From: Niallia alba
GTDB taxonomy: Bacteria; Bacillota; Bacilli; Bacillales; Cytobacillaceae
NCBI RefSeq assembly: GCF_012933555.1
Contig: NZ_JABBPK010000001.1
Coordinates: 4,194,001 to 4,258,000, forward strand
Length of the DNA: 64,000 nt
Direction: 5' to 3'
Positions within the stretch are counted from its first letter, which is position 1; each line of letters begins with the position of its first letter. Both the position numbers and the translations under genes were made by a program. The notes under the pieces are model-generated. The model worked only from the letters and a program-made list of their open reading frames with translations. It did not search any database and was not told the DNA's origin. This document shows positions 1 to 64,000 of the stretch, piece by piece.

Positions 1-674
1 TAGTAGCTGTCTCCGTTTGTTGCTTCGCGTAAAAGTTCCACAATGCGCTTCATTGCTCTTTTTTTTGTGCGGATTTTTTCAAATGGGACGATTAGTTTAT
101 CCTTGAAATGTAGCAACGGTTTTACTTGCAGGAGACTTCCTATGATTGCTTGGGCGCTTGAAAGGCGTCCTCCGCGTTGGAGATTGGACAGATCATCTAC
201 CATAAAGTAGGCGTGGCTTGTTTCTTTTAATTCATCTAGAATTGGCATAATTTCTGCTGCTGTTTTGCCTGCACGGACTAATTTCGCTGCTTCAATGGCA
301 TAGAATCCTTGAACCATGCAACTCACTTCTGTATCAAAAGCAAATACAGTAATTCCATCTACCATGTCTCCCGCAGAGATGGCGCCTTGATAAGTACCGC
401 TAATTCCGCTTGATAAGTGGATACTAATTACTTCATCATAATTCTCGGAGAGTTTTTCAAATAGCTCCACAAATTTTCCAATTGATGGCTGAGAAGTAGT
501 AGGCAGCTCCTTTGTTTTAATTTCTTCATAAAATTCGGATGCTGTTAATTCTTTTTCTTCTTCATACACTTCTGACCCAAGAATGACCGTCAATGGAATC
601 ATATGTATATCGTACTTCTCCCTTACATCTTTAGGGATATAAGCCGTACTATCTGTAACAATAGCTGTTTTCAT
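1..674 (-). CDS. degV: DegV family fatty-acid-binding protein (partial)
   Basis: Partial gene that runs off the left edge; about 224 N-terminal residues are visible. The start reads MKTAIVTDSTAYIP, the typical first strand of the DegV (EDD) fold, followed by the TTSQPS segment and the SSGISGTYQ motif that contacts the bound fatty-acid carboxylate in this family. DegV proteins are fatty-acid carriers, and in Firmicutes the FakB members hand fatty acids to the FakA kinase. In B. subtilis a degV gene (yviA) sits next to degS-degU, and the same neighbourhood here supports orthology. No fakA is visible. Family assignment is firm; the exact ligand is unknown. Confidence 0.9.
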   Translation of the reverse strand, partial: MKTAIVTDSTAYIPKDVREKYDIHMIPLTVILGSEVYEEEKELTASEFYEEIKTKELPTTSQPSIGKFVELFEKLSENYDEVISIHLSSGISGTYQGAISAGDMVDGITVFAFDTEVSCMVQGFYAIEAAKLVRAGKTAAEIMPILDELKETSHAYFMVDDLSNLQRGGRLSSAQAIIGSLLQVKPLLHFKDKLIVPFEKIRTKKRAMKRIVELLREATNGDSY

Positions 675-823
675 CCAATTAGTTACCTTCCTTATCTATT
701 CGTTTGTATTCCATTTTAACTAAAAAAGAGTTTATTTGCATTATATATTAACTCTATTATAATGCACAAAAAGAGGAATTTATATGGAATTTTAATAGGC
801 AAGAAAATATTATAACAGATTTT

Positions 824-973
824 TTACTTTTGAGGTTGATTCGGAATGGGAATTTCTCTTCTCTTTAATTCTACAAAGAGGAGCAGGATGAATTCTTCGG
901 CGAGTTCTAATTTTATCGCTTCTAAATATGCTTCTATTAGGGTGTGATCAGGAAGTCTCTTGATTCCATTCAT
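824..973 (-). CDS. sda: Sda, sporulation histidine kinase inhibitor
   Basis: A 49-residue protein. The start is the ATG at 973, because AGGAGG lies six bases upstream; a longer reading to 1033 has no such site. The protein reads MNGIKRLPDHTLIEAYLEA and continues with two short helices ending in ELKRREIPI, the helical-hairpin pattern of Sda (B. subtilis Sda is of similar length and has LSDELLIESY at the matching place). Sda binds the dimerisation domain of sporulation kinase KinA and blocks autophosphorylation when DNA replication is disturbed. In B. subtilis sda is controlled by DnaA; I did not identify a DnaA box cluster here. It lies alone between degV and degU, not its B. subtilis location. 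Confidence 0.85.
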   Translation of the reverse strand: MNGIKRLPDHTLIEAYLEAIKLELAEEFILLLFVELKRREIPIPNQPQK

Positions 974-1135
974 TGGAATTCCTCCTATCATCTTCTTTAC
1001 CAATATCTTATCAATAATCCTAGGTAAAAACACCTAATTCACTTACAATATTATGACAATTCCACAAACTACTGTAAGGACAAATAAAAAAGGAGCTCCT
1101 TAAACCAACTAGTGATTCAGGTAGCACCTTTCCTA

Positions 1136-1822
1136 TTAACGAACTTCTACCCAACCGTTTTTAATAGCAACAACAACTGCTTGCGTACGGTCGTTTACAT
1201 TCATTTTTTGTAAAATATTACTTACATGGTTTTTAACCGTTTTTTCACTAATAAATAATGCCTCGCCGATTCCTCTATTACTTTTACCATCTGCAAGAAG
1301 CTGTAAGACTTCACATTCACGTCTAGTTAATAAATGTAATGGTCTTCTAATTTCTACAACTTGTACATGGTGTTCATCAGAGTTTGCATTTTCTAATGCT
1401 AGACGACGATATTCATTTACTAGGTTATGGGTTACTTTCGGATGTAAATAGGAACCTCCGTCAGCTACTACTTTAACCGCTTCAATAAGTGCATCTGCAT
1501 CCATTTCTTTTAGTAGATAACCGCTAGCACCTGTTTTTAATGCATGGGTTACGTAGTTTTCATCATCATGAATGGATAGAATGATAACCTTTGTATCAGG
1601 AAATTTCTCTAACAATTGTCTTGTTGCCTCTACTCCATTAATTGTAGGCATATTTATATCCATAATTGTTACGTCTGGTTGGTATTCTTCAATTAGCTGA
1701 ATGGCTTGTGTGCCATCATCCCCTTCAGCTACGACTTCGAAACTCGATTCGAAGTCGAGAATTCGTTTTACCCCTTCTCTAAACAATTGGTGATCATCAA
1801 TAATAACTATCTTAGTAGTCAA
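1136..1822 (-). CDS. degU: DegU response regulator
   Basis: A 228-residue NarL/LuxR-type response regulator. The receiver domain (about 1-120) has the acidic pair D9/D10, phospho-acceptor D55 in VTIMDINMP, and the conserved K of GYLLKEMDA. The C-terminal helix-turn-helix (about 163-228) carries [18 protein letters not shown] and [17 protein letters not shown]. DegU is phosphorylated by DegS and controls exoenzymes, competence and motility in Bacillus. The start codon is TTG with GGGAGGCGGAG upstream. The 226-bp gap to degS is long for this pair and contains a candidate promoter at 1971-1998, so degU may be transcribed on its own as well as with degS. Confidence 0.96.
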
Positions 1823-1970
1823 ATGCTCCGCCTCCCTTATTTTCTTTAGGCTCTTTTCGAATAATAATACGTTTTGCTATGTATGAAGTCCTTGATTACA
1901 GACACAAACAGTTAATCCAGAAAGAATAGCCCCTTTCAGTTTAGGGACCTCCTTTCCCTCAGAAGTCAAG

Positions 1971-1998
1971 ATTATCTGCTTTAGTCAATACTACTCAA
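1971..1998 (-). promoter_or_regulatory. Candidate SigA promoter for degU
   Basis: On the minus strand TTGAGT is followed after 16 bases by GATAAT, close to the SigA consensus. It lies in the 226-bp degS-degU gap and would give a leader of about 145 bases before the degU TTG start. B. subtilis degU also has promoters separate from degS, which makes this plausible; it rests only on motif match. Confidence 0.45.
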
Positions 1999-2048
1999 TT
2001 AACTATCTTACAAAGATTGGATTCTCCTATGAAAAACAGTTCCTTATA

Positions 2049-3188
2049 TCATCTAATAGGAACGTTGATCATAATAATGGTTCCAACTCCGATTTTTGAA
2101 TCGATGGTTAATTCCCCATCAAGAAGATGTACTCGTTCTCTCATCCCAATTAAACCAAAAGATTCGTCCTTTTTTTGATCTTTATCGAATCCCTTGCCAT
2201 TGTCCTTAACCAAGACAATAATTTGGTCTCTTCGTAGTTCCACTTTAACAGAAATATTAGATGCTTCTGCATGCTTTAAAGCATTTTGGACAGATTCTTG
2301 AACTAAGCGAAAAATTGCCACTTCGTACTTACTTGGAAGTCTTGTTTCTTTTCCAATTATGGCAAACTCAATTTTCGTTGATTCATGATACTCTTCTATT
2401 GTTTGTAAATATTTTTTTAGTGTTGGAATAAGGCCAAGATCATCTAAAGCCATTGGACGAAGATCATAAATGATTCGTCTAACTTCATATAATGCACTTC
2501 GTACCATTACCTTTAAATTTCTAATCTCTTCAAATGCCTCTTTAGCGCCACGCTCTTTATATATTCTTTCTACTAAATCAGAGCGCATCATTACATTAGC
2601 CATCATCTGTGCTGGCCCATCATGTATTTCCCGAGAAAGTCTCTTTTTCTCTTCTTCCTGAGCACCAATAATTTTCAATCCAAAATCCTGCTTTTGCTTG
2701 GCGTCTTCGATTACTTCGCCAACCTGTTTTAAATCACTAACTAAGTAATTCATCACGACAGAAATTTGCGTTACCAGATGTTCTGCACGCTCAATTGTTT
2801 CATCTAGTCCTAACAATCGACGTTCTAAATCATCTCGTCTTTCTCGATATTGCTTTTCTAGGTGACGATTCATGCTTAAATCCATTTGCAGCGTATGTGC
2901 TCTTTCATAAGCTTCCCGAACTTCCGCTTCCGAGTATTCATTAAAATGCTTACTCACTTCTGATAAGCGTTTACGAGCAAATCGAGACTGGATCTCTAGC
3001 TTGTCTCCTTTTTCTATCGTATCTAACACGAGTACTTTCATTTCTTTTAATTCTTCGGTAAGGGTTTCATAATCTTGTCGACATTGTTCTCCAATACGAA
3101 AAATCTCGTCTTTGCTGGAACCAACGGTCTTAATCATTTGTTCCACAATATAATCTAACGTTTTTGTGTCAAATTTCCTTATTAACAT
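2049..3188 (-). CDS. degS: DegS sensor histidine kinase
   Basis: Cytoplasmic sensor kinase of the DegS/DegU pair, 379 residues from the ATG at 3188. That start is chosen because GGAGGA lies eight bases before it and the protein then begins MLIRKFDTKTLD, matching DegS length and start; a 14-residue longer frame lacks a site. The N-terminal half (about 30-170) is a DegS-type coiled-coil sensor. HisKA_3 follows with EEKKRLSREIHDGPAQM, in which the phospho-acceptor is H189, the same position as in B. subtilis. The HATPase domain shows the N box (VQESVQNALKHA), DNGKGFD and GLIGMRERV. No membrane segment, as expected. It stands upstream of degU. Confidence 0.97.
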   Translation of the reverse strand: MLIRKFDTKTLDYIVEQMIKTVGSSKDEIFRIGEQCRQDYETLTEELKEMKVLVLDTIEKGDKLEIQSRFARKRLSEVSKHFNEYSEAEVREAYERAHTLQMDLSMNRHLEKQYRERRDDLERRLLGLDETIERAEHLVTQISVVMNYLVSDLKQVGEVIEDAKQKQDFGLKIIGAQEEEKKRLSREIHDGPAQMMANVMMRSDLVERIYKERGAKEAFEEIRNLKVMVRSALYEVRRIIYDLRPMALDDLGLIPTLKKYLQTIEEYHESTKIEFAIIGKETRLPSKYEVAIFRLVQESVQNALKHAEASNISVKVELRRDQIIVLVKDNGKGFDKDQKKDESFGLIGMRERVHLLDGELTIDSKIGVGTIIMINVPIR

Positions 3189-3759
3189 ATATAATTCCTC
3201 CAAAAAGGCTAAAACCCTTCCAACATCCATTCTTATTTTAGCTTGAAAGTTAATAATATGTATAATTCATTGTAAAATAAATTAAAATCGTTATTTAGAC
3301 ACATCTTCCTCCACCAAAAACCATGCCTCAAGACCTATTACCAACAAGAATTACTGTGAAAAAGTATGTAAAAATGCAATAATATAATTTTATCCTATTC
3401 TAAACCAAAAACAAAGAAAAAGAAAATAAATAGATGAGATAAGCTGGAAATTAAAGAATCTTAAGCCTATCCATGAAATATAGCCCATAACATATGTAGC
3501 GGGTCTTTTCGAGCATTGAGTTTTACTTATTATATCACGCTTGCTAAATCGCTATATTAAGATTTGATTACAAAGAGAACAATAATTGAAGAAAAAAGAA
3601 TGTCGAATTATAATGAAATAAGACTAATTATCGATTTTCTATTTTTTTTCAAATAGAAAAAGTTACAAATACTGACTTATATAACGAACAGAAGAATCTC
3701 ATTACGATATTTGGTGGATAACAAGTATAGGATAAAGACACAGAAAGGAGCTTTCCATT
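3189..3759. other. Intergenic region between divergent degS and yvyE
   Basis: About 570 AT-rich bases between the divergent degS and yvyE genes. It must hold the promoters of both, but no element matches the consensus well enough to assign. No open frame with a ribosome binding site, no riboswitch-like fold and no repeats were recognised. Confidence 0.5.
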
Positions 3760-4392
3760 ATGCTTCCTTCCTATCTAACTGTGCCTAGCTACGGGGAATA
3801 TGAACTAATTATTCAAAAATCACGTTTTATTGCTCATATCGCTCGAACAGAAACAGAAGAAGCAGCACAGGCTTTCATAGGAGAAATAAAGAAAAAACAT
3901 AAAGATGCCACACATAATTGTTCTGCATACTTAATTGGAGAACATGACCAAATTCAAAAAGCGAATGATGACGGGGAACCAAGTGGAACGGCAGGAGTGC
4001 CAATTCTTGAGGTACTAAAGAAAAAAGGACTAAAAGATACGACAGTTGTTGTTACAAGATATTATGGTGGGATTAAGCTTGGCGCTGGAGGTCTTATTCG
4101 CGCATATGGAAAAACTACCTCCGAAGGATTAGCAAATGTGGGTATCATTGAAAGAAAATTAAAACAAATCGTTAGTGTATCCATCGAGTATCCATTACTT
4201 GGAAAAACGGAAAATGAATTACGATCTTCGAATTATCAAATTAAAGAAATTCATTATTTAGAAAATGTCGAGATCGATGTCTTTGTTGATTCTGAACAGG
4301 TGGAGACATATAAAGATTGGATAACAGACTTAACGAATGGACAAGGTATTATTAAAGAAAAAGAAACCTTGTATGCAGAAACCCATATTTGA
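3760..4392 (+). CDS. yvyE: YvyE, IMPACT/YigZ family protein
   Basis: A 210-residue protein of the YigZ/IMPACT (UPF0029) family. The N-terminal domain (about 15-125) has the family signature DDGEPSGTAGVPILE followed by VVVTRYYGGIKLGAGGL; the C-terminal domain (about 135-205) is the smaller DUF1949 ferredoxin-like fold. Eukaryotic IMPACT regulates the kinase GCN2; the bacterial role is not established. The start follows AAAGGAG closely. In B. subtilis yvyE also lies between degS and the tagV/tagO genes, so this position is conserved synteny. The next gene begins 129 bp downstream on the same strand. Confidence 0.94.
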   Translation: MLPSYLTVPSYGEYELIIQKSRFIAHIARTETEEAAQAFIGEIKKKHKDATHNCSAYLIGEHDQIQKANDDGEPSGTAGVPILEVLKKKGLKDTTVVVTRYYGGIKLGAGGLIRAYGKTTSEGLANVGIIERKLKQIVSVSIEYPLLGKTENELRSSNYQIKEIHYLENVEIDVFVDSEQVETYKDWITDLTNGQGIIKEKETLYAETHI

Positions 4393-4521
4393 ATTATTTA
4401 CTATTATTACAAAAATATACCTTGAATAGAAATAAACTGCTAATTTACGCAGAATAGAGATAGAGGTAATATAGTAACTATGATTTCATTACGTATTTCT
4501 TAATTCACAAAGGAGAAACTT

Positions 4522-5583
4522 ATGGCAAATAATACAAGAGAAACTTATATAAAGGATACAAAGAAAAAGAAACGAAAAAAAGTAAAATTGTTTATTTTTG
4601 TACCATTACTTGTGATCCTTATAGCAGGCATCGGTTATGGAGCAACCTTATACTCAAAAGCAAAATCAGTTGCAGATGATTCGTATGAGCCAATTGATCG
4701 TGATTCGAAAAGAGACGCAAAAGTAGATCCTAATATCGATGACGTCTCCATCCTATTTATTGGAGTAGATGACAGCGAGAAACGATCTAGTCAATCTGGT
4801 ACTACCCGTTCTCGTTCCGATGCCTTAATGGTAGCGACTTTAAATGAGAAAGAAAAATCGGTTAAATTACTCAGCATCCCACGTGATTCCTATGTATATA
4901 TTCCGGAACGCGGCTATTCCGATAAAATTACTCATGCACACTATTTCGGTGGAGTTACGTCTACTTTAGATACAGTAGAAGAATTACTAGAGATTCCGAT
5001 TGATTATTATGTAAAAATGAATTTCGACGCCTTTATGGATGTAGTTGATGCTTTAGGTGGTATTGATGTCGATGTCCCAGTGACATTTACAGAACAAAAC
5101 TCGAAGGATAAAGCAGGCGCTATCCATCTTGAACAAGGATATCAGGAATTGGACGGAGAACAAGCACTTGCCCTTGCAAGAACAAGAAAAATTGATAACG
5201 ACATTGAGCGTGGAAAAAGACAACAATTAATTATGCAAGCCATCATGAAAAAAGCGATCTCTGTTGAAGGGATAACAAAATATTCAAAAGTAATGGAAGC
5301 TGTCGGAAGCAATATGACAACAGACCTATCATTCAGCGATATGCAGTCCTTAATTGCTTATGCAACTGCCGATAACGGTTTACAAGTAGAAACACTTACA
5401 CTCGCGGGTACGGATGGCCGTGTAGATGGTAAATATATTTATCAATTAGATGAAACAGCATTAGCGGAGACAAAATCTGTCCTTCAGCAGCATTTAGGTC
5501 TAAATAGCAGTTTCTTATCAGACTCTAACAACTCTACTGAAACAGAAACAGATTCAACAACGGATTCCTCCACTTTAAACTAA
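4522..5583 (+). CDS. tagV: LCP family wall teichoic acid ligase
   Basis: A 353-residue LytR-CpsA-Psr (LCP) phosphotransferase. A lysine-rich N-terminus (KKKKRKKVK) precedes one membrane segment (about 24-44), and the LCP domain outside the membrane spans roughly 75-300. Visible signature parts are GVDDSEKRSSQSGTTRSRSDALMV, LLSIPRDSYV, the DKITHAHYFGG segment and ALALARTRK, which supply the Arg/Asp residues that hold the polyprenyl pyrophosphate. LCP enzymes move teichoic acid from undecaprenyl pyrophosphate to peptidoglycan. The tail is Ser/Thr-rich and low complexity. The symbol tagV (yvhJ) rests on position between yvyE and tagO; sequence alone cannot separate TagT, TagU and TagV. Confidence 0.88.
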   Translation: MANNTRETYIKDTKKKKRKKVKLFIFVPLLVILIAGIGYGATLYSKAKSVADDSYEPIDRDSKRDAKVDPNIDDVSILFIGVDDSEKRSSQSGTTRSRSDALMVATLNEKEKSVKLLSIPRDSYVYIPERGYSDKITHAHYFGGVTSTLDTVEELLEIPIDYYVKMNFDAFMDVVDALGGIDVDVPVTFTEQNSKDKAGAIHLEQGYQELDGEQALALARTRKIDNDIERGKRQQLIMQAIMKKAISVEGITKYSKVMEAVGSNMTTDLSFSDMQSLIAYATADNGLQVETLTLAGTDGRVDGKYIYQLDETALAETKSVLQQHLGLNSSFLSDSNNSTETETDSTTDSSTLN

Positions 5584-5595
5584 TCACTATATCTG

Positions 5596-5628
5596 ACATA
5601 CACCAATTTTCATTGGTGTATGTTTTTT
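5596..5628 (+). terminator. Rho-independent terminator after the LCP gene
   Basis: ACATACACCAAT pairs with ATTGGTGTATGT around a four-base loop and is followed by a T-run. It lies 13 bases after the LCP stop codon. Confidence 0.88.
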
Positions 5629-5956
5629 GGTTTATTCGATTCAATAGAAGATAAGCCTAATGTACTTCCCTCATCTTTCCCAATATATTATTTAGAAAGA
5701 TTGTTAACCGAATGAATATCTACTTTTCAAATTAAGAAATTTGTCACTAAACTAATAGAAGATAATAATTCTATATTTTGTTCTATATTTTTCCTATCTA
5801 AAATTCCCCCTACTTATTTATCTAACCATTAATTCTACTTATTATATTCTCTATTAGATATTCACCATAATTATCCATACTAACACAACATGCTATTATG
5901 ATAGAATCATATTAGTCCCTTATTTTAGGTAAAAAGACATAATTTTTAAGTATTTC

Positions 5957-5984
5957 TTTCACCTACATTAAAATTTGGTATAAT
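5957..5984 (+). promoter_or_regulatory. Candidate SigA promoter of the SpoIID-like gene
   Basis: A perfect TATAAT at 5979-5984 with TTTCAC 16 bases upstream. It would give a leader of about 75 bases before the start codon at 6068. The rest of the 440-base gap after the terminator at 5596-5628 is very AT-rich and shows no gene. Confidence 0.5.
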
Positions 5985-6067
5985 TCTAATTAATTGTAAC
6001 GGGGTCTAAAGTATTAGATTTTTTTACTAGATTCATAGTTTATTACTAATGTATGAAGGAGAAAAAG

Positions 6068-9010
6068 ATGTTAAAAAAATTACTATCCATGTTGCTTTCA
6101 TTTGTTTTACTGATTTCTATACTGCCAATTTTCGAACATAATGCCTATGCTAGTGTTAACGAACCACAAGTACATGTAAAACTTAAGAATTACCTCGGAA
6201 ATAAAACACAAGTTACTCTTAAACCATCCGGAACCTATAAAACCATTGATGGCAAAGTTTCTTTAAACAGCAACACAGAATATATCCTTAAATTAGAGCA
6301 ATCTCAACTAAAATTGTATCAAGGAAGCAAATCTATTTATCAATCCACTTCCTTTACTCTAGCTTCTTCCGACTCAGACAGCTCCTTATCGATTAATAAT
6401 CGTTCATATAAAGGATCTTTTGAATTTATTATGGAAACAATAAGTGGCAAAAACTATATTAGACCAATTAATACGGTTGGTATGGAAGATTACCTTAAAG
6501 GGGTTGTTCCGCGAGAAATGCCAGCTTTATGGGATCTTGAAGCGTTAAAAGCTCAAGCCGTTGCAGCACGTACTTATTCTTGGAATTATGGTGGTCAGAC
6601 AATCACAGATACTATAAACCATCAAGTTTATGGCGGACTAACTGATTCCCATCCTAACTCCAATAAAGCTGTAGATTCTACTACTGGACAAGTCTTAAAA
6701 TATAATGGAAAACTAATCAGTGCCGTATTCTCAGCAAGTAATGGTGGCGTAATGGAGGCTGCTAAGAATGTTTGGGGATACGAATATGGATATCTAAAAA
6801 ATGAACTCGATCCTTATGATACAAGCTTTAATTGGGATTTTAGCTTGCAAAAAACGCAAATCGACATGAAAGACAAAGATTTAGTTAAACCAGATACATG
6901 GTGGAAAAATGCGTCTGAAAAAGATAGTAAAATTATCTCCCTTATTAAAACTTGGTTAAATAATAATGGGTATAAAGATAAAGATATCAAGATTGTCTCA
7001 ATTCCAACTCTTTCTTTTAATAACCCTTCTTCCACAAAACGTGTAACTACAGGTTCCATAACGGTTCAGTTTTACGTGAAGGATATAAAAGACAAAGACG
7101 GAAAACTAATTTTACAAGAAGTAAAACAAACGAATGTTGCAGCATCAAGAGTTAGAGCAATGATAGGAATAGACAATGTAAAAAGTTATCTTATTACAAA
7201 AAGCTCCTCTAATTCAACTGCTCATAGCATTGCTGGAAAAGGGTACGGTCACGGAGTTGGCTTGAGCCAATATGGTGCAAATAATCGTGCTAAGGCAGGA
7301 CAAAAATACAATGAAATTCTAGCATTCTATTATCCTGGAGCTAAACTAGTTACTGAATATACACAGACTGATATTTCTGCTCCCGTTATAAAAGATATAA
7401 AAGCTTCGTTCGTTAACTCGAATGATAATGTGAGAATATCATTCAATATCAATAAAGCAGCAACTGTCATAGTAAGAATTAAAGACAGCACTGGTAAAAT
7501 CGTATCAACACTTTTGAATAACAAATCTTTAAACGCAGGTAGCTACTCCTACACTGCTGATGCTTCAAGTTGGAGCAACGGAAGCTATACAACAGAAGTT
7601 ATAGCAACAAACAGTAATAATCAAACAACTTCAAGTAGTGCCATTGTTCAAGTATCAAAAGTAGAAGCACCAACTATTAGTTCAATCAGCACTAAATATG
7701 ATTCAGATCCAAACAGAATAGTTGTTTCCTTTAAAGGAAACCAACCAACAAAAACAACTGTAATAATAAAAGATAACAACAATAAAGTTATCAAAACATT
7801 AGCAAGCAATCAATCAATCGCTGTTGGAACAACTTCGTATAATTGGGATGTATCAAATGTCAACAACGGAAACTATACTCTAGAAATTACATCTGTTAAT
7901 AGTGTTGGCAAATCAAGTTCTGCTAAACAAAATTTCACTTTAAAAAAAGCAGAAATAGTAGCTCCTTCTATTAAAGATATAAAAACAAGCTATACCGCAA
8001 GTAACAACCAGGTAAAAGTTAGTTTCCATGTTGATCAAACAGCAAAAACAACTGTCGAATTGAAAGATAGCAACAATAAAGTAATTAAAACGCTAGCTAG
8101 TGATGAATCAAAGGCTGCTGGTACGAGAACGTATAACTGGGATGTTAGCAAAGTTAATAATGGAACCTATACTGTTGCAATAACTTCAACTAATAATAGT
8201 GGACAGAAAAAGACAGCTACTCAAAAATTCACTTTACAAAAGCCAACTGCTCCTACTATAAAAGACATAAAGACAAACTATACAGCAAGTAACAACCAGA
8301 TGAAAATTAGTTTCAATGTTAATCAAACGACCAAAACTACTGTGCAAATTAAAGACAACAAAAATAAAGTCATCAAAACATTAGCAAACAATCAATCAAT
8401 TGCCACTGGTACGAGAACTTATAACTGGGATGTTAGTAAAGTTAATAATGGAACCTATACTGTTTCAGTCACTTCTACTAATACTAGTGGGCAGAAAAAA
8501 ACGGCTAATCAAAAATTCACTTTAAAAAAAGCAATTGCTCCCACCATTAAAGAGATGAAAACGAGCTATGATACATCTGGCAATAAAATCAAAGTTAGCT
8601 TCCATGTTAACCAAGCTTCGACAACAACTGTAAAAATCGTAAATGGTAAAAACAAAGTCGTCAAAACCCTTGCTTCTAATAAGTCCATAAAAGCAGGAAT
8701 TCATTCTTATACATGGAATGTTGGCAATGCAAGTGATGGAAGCTATACGGTATCTATTGAATCTGTAAATGGCAGTAAGCTAAAAAAAACAGCTACTAAA
8801 AAGTTTACGTTATATAAAGTAAAGACAGGGACTGTTAAGGCAACAAATCTAAATATTAGACAAAAGCCGAATGCGTCATCCAAAAAAGTCGGTTCAATAC
8901 CTAATAACAAGAAAATAACAATTTTTGAAAAAAGCGGAGCTTGGTATAAAATTAAATATGGTAAAGTTACTGGCTATGTTTCAGTACAATACGTAAAGAA
9001 TGTGAAATAA
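6068..9010 (+). CDS. Secreted SpoIID-type amidase enhancer with Ig-like repeats and SH3 domain
   Basis: A 980-residue exported protein. The start is the ATG at 6068, six bases after AAGGAG; an ATG at 6053 lies before this site. A signal peptide (MLKKLLSMLLSFVLLIS, cleaved near NAYA) leads to a SpoIID/LytB domain (about 80-435) with GMEDYLKGVVPREMP, AQAVAARTY and GHGVGLSQYGA. Five Ig-like or FlgD-like repeats of about 96 residues follow, then a C-terminal bacterial SH3 domain (LNIRQKPNASSKKVG). The SpoIID domain is found in SpoIID lytic transglycosylase and in LytB, the modifier of amidase LytC; the SH3 and repeats point to wall binding. The length is much greater than SpoIID, so LytB-like wall turnover is the better guess. 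A terminator follows and tagO lies convergent. Confidence 0.85.
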   Translation: MLKKLLSMLLSFVLLISILPIFEHNAYASVNEPQVHVKLKNYLGNKTQVTLKPSGTYKTIDGKVSLNSNTEYILKLEQSQLKLYQGSKSIYQSTSFTLASSDSDSSLSINNRSYKGSFEFIMETISGKNYIRPINTVGMEDYLKGVVPREMPALWDLEALKAQAVAARTYSWNYGGQTITDTINHQVYGGLTDSHPNSNKAVDSTTGQVLKYNGKLISAVFSASNGGVMEAAKNVWGYEYGYLKNELDPYDTSFNWDFSLQKTQIDMKDKDLVKPDTWWKNASEKDSKIISLIKTWLNNNGYKDKDIKIVSIPTLSFNNPSSTKRVTTGSITVQFYVKDIKDKDGKLILQEVKQTNVAASRVRAMIGIDNVKSYLITKSSSNSTAHSIAGKGYGHGVGLSQYGANNRAKAGQKYNEILAFYYPGAKLVTEYTQTDISAPVIKDIKASFVNSNDNVRISFNINKAATVIVRIKDSTGKIVSTLLNNKSLNAGSYSYTADASSWSNGSYTTEVIATNSNNQTTSSSAIVQVSKVEAPTISSISTKYDSDPNRIVVSFKGNQPTKTTVIIKDNNNKVIKTLASNQSIAVGTTSYNWDVSNVNNGNYTLEITSVNSVGKSSSAKQNFTLKKAEIVAPSIKDIKTSYTASNNQVKVSFHVDQTAKTTVELKDSNNKVIKTLASDESKAAGTRTYNWDVSKVNNGTYTVAITSTNNSGQKKTATQKFTLQKPTAPTIKDIKTNYTASNNQMKISFNVNQTTKTTVQIKDNKNKVIKTLANNQSIATGTRTYNWDVSKVNNGTYTVSVTSTNTSGQKKTANQKFTLKKAIAPTIKEMKTSYDTSGNKIKVSFHVNQASTTTVKIVNGKNKVVKTLASNKSIKAGIHSYTWNVGNASDGSYTVSIESVNGSKLKKTATKKFTLYKVKTGTVKATNLNIRQKPNASSKKVGSIPNNKKITIFEKSGAWYKIKYGKVTGYVSVQYVKNVK
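7379..8824 (+). repeat. Five tandem repeats encoding ~96-residue Ig-like modules
   Basis: Five in-frame units start near 7379, 7667, 7961, 8249 and 8537, each opening with AP.IK or APTI and holding a K(V/I)IKTLA segment and a WDVSKVNNGTYT-like segment. Units 3 and 4 are nearly identical in protein, which suggests recent duplication; unit 1 is the most diverged. Confidence 0.9.
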
Positions 9011-9017
9011 TAAATAA

Positions 9018-9050
9018 GAAGTAAGGCAAATCTAGCCTTACTTCTTTCCT
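9018..9050 (+). terminator. Terminator of the SpoIID-like gene
   Basis: GAAGTAAGGC pairs with GCCTTACTTC and a T-rich stretch follows, eight bases after the stop codon. Confidence 0.85.
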
Positions 9051-9068
9051 TTCTATTTACTACATAAA

Positions 9069-9108
9069 AAACAAAAGACCCTCCTTCATTCTTGAAGGGG
9101 GTCTTTTA
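9069..9108 (-). terminator. Terminator of tagO
   Basis: A long stem of AAAAGACCCCCTTC with GAAGGAGGGTCTTTT directly follows the tagO stop on the minus strand, with GTTTTTTAT after it. The stem can also work in the other direction. Confidence 0.88.
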
Positions 9109-10170
9109 CTATCGATTTTTATCAGTAGAATATCTTATATCATTAATAAATTTTAAAATAGGTTTATAGTTCTTTCCAACTAAACCTATCTTTTCAACAA
9201 TTAATTCAATTACTAATAATACAGTAACTATTAGGAGTATTGCTCCCCATACTTTTGCCATTGAAAAAATCACCGCAACTAGTCCAAAAAAAGATGCCAT
9301 TGCATAAATTATAATAACCGTTTGACGATGTGTAAAACCAACATTTAACAAGCAGTGATGTAAATGCGACTTATCTGGAGCCATCAATGGCTGCTTATTA
9401 ACTAATCGACGAATAATAGCAAAAAATGTATCTGAAATAGGAACTCCTAGAATAATTACTGGAATAATAAAAGAGATTAACGTAACATTTTTAAATCCTA
9501 ATAGAGACATTACCGCAATAATATAGCCAAGAAATAATGCTCCCGTATCTCCAAGAAAAATCTTTGCAGGATAAAAATTGAAAAATAAAAACCCAAGTGT
9601 ACTTGCTAAAACAATGGAAGATATAGCAATTACATATCCATTCCCCATAATCATTGCCATACCAGTGATCGTAAATAAAGCAATACAGGAAACACCTGAG
9701 GCAAGCCCATCTAATCCATCAATTAAATTAATTGCATTCGTTATGCCGACAATCCAAAGAACGGTTATCGGTATATCCAAGAATCCAAATTCCAATTGTC
9801 CTCCGAATGGCAAGTTAATAAATTCAACTTGTACGCCACCCCAAACAACAACAATTATAGCCGCGATTGTTTGAGCAAGAAACTTAATCTTTGCAGAAAG
9901 ATTATAAATATCATCCAATACTCCCGTTAACACTATAATGACACTACCAATCAATATTGGATAATGGTAAGCTTTATCCGGATTAACTACTAATGCACCG
10001 ATCACAAAACTAATGTATATAGCTAAACCGCCCATACGAGGCATAATTTTTTGATGTACTTTTCTTTGTTCTGGTTTATCCATTGCTCCAACTTTAAATG
10101 CAAGCTTTTTTACTAATGGAGTAAGTAAGATAGAAGCAATGAAACATACCACAAGCATTATATAAATCAT
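9109..10170 (-). CDS. tagO: TagO, undecaprenyl-phosphate GlcNAc-1-phosphate transferase
   Basis: A 353-residue polytopic membrane enzyme of the MraY/WecA family that starts WTA synthesis by moving GlcNAc-1-phosphate from UDP-GlcNAc to undecaprenyl phosphate on the inner membrane face. Family markers in order: RKVHQKIMPRMGG near the N-terminus, LTGVLDDIY (the Asp pair for Mg/substrate), NAINLIDGLDGLASG, FFNFYPAKIFLGDTGALFLGY, and the HLHHCLLNVGFTHRQ cytoplasmic loop with the His cluster typical of the WecA branch. About ten or eleven membrane helices are visible. It lies beside the degSU-yvyE-LCP block as in B. subtilis. The gene is convergent with the SpoIID-like gene. Confidence 0.97.
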   Translation of the reverse strand: MIYIMLVVCFIASILLTPLVKKLAFKVGAMDKPEQRKVHQKIMPRMGGLAIYISFVIGALVVNPDKAYHYPILIGSVIIVLTGVLDDIYNLSAKIKFLAQTIAAIIVVVWGGVQVEFINLPFGGQLEFGFLDIPITVLWIVGITNAINLIDGLDGLASGVSCIALFTITGMAMIMGNGYVIAISSIVLASTLGFLFFNFYPAKIFLGDTGALFLGYIIAVMSLLGFKNVTLISFIIPVIILGVPISDTFFAIIRRLVNKQPLMAPDKSHLHHCLLNVGFTHRQTVIIIYAMASFFGLVAVIFSMAKVWGAILLIVTVLLVIELIVEKIGLVGKNYKPILKFINDIRYSTDKNR

Positions 10171-10388
10171 GCAAATCCTCCCTAATGCCTTAATTAACGT
10201 ACTTCATAGGCATCTATTCTTGCATATAATCGAAGTTTATTATAACACAATACCCACTGGCATGTTTATATTAATTTCATCATTATTTTACATTTATATT
10301 ACATTTTTTATAAACTAAATTTAAATAACTGCTTATTATTATATATGACGTATTTCATTTTAGAAAGTTTCATCTTAAATTTTTTTAT

Positions 10389-11958
10389 TAATTGAATCAA
10401 TTTCATAAATTAAATCCTTAGAGCCACAAGCTATCAAATGTACGAAAAAAGGAGTACCTCCCCAAAATGTCGAAATAAGTAAGCACCACACAAACTTATA
10501 AGACTGGAGGAAGACTCCCTATGACTATTATACGACAAGGAAGCCTATTTGACCTACAAGAATTATATAATTTAGAACCTACCCAACGTTTTGAAGCTAT
10601 TTTTTCTTCTATTGATATAGACCCAATCTTCGCTGTGGTAACGAAGAAATCACGTTTTGGAAGACCCGTTAAGTTGAACTATGCAGCGATGATTTATTCA
10701 CTCGTTGCTAGAATCACAGAGCGTATTTCATTTATTAAAGATTTAGTGAAAAGATTACAGAATGACATGATTTTTCGCCTTGATTGTGGCTTTTTAGTGT
10801 CAGATACTATTCCGTCAGAAGCAGCTTATTCCAGAATGGTCACAATCCTCAGTGAATCGAATGTACTTGAAAAAGTCCAAGGAACCTTGCTTCATCAAGC
10901 GATTTCAGAAGGTTTTATTTCCGATGACACAGTAGCCATTGACGCTACACACTTTCTCGCAAAAGATGGAGCACCACCAAAGGAAGAACAACCGAAAAGT
11001 GAACCGAAAAAGCGTGGGCGTAAATCAAAAGAAGAATATGAAAAATGGCTCATTGAAAAGGCGGAACTGGAAGCCAATCTGCCTCTTTTTGATAAAAAAA
11101 TCGAAGATCAGTTAGACATTCCTTTAGCCGACCTTCGAGCTGAAATTCCTCAAGATCCACAGTGGGGTGTGAAAAAAAACAGTGAAGGAAAAAACGTTTT
11201 TTGGTATGGATTTAAAGCTCATTTGGCTGTTGGAACATCCAGTCAATATATTCTTCAATCCCTTCTTTCTTCGGCCAACTTGAATGACGGAAAGGCTGCG
11301 ATTCCTTTATTAAAAGGAATTCATGAACGAATATCGCTTTCTTCTTTACTCTATGAAACAATGGACGCTGGTTACGATTTTGAAGCCGTTTATACGCAAA
11401 TACATCGAATGGGTCATCGAGCTGTGATTGCTTATAATAAACGCAATGAACCAGAACCAATTGGTTTTGATAAGCATTTCGCTCCTACTTGTGTCCGTGA
11501 ACATTCCTATCGCTATGATAGCTTTGAAGTAAAATATGAAACACTAAAATACACACGTCCAAACGAATGTAAAGACTGTCCACTAGCCAATGATGCTCTA
11601 TGTCAAAAGGTGTATAAAGTAAAAATCACTACAGATTTAAGAAAATTTACAGCGCCAGCACGTGGATCTCAAACATGGAAAAAAATCTTCAAAAGACGCA
11701 CGGCGGTAGAACGTGTGAATGCTTATCTTAAGGGATATTTCCAATTAAACAATGTTCGTTATCGTACAGGAAAAAAGGCTAAAGTCCATTTTGACCTCGT
11801 TACGTTAGTTTATAATGCTTCAAAATTAGCTGCAGACCGTCTTAATCAAATGTTAAATCAACAACAAGTTGCTTAATCAAAGTAAAAAAATTAAAAGGAA
11901 TTAAATTCTGCAAGTTTTTGATTTTTTAAAAGTTGGACTTATGAAATTGACTCAATTA
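10389..11958 (+). mobile_element. IS1182-family insertion sequence
   Basis: The element is bounded by imperfect inverted repeats: TAATTGAATCAATTTCATAA at the left and the complement of TAATTGAGTCAATTTCATAA at the right, one mismatch in 20. Length about 1570 bp with one intact transposase. No clear target duplication was found. It lies between tagO and the first WTA glycosyltransferase. Confidence 0.82.
10521..11876 (+). CDS. IS1182-family transposase
   Basis: A 451-residue DDE transposase. The N-terminal DUF772-type region (about 45-125) contains GRPVKLNYAAMIYSL. The central region has a charged linker (KKRGRKSKEEYEKW) and the catalytic region carries DATHF (first Asp), DAGYD (second Asp) and a C-terminal RTAVERVNAYLKGYF with the Glu. 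A Cys cluster (CKDCPLANDALC) is also typical. The start follows CTGGAGGAAGA. The frame is intact, so the element could be active. Confidence 0.92.
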   Translation: MTIIRQGSLFDLQELYNLEPTQRFEAIFSSIDIDPIFAVVTKKSRFGRPVKLNYAAMIYSLVARITERISFIKDLVKRLQNDMIFRLDCGFLVSDTIPSEAAYSRMVTILSESNVLEKVQGTLLHQAISEGFISDDTVAIDATHFLAKDGAPPKEEQPKSEPKKRGRKSKEEYEKWLIEKAELEANLPLFDKKIEDQLDIPLADLRAEIPQDPQWGVKKNSEGKNVFWYGFKAHLAVGTSSQYILQSLLSSANLNDGKAAIPLLKGIHERISLSSLLYETMDAGYDFEAVYTQIHRMGHRAVIAYNKRNEPEPIGFDKHFAPTCVREHSYRYDSFEVKYETLKYTRPNECKDCPLANDALCQKVYKVKITTDLRKFTAPARGSQTWKKIFKRRTAVERVNAYLKGYFQLNNVRYRTGKKAKVHFDLVTLVYNASKLAADRLNQMLNQQQVA

Positions 11959-12112
11959 CCTAAAATTAAACTCAATTCTAAATTTTTTATAATGAAGAGT
12001 TTTTAGATTATTGTTTTGAAATGTTTAATATTTTTTTCAACTATTGCTTTAAAACGTTCTAAGTTAGTTCATACTATTAAAAATAAAAAACAATATAAAA
12101 TGAGGGATAGAA

Positions 12113-12250
12113 ATGAAAATCTGGACGTTCAACAGAACAAACCTTGAAAATTTACAGCACTATAATAGCAAACTATTCTACAGCGATGATGAAGAAGGCG
12201 AAGAATTATTAGATATACCCTCAAAAATAGCAATAAATGAGCAAGATTAA
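12113..12250 (+). CDS. Putative 45-residue acidic small protein
   Basis: A short frame with GAGGGA eight bases before ATG, beginning MKIWTFNRTNLENLQHY and ending in a very acidic stretch (DDEEGEELLD). It is followed by a strong terminator at 12281. No family is recognised. Good Shine-Dalgarno and terminator placement favour a real gene; the short length and lack of any known homologue are against it. Confidence 0.4.
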   Translation: MKIWTFNRTNLENLQHYNSKLFYSDDEEGEELLDIPSKIAINEQD

Positions 12251-12280
12251 ACATACTCATTTAGCAAATACTTCCTAACA

Positions 12281-12328
12281 AAAAGATCTATATAAAGTGG
12301 TAAATTCACCTCGTATAGATCTTTTTTT
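12281..12328. terminator. Bidirectional terminator
   Basis: AAAAGATCTATA pairs with TATAGATCTTTT, with T-runs on both strands. It can serve the small gene at 12113 (+) and the glycosyltransferase at 12361 (-). Confidence 0.82.
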
Positions 12329-12360
12329 GATTAGGAGATAGACAGATATTATCCTAATTA

Positions 12361-13872
12361 TTATGAATTAATTGCTCTTATCCATCTCTCTTCATACTTT
12401 TGATAATTAAAACGTTCATTTACTTCTAGTGCGTTCTTGGACAATTGATTTCTAGTATCGTCATCAGACAAAATCTTTACTACTTTTTCAGCTAACTTCT
12501 TTTTATTTCTACATGGTACTAAAAACCCATCTATTCCATCTCGAATAATATCACTTGGTCCATATTTACAATTATACGAAACAACCGGAGTTCCTACCGC
12601 CATGCTTTCTGTAATAACCATTCCAAAACCTTCATAATCAGATGTCAAAATAGAACAGGATGCGGACTGATAAACTGCAGATGCTGCATTCGTAAACTCT
12701 TGTAACATTATATTTTTCTTTAAATTCAATTCTTCTATTAACGCTTCTAACTTTACTTTTTGGGGACCAAATCCATAAATATGCAATTGAGCATCTGGTA
12801 TCTTTTTTACAACATATTTGAATGCTTTAATTGCTTCATCAATTCTCTTCTGAGATTCAAATCTTGCTAAATAGACTACTAATTTTGGATTATATTTCTC
12901 CACTGTAGCAACCTTCATTTCAGGCACAGCATGGGGAATCACATCAAATGTAGGGAGATTCCCCACTAATGTTCCAATGTCTTTCTTTTGATCATTCGTT
13001 AAAAAAATGACCTTATCATATTCATGAATTCTATTGAGAAAGGATTTCCATGTTTGCTTAGTATCCGCTCTAGTATTGTATGGCCAGGAATAATGATTGT
13101 TATGTAGAACAGCAACTCTTTTTATATTCTCTACCTTTAAATCAAGAACGAGACCATCAGAAAAACGTGAATCAGAGAAAGCAACCGGATTCTCAATATC
13201 TTCTAACTTTTCCTGCACCCAAAAAGTAAATAATTTATATAGTGATTTAAATTCGTGGCAAGTTGGTTCATACAAGAGAGAACGTCCTTCTTTTTTAGTA
13301 TAGTCATCTATCCAAACAGTCATATAGCACTTCCCATTTTTAGCATAATAACTTTTTAGTCTTGGACTATTATTTATTGGGTCCATGAATTGTGAGCACA
13401 CCAAATAGCCATTTTTATCATACTCATCTCTGCGAGTTCGATTCCGACTTTCACTCATATAATCAACAAATACTAACCTTCCCTCTTTATCGAATCTTTT
13501 ATATTTTATATAAACACCATTTTTATAGTAACGATAAGAAGGCAATTCATTTCCCTTATCAATAAACTCATATAAGCCCTCTTCTTTGATTATATTGTTT
13601 TTAGGTTCTTTTATATCTACTTTATTATCGCCTACCTTTTTTGATAAATCATGGAAACAATTAAACACCTGTACACGCTTATCTAATCGACCTGTACTAT
13701 ATAATTCCTGTAGAATATCTTCAAAATCTGGTTGGAAGCTTAAAGTAAGAATATAAACTTGATTATAGTATTTTATTAATGTATTCGCTCTTGTAAGAAT
13801 CGCTTTAGTGAGTCCACCTCTTACTATATTTAGTGATTTAAATATAAATACTGGAGTATAATTTACTTCCAT
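12361..13872 (-). CDS. TarM/TagE-like GT4 glycosyltransferase (WTA decoration)
   Basis: A 503-residue retaining GT-B glycosyltransferase. The N-terminal third starts with an RGGLTKAILTRAN loop like the GGMTSSMFNR loop of S. aureus TarM, followed by an extra beta-rich insertion (about 85-200) typical of TarM/TagE. The C-terminal GT4 lobe (about 320-500) has LARFESQKRIDEAIKAF, HIYGFGP, and SDYEGFGMVITESMAVGTPVV with the E-x7-E nucleotide-sugar site. TarM and TagE glycosylate teichoic acid chains in the cytoplasm. Donor (UDP-Glc or UDP-GlcNAc) cannot be read from sequence. GAAAGGGAGAAAGTA precedes the ATG. A paralogue is at 20544. Confidence 0.83.
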   Translation of the reverse strand: MEVNYTPVFIFKSLNIVRGGLTKAILTRANTLIKYYNQVYILTLSFQPDFEDILQELYSTGRLDKRVQVFNCFHDLSKKVGDNKVDIKEPKNNIIKEEGLYEFIDKGNELPSYRYYKNGVYIKYKRFDKEGRLVFVDYMSESRNRTRRDEYDKNGYLVCSQFMDPINNSPRLKSYYAKNGKCYMTVWIDDYTKKEGRSLLYEPTCHEFKSLYKLFTFWVQEKLEDIENPVAFSDSRFSDGLVLDLKVENIKRVAVLHNNHYSWPYNTRADTKQTWKSFLNRIHEYDKVIFLTNDQKKDIGTLVGNLPTFDVIPHAVPEMKVATVEKYNPKLVVYLARFESQKRIDEAIKAFKYVVKKIPDAQLHIYGFGPQKVKLEALIEELNLKKNIMLQEFTNAASAVYQSASCSILTSDYEGFGMVITESMAVGTPVVSYNCKYGPSDIIRDGIDGFLVPCRNKKKLAEKVVKILSDDDTRNQLSKNALEVNERFNYQKYEERWIRAINS

Positions 13873-14427
13873 TACTTTCTCCCTTTCTTTCGCTATATTT
13901 ACTATTTCATTGTTGACTGAAACATACGTAGATAAACATACAGAAAATCTATTGTTCTAATAAGTTAGTCAAGTCTTCTAGATAGAATGGATTAAATAAC
14001 TTGGTCAGTGATATTTAGACTTAGTATGCAACTAGATATAAATTTTTTTAATCAAAGGTGTGTAACAAGTAGCCCCTTCAATATTTTTGTAATTTTCATA
14101 ATATTCTATCTCACTAACGAGAAAAATGTAGGTATTACTCAGAAACACTATCTGCTTGAATATCGTAACAATAGTCAAAAGGGACAGTTAATTTCCATAG
14201 GAATAGAAGAATTTAAATTAAGCTGATAAAACTCATTTAGAAGAAACAAAAGCATGATCTTCCTTATAGAATTTATATAGTGGTTATCTATAATATCCAA
14301 AGATACCAGTTAAACGTACAAACCTAATTTAGTTTTCCATAAAAAGGGGTACAACAATGTTTAAAAATTTTATCATCAATACTACTTATGTAATTTAGAG
14401 TTAGTTGTAGATATAATTTAAAATAAC
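13873..14427. other. AT-rich intergenic region
   Basis: About 555 bases between the TarM-like gene and the tagH terminator. The only frame of note (14008-14226) has no convincing ribosome binding site and an unlikely composition. Nothing else recognised. Confidence 0.5.
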
Positions 14428-14494
14428 AAAAAAAGCTAGATGTGATTGAGGTCTCCAAAAAATCGTTAAGGTTTCCTATACACATCTAGCTAAT
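14428..14494 (-). terminator. Terminator of tagGH
   Basis: AGCTAGATGTG pairs with CACATCTAGCT across a long loop, followed on the minus strand by TTTTTTTGTT, just after the tagH stop codon. Confidence 0.8.
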
Positions 14495-14501
14495 ATATTA
14501 T

Positions 14502-15281
14502 TTAACTTTCAAACCCTTTTTCTCTAAAAGCTTGCTTTTCCTCAGGGGACATTTTATTATATGTCTTTAAAAACTCCTCATAAGAGGATAAAACCTCATT
14601 TATACTTCCAATCATCTTAACTTGTCCATGCTCAATCCAGATTCCTTTTTGACAAAATTGCTTCATCTGTCCAATAGAATGACTTACAAAGAACATCGTC
14701 TTACCACGCTCTTTAAACTCTTCCATTTTCGCTAAACATTTATCTGCAAACGCCTTGTCTCCTACTGACAATGCCTCATCTATAATAAGAACATCAGGAT
14801 CTGTATGAACAGAAATACCAAACCCAAGTCTTGATTTCATTCCACTTGAATATGATTTTACTGGCTGATCAATAAATTTTCCTAATTCGGAGAACTCAAT
14901 AATCTTTGGTTCAAGCACTTTTATCTGGTCTTTAGTAAAGCCAAGCATCAAACACTTTAGCTCAATATTTTCACGACCCGTTAATTCATTATTGACACCC
15001 GCTGCTACAGCTATAAGAGATGCTTGTCCGTCAATTAAAACCTCACCAGATGTAGGCGGAACAATTCCTGCAATAATATTAGATAAAGTAGATTTACCGG
15101 ATCCATTTACTCCAACAAATCCTATAACATCGCCATGGTCTGCTTCAAAACTAACGTTTCTTAAAGCATAAAATGGTTCTCCATAATCTTTAGGAAAAAA
15201 TACATCCTTTAGTTTTTCCGATTTATTATTATATAACTTATATCTTTTTGTTAAATTTTTCACTACAACAGATTTTTCCAT
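14502..15281 (-). CDS. tagH: TagH, teichoic acid ABC exporter ATPase
   Basis: A 259-residue ABC ATPase of the TagH/Wzt type that, with TagG, flips undecaprenyl-linked WTA across the membrane. Motifs: Walker A GVNGSGKST, signature SSGMKSRLGFG, Walker B VLIIDEALSVGD and switch His in FVSHS. The FYALRNVSFEADHGDVIGFVG segment is typical for this subfamily. It lacks the long C-terminal extension of B. subtilis TagH and resembles the short staphylococcal TarH. The stop of tagG lies 14 bp upstream, so the two form an operon. Confidence 0.94.
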   Translation of the reverse strand: MEKSVVVKNLTKRYKLYNNKSEKLKDVFFPKDYGEPFYALRNVSFEADHGDVIGFVGVNGSGKSTLSNIIAGIVPPTSGEVLIDGQASLIAVAAGVNNELTGRENIELKCLMLGFTKDQIKVLEPKIIEFSELGKFIDQPVKSYSSGMKSRLGFGISVHTDPDVLIIDEALSVGDKAFADKCLAKMEEFKERGKTMFFVSHSIGQMKQFCQKGIWIEHGQVKMIGSINEVLSSYEEFLKTYNKMSPEEKQAFREKGFES

Positions 15282-15295
15282 CTAACCACTTCCAA

Positions 15296-16114
15296 TTATA
15301 AAAAGTCAATAAAGTGTCTTCTGAAACGCACATGCATATAAGATCCTATAGTCAATAATAGGAAAACTACAGCCCAAAAGTATATCGTTATAGCTGGATG
15401 TTCTATAATAAACCAACCTTGTCCTAATAGGGCATATCGATATCCTTCTATTAAATAATAGACTGGATTTAATTTCATGATAAATTTAAATGTATCACCT
15501 AAATTATGCACTGGCCACAATATAGGAGTTACATACAACAGAACTCTCATTAGGGATTGTAACAGCATTTGAAAGTCACGAACTATAGTAGCTATAGTCG
15601 ATGTAATAAGTGATAATGAAAATAAAAAGATAATGGCTGCAAATAAGAAGTACGGTAACTGAATATAATATATAGATATTGGATAACCAATAAATTGAAA
15701 AATTATAATAACAGCAACCATTAATAAGAGCTGCGGATATAATAAGGACAGCATGACATAAGACGGAATGGCACTTAACGGAAAATTCATTCTTGAGACC
15801 ATTCGTAACCTAGTGTATATAGATTTAGATCCTTGCGTTATAGCTGGATAAATGAAAAACCACAGCACAATCCCAGCTAGCATCCATATAAAAAAAGGTA
15901 TCTCTTGTCCATTTGCACCATCAACAGTTGGTCTTTTTTGAACATATCCAAAAACAAACCAATAGATTGCAATTTGAATACCAGGATTGATAAACTCCCA
16001 TAATATCCCCAAATAATTATTCCTATTTGAACTCTTAAGTTCATACATAGACAATCTTCTTATTAAATGAAAATTATCTATTTGCTCTTTTATAACATTG
16101 ATAATAGAACTCAT
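15296..16114 (-). CDS. tagG: TagG, teichoic acid ABC exporter permease
   Basis: A 272-residue ABC-2 type membrane protein with six predicted helices and the amphipathic N-terminus SSNRNNYLGILWEFINPGIQIAIYWFVFG typical of TagG/Wzm. A mid-protein segment YVTPILWPVHNLGD and the C-terminal NPVYYLIEGYRY stretch are family features. It forms the WTA exporter with TagH encoded next to it. The IS110 element lies upstream. Confidence 0.94.
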   Translation of the reverse strand: MSSIINVIKEQIDNFHLIRRLSMYELKSSNRNNYLGILWEFINPGIQIAIYWFVFGYVQKRPTVDGANGQEIPFFIWMLAGIVLWFFIYPAITQGSKSIYTRLRMVSRMNFPLSAIPSYVMLSLLYPQLLLMVAVIIIFQFIGYPISIYYIQLPYFLFAAIIFLFSLSLITSTIATIVRDFQMLLQSLMRVLLYVTPILWPVHNLGDTFKFIMKLNPVYYLIEGYRYALLGQGWFIIEHPAITIYFWAVVFLLLTIGSYMHVRFRRHFIDFL

Positions 16115-16671
16115 TTTTATTATGCCCTTCCTAAAACAAACCTAATTGTATTTATTTTTTTATCATTATTTTTATTTAAAGTTATTATTATCCTATAAGT
16201 AAGTGATTCTTCCTTTTTATCTCATCTCTTTATGATTCAGTTTATGTATATTCCCTCCCTTAGCTTTTAAAGTAATAGCCTACATATTTTATCATATATC
16301 TTCATTTTCTTCTAATATTCTTCCCAAATTTAATTCACTTTTTACGCTAATTCGAAACATTAAATTCTTTATACAGGAAATTATAAAAGAATAAAGTATA
16401 ATTTTTTTTAGTAGATTATTCTTTTATAATAAAAACAACCATGAACTTTCGCTCTCAACCCAGGAATGAAAATAGTTTTCCTTCCCCATAATGTAGATAC
16501 CACAAACAGTGAGCATATAACGTGTCTTTTAATGGTGGTTTTACCCTGTAATAAAAACTGTTGGAATAAATTTGGTGTACAACCCATTGTTAGCTCTCTA
16601 TTTTTAGAGATGACTACGTACAGAAAAATGTCTAATTTCAAATTTATTCCACTGTTTGTGGAATAATCTTA
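16115..16671. other. tagG upstream region and IS110 left non-coding end
   Basis: The first 300 or so bases are AT-rich and should hold the tagG promoter, which I could not place. From about 16430 the composition changes and the segment belongs to the left end of the IS110-type element. It contains an inverted repeat, CCACAAACAGTG near 16500 and CACTGTTTGTGG near 16650, about 140 bases apart. Overlapping short frames on both strands here have no ribosome binding sites and are dismissed. Confidence 0.55.
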
Positions 16672-17880
16672 TTGAAGGTGGATGAAGTGGAAACATTATA
16701 CAAACGTTGTGCTGGCTTGGATGTTCATTCAGAAACAATTGTAGCTTGCGTATTGTTGGGCGATTCAGAAGCAGATATGGAAAAAGAGACGGAGACTTTT
16801 CCAACTTTAACGAAGGATTTATTTCGTCTTCTTAAATGGCTAGAAGAAAAAGGGGTTACTCACATTGCCATGGAAAGTACGGGAGTGTATTGGAAACCAG
16901 TTTACAATATCTTAGAAGATTTTTTTGATATTACATTGGCTAATGCCCAAAGGATTAAAAACGTTCCAGGTAGGAAGACAGATGTTTCGGATGCAGAATG
17001 GATTGCCAAACTATTAAGACATGGGCTAATAGAGAAAAGTTTTGTCCCTCCAGAAGACTTTCGTAACCTACGAGATTTAACTCGACTCAGAAAGAAATGG
17101 ATTGGCCATATGACATCTGAGAAGAACCGAATTCAGAAAGTATTAGAGACTTCCAATATCAAACTAAGCACCGTTATTTCAGATGTATTTGGTGTATCAG
17201 GAAGGAAATTATTAGAACAACTTATGACTGAAGGTTATATAGATCAAGAAGAGGTGGAGAAAAAGATACATGGAAGAATGGCTCATAAAAAGCAATTAAT
17301 TGCAGATTCATTATTTGGTACATTAAATGACCATCAACTTTTTCTAATCAAACAATCTTGGATGCACATTATTTATCTTGAAGAACTAATATCTGATATT
17401 GAGAAAAGAATCGATAAGACCTTACTAAATTATCAGGAAGAAGTTCAGCTTCTAATCACGATGCCGGGTATTAAGAAAGATACAGCCGCAATTATTATTG
17501 CAGAAATAGGTGTAGACATGGAGCAATTTCCTACTTCTAAACATCTGGCTGCATGGGCAGGGCTGTCACCTGGAAATTATGAAAGTGCAGGAAAAAGGAA
17601 AAGCACACGAACATTAAGAGGAAATCCACATATTAAATCTGCATTGTGCGAGGCTGCATGGGCTGTTTCTAGGAGTCGAAATAAAAGATTAGGAATTAAA
17701 TATTGGTCGTTAGCTGCACGAAGAGGAAAGAAAAAAGCACTCGTTGCCATCGGACATCGAATGCTTACTATTGTCTATCACATGCTTCAAAACAAAGAAC
17801 CCTACCACGAGTTAACTTCCAATTAGCATCATAGACAAAAAATAGAAAAGTTATACGAGAAACCGTAAAATATGGTAGCT
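16430..17880 (+). mobile_element. IS110-family insertion sequence (ends approximate)
   Basis: An intact IS110-type transposase flanked by a long left non-coding stretch (about 240 bases) and a short right one. IS110 elements lack ordinary terminal inverted repeats and make no large target duplication, so the ends cannot be fixed from this window alone; the coordinates are estimates. It separates tagG from the fusion gene at 18042. Confidence 0.7.
16672..17826 (+). CDS. IS110-family DEDD transposase/recombinase
   Basis: A 384-residue transposase. The N-terminal RuvC-like DEDD domain shows AGLDVHSETIVACVL (first Asp), AMESTGVYW (Glu) and KTDVSDAEWIAKLL (Asp pair). The C-terminal Transposase_20 domain has ITMPGIKKDTAAIIIAEIG and WAGLSPGNYESAGKRKS with the candidate catalytic serine. 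Recent work shows that IS110 recombinases use a bridge RNA from the element's non-coding end to choose target and donor. The likely start is the TTG or ATG near 16672-16687 after TGAAGGTGG. Intact and probably active. Confidence 0.92.
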   Translation: MKVDEVETLYKRCAGLDVHSETIVACVLLGDSEADMEKETETFPTLTKDLFRLLKWLEEKGVTHIAMESTGVYWKPVYNILEDFFDITLANAQRIKNVPGRKTDVSDAEWIAKLLRHGLIEKSFVPPEDFRNLRDLTRLRKKWIGHMTSEKNRIQKVLETSNIKLSTVISDVFGVSGRKLLEQLMTEGYIDQEEVEKKIHGRMAHKKQLIADSLFGTLNDHQLFLIKQSWMHIIYLEELISDIEKRIDKTLLNYQEEVQLLITMPGIKKDTAAIIIAEIGVDMEQFPTSKHLAAWAGLSPGNYESAGKRKSTRTLRGNPHIKSALCEAAWAVSRSRNKRLGIKYWSLAARRGKKKALVAIGHRMLTIVYHMLQNKEPYHELTSN

Positions 17881-18041
17881 CTGCTTTCCTATTGCCAAAT
17901 TTCAATTAATTATAGCTTTAACAAAAATGATCTAGTTTAAACCATTATTTATTTTCACAGAAAAAAGAAAATCTTTTTATACTTATAAGATAAATTGCTA
18001 TACTATACAAAGACCAATGTTAAAAGAGGAGTATATTAAAA

Positions 18042-20489
18042 ATGGCCATAAAAAATTTTTTCAATAAAATATTTACATTAATTGAGCTTATTAGATTACC
18101 TTATATTAAACGAGCAACAGATAGAGAATTTAAAATGATTAATTCATATACTGACTATTTTAAAAAGAAAGCTATACTACATAACACTATATTATACCAG
18201 TCTCATAATGGAATGGGGATGTCCGATAGTCCTTTAGCTATTTTTAAGGAACTTATTTCCCATCCAAGCTACAAGGGTTATAAACATATATGGGTCGTAA
18301 ATGATATAAATAATCCCACGATTAATCAATATAGTTCTATGTCTAATGTTAAATTTGTTAAACTTCATAGTGATGAGTATTTAATGTATCTTGCTTCTGC
18401 AAAATACTTAATTAATAACCATTCATTTCCAAGCTACTTTCAAAAAAGAGAAGAGCAAATTTATGTGAATACATGGCATAATACACCTTCCTTATATGAT
18501 GAAAGCTCTAACTATGGGAGAGTTTATGCAAATACTCAAAGAAATTTCTTACAAGTAGACTACCTACTTACAGATAGTTTGCAAAACGCAAAAAATTTGA
18601 TGGGTTCATATGATTTAGATGGTATATTCAAAGGGAAAATTTTAGCAGAAGGCTACCCGAGAATTGATTTGGTTTTGAATTCAAATAGTCAATTGGTTAA
18701 GAAACAGTTATCAAATTGCACCACCTATAAGAGCAATCAGAAATTAATCATTTATTCTACAACATGGAAAAATGAGTACTTCAGTAAACAAAATGATGAT
18801 ATAAAACTAACAGATTTCCTTGCACAACTAAAGCTGAATATTCCTACAGGATTTCAACTTTTACTAAATATTGAGGGACTTCCTCCTGCTACTATAAATG
18901 AAAATTTAAAGGATCTCATAATTCCTTCCTATATGGACATAAATGAAATATTATCTATTACAGACTTTCTTATTTCAGATAATATGCATATTATAAATGA
19001 CTTTGCTTTTACAAATCGTCCAATAATATTTTTTACTAACGAAGAAGTTGATTCTTTTGAAATTCCAGTTAAAATTTGTACAGATTTAACTGCTGTTACT
19101 AAAGCCATGAGAAACATGTCTAATACCTTAACTTCTGACATAAAATATGGAAGTGAAACGAGTAAGATAACACCAAAAATTATAGATTCCGTTTTAAACA
19201 ACAATTCTTCATGGAAAATCTATAGTATAGCAAATGAAAAAACCAATTTAATTTTCTATTGTGGAGGTTTTTTAAATAACGGTATTACCACTTCTGCCAT
19301 TAACCTTATAAACAATATTGATTACGATAGGTTTAATGTGATTGTAGTGGACAATATAAGAACAGACAAAGCATCCATTGAGAACTTCAAAAAAATTAAT
19401 CATAACGCAACAAAGTTAATTAGAGTTGGCGCTATGAATATTTCTGTAAGCGAATGGTATATCCATCATTACATCACTAAAAAAGGATTAATTAATAACC
19501 GATTAGAAAAATATCTTCCTTTTAACTTATATAAAAGAGAGGCTCAAAGGCTTTTCGGTAATATAGATTATGATGTGGCCATAGATTTTAGTGGATATGT
19601 TCCATTTTGGTCATTTATATTTGCTTTCGGGGGATTCAAAAAGAAAGCAATATACCAACATAACGATATGCATGCTGAATACTATAAGAAAATCAACAAT
19701 AAATTTAAACATAAACAAAAGATGAATCTAATTTTTCCTATCTATAAATATTTCGACAAAATAATTGCTGTTTCCAAAAATACAAGAGATGAAAATATTA
19801 AAAATCTTTCTAAATATATGGAAGAGACCAAAGCAGTTTATGTTCATAACTGTATAGATTCAGAAAAAATTAAGCAACAGATCAAAGTAAATGAAGAAAT
19901 GGTTTTGGAGGAGACTACCTTTTTACTCTCTAGCAAGGACATTTCTGATGGAAATTTGCAAATTAAAGGTATAAAAAAACCAACTAAGAATAAAATTAAC
20001 TTTGTTACTATGGGAAGACTTTCTCCTGAAAAAGATCATGAAAAATTATTAAGGGCATTTAAAGAATTTTATACGAAAAAGAAAGATAGTATGTTATATA
20101 TTATTGGCGAAGGAGTTCTTGAGACACAATTAAAAGAATTGACTTATAATTTAGGATTACAAAAAAATGTAATCTTTACAGGCCAATTAACAAATCCGTA
20201 TTCTCTAATTAGCCAATGTGATTGTTTTATTCTTTCGTCTAATCATGAAGGACAGCCTATGGTGCTATTAGAAAATCTTATTATTGGCATGCCTATAATA
20301 GCTACAGATATACCTGGAAATAGAAGTATTTTGCAAGAAGATTATGGATTAATTGTTGAAAATAGTGTAAATGGATTAGTTCAAGGTATGGAACAATATT
20401 TGAATAATAATCTACCAAGATTTAATATGTTTAACTATACGTCTTATAATAAAGAAGCATTAGATAAATTTTATAAAGAAATTCTTTAA
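18042..20489 (+). CDS. TagF-like/GT4 fusion protein with degenerate TagF domain
   Basis: An 815-residue two-domain protein. Residues about 45-390 align with the CDP-glycerol glycerophosphotransferase domain of the paralogue at 22162, and about 420-815 form a GT4 glycosyltransferase. The first domain has lost key parts: WHGTP has become WHNTP (H146 remains), the KVHT histidine region reads LNIEGLPP, TDYSS reads SDNMH, and the RGFY segment is missing. The GT4 half is intact, with FVTMGRLSPEKD, YIIGEGVLE and SNHEGQPMVLLE (E-x7-E). It therefore probably glycosylates teichoic acid while the first half only binds polymer or partners; that role is inference. AGAGGAG precedes the ATG. It is on the plus strand just after the IS110 element. 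Confidence 0.82.
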   Translation: MAIKNFFNKIFTLIELIRLPYIKRATDREFKMINSYTDYFKKKAILHNTILYQSHNGMGMSDSPLAIFKELISHPSYKGYKHIWVVNDINNPTINQYSSMSNVKFVKLHSDEYLMYLASAKYLINNHSFPSYFQKREEQIYVNTWHNTPSLYDESSNYGRVYANTQRNFLQVDYLLTDSLQNAKNLMGSYDLDGIFKGKILAEGYPRIDLVLNSNSQLVKKQLSNCTTYKSNQKLIIYSTTWKNEYFSKQNDDIKLTDFLAQLKLNIPTGFQLLLNIEGLPPATINENLKDLIIPSYMDINEILSITDFLISDNMHIINDFAFTNRPIIFFTNEEVDSFEIPVKICTDLTAVTKAMRNMSNTLTSDIKYGSETSKITPKIIDSVLNNNSSWKIYSIANEKTNLIFYCGGFLNNGITTSAINLINNIDYDRFNVIVVDNIRTDKASIENFKKINHNATKLIRVGAMNISVSEWYIHHYITKKGLINNRLEKYLPFNLYKREAQRLFGNIDYDVAIDFSGYVPFWSFIFAFGGFKKKAIYQHNDMHAEYYKKINNKFKHKQKMNLIFPIYKYFDKIIAVSKNTRDENIKNLSKYMEETKAVYVHNCIDSEKIKQQIKVNEEMVLEETTFLLSSKDISDGNLQIKGIKKPTKNKINFVTMGRLSPEKDHEKLLRAFKEFYTKKKDSMLYIIGEGVLETQLKELTYNLGLQKNVIFTGQLTNPYSLISQCDCFILSSNHEGQPMVLLENLIIGMPIIATDIPGNRSILQEDYGLIVENSVNGLVQGMEQYLNNNLPRFNMFNYTSYNKEALDKFYKEIL

Positions 20490-20492
20490 ACA

Positions 20493-20538
20493 GAAAAAAG
20501 AATCTCCAACTTTTACACTAGTAGGAGATTCTTTTTTC
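20493..20538. terminator. Bidirectional terminator between convergent genes
   Basis: GAAAAAAGAATCTCC pairs with GGAGATTCTTTTTTC. It ends both the fusion gene (+) and the TarM-like gene at 20544 (-). Confidence 0.9.
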
Positions 20539-20543
20539 TATCA

Positions 20544-22046
20544 TTATAAATTCGCTAACATGTCAATCCATTTTTGTGATATTTCTTTTTCATTATATCT
20601 TTGGACAACTTCTGGACCATTTTCAGACATTCTTTGATACAATTTTTTATTTTTTAATAATTCAATTACAGCTTTTGCAGTAGCATCTATGTCATATTTT
20701 TCTGTTATAATGCCATCTACTCCATTTCTAACTACTTCGTTTGGGCCATACCTTGTATTATAAGATACAATTGGAGTTCCACAAGCTAAAGCTTCGTTGA
20801 TAACTAGTGGAGATCCCTCATATAAAGAGGTCATTAACATAACAGAAGCTTTCTGTAATTCTGCTATTGGATTATCGGTAAAACCCTTGAGCTGGATATT
20901 ATTTTCTAGATTCAATTCTTTAATTTGATTTTCTAACTCTTTTTCTAGCGCACCATATCCGTATATGTGGTACTTTACATTAGGAATTTTTTTTGCAACC
21001 TTTTTTATAACTTGTATAGCATCTTTTAAATTTTTTTGTCGATGATATCTTGCTAAAGAAATGACTAAATTCTCTTCCCTCGTTGTGTGAAATATCTCCA
21101 CTTTATTTTGAAAATGTGGTATAACTACCATTTTATTTTCATGACCAAACACCTTACTTATATCTTTATATTGTTCATTAGTAAGCACTACTAATTTATC
21201 TATACTGTTAATATTTTGAAATAGCGGTTCACAAGTTGGTTCCAATTTCGTAATATCATCATATGGAGTTTTAAGATGCACGTTATGCAAAATAAAAATT
21301 TTCTTTAAATTTTCATGCTTTATATTCATAAATGGAAGAACAAATTCTCTTTTATCTATAAAAAGCACAGGATTACTAAACATATTTACTATTCCTTGTA
21401 ACCAACCTGCTAATAATTCTAATTCATTTTGGTATTCTTGACCATTAATATGATAAAAGAAATTAGTTTCTTTTCCTGTATTTATATCAACTTTTGTAGA
21501 TAGCACTGATGTTCCATCAGGTGAATAATAACAATTAAAAGCTGGTTTATTTTTTAATTTATCCATATGTATTACTTTTCTAGTATTTCCATTAGAATCA
21601 AAAATTTCTTTTCTAACCCTTGTCCACGGCACCTCAAAATGATCAACAAATTCAATGTTATTCTCTCTGTATAACTCATACATTACATAATGACCAGACT
21701 TATTAAAACATCTATAAACATTAGGGTTATTTTTATCCTGATATCTCATGTTTTCATCCAAAAATCTTGCTTCTTTTGAGTTATTAATATAAGTTTGATT
21801 ATTTATAAATTGATCCGTTGATTCAAACAAGTTGAAAATTTTTACTTTTTGATCTATATTTCCGTTACTCTTATGATACTCTACTAGTTCGTTAAAATTG
21901 GGATGATAATTAAAAGTACAAATTATTACCTCATTATATTCTTTTATAAGCGCGTTCACACGATGGTATATTGCCTTAGTTACTCCTCCATTTTTTTTAA
22001 ATATATTTCCCATTACCATTATAGGAGTTAGATTACTATTTTTCAT
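20544..22046 (-). CDS. TarM/TagE-like GT4 glycosyltransferase, second copy
   Basis: A 500-residue paralogue of the protein at 12361. The ATG at 22046 is preferred because AAGGATGAG lies seven bases upstream; an ATG 12 bases earlier overlaps that site. It opens with GNIFKKNGGVTKAIYHRVN, then the beta-rich insertion (about 85-210), then the GT4 lobe with LARYHRQKNLKDAIQVI, HIYGYGALEKELE and SLYEGSPLVINEALACGTPIVSYN holding the E-x7-E pair. Role: adding a sugar to WTA chains, by family. It is followed upstream on the same strand by the larger fusion gene at 22162, 115 bp away, so the two may share a transcript. Confidence 0.83.
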   Translation of the reverse strand: MKNSNLTPIMVMGNIFKKNGGVTKAIYHRVNALIKEYNEVIICTFNYHPNFNELVEYHKSNGNIDQKVKIFNLFESTDQFINNQTYINNSKEARFLDENMRYQDKNNPNVYRCFNKSGHYVMYELYRENNIEFVDHFEVPWTRVRKEIFDSNGNTRKVIHMDKLKNKPAFNCYYSPDGTSVLSTKVDINTGKETNFFYHINGQEYQNELELLAGWLQGIVNMFSNPVLFIDKREFVLPFMNIKHENLKKIFILHNVHLKTPYDDITKLEPTCEPLFQNINSIDKLVVLTNEQYKDISKVFGHENKMVVIPHFQNKVEIFHTTREENLVISLARYHRQKNLKDAIQVIKKVAKKIPNVKYHIYGYGALEKELENQIKELNLENNIQLKGFTDNPIAELQKASVMLMTSLYEGSPLVINEALACGTPIVSYNTRYGPNEVVRNGVDGIITEKYDIDATAKAVIELLKNKKLYQRMSENGPEVVQRYNEKEISQKWIDMLANL

Positions 22047-22161
22047 AAAACAACTCATCCTTATTCTTATTTTAACCTTTTTAACCCTTTATAACTTTTA
22101 CTAACCATATATATTTTGGGAAGATGTTGAATAAAGGACATCTTCCCTATATTGTAAATAA

Positions 22162-24813
22162 TTAAACCTGAATATAACTATAAAACATTTCCATAGCAGA
22201 CTTATTATATTCTACGTAGTCAAACTTCTTAAATGTTGGTTTTACTTCTCTCATTTTTTTTAAGCCTTGCACTAAACCTTCTATACTATTCTCCACTAAT
22301 TCTCCATAGCCATTCTCTAGAACACTTCTATTCCCTGGTATATCTGTTGCAACAATAGGTTTATTTAAGATTAAACATTCCAACAGTACCATAGGCTGTC
22401 CTTCATGGTTAGAAGATAAGACGAAACAATCGCAATCTTGTATTAAGGGGAATGGATTATCTAATTGTCCCACCAGATGAATTTGATCATTTAACCCAAA
22501 AGACTTAATAGTTGATCTTATCTCCTCTTCTAATTCTCCCGTACCAATAATATATAACTCTGTATCCTTATACTCTTTATGGAATTCTGCGAATGCCTTA
22601 ATCAATTTAATTTGATCTTTCTCTGGAGACATGCGACCCATGGTTACAAAGTTAAATTTAGATGTATCAGGTACTTTTATTGCATTACCATCTAGGATTT
22701 GATTTATGTCCCCATTTTTTTCAATATAATATTCTTTGTTATTCACTTGCACTTTTTCCACTGAGGCAATGGCGTTAAGGACATATTGATAATTAATAGA
22801 GTTATGAACATAAACCATTTTTTGATCACTATTGACCACTAGATGAGATAAACCTGCTTTATTCTTATTTCTTGTATGCTTAGATACCGCAATAACATGA
22901 TCATACTTATTATAAAGCGGAAAAATAACACTTAGATTTTCCTTATGTTTATATTCATTATCTACAATTTTATCATATTCCTCCATCATATCATTATGTT
23001 GGAAAATAGCTTTTTTGGAAATATCATTCGCTGCAAAAAGAATACTCCAAAATTTAACATAACCGCTAAAGTCAATTGCTATATCTATATCAACTGTCCC
23101 AAACATGCGTTTGAATTCTCTTTTGTACATAGTAATAATATCTTCTTCTAGATAATTCATTGGACCTTTTTTATAAAATTGTTCAGCTGCATAAGCAAAT
23201 AATTGATTTTGACTTTCTAGCTCATTCAATGAGACATTCATACTTCCAACTCTATATAATTTCTTCACATGATTATTTAACTTCATGAAGTTTTTTGAAC
23301 TTTCTTCATCAAATTCTGATTTGTCCGCTACAATAACATTGTATCTCTCGTAATCAATATTATTCATCAGATTGACAGCAGAAGTAGTGACTCCATTATT
23401 TAAGAAACCTCCACAATACATAACAATTGTTTTTTTATCATTTTTTACCGAATAAGTATGTTGCTTATTCTCGAAAAATACTGTATCAATTACTCTTTGT
23501 GTGCTAGCACCGTCTTCTAAATATAAAAATTCATTTATACATTTGTCCAACTTTTCATTGAATACGTCCTGATAATTTGATGCATTTTTAATCTCTTTTA
23601 TCACACTTTCAATGGTAGAACAGATAGCCCCCGGCATATCATCTAAGTTTAAATAAAAACCTCTATCACGTTCGTATTCTTCTCGATCATAGGCATAAAA
23701 GATAACCGGTTTTTTTGTTGCTAAAAAGTCAAAGAAAATACTTGAATAGTCCGTAACAAGAATATCTACATCACTAAATAACTCATTACTATCAATTTTA
23801 TCCGGAACTACATCGAAATCTAATTTGTTTTGCTTTATATATTTCTGCATTAACGTATGAACTTTTAATAAAATGACATATTCTTTCCCTAGTACTGACT
23901 TAAGCTTTCTCATGTCTCTTATTATCTTATTGATTTCACCAGAAACATTCCCAACTTCGCCCCTCCATGTTGGGGCATAAAGAATCACTTTTTTATCTGT
24001 TTTAATATTTAATTTATTAGCAAGTACATTGTTATCTTCTTTCACCAAGTCAATCCGTGGGTAACCTGATTCAATTATCTGTCCATTATATATTCCCCTT
24101 AAATCATGAGAATCAATAATTTTGTCGATGGTAAATTTATTAGGTGAAACTAAGTAATCTGTATGTAGAAAATTTCTCATGAGATTCTTATGCTGACCTA
24201 ATGATCCTTCCATATCTTTACCTAATGTTTTTAATGGCGTACCATGCCATGTATTAACATAAATTTGCCCTTCTTTTTTTATAAAGTAAGGAGGAAAAGA
24301 TGTATTATTAATTAAATATTTACAAGAAGCTAAGTATTGGAGATATTCCTCTGAGTTTACTCTAACAAATTCCACATTTGGCAAATTGAGATACTCTTTA
24401 GGGCAATCGTTTAAGTTATTTAGTGCCCAAACATGATGAAAATCAGAGAACCTCGGATCCTTAATTAGTGTTTTGAAAATTGCATAAGGATTACAAGTCA
24501 TATTTTTCCCGTGGAAACTTTCATAAAAAATAGTATTATCTCTGACTTCCAAAATCTCATAATAATTTGTATAATCAACTACTTGACTAAAACTCTTATT
24601 TGTAAAATACATTTTCTCAGTGTTAGTTGAAATATCTCTATTCTTTCTAACAATTAATTCTTTCTTTTCAATCATTTCTTTCTTAATTAAAGTATTAAAT
24701 TTAGTCTTTTTTCTAGATCTTCCATTTGGGTCTGTTACATTAATTTCATAACCAGTTATTTTTTCCACTGTTTTCCTAGCTAATCTTAGTGGTTTTAAGA
24801 TATTTTTCTTCAA
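22162..24813 (-). CDS. TagF-like CDP-glycerol transferase fused to GT4 glycosyltransferase
   Basis: An 883-residue bifunctional protein. The TagF-type domain (about 90-430) keeps the active-site parts: NTWHGTPLK (H190), APTWRG, LLKVHT (H319), LVTDYSSIFFDF (D355) and RDRGFYLN. The GT4 domain (about 455-880) has YCGGFLNNGVTTSAVNL, FVTMGRMSPEKD, IIGTGELEEEI and SNHEGQPMVLLECLI. It could extend poly-glycerolphosphate and glycosylate it in one polypeptide; family knowledge supports each activity, the coupling is inference. The start is TTG with AAGGGGAAATAAAC before it. Its partly decayed paralogue lies at 18042 on the other strand. Confidence 0.85.
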   Translation of the reverse strand: MKKNILKPLRLARKTVEKITGYEINVTDPNGRSRKKTKFNTLIKKEMIEKKELIVRKNRDISTNTEKMYFTNKSFSQVVDYTNYYEILEVRDNTIFYESFHGKNMTCNPYAIFKTLIKDPRFSDFHHVWALNNLNDCPKEYLNLPNVEFVRVNSEEYLQYLASCKYLINNTSFPPYFIKKEGQIYVNTWHGTPLKTLGKDMEGSLGQHKNLMRNFLHTDYLVSPNKFTIDKIIDSHDLRGIYNGQIIESGYPRIDLVKEDNNVLANKLNIKTDKKVILYAPTWRGEVGNVSGEINKIIRDMRKLKSVLGKEYVILLKVHTLMQKYIKQNKLDFDVVPDKIDSNELFSDVDILVTDYSSIFFDFLATKKPVIFYAYDREEYERDRGFYLNLDDMPGAICSTIESVIKEIKNASNYQDVFNEKLDKCINEFLYLEDGASTQRVIDTVFFENKQHTYSVKNDKKTIVMYCGGFLNNGVTTSAVNLMNNIDYERYNVIVADKSEFDEESSKNFMKLNNHVKKLYRVGSMNVSLNELESQNQLFAYAAEQFYKKGPMNYLEEDIITMYKREFKRMFGTVDIDIAIDFSGYVKFWSILFAANDISKKAIFQHNDMMEEYDKIVDNEYKHKENLSVIFPLYNKYDHVIAVSKHTRNKNKAGLSHLVVNSDQKMVYVHNSINYQYVLNAIASVEKVQVNNKEYYIEKNGDINQILDGNAIKVPDTSKFNFVTMGRMSPEKDQIKLIKAFAEFHKEYKDTELYIIGTGELEEEIRSTIKSFGLNDQIHLVGQLDNPFPLIQDCDCFVLSSNHEGQPMVLLECLILNKPIVATDIPGNRSVLENGYGELVENSIEGLVQGLKKMREVKPTFKKFDYVEYNKSAMEMFYSYIQV

Positions 24814-24983
24814 GTTTATTTCCCCTTATACGGTGATATTAATTTTAACTTTTACCTTACGTTTCTTTTTTATTCTATAGAAAATAATTCATTAAGAATA
24901 AATCATATTTAATATTCAACCATTATTATAATGTTTTTATATACTTAATTCTACCGTTTAGGCAAGATAGATTAATTCCCCAT

Positions 24984-25014
24984 AATAAAAAGGGGAACGC
25001 TCCTATTTCCCCTA
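24984..25014 (-). terminator. Terminator of gtaB
   Basis: On the minus strand AGGGGAA pairs with TTCCCCT, followed by TTTTTATTATG, directly after the gtaB stop codon. Confidence 0.85.
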
Positions 25015-25024
25015 AAAGTAACAG

Positions 25025-25915
25025 TTAAATATTATTTTGCTCTCCTACAAGTTTTTGCGTTAGCTGAATTAAATAATCCTTTAAGGGTTCACTAAGATCT
25101 TCACGCTTTAACGCAAATTCAATTGTAGTTTGAATAAAACCTAATTGTTCTCCAACATCATAGCGATTGCCCTCAAATTGATAAGCAAATACTCTTTGGA
25201 TTTGATTTAATTTCTCAATTGCATCCGTCAACTGTATCTCTCCACCTGCTCCTATCTCCTGCGTTTCAAGAAAACGGAATATCTGAGGTGTGAAAATATA
25301 CCTTCCTATAATCGCTAAATTCGAAGGAGAGGTACCTTGCTTAGGTTTTTCAACAAATCTACTAACTTGATATCTTCTACCAACCTGGCTTGCAGGGTCA
25401 ATAATTCCATAGCGATGAGTTTCTGATTCTGGAACACTTTGAACACCAATTACCGAAGATAACGTCTCATCGTATTGTTCGATTAATTGCCCTAAACATG
25501 GCTTTTTACTATCAACAATATCATCACCTAAAAGAACCGCGAATGGTTCATTTCCAATAAAATTTCTAGCACACCATACAGCATGTCCTAGACCTTTGGG
25601 TTGTTTTTGTCGTATATAATGGATATCTACATTTGCCGATTCCTTTACTTTCGCAAGTAGCTCGAACTTTTCCTTTGCAACTAGATTTTCTTCTAATTCC
25701 AACGAATTATCAAAATGGTCTTCTATCGCCCTTTTACCTTTTCCTGTTACAATAATGATATCCTCAATTCCCGAGGCAACAGCTTCCTCTACAATATATT
25801 GAATAGTTGGTTTATCTACAATAGGCAACATTTCTTTTGGCATCGCTTTAGTTGCTGGTAAGAATCTAGTTCCAAGTCCGGCAGCTGGTATTATGGCTTT
25901 TTTCACTCTACTCAT
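25025..25915 (-). CDS. gtaB: GtaB, UTP-glucose-1-phosphate uridylyltransferase
   Basis: A 296-residue nucleotidyltransferase that makes UDP-glucose from UTP and glucose-1-phosphate. The N-terminus has the full signature [21 protein letters not shown] followed by [16 protein letters not shown]; later VLLGDDIVD (metal-binding Asp pair) and VEKPKQG are visible. Length matches the family. UDP-glucose serves WTA glucosylation and glycolipid anchors, which fits the glycosyltransferases around it and PgcA at 40933. A terminator follows immediately; the divergent LCP gene lies 270 bp away. Confidence 0.96.
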
Positions 25916-26185
25916 TCATTAGCCTCCTTAAGAAAAATAATAATATATTTTATTATTTTTACCTCTTTTTGTCCAACATAACTTCTATATATTATTTTTC
26001 CCCTATATTCTCAATAATATTTATTATCGCTTGTATAAATTCAACTTCTTATGATGCATATTAATAGAATAGCGATTAGATTTTGCATTAAGCAACTATT
26101 CAAATTAATTATACCTTTTATTGATTCTTTCTGGTATTCTTATATTAGTTATCAATTTTTGTCAAGATATGGAGGATTTAGAAGA

Positions 26186-27115
26186 ATGGATACTAAAAGG
26201 CCCAAAAAAAAGAAGCGTAAATGGCTACGAATTACCCTAATAGTAGTATTATTACTATTAATAGGTGTTGGAATTTATATATATAGTGTTTGGAACTCTT
26301 TAAATAATGCTGTTGAAACTATGCAGCAACCAATTGAACGGGAAACTTCTAAACGAGATAAAACATTAAGTTTGAATAACAAAGAACCCTTTTCCATATT
26401 AATGCTTGGTGTTGATGAACGTGATGGAGATAAGGGACGTTCTGATACCATGATTGTGGTCACAGTTAATCCTGAAAAGAAATCAGCAAAATTATTAAGT
26501 ATTCCTCGTGACACTCGTACAGAAATCATAGGGCATGGAACAACTGATAAAATCAATCATGCATATGCTTTTGGCGGTGTCGCCATGGCAATGGATACAG
26601 TTGAAAATTTCCTTGACATTCCTATTGATTACTATATGCAAATTAATATGGAAGGTTTTCAAGATATCGTTAATGCTGTAGGTGGAGTTACAGTAAATAA
26701 TGACCTCGATTTCACCTATGAAGGAGTACATTTTAAAAAAGGAACCCTTACATTAAACGGAGAAGATGCATTAAAATTCTCACGAATGAGATACGACGAC
26801 CCTAGAGGTGACTTCGGCAGACAACTTCGACAAAGAATGATTATTGAAGCTGTTGTGAAAAAAGGGGCTAGTTTAAATTCATTAACTAATTTTCATAATA
26901 TCTTTGAGGCACTGGGTAAAAATATAAAGACAGACATCACTTTTGATGAAATGGTTGATATCCAAGCTAATTATAAAAGTGCTGCCAATAATATCGAACA
27001 ATTAACTATCACTGGTACCGGGCAAACAATTAACAAAGTTTGGTATCTAATTGTAGATGCATCAGAAAAAACTAAAATCCAGAATACATTAAAAGAACAT
27101 TTAAATATAAAGTAA
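26186..27115 (+). CDS. tagU: LCP family wall teichoic acid ligase (TagU-like)
   Basis: A 309-residue LCP protein. The ATG at 26186 is chosen because GGAGG lies ten bases upstream and the protein then starts with a Lys/Arg-rich tail (KRPKKKKRKWLR) and one membrane helix (about 15-37); a longer frame from 26051 has no site. LCP markers: LMLGVDERDGDKGRSDTMIVV, LLSIPRDTRTEI, KINHAYAFGGV, DFTYEGVHFKKGTL and ALKFSRMRYDDPRGDFGRQ. It attaches teichoic acid to peptidoglycan. The position beside gtaB and the tag genes resembles B. subtilis tagU (lytR), but TagT/U/V are hard to tell apart by sequence. Confidence 0.88.
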   Translation: MDTKRPKKKKRKWLRITLIVVLLLLIGVGIYIYSVWNSLNNAVETMQQPIERETSKRDKTLSLNNKEPFSILMLGVDERDGDKGRSDTMIVVTVNPEKKSAKLLSIPRDTRTEIIGHGTTDKINHAYAFGGVAMAMDTVENFLDIPIDYYMQINMEGFQDIVNAVGGVTVNNDLDFTYEGVHFKKGTLTLNGEDALKFSRMRYDDPRGDFGRQLRQRMIIEAVVKKGASLNSLTNFHNIFEALGKNIKTDITFDEMVDIQANYKSAANNIEQLTITGTGQTINKVWYLIVDASEKTKIQNTLKEHLNIK

Positions 27116-27140
27116 ATATAAAAAAGAGCGATATCAAACT

Positions 27141-29237
27141 TTAGGAGTTGATATCGCCTTTTAATACTTCTTTCCATACTCTTTCTGATGATTTTCCACA
27201 TTCTAAATAGCAAAACCTTTTGTAGAAGTTTTCAAAATCAACACTTAAACCTTCTAATTCAGCAACCTTTATCGCACCAATCACTTCTTTCGTTGTTTTC
27301 ACAAGAGGACCTGGAGCTTTTTTTTCAAAATCGAAATAGAACCCTCTGAGTTTATCGCGATATTCCTCGATATCATATACATAAAAGATCATTGGTTTTC
27401 TTAAGTTAGCATAATCAAAAAATACAGAAGAGTAATCTGTCACTAAGAAATCTGAGATCAGATAAAGTTCTCTAATATCTTCATAATTTGAAAAATCATA
27501 TGCAAACCCCTCATATGGTGTTAAATCAAAATTTTCCGCTACAAGATAGTGCATTCTAAGTACTACGATGTATTCATCACCTAATTGCTCTCTCATTAAA
27601 GGCAAATCTAATTCTAAATTAAATTTATATTTGCCCCTTCCATAAAATTGATTATCTCTCCATGTTGGAGCATAAAGAATAATCTTTTTATCTGATGGTA
27701 ATTTAAATTGAACCTTAAGTTCCTCTATTTTTTCATTCGAATTATCTCTATATAATACATCATTTCTTGGATAACCCGATTCAATCATTTTCTTTCTAAA
27801 ATCGAACGCTCGCTCGAATATTTCAGAGGAATACGAATTGGGGGATATTAAATAATCCCACTTGGAAGACTCTTTAAGAAAATTCTCCTTATATTTAATT
27901 GTATCTGTTCCTGGCATATGTACCTCATCCATATCAGCTGCTAATTTTTTTAGAGGTGTTCCATGCCATGTTTGTATGTACTTAGTGTTTCTTGGTTTAG
28001 GTATCCATAATGGAAGCCTACTATTGCTAACCCAATAGTTAGCTCTCGCCATCACAAACATCCATTTAATAGAAAATCTCTTAACAACCTCTACATTCTT
28101 ACCTTCGAAATTGTGTAGATATCTTTTGTCTACACTCCAATATAATTTATAATTAGGATAATTTTCTTTCATATATTCGTATAATGCGCGAGGATTGTCA
28201 CTATACTGTTTTCCTAAAAAACTCTCAAAAATCACCGTATTTTTTTTTACTGGTAGCATACTTGTTAATTTAAACAATACTTTGTATATTCTTTTTAACA
28301 TTTTTTTATTTTTCCACTTCTTTAATTTAATTTTAATTTGACTATTCCATTCTCTTCTTCGATTATACACATAAATTTTTGTAGATAAAAACTTTTTTGA
28401 CTTTGTCTGTTTTACAATAATTTTCCTTTTAAGCCCTTTTATATAGATTAACGCTTCATGACTTATATCTTCAAAGGGAGAAACTTGAACTCGAGGACTA
28501 TATTTTTCAATTATTTTTGTATCTTTTTCATAAGTTTCTTTTATGTAAAACCTAAAAAACTCTAAACCATCTGTCTGAATATATTTTGGCAAAAACATCT
28601 CACCACTATAATAATAAAGAGAATAGTCTTTTTGGAATTCTTTTGTATCCAATATTCTCAAAGGCATTTCTTCCATTAATTCACTATCGTGATTTGTAAC
28701 TACTAAATATCTTTTAGGGTTAATTTCATTTTTTTGTTGAGTATTAATAACATAACCAGAAAAGGATAATAGACCTTCTCTATCTAGATGGACCTCACTC
28801 ACTCTTGCAATTATACCATTTCGTATTGTTTTAAAAGATAAATTATATTTATTTGTTGTATATGGATAAACAGTCTTTCCTAAGGACTCATATATATATA
28901 ACTTAAATTCTAATGGCTCATTCTTGCTTTTTAATCGATATTTTGATTCTGATTTTCCATTATTTATTATTATATATACATCCAGTACATCTATCTCACT
29001 GAAAAAAATTTTATTTTTTTCTAAGTCAATTTCTGCTTCCATTAATGCATGGGAATTTTTAATTTTTTTAGTTTTTACAGGAAACACTAATTTTTTTCCT
29101 TGATTATTTCTTTTATTAAGTTGTAGTAACAGTTTATTTCCATCTAGCAAATTGAGTTTTATATCAAATGATATTATCATCTCTGTTTCCATAACATTTA
29201 AGCTACTTAAAATTATATGAGGTAATTCCTTTTTCAA
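27141..29237 (-). CDS. tagF: TagF, poly(glycerol-phosphate) polymerase
   Basis: A 698-residue CDP-glycerol glycerophosphotransferase that extends the WTA main chain on the inner membrane face. The N-terminal 310 residues are a beta-rich membrane-associated region ending in a basic stretch (KKWKNKKMLKRIYK); the catalytic domain (about 330-690) has TWHGTPLKK with H425, APTWRDNQF, VVLRMHYLV, LVTDYSSVFFDYA and LRGFYFDFE. Length is close to B. subtilis TagF. The start codon is TTG, ten bases after GGAG. It is divergent from tagD-tagB, like the tagAB/tagDEF divergon. Confidence 0.93.
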   Translation of the reverse strand: MKKELPHIILSSLNVMETEMIISFDIKLNLLDGNKLLLQLNKRNNQGKKLVFPVKTKKIKNSHALMEAEIDLEKNKIFFSEIDVLDVYIIINNGKSESKYRLKSKNEPLEFKLYIYESLGKTVYPYTTNKYNLSFKTIRNGIIARVSEVHLDREGLLSFSGYVINTQQKNEINPKRYLVVTNHDSELMEEMPLRILDTKEFQKDYSLYYYSGEMFLPKYIQTDGLEFFRFYIKETYEKDTKIIEKYSPRVQVSPFEDISHEALIYIKGLKRKIIVKQTKSKKFLSTKIYVYNRRREWNSQIKIKLKKWKNKKMLKRIYKVLFKLTSMLPVKKNTVIFESFLGKQYSDNPRALYEYMKENYPNYKLYWSVDKRYLHNFEGKNVEVVKRFSIKWMFVMARANYWVSNSRLPLWIPKPRNTKYIQTWHGTPLKKLAADMDEVHMPGTDTIKYKENFLKESSKWDYLISPNSYSSEIFERAFDFRKKMIESGYPRNDVLYRDNSNEKIEELKVQFKLPSDKKIILYAPTWRDNQFYGRGKYKFNLELDLPLMREQLGDEYIVVLRMHYLVAENFDLTPYEGFAYDFSNYEDIRELYLISDFLVTDYSSVFFDYANLRKPMIFYVYDIEEYRDKLRGFYFDFEKKAPGPLVKTTKEVIGAIKVAELEGLSVDFENFYKRFCYLECGKSSERVWKEVLKGDINS

Positions 29238-29374
29238 ATTTCACATCTCCTAATTTATACTACACGTTATGTTTTTTATTATTACTATTGATAATATAGA
29301 GAATAAACTAGTCTTATTATGTAATACTAAAATTACATATTTATTCCGCCAAATTACAAATTATTTGTATTTAC

Positions 29375-29403
29375 TTGTCAGTTTAAAGGAAGTGCTTTAA
29401 TAT
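29375..29403 (+). promoter_or_regulatory. SigA promoter of tagD-tagB
   Basis: TTGTCA and TAATAT are separated by exactly 17 bases. The transcript would begin near 29410, leaving about 110 bases of leader before the tagD ATG. No clear PhoP-type repeats were recognised in the 283-base divergent region. Confidence 0.7.
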
Positions 29404-29520
29404 ATAAGAATGAAATAAATCCTAATACCATCTTTACCAAGTTTCCATCTTAATAAAATAAAAAAGAAAATAATATTTAGGCTCATACTTAAAATAATTT
29501 ATTTAAATAGGAGGCAAACA

Positions 29521-29916
29521 ATGAAGAAAGTAATTACTTATGGAACCTTCGACTTATTACACTGGGGCCATATTAATATCTTAAAGAGAGCTAAGGAATT
29601 AGGCGATCATTTAACAGTTGCCCTTTCCAGCGATGAATTTAATGCCATTAAAAATAAACAAGCATACCATACTTATGATAATCGAAAAATGATTTTAGAA
29701 GCAATTCGTTATGTTGATGAAGTAATTCCTGAGCATGATTGGGACCAAAAAATAAGAGATGTTGTAGATCATAACATTGATATTTTTGTTATGGGAGACG
29801 ATTGGGAAGGAAAATTTGACTTCTTAAAGGATTACTGTGAAGTGGTTTATCTTCCAAGAACGGTTGGGATTTCCACAACAAAAATTAAAAAGGACTTATT
29901 TAAAGTAAATGGTTAG
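29521..29916 (+). CDS. tagD: TagD, glycerol-3-phosphate cytidylyltransferase
   Basis: A 131-residue enzyme that makes CDP-glycerol from CTP and glycerol-3-phosphate, the donor for TagB and TagF. The HxGH nucleotide-binding motif is H14-W-G-H17 (FDLLHWGHINIL), and the C-terminal GISTTKIKK stretch is the second signature (TxGISTT). Length equals the B. subtilis enzyme within two residues. GGAGG lies seven bases before the ATG. The gene overlaps tagB by 8 bases, so translation is probably coupled. Confidence 0.97.
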   Translation: MKKVITYGTFDLLHWGHINILKRAKELGDHLTVALSSDEFNAIKNKQAYHTYDNRKMILEAIRYVDEVIPEHDWDQKIRDVVDHNIDIFVMGDDWEGKFDFLKDYCEVVYLPRTVGISTTKIKKDLFKVNG

Positions 29917-31084
29917 AGAGTTAGCCATTTACTTATACTTAAAACTATTTTCTTTTCTATTTGGAATTGCAAAACTATTTCCTTTACAGAAGAAAATAGT
30001 TTTTTGTGTGTCTTTTGTTGAAAATACTACTCATCTCTATGAGGAATTAAAGAAAAATTACCCAAACATCCAATGCATTTTATTAACAGATGATAAAACT
30101 CATCCTTTTTTTAAAGAACGGATTACAAGAGATACGGTTTTGCACTTCTCTCCAAAACATCCTTTATCTTTCCTTAAAGGAATATATTTTTTAGCAACAT
30201 CTCAAGTGATTATATTAGATAATTATTATGGTTTCTTATCTTCTATCACATTCAAGAAAAGTGTAAAAAAATTACAGATTTGGCATGCGAATGGCGCAAT
30301 TAAAACTTTTGGCTGGAAAGATTTAAGTGTCAAGGATCGTTCAAATAAAGCGAAAGAGAGATTCGCGGCTGTTTATAAACAGTTTGACTATATTCTTTCT
30401 GGTTCAGAAAAAATGTCTGCTATCTTTTGTGAAGCCTTCTCTGCTTCCTCCTGTCAAATACTACAAATGGGAATACCAAGAACAGATATTTTTTTTGATA
30501 AAGAACATATAGAGAAAGTGACAAGCTTCTTTTATAAAAAGTATACCAATCTAAAAAACAAGAAAATTATTCTCTATGCTCCAACTTTTCGAGAAAATGA
30601 AGCAGAATTATCTAATCAAATTCATTTAGACCTTTCCTATTTAAAAAATGCTTTAGCATCGGAGTACATCATTCTTGTTCGTCTTCATCCTAGCATTAAT
30701 AATCAGATAGATTTTAGTGACTATAACGGCTTTGTTTATAATTTTTCTGATTACCCTATTTTGAATGATTTATTATTTATTACCGACATATTAATAACGG
30801 ACTACTCCTCTATACCTTTTGAATTTTCATTTTTGCAAAAGCCAATGATTTTTTATCCTTATGATTTAGAAGAATACAGAAAGACTCGAGGTTTTTGGGT
30901 ACCTTATCATGAACTTGTTCCTGGTCCCATTGCTTTTTCAACCGAAGATATCGTTGAAATCATTCACCATTCTTCTTTTCAATTAGAAAAAATTGCAGAT
31001 TTTCATCAAGAATGGAATACGTATTCAGTTGGTAGTTCTAGTAAAAACGTAGTTCAAACTATAAATAACTGGTTAACAAAATAA
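29909..31084 (+). CDS. tagB: TagB, teichoic acid glycerol-phosphate primase
   Basis: A 391-residue CDP-glycerol glycerophosphotransferase that adds the first glycerol phosphate to the ManNAc-GlcNAc linkage unit. It has the catalytic-domain pattern LQIWHANGAIKTFG (the WH motif), LYAPTFRENEA, ILVRLHPSI, LITDYSSIPFEFSF and TRGFWVPYHELVPGPI, without the long N-terminal part of TagF, and its length matches TagB (381 residues in B. subtilis). An amphipathic N-terminus (YLYLKLFSFLFGIAKLF) probably holds it to the membrane. It overlaps tagD by 8 bases. Confidence 0.9.
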   Translation: MVRELAIYLYLKLFSFLFGIAKLFPLQKKIVFCVSFVENTTHLYEELKKNYPNIQCILLTDDKTHPFFKERITRDTVLHFSPKHPLSFLKGIYFLATSQVIILDNYYGFLSSITFKKSVKKLQIWHANGAIKTFGWKDLSVKDRSNKAKERFAAVYKQFDYILSGSEKMSAIFCEAFSASSCQILQMGIPRTDIFFDKEHIEKVTSFFYKKYTNLKNKKIILYAPTFRENEAELSNQIHLDLSYLKNALASEYIILVRLHPSINNQIDFSDYNGFVYNFSDYPILNDLLFITDILITDYSSIPFEFSFLQKPMIFYPYDLEEYRKTRGFWVPYHELVPGPIAFSTEDIVEIIHHSSFQLEKIADFHQEWNTYSVGSSSKNVVQTINNWLTK

Positions 31085-31091
31085 TATTTAT

Positions 31092-31131
31092 AAAAAAGTG
31101 GTCTTTGCAATTTGCTAAAGGCCACTTTTTC
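31092..31131 (+). terminator. Terminator of tagDB
   Basis: AAAAAGTGGTCTTT pairs with AAAGGCCACTTTTT nine bases after the tagB stop; a T-run is included in the stem end. Confidence 0.87.
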
Positions 31132-31250
31132 ACCTCCCGACATTTCTCGGGAAATACTTGTCAGCTTTTGTTGATAATTTTAGTGTTTTCAATGAAATTA
31201 AACGCGGTATATATATACTATAAGAAAAAATAGTAGAAAGGATGATAAAT

Positions 31251-31361
31251 ATGAAAATAAAAGCTGGAAGCTGGAGATTACTAAGTTCTCAAGATAAGCA
31301 ATTTATTTTACAAACTGTTTGTTCCCTTTCTCAATATAAGGGAAAAGCACATGCTAATTAA
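31251..31361 (+). CDS. Putative 36-residue small protein
   Basis: A short frame starting MKIKAGSWRLLSSQDKQF with AAAGGATG before the ATG. It is slightly basic and contains one predicted amphipathic helix. Its stop codon overlaps the end of the convergent VOC gene by four bases. No family recognised; the call rests on a plausible ribosome binding site only. Confidence 0.35.
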   Translation: MKIKAGSWRLLSSQDKQFILQTVCSLSQYKGKAHAN

Positions 31362-31747
31362 GCCTCATATAGTTCAATTGGTAACCCATCAGGATCTGCA
31401 AAAAAGGAAAACTTTTTGGCTGTAATTGGATCAATCCGAATTTCTTCAACTGTAATATTGCTCGATTGTAAATATTGTACAGTTTCTTCTATGTTATTCA
31501 CTTCAAATGCAATATGACGTAAGCCAGCAGCCTCAGGATAACTTGGTCTTTCCTTTGGATTAGGAAAAGAAAAAAGTTCAATTTGATAAATATCATTTAC
31601 TAAAAGGTCTAGCTTATATGAGTCTCTTTCTTCTCTGTATACTTCGTTTAGTGGTTTAAAACCTAATAGATCAACATAAAATTGTTTAGAAACTTCGTAA
31701 TTACTACAGATAATTGCTATATGATGAATACGATTTACATTAAACAT
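31358..31747 (-). CDS. VOC family protein (glyoxalase I-like)
   Basis: A 129-residue vicinal-oxygen-chelate protein, two beta-alpha-beta-beta-beta units. Candidate metal ligands are the His in INRIHHIAIIC, Glu in IYQIELFSF, His in GLRHIAFEV and Glu in GLPIELYEA, matching the four-ligand pattern of the YaeR/SMU1112c-type glyoxalase group. These proteins open or transform small carbonyl compounds; the true substrate is unknown. It is alone, with no operon partner. Confidence 0.85.
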   Translation of the reverse strand: MFNVNRIHHIAIICSNYEVSKQFYVDLLGFKPLNEVYREERDSYKLDLLVNDIYQIELFSFPNPKERPSYPEAAGLRHIAFEVNNIEETVQYLQSSNITVEEIRIDPITAKKFSFFADPDGLPIELYEA

Positions 31748-31861
31748 TTTTTAGCTCCCTTTGTGTTAAATACGATTGCTGAGACAAGCTATCCAACCTA
31801 AAATAAGACCGGAGTGTTAGAAAAAAGCGAAGAAATTGTATTGATTCCTTCGCCTTCAGTA

Positions 31862-32824
31862 TTATTTATTATGCCATTTCCAAGCACTTTCAATAATTGT
31901 CTCTAAGCCTCTTTCTGCTTTCCAGCCAAGTTCGCTGAATATTTTATCTGAAGAAGCAACTAATCTTGCTGGGTCTCCTGCTCTTCTATCACCAAGAATT
32001 ACGTTCGCTTTTTCACCAGTAACCTTTTCACACATTTCAATTACTTGTTTTACAGAATAGCCCACCCCATTGCCAAGATTATAGGTTTCTGCTTTCTTTG
32101 TTCCATTTAATAGGGCGTCTAATGCAGCTATATGAGCATTTGCTAAATCTGTTACATGGATATAATCGCGAATACAAGTCCCATCTTCTGTTGGATAATC
32201 TGTACCAAAGACAGAGATAGACTCTCTTTCTCCCAATAATTGCTGTAAGATAATCGGAATTAAATGTGTTTCCGGATCATGATTTTCGCCGATTTCGCCT
32301 GATACATGAGCACCTGCGGCATTGAAATAACGTAATACTACATAATTAAGTCCATAAGCTGCATGAAAATCAGCTAAAATTTGTTCTACCATTAATTTTG
32401 ATCTTCCATACGGATTAATAGGGGAAGTTTCTGATTTTTCTACAATTATTTCCTCCTTCGGAATTCCATATGTAGCCGCAGTAGATGAGAATATAAAGTT
32501 TTTAACATTATGTTTTAACATGACATTTAATAATGTTAATGTATTAGCAACATTATTCTCATAATACTTATACGGATCTTGAACAGATTCACCTACTAGA
32601 CTAAAAGCAGCAAAATGCATGACTGCTTTAATTGGATACTTCGAAAAAATGGATTCTAAGTCCTCCACATTTCCTAAATCACCTTTTACGAAAACTGCAC
32701 GAGAATCAACAGCTTCCTCATGTCCGGTAGCAAGATTATCTAGTACTACCACTTCTTCCTTTTCCACTAATTCTTTGACTAGATGGCTACCAATATAGCC
32801 AGCTCCACCTACTACTAAAATCAT
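31862..32824 (-). CDS. galE: GalE, UDP-glucose 4-epimerase
   Basis: A 320-residue extended short-chain dehydrogenase. NAD-binding VVGGAGYIGSHL is at the N-terminus, the catalytic Ser/Tyr/Lys are in FSSTAATYG and NPYGRSKLM, and RYFNAAGA, CIRDYIHVTDLA and YNLGNGVGYSV complete the GalE pattern. It interconverts UDP-glucose and UDP-galactose (some relatives also UDP-GlcNAc/GalNAc). Together with GtaB it could supply donors for the WTA or other surface glycan transferases here. AAAGGAG lies ten bases before the ATG. Confidence 0.94.
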   Translation of the reverse strand: MILVVGGAGYIGSHLVKELVEKEEVVVLDNLATGHEEAVDSRAVFVKGDLGNVEDLESIFSKYPIKAVMHFAAFSLVGESVQDPYKYYENNVANTLTLLNVMLKHNVKNFIFSSTAATYGIPKEEIIVEKSETSPINPYGRSKLMVEQILADFHAAYGLNYVVLRYFNAAGAHVSGEIGENHDPETHLIPIILQQLLGERESISVFGTDYPTEDGTCIRDYIHVTDLANAHIAALDALLNGTKKAETYNLGNGVGYSVKQVIEMCEKVTGEKANVILGDRRAGDPARLVASSDKIFSELGWKAERGLETIIESAWKWHNK

Positions 32825-33155
32825 AAGAATAATTCTCCTTTAAATTACAATTTAAATTCTTTCCTATTTTATCACATCTTTTACATTTATTATTCTTATA
32901 AGAAGTTTAATATAATAACTTAAAAAGAAAAACCTATATTGATACCTTACTCTGTCAGATAAAAATTAAAATAATCTAGTCATTATATCACTTTTTCTCA
33001 TATTAAAAACTACAAAAACTATTGTGATTGAGTCAAGTTTTTGTGGGAGTTTTTTTTGGATAGAAAAACTCCCCTCTTATTTAGTTATATTTCCCACCTA
33101 AATGAAAGCGTTATCTAAACAATTTAGTTTTGTTTTTGTTCATTTCCTTCATTTT

Positions 33156-34493
33156 TTAAAAACCTCGTAAGGCTTGTAAAGCATGGTATATCGGCTTTCC
33201 TTTTTGCCGATTTAAATATGATAAATTATTTCTTGTTAGCTCTCCGACTGAACTCTTTAACTTTTCCACATAATATTTTGGCTGAGAAACAGAAGCGGTT
33301 TGATCGTTAGGGTTAATTCGTCCTAAAATCGTCTTGATTTCTAATTCATCCTTCATACCAACCATAAAGTCAATAAATGCTTGTATTCCTTTATCGCACC
33401 AGCTGCGGCCGTTTTTAAGCCGTTTAGCGAATACACTCATCGTTCCTTCCGCACTTCCCATTGGACGATAGTGGCTTGTGTCTATGTCTTTTTCCTTCAA
33501 CCATTCGCGATAATCTCCAAGGGCCTGAGGATATTTTGACAGCTGTTGTATGAACTCTTCTAACCGTTCTTCTTTCTTTTCGTTTTCAAGAGTACCAACT
33601 GCACTATTAAGTTCCACTAGGAATCCTTTCGCATCATATTGAGCCAGTTTCTTACGAATGACTCTATATCTCTTATGGCCTTTGAAAAGCGTTTTAACCT
33701 CACGAGCTACATGGAATCGGTCGATGACAAAGAATGCATTCTTATAGTGATCCTGACAAGCCGTAATCCACTGGGCTCCATCCCCATTAATTACGAGGTG
33801 ATGTTCACTCGGATTGTAGTTGTAATTATCTATTAAGAACTGCTCAAATCCTTCCCAGAACGCTTCTTTACCTTTGTGGACATAGTGACGTTTTGCGATT
33901 AAGGATGTTCGTTTCCCGTTGACTATCCAGCCCTCATGTACGGAAGCAATCTTTTCTTCCCGCCCACGTCGTTTTCCACGTTGCCTTTTCACATATAGTC
34001 CGTCTACTTCTACAAAGAGCACTTTCCTCAATTGGTCGGTCGGCTTGACGAAAGTAACTTCTGTTTGTAGAAGGTGTTGACGAATAGTCTCATGGCTGAT
34101 TACTTTGTAACCTAGAAGTTTCTCAATCATGGAGGAAGCATGACGATAGGATGTACCTTGAACTGCCATTTCCATTGCCATCGTTTCAACTAGGGGACTG
34201 AAACCTTTTGACCCCTCAAACTCTAAATAGTGATCAAGGAGATAAACGTATCCACCCTTTTCCCTGTCCCTATAGTAATTCCGATTGATGATAATAGAAC
34301 CGAATGAAGTATCCATCTCTACGGCTCGCTTATCCTGAAGGTAAAATCTCTTTTTATCTCTATTTTCTGCAATCTGTTGATCCATTTCTTCGAGTTGCTT
34401 CGTGAGAACTTCACCAAATGTCTTTTGAAGCATAACAAATAAATCTTTTTCCAGTTCTTTTAATGTGGGTAATTGTATGGTATCTTTTTTCAT
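33156..34493 (-). CDS. ISLre2-family (UPF0236) transposase
   Basis: A 445-residue transposase from the ATG at 34493, which has GAGGAG six bases upstream; a longer frame to 34562 is not needed. It contains the UPF0236 pattern: a DFxxR-like N-terminal region with YYRDREKGGYVYLLDHYL, LFVEVDGLYVKRQRGKRRGRE (first Asp), VINGDGAQWI (second Asp), FVIDRFHVAREV, and the C-terminal MGSAEGTMSVFAKRLKNGRSWC with the Glu. Intact, so probably active. Confidence 0.92.
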   Translation of the reverse strand: MKKDTIQLPTLKELEKDLFVMLQKTFGEVLTKQLEEMDQQIAENRDKKRFYLQDKRAVEMDTSFGSIIINRNYYRDREKGGYVYLLDHYLEFEGSKGFSPLVETMAMEMAVQGTSYRHASSMIEKLLGYKVISHETIRQHLLQTEVTFVKPTDQLRKVLFVEVDGLYVKRQRGKRRGREEKIASVHEGWIVNGKRTSLIAKRHYVHKGKEAFWEGFEQFLIDNYNYNPSEHHLVINGDGAQWITACQDHYKNAFFVIDRFHVAREVKTLFKGHKRYRVIRKKLAQYDAKGFLVELNSAVGTLENEKKEERLEEFIQQLSKYPQALGDYREWLKEKDIDTSHYRPMGSAEGTMSVFAKRLKNGRSWCDKGIQAFIDFMVGMKDELEIKTILGRINPNDQTASVSQPKYYVEKLKSSVGELTRNNLSYLNRQKGKPIYHALQALRGF

Positions 34494-34600
34494 AGGACTC
34501 CTCTTCCTTGTATTTGTGGTTTTCGCAGACTTTACTATACAAGAAGAGAGTCCTTTTTTCATTTGATTTTATTTTCCATCTACCGCACTTCCGTTTGGTG

Positions 34601-34650
34601 ACCTGTTTCTCAATGGATGGATCTACGCCCCATCCATTGAGAAACAGGGT
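34601..34650. repeat. Long inverted repeat upstream of the ISLre2 transposase
   Basis: A stem of about 19 bp (TGTTTCTCAATGGATGG with its complement) around a short loop, inside the element between its right end and the transposase start. It could block transcription or translation entering from outside. Confidence 0.75.
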
Positions 34651-34727
34651 ACAACATCTCCCACAAACATTTTACTCATACAACTATTGTCAAAAACCGA
34701 AAAACATAGTATCTTTAAAAAGAATCA

Positions 34728-34863
34728 GCAGAAAACGTTTTCAACAATTAAATTCAACCATCTTCTTTTTTTGCTATTTTGCGCAAACGTTTTCACAAAC
34801 CTTTTCATCATGACTTCACTTTCTCGATAAATACCTTTATTTTCTTAGCGCAATCGTTTTCTT
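34728..34863 (+). promoter_or_regulatory. Three LacI-family/CcpA-type operators before the amylopullulanase
   Basis: GAAAACGTTTTC (34731-34742), GCAAACGTTTTC (34783-34794) and GCAATCGTTTTC (34850-34861) are near-palindromes with the central CG of LacI-family operators. They resemble catabolite-responsive elements (WGNAANCGNWNNCW) and MalR-type maltose operators. The gene encodes a starch-degrading enzyme, so control by CcpA, a MalR-like repressor or both is likely. Confidence 0.7.
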
Positions 34864-34932
34864 GGAAACAATACATAGGTAGCAACAGAAGTCATTCTGT
34901 TTCTCATAAAAAAATGGAAAGGAGAATGTTTT

Positions 34933-37900
34933 TTGAAAACGAAAAAACATCCTTATCTCGCACTATGTTTAATTTTTCTTCTTATTTTCAGCAGCTTTGG
35001 AGGCTATCTTCCAAGTAAAAAAGCACAAGCAGATAGTTTACTAGATTCCCCTATCCTTACTGCTGATAAGTCCGTGCAGTTTTTCTATGATAATGCAGCT
35101 GCAAAGGAAGTTAAAGTGGCAGGAAGCTTTACGGATTGGCAAAATGGAGCATTATCAATGGAACAGGATGCTGATAATCGATGGTCGCTTACCGTTCCGA
35201 ATCTCGCAGCAGGTGTCTATCAATATAAGTTTATCGTGGACAATGAATGGATAACAGATCCAGCCAATGAAAAGATAGAAAATGGAAACAGTACCTTCGT
35301 TGTTCCCGGCTTAAATCTTGATTTAATTCCTGTAAAAGTTGAAAAAAATAAAGCCTATCCATTAGAAGCAACACTAGTAAACAAAGATGGCAGTGTGCAA
35401 AAGGAAACGCAGCTAACTTGGTCACTGAAAGACAAAGTTGAAGGTATCGAGCTTGTTGATGGACTACTAAAAGTGCATGACAATGCAAAAGCAAATGAAT
35501 CCTTTACCCTTCTTGCTGAAAAAGATGGGGAAAAAGCAGAAAAGAAAATCGAGATTGTTGGAAGCATGTATACGTACAATATAAACTATTACCGTTTCGA
35601 TGAAGACTATACGAAATGGGATTTATGGATTTTTAACAGTGGCGTACCTGATAATGGCTTTCCTTTTACGAAGAATGTTACAAATGATTATACGTTTATA
35701 AGTGGAACTTATTCTTTTCCAGAAAACGAGATAACCATTATCCCCCGCAAAGGAAACTGGGAAGCACAAGATGCGCAAAATACAATTGTTGTTGCTGATG
35801 GCAAACAAGATACTGAAGCATGGGTAATTGAAGGATTAGAAACTGTTTTTTACTCGAAAGAAGAAGCTATTAAAGCCATTGATAAGTTAAAGGGAGGCAA
35901 CTATGAACGGCGACATATCCAATTTATGTATGATCGACCTGATTCAGATTACAAGGATTGGCATATATGGGTTTGGGGAACTGGTGTAAAAGATGATCAA
36001 ATCGATTTCGATCAAAATCTCCACGGCATGGCGACTGCAACGATTAATGTAAGTGAAGAAACGCAAAACGTTGGATTTATTTTACGAAAGGGTGAGAATT
36101 GGGATACTGCTATTAAAGAAGGTAATGGAGACCGTTACATTTCTCTAAATAAAACAGATTTAATAACGAAGGTTTATGTAACTAGTGGTCAAGAGGATCT
36201 TTATATTGTCCCTGAAGTTACTGGTCCTGTTTTGGAAAACGGAAATGCCACATTCTACTACAGAGACAAAGATTTATTTGCTAAAAATGAAATGGACAAA
36301 ATCGAGCAAGTAGAACTTCAATACAATGGAAAACGTTATAAGATGGCGAATGAAACAAAGAATGAACGTTTTTCCTATACGATAGAAAATATTCCAGAAG
36401 GAACGCATTCTTATTCATTCTTTGTCACAATTGATGGGATAGAAACAGAGGTTACTGATCCTTACAATACAGTCGATGGAAAGTCCCTTCTCGCTTATGA
36501 AAAAGCAGATTTAAATATACTTGCGAATATCCATCCAAAAGAAGCTACTTATAACGACAATGCAGTACTAACGGTTGATTGGAAAACAACCAAGAATACA
36601 GCTATTAGAGAAGTTTATGCTGATTTACGAACAATTGGTGGAAAAGAAAAAGTAGCGATTGATCCACAATTAAAGGAACTAACCATTGCTATTGACCAAA
36701 ATACAACTACTGGACCAAAAGAAATTCCAGTATATATTATCGATCAGTATGGCAACACTCATACAGAAAAAGCAGAAATCACCGTTAAAGCAAGACACTC
36801 AGTAGGAAAAGATGATTTTGACTGGGATGAGGCAAGAATATACTTTATGCTTACCGATCGATTCTTTGATGGAGATACATCCAACAATGATCCGTACGGT
36901 ATTGGCTATGATACGAGTAAACCTGGAACCTATCACGGTGGAGACTTTAAGGGCATAACGAAAAAGTTAGATTACCTCGAAAACCTTGGAATCAATACAA
37001 TATGGATTAATCCTATAGTAGAAAATATCCAGTACGATGTTCGCAATGAAGAGCCAGAAACCCCTTATTATGCGTACCATGGATATTGGGCTAGTAATTT
37101 TGAAAAGTTAAATCCTCATTTTGGATCAATGGAAGATTTTCATGAGCTAATTGATGCAGCCCATGATCGTGGGATAAAAATTATGGTTGATGTTGTCGTA
37201 AACCATGCCGGCTATGGTTTAAAAGCAAGTGATGCAGTAAATGATGGAAAAATCGCCAACTTCCCTACATCGGAAGATCGAAATCGTTTTGCTGGAATGT
37301 TCCGTGATGGTGGCACAGATACTGTACAAGGGGAACTATCTGGACTACCTGATTTCTTAACCGAAAATCCAGAAGTACGAAAACAAATTGTAGATTGGCA
37401 AACTAGCTGGATTGAAAAATCAAAAACAGCGAAAGGCAACACGATCGATTACTTCCGTGTCGATACAGTCAAGCACGTTGAAAATACAACATGGATGAGC
37501 TTCAAAAATGAATTATCAAAAATTATGCCAAGCTTTAAATTAATTGGAGAAGCTTGGGGAGCACAGGTAAATGATGATCAAGGCTATTTAAATAGTGGCA
37601 TGATGGATTCCTTATTAGATTTCGATTTCAAATATTTAGCACGTGATTTTGCAAATGGCGATATAGAGCGTGTCCAACTTGCATTAGAGGAAAGAAATAA
37701 TAAGCTTTCAAATACAGGAACATTAGGCCAATTTTTAGGTAGTCATGATGAAGATGGATTTTTAGAATCTGTTGGTGGTGACATAGGAAAGCTTAAACTT
37801 GCAGCAGCTCTCCAAATTACTTCCAAAGGTCAACCTGTCATTTACTATGGAGAAGAGCTTGGACTGTCAGGAGCAAATAATTACCCTTACTATGATAACC

Positions 37901-38541
37901 GTTATAGTATTGATTGGAATTTAACACAAAACAATGATGTCCTATCACACTATACAAAACTATTAAATGCTAGAAAAGAATACTCCAGCGTATTTTCAAA
38001 AGGAACTCGTGCTCAAGTAACGGGGAGTGATGAAGAAGGTTATTCTGTATTTAAACGTGAATACTCCAATCAGCAAGTTTTTGTGGGATTAAATACGAAA
38101 GAAACAGCAAATGAAGTAACTTTTGAAGTTCCATTTGCTAAGGAAGCAGTAGATTTATATTCTGGAAAGACATATCCTATTAGTGAAAATAAAATTACGA
38201 TAAGCCTTCCTTCTAGAGAAGACGGTGGAACTATTCTATTAGTCGATGCTGATGAGAAAGAGCCAACTCAGCCTACTGAACCAGAAACACCACCTACTTC
38301 TGGAGAAACAGATTCGGAAACACCACCGCCTGCTTCTGGTGGTAACGATGTTAAAACACCAGGCTCGGAGGATTCAAAGCAAGTCACAGAATCATCAAGT
38401 AATCCAAACAAAGGAAAAGGAGAATCACTTCCTAATACTGCTACAGGTACTTATAACCTTCTTTTAATTGGGTTAAGTCTCCTGCTAATTGGGGCAATTG
38501 TATTTCTAGTACAAAAAAGGAAAAAGCGAACAGCTAATTAA
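34933..38541 (+). CDS. Cell-wall-anchored amylopullulanase (GH13) with LPNTA sorting signal
   Basis: A 1202-residue secreted glycoside hydrolase. The TTG start follows GGAAAGGAG. Order: signal peptide (about 1-35), glycogen-binding-like module (about 50-120, AGSFTDWQNG), two CBM41-type starch modules (about 215-310 and 325-430, with WDLWIFNSG and WHIWVWGTG), an N domain (about 435-520), an Ig-like segment, then the GH13 barrel (about 630-1010). Catalytic parts: VVVNHAG, YFRVDTVKH (nucleophile Asp), LIGEAWG (acid Glu) and GSHDEDG (third Asp). The C-terminus has a Pro/Thr/Ser-rich spacer, LPNTA, a hydrophobic helix and KKRKKRTAN, a sortase signal; LPNTA is used by the Bacillus sortase C/D type. 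It probably degrades starch or pullulan at the cell surface. No sortase in this window. Confidence 0.9.
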   Translation: MKTKKHPYLALCLIFLLIFSSFGGYLPSKKAQADSLLDSPILTADKSVQFFYDNAAAKEVKVAGSFTDWQNGALSMEQDADNRWSLTVPNLAAGVYQYKFIVDNEWITDPANEKIENGNSTFVVPGLNLDLIPVKVEKNKAYPLEATLVNKDGSVQKETQLTWSLKDKVEGIELVDGLLKVHDNAKANESFTLLAEKDGEKAEKKIEIVGSMYTYNINYYRFDEDYTKWDLWIFNSGVPDNGFPFTKNVTNDYTFISGTYSFPENEITIIPRKGNWEAQDAQNTIVVADGKQDTEAWVIEGLETVFYSKEEAIKAIDKLKGGNYERRHIQFMYDRPDSDYKDWHIWVWGTGVKDDQIDFDQNLHGMATATINVSEETQNVGFILRKGENWDTAIKEGNGDRYISLNKTDLITKVYVTSGQEDLYIVPEVTGPVLENGNATFYYRDKDLFAKNEMDKIEQVELQYNGKRYKMANETKNERFSYTIENIPEGTHSYSFFVTIDGIETEVTDPYNTVDGKSLLAYEKADLNILANIHPKEATYNDNAVLTVDWKTTKNTAIREVYADLRTIGGKEKVAIDPQLKELTIAIDQNTTTGPKEIPVYIIDQYGNTHTEKAEITVKARHSVGKDDFDWDEARIYFMLTDRFFDGDTSNNDPYGIGYDTSKPGTYHGGDFKGITKKLDYLENLGINTIWINPIVENIQYDVRNEEPETPYYAYHGYWASNFEKLNPHFGSMEDFHELIDAAHDRGIKIMVDVVVNHAGYGLKASDAVNDGKIANFPTSEDRNRFAGMFRDGGTDTVQGELSGLPDFLTENPEVRKQIVDWQTSWIEKSKTAKGNTIDYFRVDTVKHVENTTWMSFKNELSKIMPSFKLIGEAWGAQVNDDQGYLNSGMMDSLLDFDFKYLARDFANGDIERVQLALEERNNKLSNTGTLGQFLGSHDEDGFLESVGGDIGKLKLAAALQITSKGQPVIYYGEELGLSGANNYPYYDNRYSIDWNLTQNNDVLSHYTKLLNARKEYSSVFSKGTRAQVTGSDEEGYSVFKREYSNQQVFVGLNTKETANEVTFEVPFAKEAVDLYSGKTYPISENKITISLPSREDGGTILLVDADEKEPTQPTEPETPPTSGETDSETPPPASGGNDVKTPGSEDSKQVTESSSNPNKGKGESLPNTATGTYNLLLIGLSLLLIGAIVFLVQKRKKRTAN

Positions 38542-38597
38542 CAGAGAAAAAATACCTGACAAGGAGTTTTCCTTATCAGGTATTTTTCTCTGTTTTT
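38542..38597. terminator. Bidirectional terminator shared with the end of tagA
   Basis: CAGAGAAAAAATACCTGA pairs with TCAGGTATTTTTCTCTG, with T-runs on both sides. One arm contains the last codons and the TGA stop of tagA. Confidence 0.9.
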
Positions 38598-39328
38598 CTT
38601 TGCTTATAAATAGAATAGAAAAAAGCGAAATGCCCCACGAAATTTCGTTTCCATAATCTTCTCGGCTCTTTTCCCATTCGATATAGCCATTCGAGACGAA
38701 GGTCGCGAAAAATTTTAGGAGCTCTTGTAACTTCACCGGAAGAAAAGTCGATAAAAGCACCTACAGCCATTGTAATCGTGCTCTCAAGCTTTGATCGATG
38801 TTCCTTAATCCACTGTTCTTGTAGCGGCATTCCAAATCCTACTAAAAGGATATCTGCTTTACTCTTATTAATTTCTTCAATTATATTTTCTGTGGTTTCT
38901 TTCGGAAAATATCCATCCTGACAGCCTACAAAAAGGATATTATTATATTTTTCTTGAAGGCGTTCTTGTGCCTTTTGGGCAACACCAGGTTTCGCTCCTA
39001 AAAGAAAGACACGATATTGGTTACCCTTCTCTTCGTTTAAAGATTGAAATAATGCTGGAATTAAATCAGTGCCATTTAAATTCTCTTTAAAAGAAAATCC
39101 AAAAAACTTTGCTCCCATTTCGATACCGATTCCATCATTTAACAACAAATCAGCATTATTCAGTATGTCAAGATATGCTGAATCCTTTTGCGCAATATTG
39201 TATCCATGATCATTTAGGAAAAAAATATCCGAAGCTATTTTCTTCGCTAGTTTTTCTTTTATATAAGTAATAGCTTCCTTCGAGCTTAAAATATTTACTT
39301 TTACATTTCCTAACCATTTCTTATCCAT
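38576..39328 (-). CDS. tagA: TagA, ManNAc transferase of the WTA linkage unit
   Basis: A 250-residue GT26 enzyme (WecG/TagA) that adds ManNAc from UDP-ManNAc to the GlcNAc-PP-undecaprenol made by TagO. Family features: FLNDHGYN near residue 38, LLNDGIGIEMGAKFFG holding the catalytic Asp, NGTDLIP, FLLGAKPGVAQKA, VGCQDGYFP, DILLVGFGMPLQEQWI and AVGAFIDFSSGEVTRAPK. Length matches the family. It is separated from the other tag genes by about 7 kb, with galE, an IS and the amylopullulanase between. Confidence 0.94.
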   Translation of the reverse strand: MDKKWLGNVKVNILSSKEAITYIKEKLAKKIASDIFFLNDHGYNIAQKDSAYLDILNNADLLLNDGIGIEMGAKFFGFSFKENLNGTDLIPALFQSLNEEKGNQYRVFLLGAKPGVAQKAQERLQEKYNNILFVGCQDGYFPKETTENIIEEINKSKADILLVGFGMPLQEQWIKEHRSKLESTITMAVGAFIDFSSGEVTRAPKIFRDLRLEWLYRMGKEPRRLWKRNFVGHFAFFYSIYKQRKTEKNT

Positions 39329-39544
39329 TATGTATCCCCTAATGAAAAAATTTTAAAAAAGCCCCTTTCTATTATATAAAAATTGTCTGCTAGAAACAAT
39401 TCGAGCTAGAAATAGTTACTCTAAAAGCAGTAGAATACTGCGGACTTGTCCTAACTCTTTTGCTTCTGCCGACTATATTTGCTTTCCGAATAATTAATTA
39501 CTATAGATATGTTGGAATATGTCGAAACATTGTTTATGAAAAAG

Positions 39545-39574
39545 TTGTTAACTTTTGAACAATAGTGATAAAAT
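39545..39574 (+). promoter_or_regulatory. Candidate promoter of the riboswitch transcript
   Basis: TTGTTA and TAAAAT are 18 bases apart. Transcription would begin near 39581, just before the aptamer. Motif match is moderate. Confidence 0.4.
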
Positions 39575-39593
39575 TTAAATAGTACAATTATCA

Positions 39594-39676
39594 GATAAAG
39601 GCAAACCATCTGAAAAGGTGGGACGCAAAGCTTCAGGTCTAAGGTAGATTTATACTATGATGGCTGGGCCACCTTA
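39594..39676 (+). promoter_or_regulatory. Cyclic di-GMP-I (GEMM-I) riboswitch
   Basis: The segment contains the invariant GEMM-I parts in order: AAAGGCAAACC, a GAAA tetraloop (CTGAAAAGG), GGTGGGACGCAAAGC, a short stem, GGTCTAAGG, then ATGGCTGGGCCACC, which closes the second helix and receptor. This class binds c-di-GMP. Downstream, CCTTAT and ATAAGG (39672-39688) can form a hairpin covering part of the AAGGAGG ribosome binding site, and no T-run is present, so control of translation rather than termination is likely. The controlled gene starts at 39701. Confidence 0.92.
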
Positions 39677-39700
39677 TATTCTATAAGGAGGTTAATTATC

Positions 39701-39847
39701 ATGATTAATTTGTTTCCCACCAAAGTTTCAAAAGAAAGTAATTTGGACAATGAATGGATATCGCTCATAATGGAGGCAAAAGAACAAGGCTTTACGCAAG
39801 AAGAAGTTCGGGCTGTACTAACAATACTAGAAAAAGTCGATTGGTAA
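39701..39847 (+). CDS. SinI-like anti-repressor small protein
   Basis: A 48-residue protein starting MINLFPTKVSKESNLDNEW. The core DNEWISLIMEAKEQGFTQ followed by EEVRAVL matches the SinI dimerisation domain (B. subtilis SinI has LDQEWVELMVEAKEANISPEEIRKYL). SinI binds the biofilm repressor SinR and releases its targets. SinR is not in the window, so the partner is unknown. AAGGAGG lies 11 bases before the ATG. Expression is probably tied to c-di-GMP through the riboswitch just upstream, and a terminator follows at 39879. Its tail lacks the longer C-terminus of B. subtilis SinI. Confidence 0.83.
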   Translation: MINLFPTKVSKESNLDNEWISLIMEAKEQGFTQEEVRAVLTILEKVDW

Positions 39848-39878
39848 AATATCAGAATATTCGATAATTATAGCGATT

Positions 39879-39918
39879 CATCCTTAATAGGAAATTTCTT
39901 TATTAAGGATGTTTTTTC
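39879..39918 (+). terminator. Terminator of the SinI-like gene
   Basis: CATCCTTAATA pairs with TATTAAGGATG and TTTTTTCTTT follows. Confidence 0.9.
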
Positions 39919-40009
39919 TTTCTCTTCTCTACGTTGATAACCTTCTGTATTATCCTTCCCCTTAAATCCTTACTAGAATTTTCCGTATTTATTATTGAAC
40001 TACCAGCAA

Positions 40010-40034
40010 ACAAAAAAGTGCCACAAAGGCACTT
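40010..40034 (-). terminator. Terminator of the ssbB operon
   Basis: On the minus strand AAGTGCC pairs with GGCACTT and is followed by TTTTTTG. It lies 119 bases after the small gene at 40153. Confidence 0.82.
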
Positions 40035-40152
40035 AAATAATGGGGAATATAATCGGAGTGTGTATTGATTCTTTCTAATAAAGATTGATTGTTTCAAAGA
40101 GGAGTTTTGAAACGAAAAGATAATAGTGTGAGTAGTGTATAGAATGAAAGTC

Positions 40153-40299
40153 TTAAGATGCTGAGGAAGTACGAGTGATTTTTTCGGTGTAAATAATATG
40201 TTCTAATTGTTTGATTCTTACATTGCATTGCTCTAATTTTTCATTTGTCTTTGCCTGCATTTTAATTAATGTAACCATTACATCTGGCACATTATTCAC
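40153..40299 (-). CDS. Small coiled-coil protein downstream of ssbB
   Basis: A 48-residue frame beginning with GTG, with AAAGGAGG nine bases upstream, 14 bases after the ssbB stop. It reads MNNVPDVMVTLIKMQAKTNE and continues with ...LEQCNVRIKQLEHIIY, a likely short coiled coil. No family recognised. The strong ribosome binding site, tight spacing to ssbB and downstream terminator support a real gene in the ssbB transcript, possibly a competence-linked partner; that role is inference. Confidence 0.6.
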   Translation of the reverse strand: MNNVPDVMVTLIKMQAKTNEKLEQCNVRIKQLEHIIYTEKITRTSSAS

Positions 40300-40313
40300 A
40301 ATTTTTTCCTCCT

Positions 40314-40655
40314 TTATGGAATGGTTTGTTCCACTTTTTTCGGGTCCAAGAAACGAACAGATTCTGCAATAACTTCGGTCACATAAACTTTTTTTTGCTC
40401 CTGATTTTCATAATTTCTTGTCTGAATTCTTCCAACGATTCCTACTAAAGATCCCTTATGACAATACTGTGCTGTATTTTCTGCTACTTTATTCCAAAAT
40501 ATGCACTGGACAAAATCAGCCTCGTAGTTACCAGCTTGATTTTTATAGTTTCTATTAACTGCGACAATAACATGGACGATAGATGTACCCTCTTGTGTTA
40601 CTCGCAATTCTGGATCTTTCGTTAGTCGCCCGACTAAAGTAACTTGATTAATCAT
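40314..40655 (-). CDS. ssbB: SsbB, competence single-stranded DNA-binding protein
   Basis: A 113-residue OB-fold protein, the same length as B. subtilis SsbB (YwpH), and shorter than SsbA because it lacks the acidic C-terminal tail. It matches through INQVTLVGRLTKDPELR, VNRNYKNQAGNYEADFVQC, WNKVAENTAQYCHKGSLVGI and YVTEVIAESVRFLDPK. SsbB protects incoming DNA during transformation and is controlled by ComK in B. subtilis. Two ComK-type boxes lie next to its promoter (40723-40767). GGAGGGAAAAG precedes the ATG. Confidence 0.93.
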   Translation of the reverse strand: MINQVTLVGRLTKDPELRVTQEGTSIVHVIVAVNRNYKNQAGNYEADFVQCIFWNKVAENTAQYCHKGSLVGIVGRIQTRNYENQEQKKVYVTEVIAESVRFLDPKKVEQTIP

Positions 40656-40694
40656 CTTTTCCCTCCTTTCTCTACTAAATTAGTAAAATCATAC

Positions 40695-40767
40695 TATGAA
40701 TTTCAGCAAATGGAAAATGTCAAAAATTCAATTTTGGGGAGTGTTTACATATAGAAAACTTAAGTTT
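40695..40767 (-). promoter_or_regulatory. ssbB promoter with ComK-type AT boxes
   Basis: On the minus strand TTGACA (40723-40718) is followed after 17 bases by TTCATA. Directly upstream are AAAA-TTCAA-TTTT (40723-40735) and AAAA-CTTAA-GTTT (40755-40767), 19 bases apart, the AAAA-N5-TTTT pattern of ComK K-boxes with near-standard spacing. A third box, AAAA-CTCAA-TTTT, is at 40809-40821. Confidence 0.65.
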
Positions 40768-40840
40768 CGTCTAGGCGATTTTTGAACTTTAGGGCAATAA
40801 AACGCTCTAAAACTCAATTTTTGCATTTTTAAATTTTTCC

Positions 40841-40919
40841 AATAAAAAACTCCTTCAGAATGTCTAGACTGAGAATGACTTCTCTTTACTAACACATTCC
40901 TTGAAGGAGTTTTTTATTA
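40841..40919. terminator. Terminator of pgcA
   Basis: AATAAAAAACTCCTTCA pairs with TGAAGGAGTTTTTTATT across a 44-base interior. It follows the pgcA stop on the minus strand and is symmetrical. Confidence 0.75.
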
Positions 40920-40932
40920 TTAATCTGATGAA

Positions 40933-42669
40933 TTATTTGTTATATCCATCGATTACAGCGTTCACTTGCTCCATTACGCCTGTCTTCAATGCTTCTAGTT
41001 TACTAGAACTTTCTTCTAAGGAAGGGCTATTCACACTAAAGTAGAACTTTGCCTTTGGTTCAGTTCCAGATGGGCGCAAGCAGAACCAAGAACCGTCTTC
41101 TAAATAGTATTTGATCACATTGGATTTAGGTAAATCAATCAATGTTTCTGTTAGACCTTCTTGACGTTGACTTGTTAAATAGTCTTCTACTGCAACTACA
41201 TTTAAGCCATTTATTTCTTTGATTGGAGCCTTACGGAATGTATCCATAATATAAGCTATTTGTTCTGCTCCATCTTTTCCTTTTAACGTTAATGACTCTA
41301 AACCTTCTTGATAGAAGCCATACTTTTCAAAAATTTCTAGTAATCCTTCATAAAGCGTTAAGCCTTTTGCTTTATAATAAGCAGCAACCTCTGCCGCAAA
41401 AATAGCAGATTGAACAGCGTCTTTATCACGAACAAAATCACCGATTAAATAGCCATAGCTTTCTTCATATCCGAAAAGGAAAGTATGCTCATGTGTTTGT
41501 TCAAATTCTTGAATTTTTTCGCCAATAAATTTGAATCCTGTTAATGTATCGATTGTTGGAATGCCATAGGACTTAGCAATCGTGCGGCCAATCTCAGAGG
41601 TAACGATTGTTTTAATAACCACACCATTTTCTGGCAGGATCCCTTTCGCTTTTTTCTCGGATAATAAGTATTCTAGCATTAATGCACCTAATTGATTTCC
41701 TGTAAGAACGTCGTATTCGCCACTTAAATCCTTCACAGCAACCCCTAGTCTATCTGCATCTGGATCTGTAGCAAGGAGAACATCTGCATCGATTTCTTTT
41801 CCATAACGAATCGCAATTTCAAAAGCTGCATGCTCTTCTGGGTTTGGCGATTTTACTGTAGAAAAGTTAGAATCAGGTAATTCTTGTTCTTTTACGACTG
41901 TTACATTTTCAAATCCAAATGCTTCTAATCCTGCACGAACTGGCTTGTTTCCTGTACCATGTAGTGGAGTAAAGACAATTTTTAAATCTTTTGCTTCTGG
42001 CAAACGATTTAATTGGATCGTTTTTAATTGTTCAACATAGGCAGCATCCACATCTGCACCAATATATGTTAATAGGCCTTTTTCTAATAGTTCTTTTTCT
42101 TCTAAAACCTCTATCGTTAGCTCGTCTTCGACTGCATTTACATATTTAATAATGATATCTGCAGCCTCAGGAGGAAGTTGTCCACCATCTTCTCCGTAAG
42201 CTTTAAATCCATTGTACTCAGGAGGATTGTGACTAGCGGTAATCACTACTCCCGCGAATGTATTTAAGTATCTTACAGCAAAAGATAATGCAGGTGTAGG
42301 ACGAAGCTCTTCAAATACATAGGACTTAATTCCAAGCTTACCGACTACTTTCGCAACTTCTAATGCAAATTCTGGAGACTGATGACGGGAATCATATGCA
42401 ACAGCTACCCCACGATTCATCGCTTCTTCCCCTTGTTCTACTATGTATTTCCCTAATCCTTCAGCTGCCTTACGAACAGTATAGATATTCATGCGATTAA
42501 TACCAGGCCCTAATTCTCCACGCATACCACCAGTACCGAATTCTAGGTGCTTATAAAAACTGTCCTCCAGCAACTTATCAGATGTTTGTAATTCTGTTAG
42601 TTGCGCTTTTAAGTTAGCTTCTAATCCTGCAAAACTTGTCCATTTTTCTACGATTTGTTTATAAACCAT
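40933..42669 (-). CDS. pgcA: PgcA, alpha-phosphoglucomutase
   Basis: A 578-residue phosphohexomutase that converts glucose-6-phosphate to glucose-1-phosphate, the substrate of GtaB. Motifs: [17 protein letters not shown], active serine in [11 protein letters not shown], metal loop [11 protein letters not shown], sugar loop [10 protein letters not shown] and phosphate loop [12 protein letters not shown]. Length matches B. subtilis PgcA (YhxB). Together with GtaB it makes UDP-glucose for WTA decoration and for the glycolipid anchor. The terminator at 40841 follows. Confidence 0.95.
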
Positions 42670-42834
42670 TGTCGCTGTTCTCCCACCTTTAAATTAATGT
42701 AACTATCTATCTTTACATTACCTAAAATATGTATATAAGTAAAGATTTTTTAAAACCCATCATTGTGGAACCCTCCTCCCTGATTAGGTCTTAATACTCA
42801 CATTACTAAGGGTCCCATCAACATTTTATGCTAA

Positions 42835-43341
42835 TTATTTTTGTCTCCACATCTTTGCAAGTGGACCACTTTCCCCATAGACTGGATCCGCTTCAGGAAA
42901 AATTGCGTTTTCTATTTCCTCTTGTACACCGTTTAAATCTTCCTCTACATCTTTTTTGATATTATAATCTTCCCCACTGGGATAGGCACCGATGACTTGA
43001 AAATCTGGTGAAGCTGATAATTTCTTATGACCAGTTCCAGCTGGAAGTAGCAAGATATCTCCACTCTTTACAATAAGCTTAGAGCCTCCTTCCCCTCCTA
43101 TTTGTAGTAAAGCAGAGCCTTTTTTAATCCCAAGAACTTCATGTGCATTACTATGATAATGATGATATGGAAAAACTCCATTCGTCCAACTATTTTTCCA
43201 ATTATTATAATGAAAAACTTTTTCGATATTTTCTTCCTTATTTTCCATTGCCTTCTTGTAATGAAGTGCTGGTAAATATGGGTGGTTAGGTATATACCTA
43301 TTTTGTTCAAAATAATACATTGTAATATCTGGATTAGCCAT
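42835..43341 (-). CDS. Cupin domain protein
   Basis: A 168-residue protein with a single cupin barrel (about 45-125). The first cupin motif holds the His cluster in PYHHYHSNAHEVLGIKKG (H-x-H and later E and H), and the second has LLPAGTGHKKLS. It resembles the YjlB group of Bacillus (cupin proteins of unknown role). Neighbours do not suggest a pathway. Family is clear, function unknown. Confidence 0.85.
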   Translation of the reverse strand: MANPDITMYYFEQNRYIPNHPYLPALHYKKAMENKEENIEKVFHYNNWKNSWTNGVFPYHHYHSNAHEVLGIKKGSALLQIGGEGGSKLIVKSGDILLLPAGTGHKKLSASPDFQVIGAYPSGEDYNIKKDVEEDLNGVQEEIENAIFPEADPVYGESGPLAKMWRQK

Positions 43342-43485
43342 GTATGCACACCTCTCTATCTGTTGTGATATTACTATATACCCTCCTTCTTCTTAAATCA
43401 TTCCTTTGTTTCTATATCTATGAACTTGCACCATTATTTTCAATAATTACCACTTTTCTTTTAATTCCGACTTTTACCTTTCTAC

Positions 43486-43512
43486 TACAAACAAGGAAAT
43501 TTCCGCCGATAT
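43486..43512 (+). promoter_or_regulatory. SigD-type promoter of the chemoreceptor gene
   Basis: GCCGATAT at 43505-43512 is a close match to the SigD -10 element, with TACA 15 bases upstream as a weaker -35. It lies 77 bases before the receptor ATG. SigD controls motility and chemotaxis genes. Confidence 0.7.
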
Positions 43513-43588
43513 AATTCGATGTACCTATGTTTGGGAGCTAATTAAAGCACCTTAACAAAAATGTTTTATCAAAAGAAAGGAGAATAGA

Positions 43589-45277
43589 ATGAGAATATCC
43601 ATTAAACATAAATTATCTGTAAGTTTTTTGATTGTTTCCATTTTATTTATCATACTGTCTTATTATTCTTATAAAAGTACAAAGGAAACAGTAGAAACAT
43701 ATGATTACCTAATCGAAACAGTTACAGAACTGCGCTCTATTTCAGAACAAATTAAAACGAATGCAGCGAGACAAATCTCCTACTTAAGGGGGTATTTTGT
43801 CTACTCTACGCCTAGTTTCAAAAACAGATTCAATGGTGCTAGCAGTAATATCAATACCTTTGTTGACAAGGGGGTAGAAATTTCCGCTGACGGAGATATA
43901 GAAAAACGATTAACGGAATTAGCGGCTTTAAACAAAGAACTTACACATAAAGGAAACGCACTGATGAACAGCAATAGCCCTTCTCAATCTGCTTTAGATG
44001 AGGTTACTGCTCTATCAGATACTTTGTCGGATCAGGCTGATATTTTAAATAATTTGCTTACAAATGATATTTTGAAGCCAGAAATTGAAAATGCCCAGAG
44101 AGAGTCTGAACAAAGAATGTTTCTTGTTGTAATTTTTAGTGCAATAGTAACTGCTATCTCATTGACGATTGGTTTCATTCAATCTTCTCTTATTACGAAA
44201 CCGATTCAAAAATTACAAACAAATATGCAGAAGGTTGCAAAAGGAGATTTACATACAGCTAAATTCTCTATTAAAGCCAAAGATGAAATTTATCATTTAA
44301 ATGAAGCTTTTGAACAAATGAAAGACAATTTATCAAAAATGATTTCTAATATGTCGGAGAGCTCAAATATGGTAGCAGCATCAGCTGAACAATTACATGC
44401 AAGTGCAGAACAATCAAGCAATGCCTCTACTACGATAGCCTCTTCCATTCAGTCGATTGCTGAGAGCAATGAGCATACACTTGGGAAAATTTCTGATAAT
44501 GCCCTTGCCTTGGATTCAATCTTAAGTGGAGTAGAGGCGATAAAAGACCGTTCCCATTACGTCTCTTCATTATCGCAAGTTGCCTTTACGAATGCAGAAC
44601 AGGGGACAAAGCAAATTCATGATAATTTAACGCAAATGGAGTTCATTTATGATTCTGTTCAGCGTTCCAATTCGATTATTGCTTCCCTAGCGGATCGTTC
44701 AAATGAAATTGGAAAAATGATTGAATTAATAAGCAATATCGCTAATCAAACTAATCTGTTAGCGTTGAATGCAGCAATCGAGGCGGCTAGAGCAGGAGAA
44801 AACGGAAAAGGATTTGCTGTTGTAGCAGATGAAGTGCGGAAATTAGCGGAGCAGTCACAAGCTTCCACACAAGATATTTCGCAATCCTTACAGGGAATTC
44901 AACAAGATACATCAGAAGCAGTCACGATGTTAAACGAGACATTAGATCGAGCGAAGACAGGAGTAAGTATATCAACAAATACTGTTGAATCCTTCTCCAC
45001 GATTGTAACAAACACGCAAAAAGTAGCTCCAGCCATAGAAGAAGTTGCCCAAACGGTGGCTACGATCACGACACAGAACAAAGACGTCGTAAGGGTTGCT
45101 AATGAGATTGCCCTTCTTTCTAAAGAAAACGGGAGCAGTACAGAAGAAGTCGCTGCCTCTACAGAAGAACAAATGGCATCTATGGAAGAAATTAAAGCTT
45201 CTGCTGAATCCTTATCCAGTATGGCAGAAGAATTAATGGAAATTGTGTCCCAGTTTAATCAAAAAGAAGAAATTTAA
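43589..45277 (+). CDS. Methyl-accepting chemotaxis protein
   Basis: A 562-residue transmembrane receptor. Helix 1 (about 9-26), an extracellular four-helix-type sensor (about 30-180), helix 2 (about 183-203), HAMP (about 205-258, ending [11 protein letters not shown]) and a long signalling coiled coil. The hairpin tip reads [21 protein letters not shown] followed by [18 protein letters not shown], the interaction region for CheA/CheW. The ligand is unknown. AAAGGAGAATAG precedes the ATG, and a SigD-type promoter is upstream. Confidence 0.95.
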
Positions 45278-45292
45278 ATTTTAATGTTAAGG

Positions 45293-45338
45293 AGAGTATA
45301 GAATAATCTGGGTGATTGTTCTATACTCTTTTTTTTGG
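45293..45338 (+). terminator. Terminator of the chemoreceptor gene
   Basis: AGAGTATAGAA pairs with TTCTATACTCT, then eight T residues. Confidence 0.9.
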
Positions 45339-45349
45339 TGTGAGAAATT

Positions 45350-46100
45350 TAACTCGATTGGGTTGGCTGATTTAACTTGATTTTGGCTGATATCCCGATT
45401 GGGTTGGCTGATATATTTTGATTTTGGCTGATATCCCGATTGGGTTGGCTGATATACTTTGATTTTGGCTGATATCTCGATTGGGTTGGCTGATATATTT
45501 TGATTTTGGCTGATATCCCGATTGGGTTGGCTGATATATTTTGATTTTGGCTGATATCCCGATTGGGTTGGCTGATATATTTTGATTTTGGCTGATATCT
45601 CGATTGGGTTGGCTGATATACTTTGATTTTGGCTGATATCCCGATTGGGTTGGCTGATATACTTTGATTTTGGCTGATATCCCGATTGGGTTGGCTGATT
45701 TACTTTGATTTTGGCTGATATCCCGATTGGGTTGGCTGATATATTTTGATTTTGGCTGATATCCCGATGCGGTTGGCTGATATACTTTGATTTTGGCTGA
45801 TATCCCGATTGGGTTGGCTGATATACTTTGATTTTGGCTGATATCTCGATTGGGTTGGCTGATTTACTTTGATTTTGGCTGATATCTCGATTGGGTTGGC
45901 TGATATACTTTGATTTTGGCTGATATCCCGATTGGGTTGGCTGATATACTTTGATTTTGGCTGATATCTCGATTGGGTTGGCTGATTTAACTTCTTTTTG
46001 ACTCCTATCTCCATATATTTCACTGATTTAACTTCTTTTTGACTCCTATCTCCATATATTTCACTAATATAACTTCTTTTTGGCTGATATCTCGATGCGT
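45350..46100. repeat. 41-bp tandem repeat array
   Basis: Sixteen head-to-tail copies of a 41-bp unit run from 45355 to 45985 in perfect register (CGATTGGG recurs at 45355 and every 41 bases to 45970). Each unit contains two GGCTGAT blocks, and copies differ at a few positions (TATCCCGA/TATCTCGA, TATATT/TATACT/TTTACT, one GATGCGG). Two further 41-bp units of different sequence (opening CTGATTTAAC) and a partial unit follow. The minus-strand 107-residue frame here is the repeat read as codons and is not a gene. Confidence 0.95.
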
Positions 46101-46163
46101 TTATCTAATAATATTTATTTATTGAAGCATAAATAAAAAAAACAGCTTTACACAAACAAGTCT

Positions 46164-47636
46164 TTAAAAAATTCCCTCTGCATCTCGTTCTTTTCTTCGA
46201 AATACCGAATAAAGAAAATAAATACCAATCAACACTAGAAGAATAAATAAAAGTAAAAATAAATAATGAAATCCTAACATCACTGCCTCAAATTCTGAGC
46301 GCCTAGTATCATTCATCCAATCGGTTATCGTTCCGTCTAACCATGTATTCATAAAGGTAATCGCAAGTGCTGTTCCGATTACCATTCCTATATTTCTAAG
46401 CAAAGCAATCGTACTGCTCATCATTCCTAAATATTGCAGGGGCACATATAGCATCATAATACTGTAATTAGGTGAGGTTAAAATCCCCATAGAAAAGCCT
46501 AATAAGCTAAGCAAAATAATTAAAGTGGATAAAGATGTCCCAGGAGATAAAAAGCTTAAACCTAGCATCGTAATACACAACAGTCCTAAGCCGACAACTA
46601 CTACCTTTGCTCCTCCAAACTTGTCTGATAAAGATCCACTGATTGGTCCAAGAACAGCAAGAAACAAAGGATAGCACATCAATAATAGCCCCGATTGCTC
46701 GGCAGAAAATCCCAAAACACCCCTTAAATAAAATGGCAAAATAACAGTGGAAGCAAATGCAGCACAATAGCTTGCCATTAATATTAATCCACCTGCTTTA
46801 ACAATCGGAGATGAAAAAATCGATGGCTGTATAAATGGGTACTCTTCTTTCTTGCTATGGAAAAAAAAGAAAAGAAAACAGGCAACACTGACACAAGCTA
46901 TTACTAATAAATATACCTTATAAACGCCTTCTCCAATCGAATTAAGTACAAAAACAAAAGTTACGATTCCCACACCAAAATAGATGCTTCCTTTGTAATC
47001 AAAGCTAGAATTTTCAAAGCTTCGATCCATTGGAACAAATTTTTGCGCTAAAAAATATGCCCCAATACTTATTGGCACCACAGTCCAAAATAAGCTATGC
47101 CACGAAAAAGCTTCAATGAAAAAACCACCAACAGATGGACCTAATAATGCACCAATCCCAACAGAGGTACTAATAATCCCAAGCGCCTTTCCACGATGTT
47201 TTTCTGGATAAGCATCTGTAACAATCGCCATATTAACTGCTTGGAGCATAGCAGCACCACTGCCTTGGATTACTCTTGCAATAATTAACAGAGGAATATT
47301 GAAAGATAGAGCTGCTCCACATGCTCCCACTGCAAAAATAAGATAACCAAGATTATGTATACGTTTCTTGCCAAACTGATCAGCTAGTTTCCCCATTAGA
47401 GGTAAAAATAACATAATCGATAGAAGGTAGCCATTGACAATCCATTGTGTAACGGAAAGCTTTGCAGAAAAGTCTATTGATATATCTGTTAAGGCAATAT
47501 TGACAAATCCAGCAGAAAAATGGGACAAAAATGCCCCAGTACAGACAGATATCAATAAAAGTATGGATTGGAATTTATGGTCCTCCGCTTTGGTGCCATC
47601 CCTAGCCTCGAAATAAGTTACTTTGTTTTTTACCAT
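46164..47636 (-). CDS. MFS drug/metabolite exporter, DHA2 (14-helix) type
   Basis: A 490-residue major facilitator protein. The ATG at 47636 has AAAGG nine bases upstream; the ATG three codons earlier overlaps that site. Loop 2-3 carries motif A (GKLADQFGKKRIHNLG) and helix 5 has the antiporter motif LGPSVGGFFIEA, which together with the predicted 14 helices point to the EmrB/QacA group of H+-coupled exporters. The substrate is unknown. It lies downstream of the isochorismatase-like gene and the ABC transporter on the same strand, with gaps of about 190 and 70 bp, so it may or may not be in the same transcript. Confidence 0.87.
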   Translation of the reverse strand: MVKNKVTYFEARDGTKAEDHKFQSILLLISVCTGAFLSHFSAGFVNIALTDISIDFSAKLSVTQWIVNGYLLSIMLFLPLMGKLADQFGKKRIHNLGYLIFAVGACGAALSFNIPLLIIARVIQGSGAAMLQAVNMAIVTDAYPEKHRGKALGIISTSVGIGALLGPSVGGFFIEAFSWHSLFWTVVPISIGAYFLAQKFVPMDRSFENSSFDYKGSIYFGVGIVTFVFVLNSIGEGVYKVYLLVIACVSVACFLFFFFHSKKEEYPFIQPSIFSSPIVKAGGLILMASYCAAFASTVILPFYLRGVLGFSAEQSGLLLMCYPLFLAVLGPISGSLSDKFGGAKVVVVGLGLLCITMLGLSFLSPGTSLSTLIILLSLLGFSMGILTSPNYSIMMLYVPLQYLGMMSSTIALLRNIGMVIGTALAITFMNTWLDGTITDWMNDTRRSEFEAVMLGFHYLFLLLFILLVLIGIYFLYSVFRRKERDAEGIF

Positions 47637-47827
47637 TCGAATCATCCTTTATGATGGTGAACATCTGTGTTCTCTATAATATGACGTTCAACTATTCTCT
47701 CATAGTTGGTAATATCCTTTCATACCGCTAAATCTACAATATTCCTATGGGAGGAATGGGAGCTTCTTGCCTTCACCCACTTTCGGCAGAAATCAAGTCT
47801 ATTCCACTCCATCCATTCACAATAAAA

Positions 47828-48460
47828 TCATTCGCTTCCTACTGGTAAAGCATGAATAGATTTAACAACTTCTTTACTTGTAGCAACTGTTCCAAAGAAT
47901 TGATTGATTGTTTGCAAAGTCATATCATGTGCCTCTTTTGAGAAGGCGGCAGTACAATCAGATAAGAAAATAACATCATAATCAAGCATAAAGCCGTCTC
48001 TTGCTGTTGATTCCACACAAATATTTGTACTAACACCTGCCATTAAAAGAGTTTGGATTTTCAAAGCTCTCAATACGGAATCCAATCTTGTATTAATAAA
48101 TGCACTATATCTATGTTTTATCACGATTACATCTTTATTCTCTGGTTCTAATTGATAAAATTCTGCTCCCCACGTATCCTTTCTGCAAAGGTTCTTCTGA
48201 TTTTTTCCTTTTAATCGTTTAATCCACGTTTCTGAATCGGTACTATCCTCATGGATGGTTTGAATATAAATAATGGGGACATTTATTTCTTTCATGGAAG
48301 TAATCATGCTTTTCAGATTTGGCATCATTTCATCCACCATAGATACATCCAAATCCTGTTTAGCTAAACTTCCTTCTTTATGACAATAATCATTCTGAAC
48401 ATCAACAATTAGTAGAGCACTATGTTTAGGATCCCATTCCAGCTGATTCATCCATTTCAT
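47828..48460 (-). CDS. Isochorismatase-like cysteine hydrolase
   Basis: A 210-residue hydrolase of the isochorismatase/nicotinamidase fold. The catalytic triad is visible as Asp in LLIVDVQNDYC, Lys in VIKHRYSAF and Cys in AGVSTNICVESTARDG, with the cis-peptide before the nucleophile. Members hydrolyse amides such as nicotinamide, N-carbamoyl compounds, ureidoacrylate or biuret; the substrate cannot be read here. It sits directly downstream of an SsuABC-type importer, which suggests that the imported compound is an amide or ureide. This is inference from position. Confidence 0.88.
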   Translation of the reverse strand: MKWMNQLEWDPKHSALLIVDVQNDYCHKEGSLAKQDLDVSMVDEMMPNLKSMITSMKEINVPIIYIQTIHEDSTDSETWIKRLKGKNQKNLCRKDTWGAEFYQLEPENKDVIVIKHRYSAFINTRLDSVLRALKIQTLLMAGVSTNICVESTARDGFMLDYDVIFLSDCTAAFSKEAHDMTLQTINQFFGTVATSKEVVKSIHALPVGSE

Positions 48461-48532
48461 CCTTTCCAGACAATTTCATTTTCGTGATTTTTACCTCATT
48501 CCATATGCCTTCTTTTCAAAAATGATTACCAG

Positions 48533-49567
48533 TTATTTAGAAAGCTCCTCCACAAATTGCATGTCAATTAATTCATCATAGCTATATCCATTTGTATAAA
48601 CGCCTGTTTTTTCGACAACCTCCATTGGTTTTGCAAGGGCTTCTTCGGAAATAAATCCATCTTTACTCCAAAGGCTATCTGCATATGCTCGATCAAGTGA
48701 CGCCTTCAAGCTTTCTTCTGTAGTAGAAGGAAATTCCTGTTTTAAAATTTCCATTGCTAACTCATGATCCTCATCTATCGCCTTTAGTCCTTTCATCACA
48801 GCTCTTACAAAGCTTTTTACCGTCTCTGGTTGTTCTTCTATTGTCGACTTTTTTACACTTAATACAGAATAGGGATAATCGCCGAGACTGGCAAAGCTGT
48901 AAAATGGTTCAGCCCAGACTCCCTTATTTATTCCTTCTGTAATCTGGGGTTCTGCTCCATTTGCTATATCTGCTTGCCCTGATTCTACTAATGAAACGAC
49001 AGCACTTGCATCTGCTGGTTCTTCTAGTTTGACGTCTTTTTCAGGATCTAATCCTACATCCATTATTAACCATCGAGTTAGTAAATTGGGGCTTCCTCCG
49101 AAACGTCCCGCTGCAATTGTTTTCCCTTTTAAATAGTCAGCAAGGCCCTCCTTACTAGTATTTGCTATTGTTTGATCTGTATCCGCCATTAAATATACAT
49201 TGGCTCGATTTACGACATTTACTACCGAAACAATTGGATCAGAGTTCCCTGTGTTTGCCATTTGATTCGATTCTGGACCACCGATATTTCCCCAGGCATC
49301 ACCACTAACTACAGAAGTAACATGAGCGCCACCTGTTGCTGTAATTACTTCGACCTCAAGCCCCTCTTCCTCAAAAAAACCTTCTCGAATCGCTGCATAT
49401 AAAGGCAAGTAGCCTATTAAGTGAACCGGCTCTGCAATGACAAGCTTCTTTGTTCCATTTCCAGACGATTTTTCTTCACTTGCTCCTTTGGTTGACGAAC
49501 ATCCACTCAAAATCATTAAAAGAAGTAACAGATAAACTCCAACTTTAAAGTGACCACTCTTTTTCAT
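48533..49567 (-). CDS. ABC transporter substrate-binding lipoprotein (SsuA/NMT1-like)
   Basis: A 344-residue binding protein. The ATG at 49567 is chosen: GGGAGAG lies six bases before, and the protein starts MKKSGHFKVGVYLLLLLMILSGC with a lipobox (LSGC). The mature part has LVIAEPVHLIGYLPLYAAIR then EGFFEEEGLEVE, the opening of NMT1/SsuA-like periplasmic folds, and a second lobe with ADIANGAEPQ. Relatives bind sulfonates, nitrate, pyrimidine precursors of thiamine or taurine. It follows the permease gene in the same operon. Confidence 0.9.
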   Translation of the reverse strand: MKKSGHFKVGVYLLLLLMILSGCSSTKGASEEKSSGNGTKKLVIAEPVHLIGYLPLYAAIREGFFEEEGLEVEVITATGGAHVTSVVSGDAWGNIGGPESNQMANTGNSDPIVSVVNVVNRANVYLMADTDQTIANTSKEGLADYLKGKTIAAGRFGGSPNLLTRWLIMDVGLDPEKDVKLEEPADASAVVSLVESGQADIANGAEPQITEGINKGVWAEPFYSFASLGDYPYSVLSVKKSTIEEQPETVKSFVRAVMKGLKAIDEDHELAMEILKQEFPSTTEESLKASLDRAYADSLWSKDGFISEEALAKPMEVVEKTGVYTNGYSYDELIDMQFVEELSK

Positions 49568-49624
49568 GTGAACTCTCCCCCTATATGCACACTTTTTATA
49601 TACATTTGATAAAGCTAATAGCAT

Positions 49625-50488
49625 TTATTCTCTAATTCGATTTCCTCTCAATAAGCGTTTTTCTAACCAAACGGTGCCTCCATACATAAGTACAGATAAT
49701 ATAGATAAAACAACAACTCCTACCCAAACTAAATTTATATTCATAATCTGGCCAGCATATAAAATCATGCGGCCGATTCCTTGTCTTGAACTAATAAATT
49801 CACCTACAATTGTCCCAGCTAAGGCTAAAGCAATATTGATTTTTAAGCTACTGACAATCCATGGCATTGCTGATGGAATAACAACTTTCATGAAAATATG
49901 ATGTTTTTTCGCTCCGAGGGAAAAGAGCATCTTTTCTAAATCAGCATCAACACTTTTTACCCCACTATGTGCAGCTATCGCTGTTACAATAACGGTCATC
50001 ATAAGTGCTAAAACCACTTTTGAACTAAAACCAATCCCAAAAAGAATAACTAAAACAGGAGCTAACGCTAGTTTTGGTATGGCATTAAAGGCAACTAAAT
50101 AAGGCTCGGCTATTTTTGCATAAAAATAAGACCACCAAAAGGATAATCCAAGCAATGCACCAAAAAATGTCCCTAAAAGAAAGCCGATAATAGTAGCACC
50201 TGAAGTATATATGAGATCACTCCATAAAGTTCCTTCCGTAAAGGCAATAACGGCTGTTTCCCATATAATCGTCGGGCTACTCCAATAATAAGAATCGATT
50301 ACTTCCCACTTCGCCAGCAGTTCCCAAAACACAAAAAAGAGGATCCCTATTAAAATCTGCCCAATAATAGTTATTCGCTTTCTCCTTTTCTCCTTCAGCT
50401 CTTCATCCTCCATAATAACGGGAAATGCTTCTACCTCTTGCAATTTTAGCTCCTGTTGGAAGATGATTTGCTCTGAATTGTCGCGCAT
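49625..50488 (-). CDS. ABC transporter permease (SsuC-like)
   Basis: A 287-residue membrane protein of the BPD_transp_1 family with a cytoplasmic N-terminus and six helices. The EAA loop reads SLGAKKHHIFMKVVIPSAMPWIVSSLKI, and later ALAGTIVGEFISSRQGIG matches SsuC/TauC-type permeases. GGAGGAATAAAT precedes the ATG. It forms the importer with the lipoprotein at 48533 and the ATPase at 50511. Confidence 0.92.
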   Translation of the reverse strand: MRDNSEQIIFQQELKLQEVEAFPVIMEDEELKEKRRKRITIIGQILIGILFFVFWELLAKWEVIDSYYWSSPTIIWETAVIAFTEGTLWSDLIYTSGATIIGFLLGTFFGALLGLSFWWSYFYAKIAEPYLVAFNAIPKLALAPVLVILFGIGFSSKVVLALMMTVIVTAIAAHSGVKSVDADLEKMLFSLGAKKHHIFMKVVIPSAMPWIVSSLKINIALALAGTIVGEFISSRQGIGRMILYAGQIMNINLVWVGVVVLSILSVLMYGGTVWLEKRLLRGNRIRE

Positions 50489-50510
50489 ATTTATTCCTCC
50501 TACCCTACAT

Positions 50511-51281
50511 TTATTTTTCTAGCAGAACTTCTTCCTTTAATAACGCAAATAAATGCTGTTTCAAATCAATAAATGCTGGCTGTAATAACGTATTTTCATT
50601 TCTTGGTCTTGGTAAATGTACCTCTACCTTTTCTTTTATTCGTCCAGGTCTTGGAGATAACACATAGATTTCATCTGACAAATATATCGCTTCATCGATA
50701 TCATGGGTCACAAACAGAATCGTTTTCTTAAAATCAGTCCAAATCTGGAGCAGCCATGTTTGCATCAATAAACGCGTCTGTGCATCTAGAGCACCAAATG
50801 GTTCATCGAGCAAAATAATATCTTGGTCATATAAAAGTGTGCGTAATAATGCAGCTCTTTGTCTCATTCCGCCTGATAATTCATCTGGATAATGATGTTC
50901 AAATCCCTCTAACCCGTATTTTTGAAGAAGCGGCATTGCTCGTTCAACTGCTTCTTTCCTACTCACCCCCTTGATTTCCAATCCTAAAATCACATTTTGT
51001 AAAATACTTCTCCACGGTAGAAGTAAATCTTTTTGAAGCATATAGCCTACATTTCCATTTTTGCCGACAATATTTTTGCCATCGAGGAGAATCTCACCAC
51101 TTGTTGGTTTAATTAGACCAGCAATAATATTAAATAATGTCGATTTTCCACATCCACTTGGACCAATTAAGCTGATAAATTTTCCTTCTGTGATTTTCAA
51201 ATTGGCATCTTTTAAGGCCACTACTTCCTTTCCTTCTTTTTTAAAAATCTTATTCGTATGGCGAACTTCTAGTTTATACAT
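50511..51281 (-). CDS. ABC transporter ATPase (SsuB-like)
   Basis: A 256-residue ATPase. The ATG at 51281 is preferred since GGGAG lies seven bases before it and the protein then starts MYKLEVRHTNKIF. Walker A GPSGCGKST, Q-loop LQKDLLLPWRS, signature LSGGMRQRAALLRTL, Walker B IILLDEPFGALD, switch His FVTHD and the C-terminal VLSPRPGRIKEKVEV are of the nitrate/sulfonate/taurine type. First gene of the ATPase-permease-binding protein-hydrolase run on the minus strand. Confidence 0.93.
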   Translation of the reverse strand: MYKLEVRHTNKIFKKEGKEVVALKDANLKITEGKFISLIGPSGCGKSTLFNIIAGLIKPTSGEILLDGKNIVGKNGNVGYMLQKDLLLPWRSILQNVILGLEIKGVSRKEAVERAMPLLQKYGLEGFEHHYPDELSGGMRQRAALLRTLLYDQDIILLDEPFGALDAQTRLLMQTWLLQIWTDFKKTILFVTHDIDEAIYLSDEIYVLSPRPGRIKEKVEVHLPRPRNENTLLQPAFIDLKQHLFALLKEEVLLEK

Positions 51282-51363
51282 AAATGAGCTCCCTTCCATT
51301 AAGAATATTGTTCTCTTTAAATACACCACGTTAATTTTCATTGCTTGAACTTGCTAATCCCAA

Positions 51364-51420
51364 TAAAAAAACCGCCAGAATTTCCTGAGTGTTATAACTC
51401 AGTGTAATTCTGACGGTTTT
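51364..51420 (-). terminator. Terminator of the DUF2294-like gene
   Basis: AAAACCG(T/C)CAGAATT arms with an inner CTGAGTGTTATAACTCAG hairpin. The minus-strand side has a run of T residues and follows the stop at 51445. Confidence 0.85.
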
Positions 51421-51444
51421 CCTGCTCTCTTGTAAGGAGTTCAT

Positions 51445-51840
51445 TTAACCAGCCAAATAGGATTCAATTTTCTTGTCCAAGACGATAATCGTTCCACTTA
51501 TTTCTTTCATGGAATCATAATCCTTTAATATTAACTGCACGTTAAAGTGTAGTTTTTCCTCTAAGTTACGCAAAAGCAACTCCTTGTATTTGTCAATTAG
51601 TAGACGATCAATGATCTCCGCTAGGCTATCACTTGAACTTTCGATAATTTCCAGTACAGGGATACGCTTATGCTTAGCAATAATGATAATTTTATTATCC
51701 ATTAGACTAATCTGCTGTTCGGTTAGACCAACTTTAAAAATCAATTGATTTACAAGATTGTTTTCCCTCATGATGCTTTGTTTCAATTCTCCTAGTGTTC
51801 TTGGTAGTTGATCAACTAATATAATTATCACCCCCCAATA
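51445..51840 (-). CDS. DUF2294-like protein, non-standard or uncertain start
   Basis: The likely protein begins near ILVDQLPRTLGELKQSIMRE and has about 125 residues. The last part, DKYKELLLRNLEEKLHFNVQ followed by LILKDYDSMKEISGTIIVLD, resembles the C-terminal half of DUF2294 proteins (LRRRLLE..., VVSVHSDIST..., IVFTLD). A strong GGGGGGTGAT ribosome binding site ends at about 51830, but the in-frame codons after it are ATA, ATT, ATA, TTA, with no ATG, GTG or TTG. Either ATT/ATA is the start, GTG within the site is used, or a mutation has removed the start. A frame open to 51954 has an unlikely hydrophobic N-terminus. Function of the family is not known to me. Confidence 0.5.
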   Translation of the reverse strand, partial: YWGVIIILVDQLPRTLGELKQSIMRENNLVNQLIFKVGLTEQQISLMDNKIIIIAKHKRIPVLEIIESSSDSLAEIIDRLLIDKYKELLLRNLEEKLHFNVQLILKDYDSMKEISGTIIVLDKKIESYLAG

Positions 51841-52035
51841 GATATAGCAGAACGAATGAGTCATTCCTTTGCCTATCAAATGCTCCAAGCACATAAGCAA
51901 AACGTAATCTACTTGTATAAAAAAGAGAATATTCTGTTTATTGGATAATACCATATCTTTGTACGACTTTCTTTCATTTTGTCAGATTTTCTTACTCTAT
52001 TTTTTATAGCAGATTGTAAAACCCAGGTAAACTAC

Positions 52036-53475
52036 TTAGATGTCAAGTTCTAAAGAAAGGAATTTATATTCTAAATAGTCCTCTAATCCATATTTTCCAC
52101 CTTCACGGCCCACTCCAGATTCTTTTACTCCGCCAAATGGTGCTTGCGCAGTAGTAGGTACTGGATCATTGATACCAATTATTCCATATTCAAGTCCTTC
52201 AGACATTCTAAAGACTCGAGATACATCTTTTGTATAAAAATATGCTGCTAATCCATAGGAAGTATCATTGGCTAAGCGTAATGCTTCCTCTTCTGTATCA
52301 AATTCAAAAATTGGCGCTACCGGACCGAATGTTTCTTCTGTCGCAATTTTCATCTCATGGGTGGCATGTAATAAAATCGTCGGTTCATAGAAATGACCTT
52401 TTTCAAACATTTCGCCTGCTGGTTTTTTTCCTCCATATACTACTTGAGCCCCTTTATTAATAGAATCTTGAATATGATCCTCTGTTTTCGCAACAGCTGC
52501 TTCATTAATAAGTGGTCCAATTGTTACTTCCGGCTGCAGACCATTTCCAACAACCAATTTCTTCATTTTTGTTACCAAGATATCAGCAAAACGCTCTGCA
52601 ATTGTTTTCTGAGCATAAATGCGATTGGTGCATATACATGTCTGTCCTGCATTACGGAACTTACTTGCAATAACACCTTCAGCTGCTTTTTCTAAATCAG
52701 CATCCTCGAAAATAATAAAAGGAGCATGTCCACCCAGCTCCATTGAAATCTTCTTCATCGTTGCAGACGCTTTTGCTGCTAGCTCTTTTCCAACTTTTGT
52801 TGATCCTGTAAAGGTTATTTTTCTTACTTCTTGTCTTTCCATCATCGCATCTCCAATGGAAGCTGCATCACCGTGGACTAAATTCAACACTCCTTTTGGC
52901 AGTCCGACTTCATGAAAAACCTTCATTACCTCGATTGCTGTTAAAGGAGTCGATTCAGCTGGTTTCAAAACAACCGTACACCCTGCAGCCAGTGCTGGAG
53001 CAATTTTTCTGGCAAGCATAGCAATTGGAAAATTCCATGGTGTAATCGCACCAACTACACCTACCGGCTGTCTTAATACAATAATCCGCTTTGTTTCAGA
53101 ACTAGCAGGAATCGTATCACCATAGATTCGTTTTCCTTCTTCGGCATACCATTCCAGATAATCAGCAGCTAAGTTAATCTCACCCTTTGATTCTGCAATC
53201 GGTTTTCCCATTTCAGTCGTAATGATTCTTGCTAATTCCTCTGTTTTTTCCCGGAGCTTATCTGCTACCGTTTTTAAATAGTTAGAACGTTCTTTAGCTG
53301 TTTTCTTCGCCCATAAAGGTAGCGCACTACTTGCTGCATCGATCGCCAGATGTCCGTCTTCTCTTCCTCCTCTTGCTACATGTTCAATAACTTCTCCTGT
53401 AGCTGGATTATAGACAGAATAAGACTCCCCTGAGACTGAATGACGCCATTCCCCATTCATATACTGCATTTTCAT
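52036..53475 (-). CDS. NAD(P)-dependent aldehyde dehydrogenase, GabD-like
   Basis: A 479-residue aldehyde dehydrogenase. ITPWNFPIAMLARK and FTGSTKVGKEL form the cofactor site; ELGGHAPFIIF holds the general-base Glu, and RNAGQTCICTNRIY holds the catalytic Cys with a second Cys two residues on, as in SSADH-type (GabD) enzymes. Length is typical. Succinate semialdehyde is the most likely substrate by similarity; related semialdehydes are possible. No GABA aminotransferase is near. AAAGGAG precedes the ATG. Confidence 0.88.
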   Translation of the reverse strand: MKMQYMNGEWRHSVSGESYSVYNPATGEVIEHVARGGREDGHLAIDAASSALPLWAKKTAKERSNYLKTVADKLREKTEELARIITTEMGKPIAESKGEINLAADYLEWYAEEGKRIYGDTIPASSETKRIIVLRQPVGVVGAITPWNFPIAMLARKIAPALAAGCTVVLKPAESTPLTAIEVMKVFHEVGLPKGVLNLVHGDAASIGDAMMERQEVRKITFTGSTKVGKELAAKASATMKKISMELGGHAPFIIFEDADLEKAAEGVIASKFRNAGQTCICTNRIYAQKTIAERFADILVTKMKKLVVGNGLQPEVTIGPLINEAAVAKTEDHIQDSINKGAQVVYGGKKPAGEMFEKGHFYEPTILLHATHEMKIATEETFGPVAPIFEFDTEEEALRLANDTSYGLAAYFYTKDVSRVFRMSEGLEYGIIGINDPVPTTAQAPFGGVKESGVGREGGKYGLEDYLEYKFLSLELDI

Positions 53476-53587
53476 TCTCCTTTCTCCAATGTTGTTTTCT
53501 TATCATAACAAAGATTTTCGCTAATTCCACTTGATTAGCTTTGTCTCGACATACAATTAAATTTAGATTACGACTCTTATAAAAAAA

Positions 53588-53597
53588 CAGAGCATCT
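53588..53597 (-). terminator. Right half of a terminator split by the IS1595 insertion
   Basis: CAGAGCATC at 53588-53596 and the matching GAATACTCTG at 55157-55166 would form one hairpin (ACAGAG with CTCTGT, plus more pairs) followed by T residues on the minus strand if the IS and one copy of TTTTTTAA were removed. The reconstructed terminator would end the gene at 55305. Confidence 0.55.
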
Positions 53598-53696
53598 TTT
53601 TTTAAGGCTCTGTTTAAGGTAAATGTTGATATTTGATACCTGTCGCAAATCTTGATATAATCAACACAAGAACAAACATTCGGGGAGGTTATCAAG

Positions 53697-54678
53697 GTGA
53701 GCAAAGCGTTTAGCAACTTGTTAAAGCATATAGACAAATTACCACACCCAAAAAGAACAAGTGTATCAATGGGTTAAACGCTATGTTGACCCTTCTTCCT
53801 CGGCTGGTGGTCGGTTAATCAATGAAATGAGGGACACGTTGTTCGGTTCGGCAAAGTTAAGGGTCATCAACGGTATCGTTGCAAAAGTTGCAGAAAGACC
53901 TTTACAGATACAACTAATACAGTTCTTTATCGCACACGAAAAGGTAACGAATGGATTACATTTGTTGATTGTATGTTCAAAGGATATTCCCTACGAAAAT
54001 CGGCTGACATCGTTGGGGTAACTTGGGTTACGCTTTTTTACTGGCGGCATAAACTACTGACTGCTTTAAAACAAATGGATGTTGAACATTTTTGAAGGTA
54101 TCGTTGAAATTGACGAGACCTATTTCCTATACTCTCAAAAGGGGCAACGTGGCATCGCTGACCGTAAACCTCGCAAACGTGGCGGTAAATCCAAGCTCAG
54201 AGGAATCAGCCACGAACAGGTTTGTGTTCTCGTTGCCAGAGACCGAACTAAATCAACTATCTCCAAAGTTGCCTGTATGGGGCGTATTGTAAAACCGAAA
54301 GTCGATGCCTTGATTGGTTCTAAACTTTCAAACGAGAATGTGATTGTAACCGATGCGTGGAGAGCCTATAAAACCTATGCAAAAGAAAAAGGTTTAGAGC
54401 ATTATCGGATAAAATCTGATAATGGAAAACACGTTATTAAGGGCTTATATCACATCCAGAACGTCAATGGTCTCCATTCTCGTTTAAAACAATGGATAAA
54501 TCGCTTTAAAGGTGTGGCTACGAAATATCTTGATAATTACCTTGCTTGGTTGTTATTTGTCGATAGTCGTAGTAACGAAAGCACTAATCAACATTTAAAA
54601 GAGTTCCTATTAACATCATTTGTGTTTGAAATGACTGACACATATGATAGTTTGAGGCTATCAAAATTTAATGTGTAG
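53697..54678 (+). pseudogene. Decayed IS1595-family transposase
   Basis: The protein is split over at least four reading-frame pieces. It starts with GTG at 53697 (after GGGGAGG), reading MSKAFSNLLKHIDKL, then shifts near 53760 to EQVYQWVKRYVDPSS, near 53850 to KVKGHQRYRCKSCRKTF (zinc-ribbon half), and near 54093 to the catalytic part EGIVEIDETYF (first Asp/Glu), VTDAWRAYKTY (second Asp) and NVNGLHSRLKQWINRFKGV with the His and Glu (DDNK/E type). With several shifts in a row the protein cannot be made; the element is not self-mobile. Confidence 0.85.
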
Positions 54679-54777
54679 CCCTTATTCAATTAACGAAGTA
54701 GAAATTACAAAAATTTACAAAATTATCACATTTTTCTGTTACAATTGGAACGTGAATAGATGAAAGGAGGTAGTATC

Positions 54778-55071
54778 TTGAAAAAACAAAAAGAATTTTA
54801 TCCAATAATTTTAACTTTAGTATTGTTCTTAGTTGCACTACTTGTTTTCTTTGTCTTTAATGGTCGGATATTCCCAAATATTAATCTATGGATTCCCATT
54901 TTCTTATATATTTTGATAGATGTAGGATTTATTGTGTCTTTAATATTGGGAATCAAGTCTAAAAATAAGACTGTAAAAGTATTCAGTATCCTTTCAAACA
55001 TTGCATTTATGATACCACTATCAATATGGTTATTTCTGTTACTATTGGCAAATGGAATTTCTGAACCATAG
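54778..55071 (+). CDS. Small membrane protein, IS1595 passenger gene
   Basis: A 97-residue protein with a TTG start seven bases after AAAGGAGGT. It starts LKKQKEFYPIILTLVLFLV and has three predicted membrane helices (about 8-28, 38-60, 70-92), separated by GRIFPNINLW and KSKNKTVK. No family recognised. It lies inside the inverted repeats, after the transposase remnant, with a terminator at 55077. IS1595 elements are known to carry unrelated passenger genes. The frame is open although the transposase has decayed. Confidence 0.7.
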   Translation: MKKQKEFYPIILTLVLFLVALLVFFVFNGRIFPNINLWIPIFLYILIDVGFIVSLILGIKSKNKTVKVFSILSNIAFMIPLSIWLFLLLLANGISEP

Positions 55072-55076
55072 AAAAT

Positions 55077-55117
55077 TAAAATTGAGGAAACCCGAACGAG
55101 TTTCCTCAATTTTTATT
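55077..55117 (+). terminator. Terminator of the passenger gene
   Basis: AAAATTGAGGAAAC pairs with GTTTCCTCAATTTTT around CCGAACGA. Confidence 0.88.
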
Positions 55118-55304
55118 GAATTATCAACATTAAAATTTAACAGAGCCTTTTTTAAAGAATACTCTGTCTTTCCATTAATGCACATAAAGTGAAACTTCCA
55201 TCAGTAGGGGTTTGCCTTCCTCCCCACTGATGGTTAGTTGAACCAATCGGACCTTTATCTCTCACTTATCTTCCTCGTATTCTCCTAAGCTTGAGGGGGG
55301 AGTC

Positions 55305-57557
55305 TTACTGTCCGTTAAGAGTGGGATAAAAATATCCTACAACACCAAGAATGACAACTACTATCAAAAGCACTCCGTATTTCCGAAAGAATTTCACTCC
55401 TGGATTTGCGGTTTGTTCGCGCACCTCTTTTAATAGTTTTTTCAAGGATTGTGAACGAATGCTTGCTAATTCTCTCTTCATTTCTTTTTTCTTCCAAATA
55501 GAATTTCGATCAGTGATTAAATAATTTTTTAAGGCATGACTGAATCTTGGACTTGTTCCAAATTTTTTCAGCGACCATTCAATATAATTAAGCATTTCAT
55601 CCTCAGAGCCGTATATAGCAATATAAGAAAATACTTGACGATGTTCGACACCTTCCATTCCGCCTGGGAATAGAAGCAGAAATCGTTCATATGGTTTAAA
55701 TAAACCATTTTCTTTTATAATATCCTGGGCTAATTCACATGCTTTCGCTGTAATTGGCGCACTTGCCATCCGAAAAACATATTGTGTTTGTTCAAACGCT
55801 AGATAAAAGTAGGTATACAGTAACTCTAGTACTTCAAACTTTTCTTTTTCCCAGCCCTTTATCTCAAAGCTACGTTCCTCTTTCTCGAGTAAAAATATCT
55901 CTCCAAAATGTTTAACATCTGCAAGATTTACTTTTTCTAACTGTAATTGCACTAAAAGCTGTCCCTTTACATCAGGCAGCACCATGCGTTTATACGATTC
56001 AAAAGGAAGGGATCTTTGAAAATAGGTAACTATTTCAAAAACAATAGAAATAGGATGGCTATTTTTTTTGACCTCATACACAAGTCTATTTTTCGTTGAT
56101 TTTAAGAAAGTGCCGTTGTGCTCAAAAGAAGAATTAATTTGCAATAAATTTTTTATATTAATCAATACTTTTGATAAGGAATGCTGAAAACTAAATTGAT
56201 GCTTTAAATAATCCTCAATGATCTCCGCATAAGAAAAAATATCGCTCATATAAGATAAAACTTGCTGATACGTATCTGGATACTTCTCCAGTATCTGCCA
56301 TAGTGATTGACAGACAGCTTCTCCTTCATAGTAGGCAATCGTTTTAACTATAAATTCAACAACATCGACATGTTCTACTACCTTTTGAATCTCCAAAACT
56401 AATTTCAGATAGTCCTGAACAATGGAAGCATCTTTCATCAGCTCTTCTCTATGCAGCACTTGTTTGAAAATATGTACGAGTTCAAGCTTTTCCCGATGTT
56501 TTTTTTGAAGAAAAACTAACAGCATTTCTAGGGTAGCAACTTTATCATTATCGTAAAAATAATAATCTAGCTTTTCCATATAAAATAAGAGAAATAAGCT
56601 ATTATACGTTTGAATCGTTAGTTTTGTCTGTTTATCCAAGCCTTTTAAGGCCCGTTCACAATAAATGAAAAATTCGTCAAGCTCTGTCGCTGTTACAAGG
56701 GCTTCATAGGCAAAATGAAGATAATCATGTTCTTCTTCCTTGAAATTCAAACCATTAATTTTATCCTGGCTTAAATCAAAAGTAAATTGATTTTCCACTG
56801 CTTTATTTCTGAGACGAATTGATCCTTGTTCTACAAACATCACATGAACATTCTCCATAATCTCTGGCTCATTATGAAAAGTGGTCGCACCAAACAACCT
56901 TCTTGTTTCATAGGGCATATAAAGAAATAGCAATTCCAATAGCCACATTGCATATTTATGTTGCATATCATGTGAAGCTTGAAACGATATATATACTCTT
57001 TTGTTTTCGGCAACAGCAGTAATACAAGCAAACAATAGTTCTTTGAATTTCTTTTCATCTAGTTGCAAAACATGAAACAGTTCTTGCTTTTTAGCAAATA
57101 TATTTTCCTTCGTATATGCGAGATGCTCTATTTCTTCTAGTTCTTCCTTTAAATGCTCTGTATCTTCCAAGCCGTAAAAATGTTCGATGTGAAAGATGTT
57201 GGATGAGTGATGGATCCATTCCTCTTTTCGAATAGCCGGAATAATATAATTATGTACAAAAAGACGGTTCTTTTGTTTCGCGCTTTCTGCAGGGGCAAAA
57301 TTTGCTTTTCCTAGCACTAATTCACCTGTTTCAGGCTGTATAAATGTAAATAGCGGCGGATAGGCAGCTATTTCTTTTTCGCCACTTTTCTTTAAGTCAC
57401 TTGGTATGTGATAAGTATTAATAGGATTTAAATATTTTTTTACGAACCTTTCATTAACATTCGGCGAGACGGCAATTGTATCAAACCCATCACCTGTAAG
57501 AAAAAGACCTTTACTATCCTTCGTTACTATTTGTTGTTGTATCAGGCTTTTTCCCAT
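55305..57557 (-). CDS. GAP1-like (GTPase-associated protein 1) membrane protein
   Basis: A 750-residue protein from the ATG at 57557, which has GGAGAG six bases upstream. The N-terminal region (about 1-130) reads MGKSLIQQQIVTKDSKGLF, then GDGFDTIAVSP, FVKKYLNPIN, and PPLFTFIQPETGELVLGKANFA, which I recognise as the GAP1-N2 domain. The middle (about 140-480) and the C-terminal all-helical part match the layout described for GAP1 proteins, and a single membrane helix (about 728-746, VLLIVVVILGVVGYFYP) ends it. GAP1 proteins occur in predicted GTPase-centred biological conflict systems. No GTPase partner is seen here. Two different IS elements flank the gene, one 50 bp before the start and one within its terminator. 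Function is inferred from family context only. Confidence 0.6.
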   Translation of the reverse strand: MGKSLIQQQIVTKDSKGLFLTGDGFDTIAVSPNVNERFVKKYLNPINTYHIPSDLKKSGEKEIAAYPPLFTFIQPETGELVLGKANFAPAESAKQKNRLFVHNYIIPAIRKEEWIHHSSNIFHIEHFYGLEDTEHLKEELEEIEHLAYTKENIFAKKQELFHVLQLDEKKFKELLFACITAVAENKRVYISFQASHDMQHKYAMWLLELLFLYMPYETRRLFGATTFHNEPEIMENVHVMFVEQGSIRLRNKAVENQFTFDLSQDKINGLNFKEEEHDYLHFAYEALVTATELDEFFIYCERALKGLDKQTKLTIQTYNSLFLLFYMEKLDYYFYDNDKVATLEMLLVFLQKKHREKLELVHIFKQVLHREELMKDASIVQDYLKLVLEIQKVVEHVDVVEFIVKTIAYYEGEAVCQSLWQILEKYPDTYQQVLSYMSDIFSYAEIIEDYLKHQFSFQHSLSKVLINIKNLLQINSSFEHNGTFLKSTKNRLVYEVKKNSHPISIVFEIVTYFQRSLPFESYKRMVLPDVKGQLLVQLQLEKVNLADVKHFGEIFLLEKEERSFEIKGWEKEKFEVLELLYTYFYLAFEQTQYVFRMASAPITAKACELAQDIIKENGLFKPYERFLLLFPGGMEGVEHRQVFSYIAIYGSEDEMLNYIEWSLKKFGTSPRFSHALKNYLITDRNSIWKKKEMKRELASIRSQSLKKLLKEVREQTANPGVKFFRKYGVLLIVVVILGVVGYFYPTLNGQ

Positions 57558-57615
57558 TAGCCTCTCTCCTTTCTTTCTCCCTTTAAGCAATTTTTTTAGT
57601 TTATATAGGGGAGGT

Positions 57616-59020
57616 CACTAGTGTTGCATAAATAGTGTCATAATTTTCAGTTTACTCACCTTCCCTGTTTAGAGGCAAAAAAGTAAATACCCAATCAAAG
57701 GTGGCCCCATCCATTTGGAAATTTATTTACAATTAGACTTTTGCAACGACGACAATTTGCATATTTAAGGGATGGCTTTTCCTTCAATCTTTCGAAGCCA
57801 AACATTCGCTGGTTTCCACAATGCAGCCCTTAGATAACGGCTAATCTGTAAGGTTTTTCGCTTGCTTCTGGTCTCGATTTGCACGAGAACATGTAGGCAA
57901 AAAACAATTAGTGCGATAAATACTTGATTTTGAATCGCCCATTCGCTTTGACCGTAGAACTTTTTGATGCTGAGATGTTGTTTGATCCATTTAAAAAACA
58001 GCTCAATTGCCCACCGTGATTTATACATTTCTGAAATTTCTTCGGCGCTTAAATCAAAACGATTTGTAATTAAATGAAGTTCATTTCCTTTTGAGTCCAT
58101 CACTTTTAGAAGCCGAAAGTAATTTTCAGCACGGTTTTGAGTCGTACCTATCAACACCATTTGGTCTGATAAAACAGCTGTATCCTTGGGTAGCTTAAAA
58201 TCGTAAACGTTCCGTATGACTGCATTTTTGCGTAGCCGTGAAAGAAAGAAGTAGCCATCATCAGTCATGCGATCAAAGCGCTCGTAGTCTAGATAACCAC
58301 GGTCAAACACATACATGCATTCCTTGTCATCCACCATGATTTCAAGCTGACCACGGTCATGTTCTTTTGCCGTTGTCATAACGGCCTTTTCAGGATAGGA
58401 TATACCCTTTTCCATAAACACAAGGCGCAAATGTAACTTTACACCTGCTTTTGTTTTGCGGAATTTAGCCCATTTATGATTGGTCAAATTAAGTGGCAAT
58501 GTGCTTGAATCAATGATTTTTAACGGCATCACGAGTTTCGTGTAATGCGTTTTGGCATGAATTTGTGACACTAAATCAAGGAAAAGCCTTTGAAATAGAT
58601 CAGGGTTTATGCCGTTTAACCGCCGTGACAACTGAGAAATACTAATAGAATCAAGGTCTATCCCTTTTTGAAGCTGGTCATCGAAAAGACAATCACCCAG
58701 CGCATGCAGACTTTCAATTTCTTGTAGCTGCGCAAAAAGTAGTAATTTTAGAAATGACTCTGTCGTTAATTTTTTCGTATAGTAATCTAATTTCATCGTT
58801 TTCACGTTTTCTTCAAATAATTGAAGATTTATAGGTGAAAACCATTGTCCAAATGAAGTTTTTCGTGTAATCTTGTCCATGTGATGGTCCTTTTTTAGTG
58901 GATTTGGACGGGTTACCACCTGACTAATCCATTATAAAGGACTTTTTCTTTGCGCAAAATAATAATATTGAACATTTTGAGTATTTTTAATAGTGAATTT
59001 AAATTAATGCAACACTAGTG
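57616..59020 (-). mobile_element. IS4-family insertion sequence, complete
   Basis: Inverted repeats CACTAGTGTTGCAT are at both ends. AGGGGAGGT is repeated exactly at 57607-57615 and 59021-59029, a 9-bp target duplication. Length 1405 bp with an intact transposase. The insertion lies about 50 bp upstream of the GAP1-like start codon. Confidence 0.9.
57765..58880 (-). CDS. IS4-family transposase
   Basis: A 371-residue DDE transposase from the ATG at 58880 (AAAAGGACC upstream); a longer frame to 58919 is less likely. First Asp in PLKIIDSSTLPL, second in YVFDRGYLDY, and the YREK signature in YKSRWAIELFFKWIKQHL (Y-x2-R-x3-E-x6-K), which is diagnostic for IS4 proteins. The frame is complete. Confidence 0.93.
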   Translation of the reverse strand: MDKITRKTSFGQWFSPINLQLFEENVKTMKLDYYTKKLTTESFLKLLLFAQLQEIESLHALGDCLFDDQLQKGIDLDSISISQLSRRLNGINPDLFQRLFLDLVSQIHAKTHYTKLVMPLKIIDSSTLPLNLTNHKWAKFRKTKAGVKLHLRLVFMEKGISYPEKAVMTTAKEHDRGQLEIMVDDKECMYVFDRGYLDYERFDRMTDDGYFFLSRLRKNAVIRNVYDFKLPKDTAVLSDQMVLIGTTQNRAENYFRLLKVMDSKGNELHLITNRFDLSAEEISEMYKSRWAIELFFKWIKQHLSIKKFYGQSEWAIQNQVFIALIVFCLHVLVQIETRSKRKTLQISRYLRAALWKPANVWLRKIEGKAIP

Positions 59021-59127
59021 AGGGGAGGTATTAAATAAAATGTTTATATTCATCACTATAATTACTATTTTCAATATAAAGAGAAACTTCCATTCCTCTC
59101 ATTCTTTAATTTAGGTTTTAGAAAAAT

Positions 59128-59173
59128 AAAAAAACAGCTAATACCTGTATTATACAGGCATGCTGTTTTTTTA
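59128..59173. terminator. Orphan bidirectional terminator
   Basis: AAAAAAACAGC with inner CCTGTATTATACAGG and GCTGTTTTTTT form a clear hairpin with T-runs on either side. Its gene is not visible; the IS4 insertion or loss of a neighbour may explain this. Confidence 0.8.
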
Positions 59174-59360
59174 AAAACCAACTTCGCTACACTTTTCAAA
59201 TAAATATAGAAATTCTTTTCTTAAATCCATAAATCATCGAAAAAATTCCACAACCTAAAAGTTTTAAATCAGATTAGCACTATCGCTCTATCTATTCTCC
59301 TCCATATGCTACTGAATATTCTTGATAGAACAAGAAAGACGTGCTGTCTATTACTTTTTT

Positions 59361-59460
59361 CTCTTCTATTTCTTGCTTATGGTAACAGACTCAGCTCCTC
59401 TGTTACCTTTCTCCCTTTCATTTCTTACTTAAGGGTACAGAGCATACTCTCTGTTACCTT
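59361..59460. repeat. Two tandem ~50-bp repeats with a GGTAACAGA hairpin each
   Basis: Copy one (59361-59410) holds GGTAACAGA...TCTGTTACC, copy two (59411-59460) GGGTACAGAG...CTCTGTTACC, and both have TTTCTT(G/A)CTTA before the stem. The compensating differences between copies keep the stems paired. Confidence 0.7.
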
Positions 59461-59652
59461 CTAATACAATTTCCAATAAAAAATGTGCTTACACTCTCTC
59501 CTTTCTTTCATTTTCCCACTGACAATTAATAAACTCTATTATTCTTCCAAGATTATTCAAAATAAGTCCAACGATTGAATCCGGTTAGCTTATAGTGCTT
59601 TTCTAATATTCTACGAATTCTTTTTTTGGAATGAATGATCCTACACCAATCA

Positions 59653-60460
59653 TTATAATAAGGGCGTTGTTATTTTCTCTTGAGGAAAAAGTAATTTAAG
59701 TTCATCTACATTGCGTAATACCACTGTTTCGACTGTTTCTTCATGGCCGCATTCTTCGCAAATCACATTCATTCCTGCTTCTGTTACTTCGAATGAATTA
59801 CATGTTTCACAGAATATTCCTTTCTGTAATTCTTTATAGTCATATGGTGGTAATTTTGAAAAGGGGAATTGTCAATATGCAATGATGTTAATTTTCCAGC
59901 CAGTTGCTTCTGAATCTTGTTTAGCTTTAAGGAATGATAATCCATTCTTTTTAAATATCGCTGAACTTGCGTTGGAAAAATAAATGGTAAAGATAAGGAG
60001 GCTTGGTAGAGGGTAAACTCGGGATTAATAAAAACAACAGAGGAAGTAATTGTTTTATTTCCCCAACCATTCTTTTGAAGTAACTGTTGAAATAGCGTTT
60101 CATTCCTCCTGATTTGATTAAGCGGATTACTGATTTCCTTATGATTCATCGTATACATTCGATCATTTTGATAGTAATAATCCCCTTCATAATTCTTTAT
60201 TTCAAAAAGGTGAATTCCTTCAGAGCTAATAATAGTGGCATCCATTTGAAAGGTAGTGTTATTTATTTGCAGTAGTAAATCATTGATTATATAACAGTCC
60301 TCTAAAAGATTTTCTGTGAAGTAATCAAACATTTTTCTCCTTCCCAGCCTTTTTGCAGATGAACTAAATACTGTTTTTCATTTAAATCTAGTTCATTTCG
60401 TAGATTCAAGGATTGTAAAACGAGGATTTCTGGAGATACGGCACGAGGTTTATAAAGCAT
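59653..60460 (-). pseudogene. NERD-domain protein with zinc ribbon, two frameshifts
   Basis: Three frames line up into one protein of about 268 residues. The first starts at the ATG 60460 (MLYKPRAVSPEILVLQSLN) and reaches WEGEK; the second begins FDYFTENLLEDCYIINDLLL and carries the NERD core (FQMDATIISSEGIHLFEIKNY, LNQIRRNETLF); the third is FSKLPPYDYKELQKGIFCETC, ending in a Cys4 zinc ribbon (CETC, CEEC). Both shifts fall in homopolymer runs (A near 60332, T near 59865), each as if one base were missing. NERD proteins are nuclease-related. Either a true pseudogene or two sequencing errors. Confidence 0.8.
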
Positions 60461-60524
60461 ACTAATTTATTTCATTCTTTCTATCTTTTCTTAGAGGCCA
60501 TTCCGTAAGAACAGCCTCTCTTTT

Positions 60525-61520
60525 TTATTCTACTGCAACAATAATTCTTCCTGTTATACCGCCTTCTAATATTTTTGGCAATTCTTCAGGTAATTGCTGT
60601 AAGGATACTTCCTTATAAATAAATGAAGATAGTTCCTCTGGTTTAAGGTCGGTTGCAATTCTTCCCCACAGTTTTTGTCTAATCTCCATTTGGCAATAAA
60701 CAGAGTCGATTCCAAGAAGGTTTACTCCTCGCAGAATAAATGGAAATACACTTGTTGGCACTGCTCCGCCACCTGTTAATCCACTTACTGCAACGGATCC
60801 ACCATATACTATTTTGCTAATAATGGCTGCCAAAGATTCACCACCGACAGGATCAACTGCACCAGCCCATACTTGCTTGTCCAACGCCTTTATTTTGCCG
60901 TTATATACTTCTTCTCTTCCGATAACATTTGATGCTCCAATACTTATTAAATAGTCTGCAGCTTCTTTTTTCCCAGAGCTTGCTACAACCTCAAAGCCTA
61001 ATTTGGAAAGCATCGCCACACCAAAGCTACCGACACCACCAGTAGCACCTGTAACCAATACAGGTCCATTCTCTGGCTTCAAGCCATTATCCTGCAATCG
61101 TTGCACAGAAAGAGCTGCGGTAAAGCCTGCTGTTCCAATGATCATTGCTTCTTTTAAGCTTAATCCCGCTGGTAGTGGAACAATCCAATCTGCAGGAATA
61201 CGAGCATATTCACTATATCCCCCAGAATGAGATACACCAATTTCATAGCTAGTAGCGATGACAGAGTCTCCTTCTTTAAAGCGACTATCTTCTGATGAAA
61301 CAACAATTCCTGCCAAATCGATTCCTGGAATATGTGGATATGAACGCACAATTTTGCCGTCAGGAGTGCTAGCAAGCCCATCTTTATAATTTACTCCAGA
61401 ATAATGAACTTTTATTACTACTTCACCAGCGGATAAATCTTCCAACCCCAACTGCTTTGTTTGTACTGAAAAATTACTATCTTTATTATCAACTACGACT
61501 GCTTGGAAATTATTTTTCAT
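60525..61520 (-). CDS. Quinone oxidoreductase, YhdH/YhfP family (acrylyl-CoA reductase-like)
   Basis: A 331-residue medium-chain reductase without zinc. VHYSGVNYKDGLASTPDGKIVRS and PHIPGIDLAGIVV are typical, ATSYEIGVSHSGGYSEYARIPADWIVPLP is the YhdH/AcuI stretch, and the cofactor loop is VTGATGGVGSFGVAML. The family reduces acryloyl-CoA or quinones with NADPH. No operon partner is visible; a regulator of the RpiR type lies upstream on the same strand. Confidence 0.92.
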   Translation of the reverse strand: MKNNFQAVVVDNKDSNFSVQTKQLGLEDLSAGEVVIKVHYSGVNYKDGLASTPDGKIVRSYPHIPGIDLAGIVVSSEDSRFKEGDSVIATSYEIGVSHSGGYSEYARIPADWIVPLPAGLSLKEAMIIGTAGFTAALSVQRLQDNGLKPENGPVLVTGATGGVGSFGVAMLSKLGFEVVASSGKKEAADYLISIGASNVIGREEVYNGKIKALDKQVWAGAVDPVGGESLAAIISKIVYGGSVAVSGLTGGGAVPTSVFPFILRGVNLLGIDSVYCQMEIRQKLWGRIATDLKPEELSSFIYKEVSLQQLPEELPKILEGGITGRIIVAVE

Positions 61521-61644
61521 TTTTAATTCACCTCGTACTCATAGTACCAATTTAAAAATAACAGGTCAAAGCAAAGGAATTACCCTATGATTATAGTAAA
61601 AATACAGATTTCCTCCTACATATGGCGATGACCATTTACGCCTT

Positions 61645-62454
61645 CTAACTTTTATCGCCTGGATATAACTTTTGATAGAAAGCAATCGCAAAATCATAAA
61701 AATACATGAGACCAAAACGCTCGGAAGAGAATCCTGTTCTATCATATGTTTTTCCATGCAGTCGATATACAATATCAGCTTTCTCTATAAAAGGAATCTC
61801 ATCATTATGGGTTATAATAATTATTTTTGCTTTACTCTTTTGAATAAGTCGCATCAATTCCACATTCCCTTCTATAAATCTTCCAGAGGGGCTTGTGATA
61901 ATAGCAACGGATTGGTCATCTAATTCTGCTATATTCTCCATTTGTTCTTGGATATCTGAAAAAGCATGAACGAATTTTCCATACTTCACTAAACGATACT
62001 GAAAATCTTGAGCCATTGCTTGAGATAGCTGCGTTCCAAAGAAAGAAACTTTCTCTGCGTCATGGATTACTTCTAAAATCTCTCTAACATCACTAACATT
62101 CATCCCTGTTTCCATTGTATGCAGCCACTCAACCATTTTCTGATAAAACTGTTTGTGAAGCACTTTTGCTACTTCATTCACTTGCAATCCTTGCTCAATA
62201 TATTCATCGATTGAATTTTCTATACTATCTTTTTTAGCAATATCTTTAAATTCTTGAAAGGAAGCATAGCCAATTTTTTTGCAGAACCTTGTAATTGCTG
62301 CTGGTGAGGTATAGCAGGATTCTGCTAAAACAGAAATATTCATATTAGCAATCTGTTGCACATCTTTTAATAAAGCCAGTGCAATGAAATAATTCGTATC
62401 TTTTGTTTTATGATTATTAATAAAATCTAATAGCCGAAAAATAATATCCTTCAA
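61645..62454 (-). CDS. RpiR/MurR-family transcriptional regulator
   Basis: A 269-residue regulator. The N-terminal HTH_6 domain (about 1-77) has MNISVLAESCYTSPAAITRFC followed by KKIGYASFQEFK, the RpiR recognition helix. The SIS domain (about 105-240) has VSFFGTQLSQAMAQDFQYRL and AIITSPSGRFIEGNVELM plus IIIITHN for binding a phosphosugar. RpiR proteins sense sugar phosphates. No sugar gene lies close to it; the partial dehydrogenase to the right is divergent. Confidence 0.9.
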   Translation of the reverse strand: MKDIIFRLLDFINNHKTKDTNYFIALALLKDVQQIANMNISVLAESCYTSPAAITRFCKKIGYASFQEFKDIAKKDSIENSIDEYIEQGLQVNEVAKVLHKQFYQKMVEWLHTMETGMNVSDVREILEVIHDAEKVSFFGTQLSQAMAQDFQYRLVKYGKFVHAFSDIQEQMENIAELDDQSVAIITSPSGRFIEGNVELMRLIQKSKAKIIIITHNDEIPFIEKADIVYRLHGKTYDRTGFSSERFGLMYFYDFAIAFYQKLYPGDKS

Positions 62455-62608
62455 ACGGTATCACCAAATTCTTTGTTTATTTTAACCAGTATTATCTATT
62501 CTGTTTCAATAAGCTTTCCTTAAATAAGTTAATCTGCTTTAGCCTATTATGCAATCAATCATCTTATACAAATAAGTGGACTAAAACAAAAAATTAATGG
62601 AGGTATAG

Positions 62609-62839
62609 GTTAAGCAACCAACAATAATTACTGGACTGAATGGACCAATATATCAAAATTTCGCTCTGCCCTACTATGGCGCATGGAATCAACAAATATT
62701 AGGAGATAGCCCCTATCATTATATGATTGGTGGTACTCACTGTTCTATTAGTCCTGCGCCATCTGGAACTGAAACTTTCCCTGCTCTATTTCCATATATA
62801 GGGCCACATGTTACTTTCGGTCTTAGAAGATGGGCTTAA
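62609..62839 (+). pseudogene. Possible small gene with lost start codon
   Basis: A 76-codon frame (from 62612: KQPTIITGLNGPIYQNFAL..., ending LFPYIGPHVTFGLRRWA) follows a TAG in the same frame. GGAGGT lies just ahead, but the codon at the right distance is GTT or AAG, not a start. The sequence is rich in Gly, Pro and aromatic residues and is unlike random translation. A terminator-like hairpin follows at 62851. Either a recent start-codon loss, a sequencing error or an unusual start. No family recognised. Confidence 0.4.
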
Positions 62840-62850
62840 TATTCTTGTAT

Positions 62851-62884
62851 CGCTCTCCCTCCCGCAGGAAGGAGAGTGCGTTAT
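62851..62884 (+). terminator. Hairpin after the small frame
   Basis: CGCTCTCC pairs with GGAGAGTGCG (one bulge); the following TTATTAATC is only weakly T-rich, so termination is likely but not certain. Confidence 0.5.
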
Positions 62885-63220
62885 TAATCAGTGATAAGAA
62901 ATTGGAAGGGATTCGGAAAATTCGTTATATATACATATCAAAATCCTGTAACAAATACTATTTCACTCTTTTCTCTAACTCATAGGCTGTTGTCATTATT
63001 ACTGAACGCAATGTACCATTAATTAAATAATTATCATTATCCCCCAAATAGATTATTCTTCTCTTAACTATAGCAAATTTATACTGCTGTTTATCTATTA
63101 CTTCATCTAGTTAATTAGATTATTTGCAAAGAATACCTACATTTCGTTTACTGAAAGTTGTATAATTTTTAGAATAATAGAATTTATTCATAGAGACTAT
63201 CTGTAAGGAGGAAAAAATCA

Positions 63221-64000
63221 TGCACATTCAACCAGAGGATATTGTTAGAAGTGGTCCGAATCAATATATTTGTAAAGAAGGAATTCTAAAGGAATTAGAC
63301 AGTTTACTGTCCCCTTTTCAAACTCCTACAATCATAACAGGCTATAAGTCTTTTCAAGCTTTTTCGCAGTATGTAGATTCTATTCCTACTCATTGGAAAA
63401 TTATTCAGCATGGAGGCTACAGTTCTCAACAAGCAGTTGATCAAATCACGCCATCCTGTACAGCAACCGATGTCATTATCGGCATCGGAGGTGGAATTAT
63501 TTTAGATACCGCTAAAGCTGTTGCAGATACATTAAATATCGAAGTTATTTTAATTCCAACCGTTGCTGGAACATGTGCGGCAAGCACTCCATTAAGTGTT
63601 ATTTATTCTCCAGAAGGAGCATTTGAAAGAGTAGCTTATCATCGTCGTTCTAGTTATTTAACATTGGTCGATCCAGCATTTTTAATTCATGCACCAATTG
63701 ATTATTTAAAAAGCGGGATTGGCGATACTTTAACAAAGTGGTATGAAGCAGAAGCCATTATTCGTAATGCAAATGATGAAAGATCTCACTCTTTATTTGT
63801 ACAAGCAGCATTAAGCCAATCTATTTTCATCCGTGATATTTTATTAAAGGAAAGCATAGAAGCAGTACAAAACAGTGCATCTGGTTTAGTGACACCAAGC
63901 TTTACAAAAACGGTGGAAGCCGTTATTACTTTGGCAGGAACAGTGGGTGGATTCGGTGGACGATATGGTAGAATGTCTGGATCCCATGCGATTCATAATG
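63221..64000 (+). CDS. Iron-containing alcohol/glycerol dehydrogenase family protein (partial)
   Basis: Partial gene of 260 codons that runs off the right edge. AAGGAGGAAAAAATC precedes the ATG. It begins MHIQPEDIVRSGPNQYICKEG, has the Rossmann loop DVIIGIGGGIILDTAKAVAD, TVAGTCAASTPLSVIYSPEG and the metal Asp/His region (GIGDTLTKWYEAEAI, then RYGRMSGSHAIHN), matching the GldA/EgsA-like group rather than long-chain alcohol dehydrogenases. It probably oxidises glycerol or a related polyol, or reduces a ketone; substrate is not certain. The metal-binding His is close to the window end. No partner gene is seen. Confidence 0.88.

Follow-up and report, generated by a model that had tools for sequence, protein, structure and literature searches.

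The window, the whole 64,000-nucleotide stretch of Niallia alba DNA analysed here, probably carries a doubly gated, monocistronic gene for a SinI-family anti-repressor whose translation is switched on by c-di-GMP through a GEMM-I riboswitch. The locus belongs to a second type of riboswitch-sinI unit, which is kept in all 13 sampled genomes of the genus, is linked to tagA and stands apart from sinR. The evidence comes from the aptamer, the conserved pairing between the aptamer's 3' end and the Shine-Dalgarno (SD) sequence, and the recurrence of the arrangement in related genomes.

The locus and its aptamer

A sequence-only reading of this DNA had placed a c-di-GMP riboswitch and a SinI-like frame in one unit at 39545-39918. 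This span fits, as it runs from a -35-like hexamer through the tail of a terminator-like site. All parts of the unit lie on the forward strand. A putative Spo0A box, TGTCGAA (39520-39526), matches the consensus perfectly and is followed by a sigma-A-type promoter found by a promoter-site scan (39545-39574; TTGTTA, an 18-nt spacer and TAAAAT, with the TG of an extended -10 preceding the second hexamer). The promoter has 9 of 12 hexamer matches, and the six promoter-like sites of this region are only mildly above the 3.1 expected by chance. The aptamer (39590-39676), an anti-SD hairpin (39672-39688) and the SD sequence AAGGAGG (39685-39691), read directly from the sequence, come next, the last of these 9 nt 5' of the ATG of a 48-aa SinI-family frame (39701-39847). 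The terminator proposed in the sequence-only reading was located 3' of this frame as a 13-pair stem (39879-39911) and a T-rich tail (site 39879-39919); we term it terminator-like, as the scan found one such site here against 0.4 expected from shuffles. On the opposite strand, a gene for a WecG/TagA/CpsF-type glycosyltransferase ('tagA', 38576-39328) lies 5' of the unit and genes for an SSB protein and a phosphoglucomutase lie 3' of it. The unit looks monocistronic.

The window also contains five open reading frames that we take to be transposase-like (10521-11876, 16672-17826, 33156-34562, 54079-54678 and 57765-58919), dispersed across its cell-wall polymer and glycosyltransferase region. We considered whether the unit is a cassette carried by a plasmid or spread recently, and rejected this, with no plasmid match found and a tagA neighbour at 12 of 13 loci of the window's type.

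To examine the aptamer, the Rfam covariance models were searched against the window. RF01051 matched 39590-39676 over the whole model with 78.2 bits (gathering score 35, E 1.1e-13), which upholds the GEMM-I assignment made from the letters alone. Over the 64 kb no other Rfam family is listed above threshold, after omission of one overlapping match from the same clan. Of the 22 consensus pairs, 20 are standard pairs in the window. The 5.24 Mb genome contains six GEMM-I aptamers, two of which precede SinI-family frames, and a chance aptamer was ruled out by these six together with the score. The genome also has ten GGDEF matches and therefore likely makes c-di-GMP.

The predicted ligand-contact bases are G39601, A39628 and C39672, and a GAAA tetraloop lies at 39612-39615. 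By alignment these bases are equivalent to G20, A47 and C92 of Vc2; the mapping was inferred from the alignment and from the corresponding bases of Bc1 named in the retrieved text of PMC11218506. None of the three varies across the 43 aptamers aligned, of which 41 belong to sinI and two to other genes. A variant GEMM-I aptamer with another ligand appears extremely unlikely. Of the 76 sinI aptamers with an Rfam match (those of 75 survey loci and the second one of the window genome), 17 fit RF03167 (c-di-GMP-I-GGC) best, but RF01051 is the best model for the window aptamer, and its G, A and C are the same as those of Vc2 and of Bc1 as given in that text (PMC11218506). The 17 survey loci at which RF03167 beats RF01051 in clan competition include L032, L058, L070 and L250, and the six RF03167-type sinI aptamers in one alignment (A3) retain the G/A/C contact bases. 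Six sinI GEMM-I aptamers (L099, L102, L132, L136, L156 and L159) are about 140-165 nt long compared to the usual 85-95, with an insertion of about 50-75 nt.

The expression platform and the predicted direction of the switch

The hairpin joins CCUUAU (39672-39677) to AUAAGG (39683-39688) and covers the AAGG of the SD sequence AAGGAGG, so that the masking of the ribosome binding site noticed in the sequence-only reading can now be assigned to particular bases. C39672 and C39673 close the aptamer and also pair with the SD sequence. Ligand binding and masking should therefore be mutually exclusive, because both use these two bases.

We examined the same feature in 68 sinI leaders, which are the 69 leaders of the survey minus L112, whose start was not assigned by the script. 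The terminal C of the aptamer pairs with the SD sequence at a probability above 0.5 in 63 of them, and the pairing of CC with the SD sequence is absent in five. Blocking both Cs raised the mean SD accessibility from 0.46 to 0.74 over the 68 leaders, and only from 0.33 to 0.50 in the window leader. The automatic choice of start fell on ATT in 22 of the 68, where an upstream TTG or GTG is likelier, and some of the SD-start spacings are consequently approximate.

The hairpin was then compared with shuffled sequences. Among 46 distinct platforms it outperforms 95% of interior shuffles in 32 and falls below that mark in 14; the window's own value is 0.045. Covariation was computed after these 46 platforms had been put through a plain MAFFT alignment. 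The paired fraction of cells (93.4% against a shuffled mean of 86.4%), the number of double-change cells (15 against 4.0) and the covariation score (0.214 against 0.124) were each reached by 0 of 500 shuffles, and the two remaining measures by 8 and 2 of 500. When the hairpin partner was slid along the alignment, at most 56.9% of cells were paired. The window arm CCUUAU differs in sequence from the arms of the other type (CCUGGAAUAC and others), and the pairing is retained.

A transcription-termination platform was tried and rejected. A stem with a U-run between the aptamer CC and the start was found in 0 of the 68 sinI leaders, and the stem at 39879 lies 3' of the frame. As a comparison, 24 GEMM-I leaders that precede other genes were taken (four from the window genome and the first 20 of our GEMM-I list); 15 of them had a terminator within 170 nt. 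In these controls an SD sequence was found in 14, and the terminal CC pairs with it in three of those. The terminator comparison is to be read with its search lengths, as the scan spanned about 20-45 nt in the sinI leaders compared to 170 nt in the controls; in control L001 it also overlooked a terminator-like stem that can be made out by eye.

For the window leader, the energy model gives -26.4 kcal/mol when the aptamer is folded together with the anti-SD hairpin, compared to -21.3 kcal/mol for the fold with P1, which is only 3 bp long here. This advantage of 5.1 kcal/mol suggests that the default, ligand-free state is masked. At -5.2 kcal/mol the window hairpin is one of the weak ones, the z-score of the leader is only -1.91, and 7 of 200 shuffles fold equally well. 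The unconstrained minimum-energy fold (-30.8 kcal/mol) retains the hairpin and misfolds the second arm of the aptamer. With the default state masked, the ligand taking the two Cs and terminators absent from the leaders, we predict a translational ON switch. The sequence-only reading had left the direction open; the terminal C shared by aptamer and anti-SD hairpin now gives it a predicted sign.

The opposite direction, in which c-di-GMP lowers SinI, would be favoured by a further feature of the model. When P1 is enforced, the bases around the start codon become paired in an A-U hairpin, which could blunt the ON state if the model is right. A reduction of translation upon ligand binding is also suggested for Bc1 in the retrieved text of PMC11218506. 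We nevertheless consider an OFF switch very unlikely, since the aptamer-closing C pairs with the SD sequence in nearly all leaders, with covariation, and since the ligand-free leader prefers the anti-SD fold.

It is also conceivable that the aptamer binds c-di-GMP and that the switch is idle or saturated in vivo, the output of sinI being set by Spo0A alone. There is a precedent in Bc1 of B. thuringiensis, which, according to the same retrieved text, binds c-di-GMP with downstream expression independent of its level (PMC11218506). The weakness of the window hairpin and the presence of a promoter with a perfect 0A box agree with such a view. An idle element, in contrast, needs neither compensatory changes in its anti-SD pairing nor contact bases that are invariant across all 43 aligned aptamers. 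For these reasons we judge the idle switch unlikely and retain the ON switch as our reading.

A second type of riboswitch-sinI locus and its Spo0A box

The 48-aa protein scores 35.1 bits against PF08671 (SinI; cut-off 31.4) over residues 15-37. A phmmer search of the PDB retrieved B. subtilis SinI as 5tmx_A (E 2.3e-4) and 1b0n_B (E 2.4e-4), after a top-ranking protein that had been designed de novo (8vl4_A, E 2.1e-4). Against the NCBI equivalog for Bacillus SinI (NF046031) it scores 30.9 bits with a cut-off of 80, so we file it as a SinI-family protein and not as a SinI orthologue. The 48-residue SinI-like frame of the sequence-only reading thus stands as a member of the family; as the sinR-linked sinI it does not, and it is better described as a paralogue located away from sinR. 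D16, W19, L22, A26 and G30 are invariant across 16 SinI-like proteins.

The window genome has a second riboswitch-sinI (L005) with its aptamer at C1:835480-835564. Its SinI has 49 aa, a GTG start and a PF08671 score of 45.6 bits, and a convergent gene 3' of it encodes a 116-aa SinR-like protein with HTH_3 and SinI domains. Elsewhere in the genome are two further HTH_3 proteins with a SinI-like C-terminus, of 106 and 109 aa; the SinI part of the latter scores 27.7 bits, compared to the Pfam cut-off of 31.4.

This division extends to the other genomes. We use 'window-type' as our label for the 13 loci with the CCTTAT arm, which occur once per genome in 13 of 13 sampled genomes of the window's genus. 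The unit of aptamer, hairpin and frame is therefore more than a chance assembly. A divergent tagA match accompanies 12 of the 13, beginning 196-361 bp 5' of the aptamer, and sinR was found in the fetched flanks (about 1.2-1.5 kb) of 0 of the 13. The remaining 56 of the 69 leaders are not window-type, and a convergent sinR lies downstream in 45 of these 56. L085 and L100 differ in that sinR lies upstream of the riboswitch-sinI unit and shares its strand, rather than following it in convergent orientation. The 13 window-type proteins have in common an N-terminal [IL]NL[FL]P stretch that is absent from the other aligned SinI proteins; in the window it falls within 39701-39730.

These observations bear on the identity of the partner. 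The riboswitch may work as proposed while the 48-aa protein binds another SinR-like or SlrR-like protein, or a different partner altogether. Its distance from the NCBI SinI equivalog, the three HTH_3 proteins with a SinI-like C-terminus, the sinR-free flanks of the window-type loci, the distinct N-terminus and the separate sinR-linked SinI in the same genome all point in that direction. The region that aligns with SinI of the SinI/SinR complex entry 1b0n is retained, however, and so are the five invariant residues. We regard a different partner as rather improbable, with enough in its favour to be kept in mind, and continue with a SinR-type repressor as the partner.

The consensus of the Spo0A box is TGNCGAA, and sinI of B. 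subtilis is controlled by Spo0A~P. To determine how regularly the box occurs, we searched the 69 leaders. A forward box within 150 bp was present in 25 of them against 1.3 expected from shuffles, and a reverse box in 0 of 69; the leaders are related, so that 25 against 1.3 is not a probability. A TGTCGAA-type box together with the extended -10 TG[AG]TAAAAT was found in 13 of 13 window-type loci, which are orthologues and not independent trials. The first base of the box lies 46-47 nt 5' of the extended -10 in each of the 13, even though anything from 69 to 128 nt separates the box from the aptamer. This fixed spacing is a stronger argument than the count. The arrangement suggests a double gate with Spo0A~P for transcription and c-di-GMP for translation, as far as sequence can indicate. 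The sequence-only reading had set the locus against the Spo0A~P-dependent sinI of B. subtilis; control at the RNA level does appear to be added, and the perfect box indicates that Spo0A control was probably kept and not replaced. SinR operators have a motif of the GTTCTYT type, and no match of this type was found in 39329-39600, between tagA and sinI.

Together, these results allow a mechanism to be proposed. Spo0A~P would bind TGTCGAA upstream of the extended -10 promoter and turn transcription on. Without c-di-GMP, the 3' CC of the aptamer would pair with the SD sequence and translation would be off; with c-di-GMP bound, C39672 would become a ligand contact, C39673 would enter P1, the hairpin would open and ribosomes could enter. 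The structure in this step is supported by sequence and comparison, and from it we infer the ligand response. The 48-residue protein, judged by its family, would then bind a SinR-type repressor of the same genome and relieve the repression of matrix genes, so that a combination of high c-di-GMP and Spo0A~P would favour biofilm. The earlier proposal that c-di-GMP sets the level of a SinR antagonist at the RNA level is accordingly worded here as control of the output of a SinI-like protein, for which the comparative evidence speaks.

Distribution in relatives and comparison with known systems

To determine how widely the arrangement occurs, we used the 48-aa protein as query against 151 genomes of the window's family (E <= 1e-3). 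A match was found in 100 genomes and none in 51; the query was the window's own SinI, so other SinI genes are under-counted. We examined 120 loci from 95 genomes (L019-L128, 110 loci, and L248-L257, ten loci), comprising frames up to about 101 aa and L029 (frame 132). Longer SinR-like frames were left out, and the 95 genomes fall short of the 100 because five had such long frames only. RF01051 or RF03167 lies directly 5' of the SinI-like frame at 75 of the 120 loci (68 of 110 and 7 of 10), which places the pair in 70 of 95 genomes and 13 of 16 genera examined. The arrangement proposed for a survey by the sequence-only reading therefore recurs. Adjacency of aptamer and frame was scripted for 68 of the 69 leaders, judged by eye for L112 and taken from coordinates for seven.

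An Rfam-level GEMM-I upstream was found at none of the other 45 of the 120 loci, which suggests that control of small SinI-like genes differs between genera. R1, a model for which 41 sinI aptamers and two further ones from the window genome were used, gave three weak matches on these 45, the best with 23.5 bits (L098, not counted). The aptamer-less loci (L031, L033, L041 and others) include all five examined genomes of genus g10 and 7 of the 14 of genus g24.

A second survey searched named genomes (84,980 species) for the hairpin only, as TGCC, 3-4 nt, ATAC, 3-8 nt, GTATTTT and an SD sequence, with neither aptamer nor protein in the query. It returned at least 119 loci (L129-L247). Among the matches listed, a motif script found a SinI-like frame 3' of the hairpin in 115 of 119; of the four it missed, L228 is SinI-like by eye, and L137, L198 and L242, which are non-Bacillaceae records, look like chance. 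R1 finds an aptamer in 106 of the 119 listed (70 of 80 and 36 of 39), superseding a crude aptamer pattern that had matched 62 of 80 named loci; its matches in L132, L159, L189 and L195 are incomplete, stopping about 75-113 nt before the hairpin motif. Going by record titles, the genera among the matches listed include Mesobacillus, Cytobacillus, Neobacillus, Rossellomorea, Metabacillus, Peribacillus, Sutcliffiella, Lederbergia, Robertmurraya, Oceanobacillus, Gracilibacillus and Aquibacillus. The two surveys overlap (L177 and L053, for example) and are not independent. Two records with a Bacillaceae-type riboswitch-sinI, L140 (JAGGQZ010000017.1, titled Chryseobacterium sp. ISL-80) and L241 (JAGGRA010000035.1, titled Pseudomonas sp. 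ISL-84), are probably mislabelled.

The 13 listed loci without an aptamer comprise the three chance matches, L139, where the locus ends, and nine loci of the B. pumilus group (L135, L141, L163, L164, L174, L175, L190, L212 and L218; B. pumilus, safensis, stratosphericus, xiamenensis, zhangzhouensis, australimaris and altitudinis). These nine keep the CC-to-SD hairpin at sinI with the R1 aptamer absent. In the seven loci that were read, nothing more than scrambled aptamer-like pieces (such as GACGCAAGC) is present upstream. It is possible, from these remnants, that the sinI leader of the group is a decayed riboswitch.

The paradigm for sinI, drawn from B. subtilis, is control by Spo0A only. A broader proposal, on which we are tentative and which we would place somewhat short of even, is that much of the Bacillaceae uses an AND gate at the RNA level, that the Spo0A-only sinI of B. 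subtilis is derived, and that the B. pumilus group, with its anti-SD hairpin kept and its aptamer-like stretch scrambled, is an intermediate of loss. If this is true, Spo0A~P makes the sinI mRNA, c-di-GMP licenses its translation, and the SinI/SinR switch is a direct target of the second messenger. To our knowledge, the route by which c-di-GMP reaches the matrix switch in B. subtilis is not clear. With the riboswitch, translation of a SinR antagonist would come under the direct control of c-di-GMP in many genera, through a conserved platform. Because the riboswitch would act on SinI translation, the link between second messenger and biofilm commitment is testable with one reporter and a two-base mutation.

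The window protein and B. subtilis SinI have the SinI-family core in common (structures 1b0n and 5tmx), and the Spo0A box of the window corresponds to the Spo0A~P control of B. subtilis sinI. In contrast, B. subtilis sinI adjoins sinR and the window copy does not, and none of 14 control genomes, B. subtilis among them, had a GEMM-I match, whereas the window has the riboswitch. Vc2 is a translational c-di-GMP-I riboswitch, and riboswitches of its type have the aptamer class and the contact bases in common with the window. The window differs from them in its target, a protein antagonist of a biofilm repressor, and in having a very short platform whose anti-SD strand is the terminal CC of the aptamer itself. 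This is a compact design, as the ligand-contact base is itself an anti-SD base. Bc1 of B. thuringiensis is of the same aptamer class and likewise from a Bacillaceae host, but it has a 220-nt platform with two terminators and lies upstream of mcpE (retrieved text of PMC11218506, in which 'sinI' is absent). A microarray of B. thuringiensis cited in the available portion of PMC7793685 showed that sinI rose when a c-di-GMP-making enzyme was overproduced, at the level of mRNA and in another species.

A search of open-licence PMC papers returned no experimental study of a c-di-GMP riboswitch-sinI pair, which is weak evidence of absence; the conserved platform, its breadth, the second type and the Spo0A box were likewise not found described in the parts of these papers retrieved. 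The sequence-only reading knew of no characterised case of the pairing. It is in print as one table entry, '(c-di-GMP)-sinI' at BMMGA3_08510 of MGA3, in Table 4 of an RNA-seq paper on Bacillus methanolicus, and in the text retrieved the pair is listed with neither mechanism nor test (PMC4342826). Our survey locus L066 is very probably this locus; it scores 82.2 bits with RF01051 and has an anti-SD hairpin of the same kind as the window's. As in the window, a c-di-GMP riboswitch precedes sinI in B. methanolicus MGA3 (PMC4342826, by its table entry). The B. methanolicus locus is of the sinR-linked type, whereas the window copy is of the tagA-linked second type.
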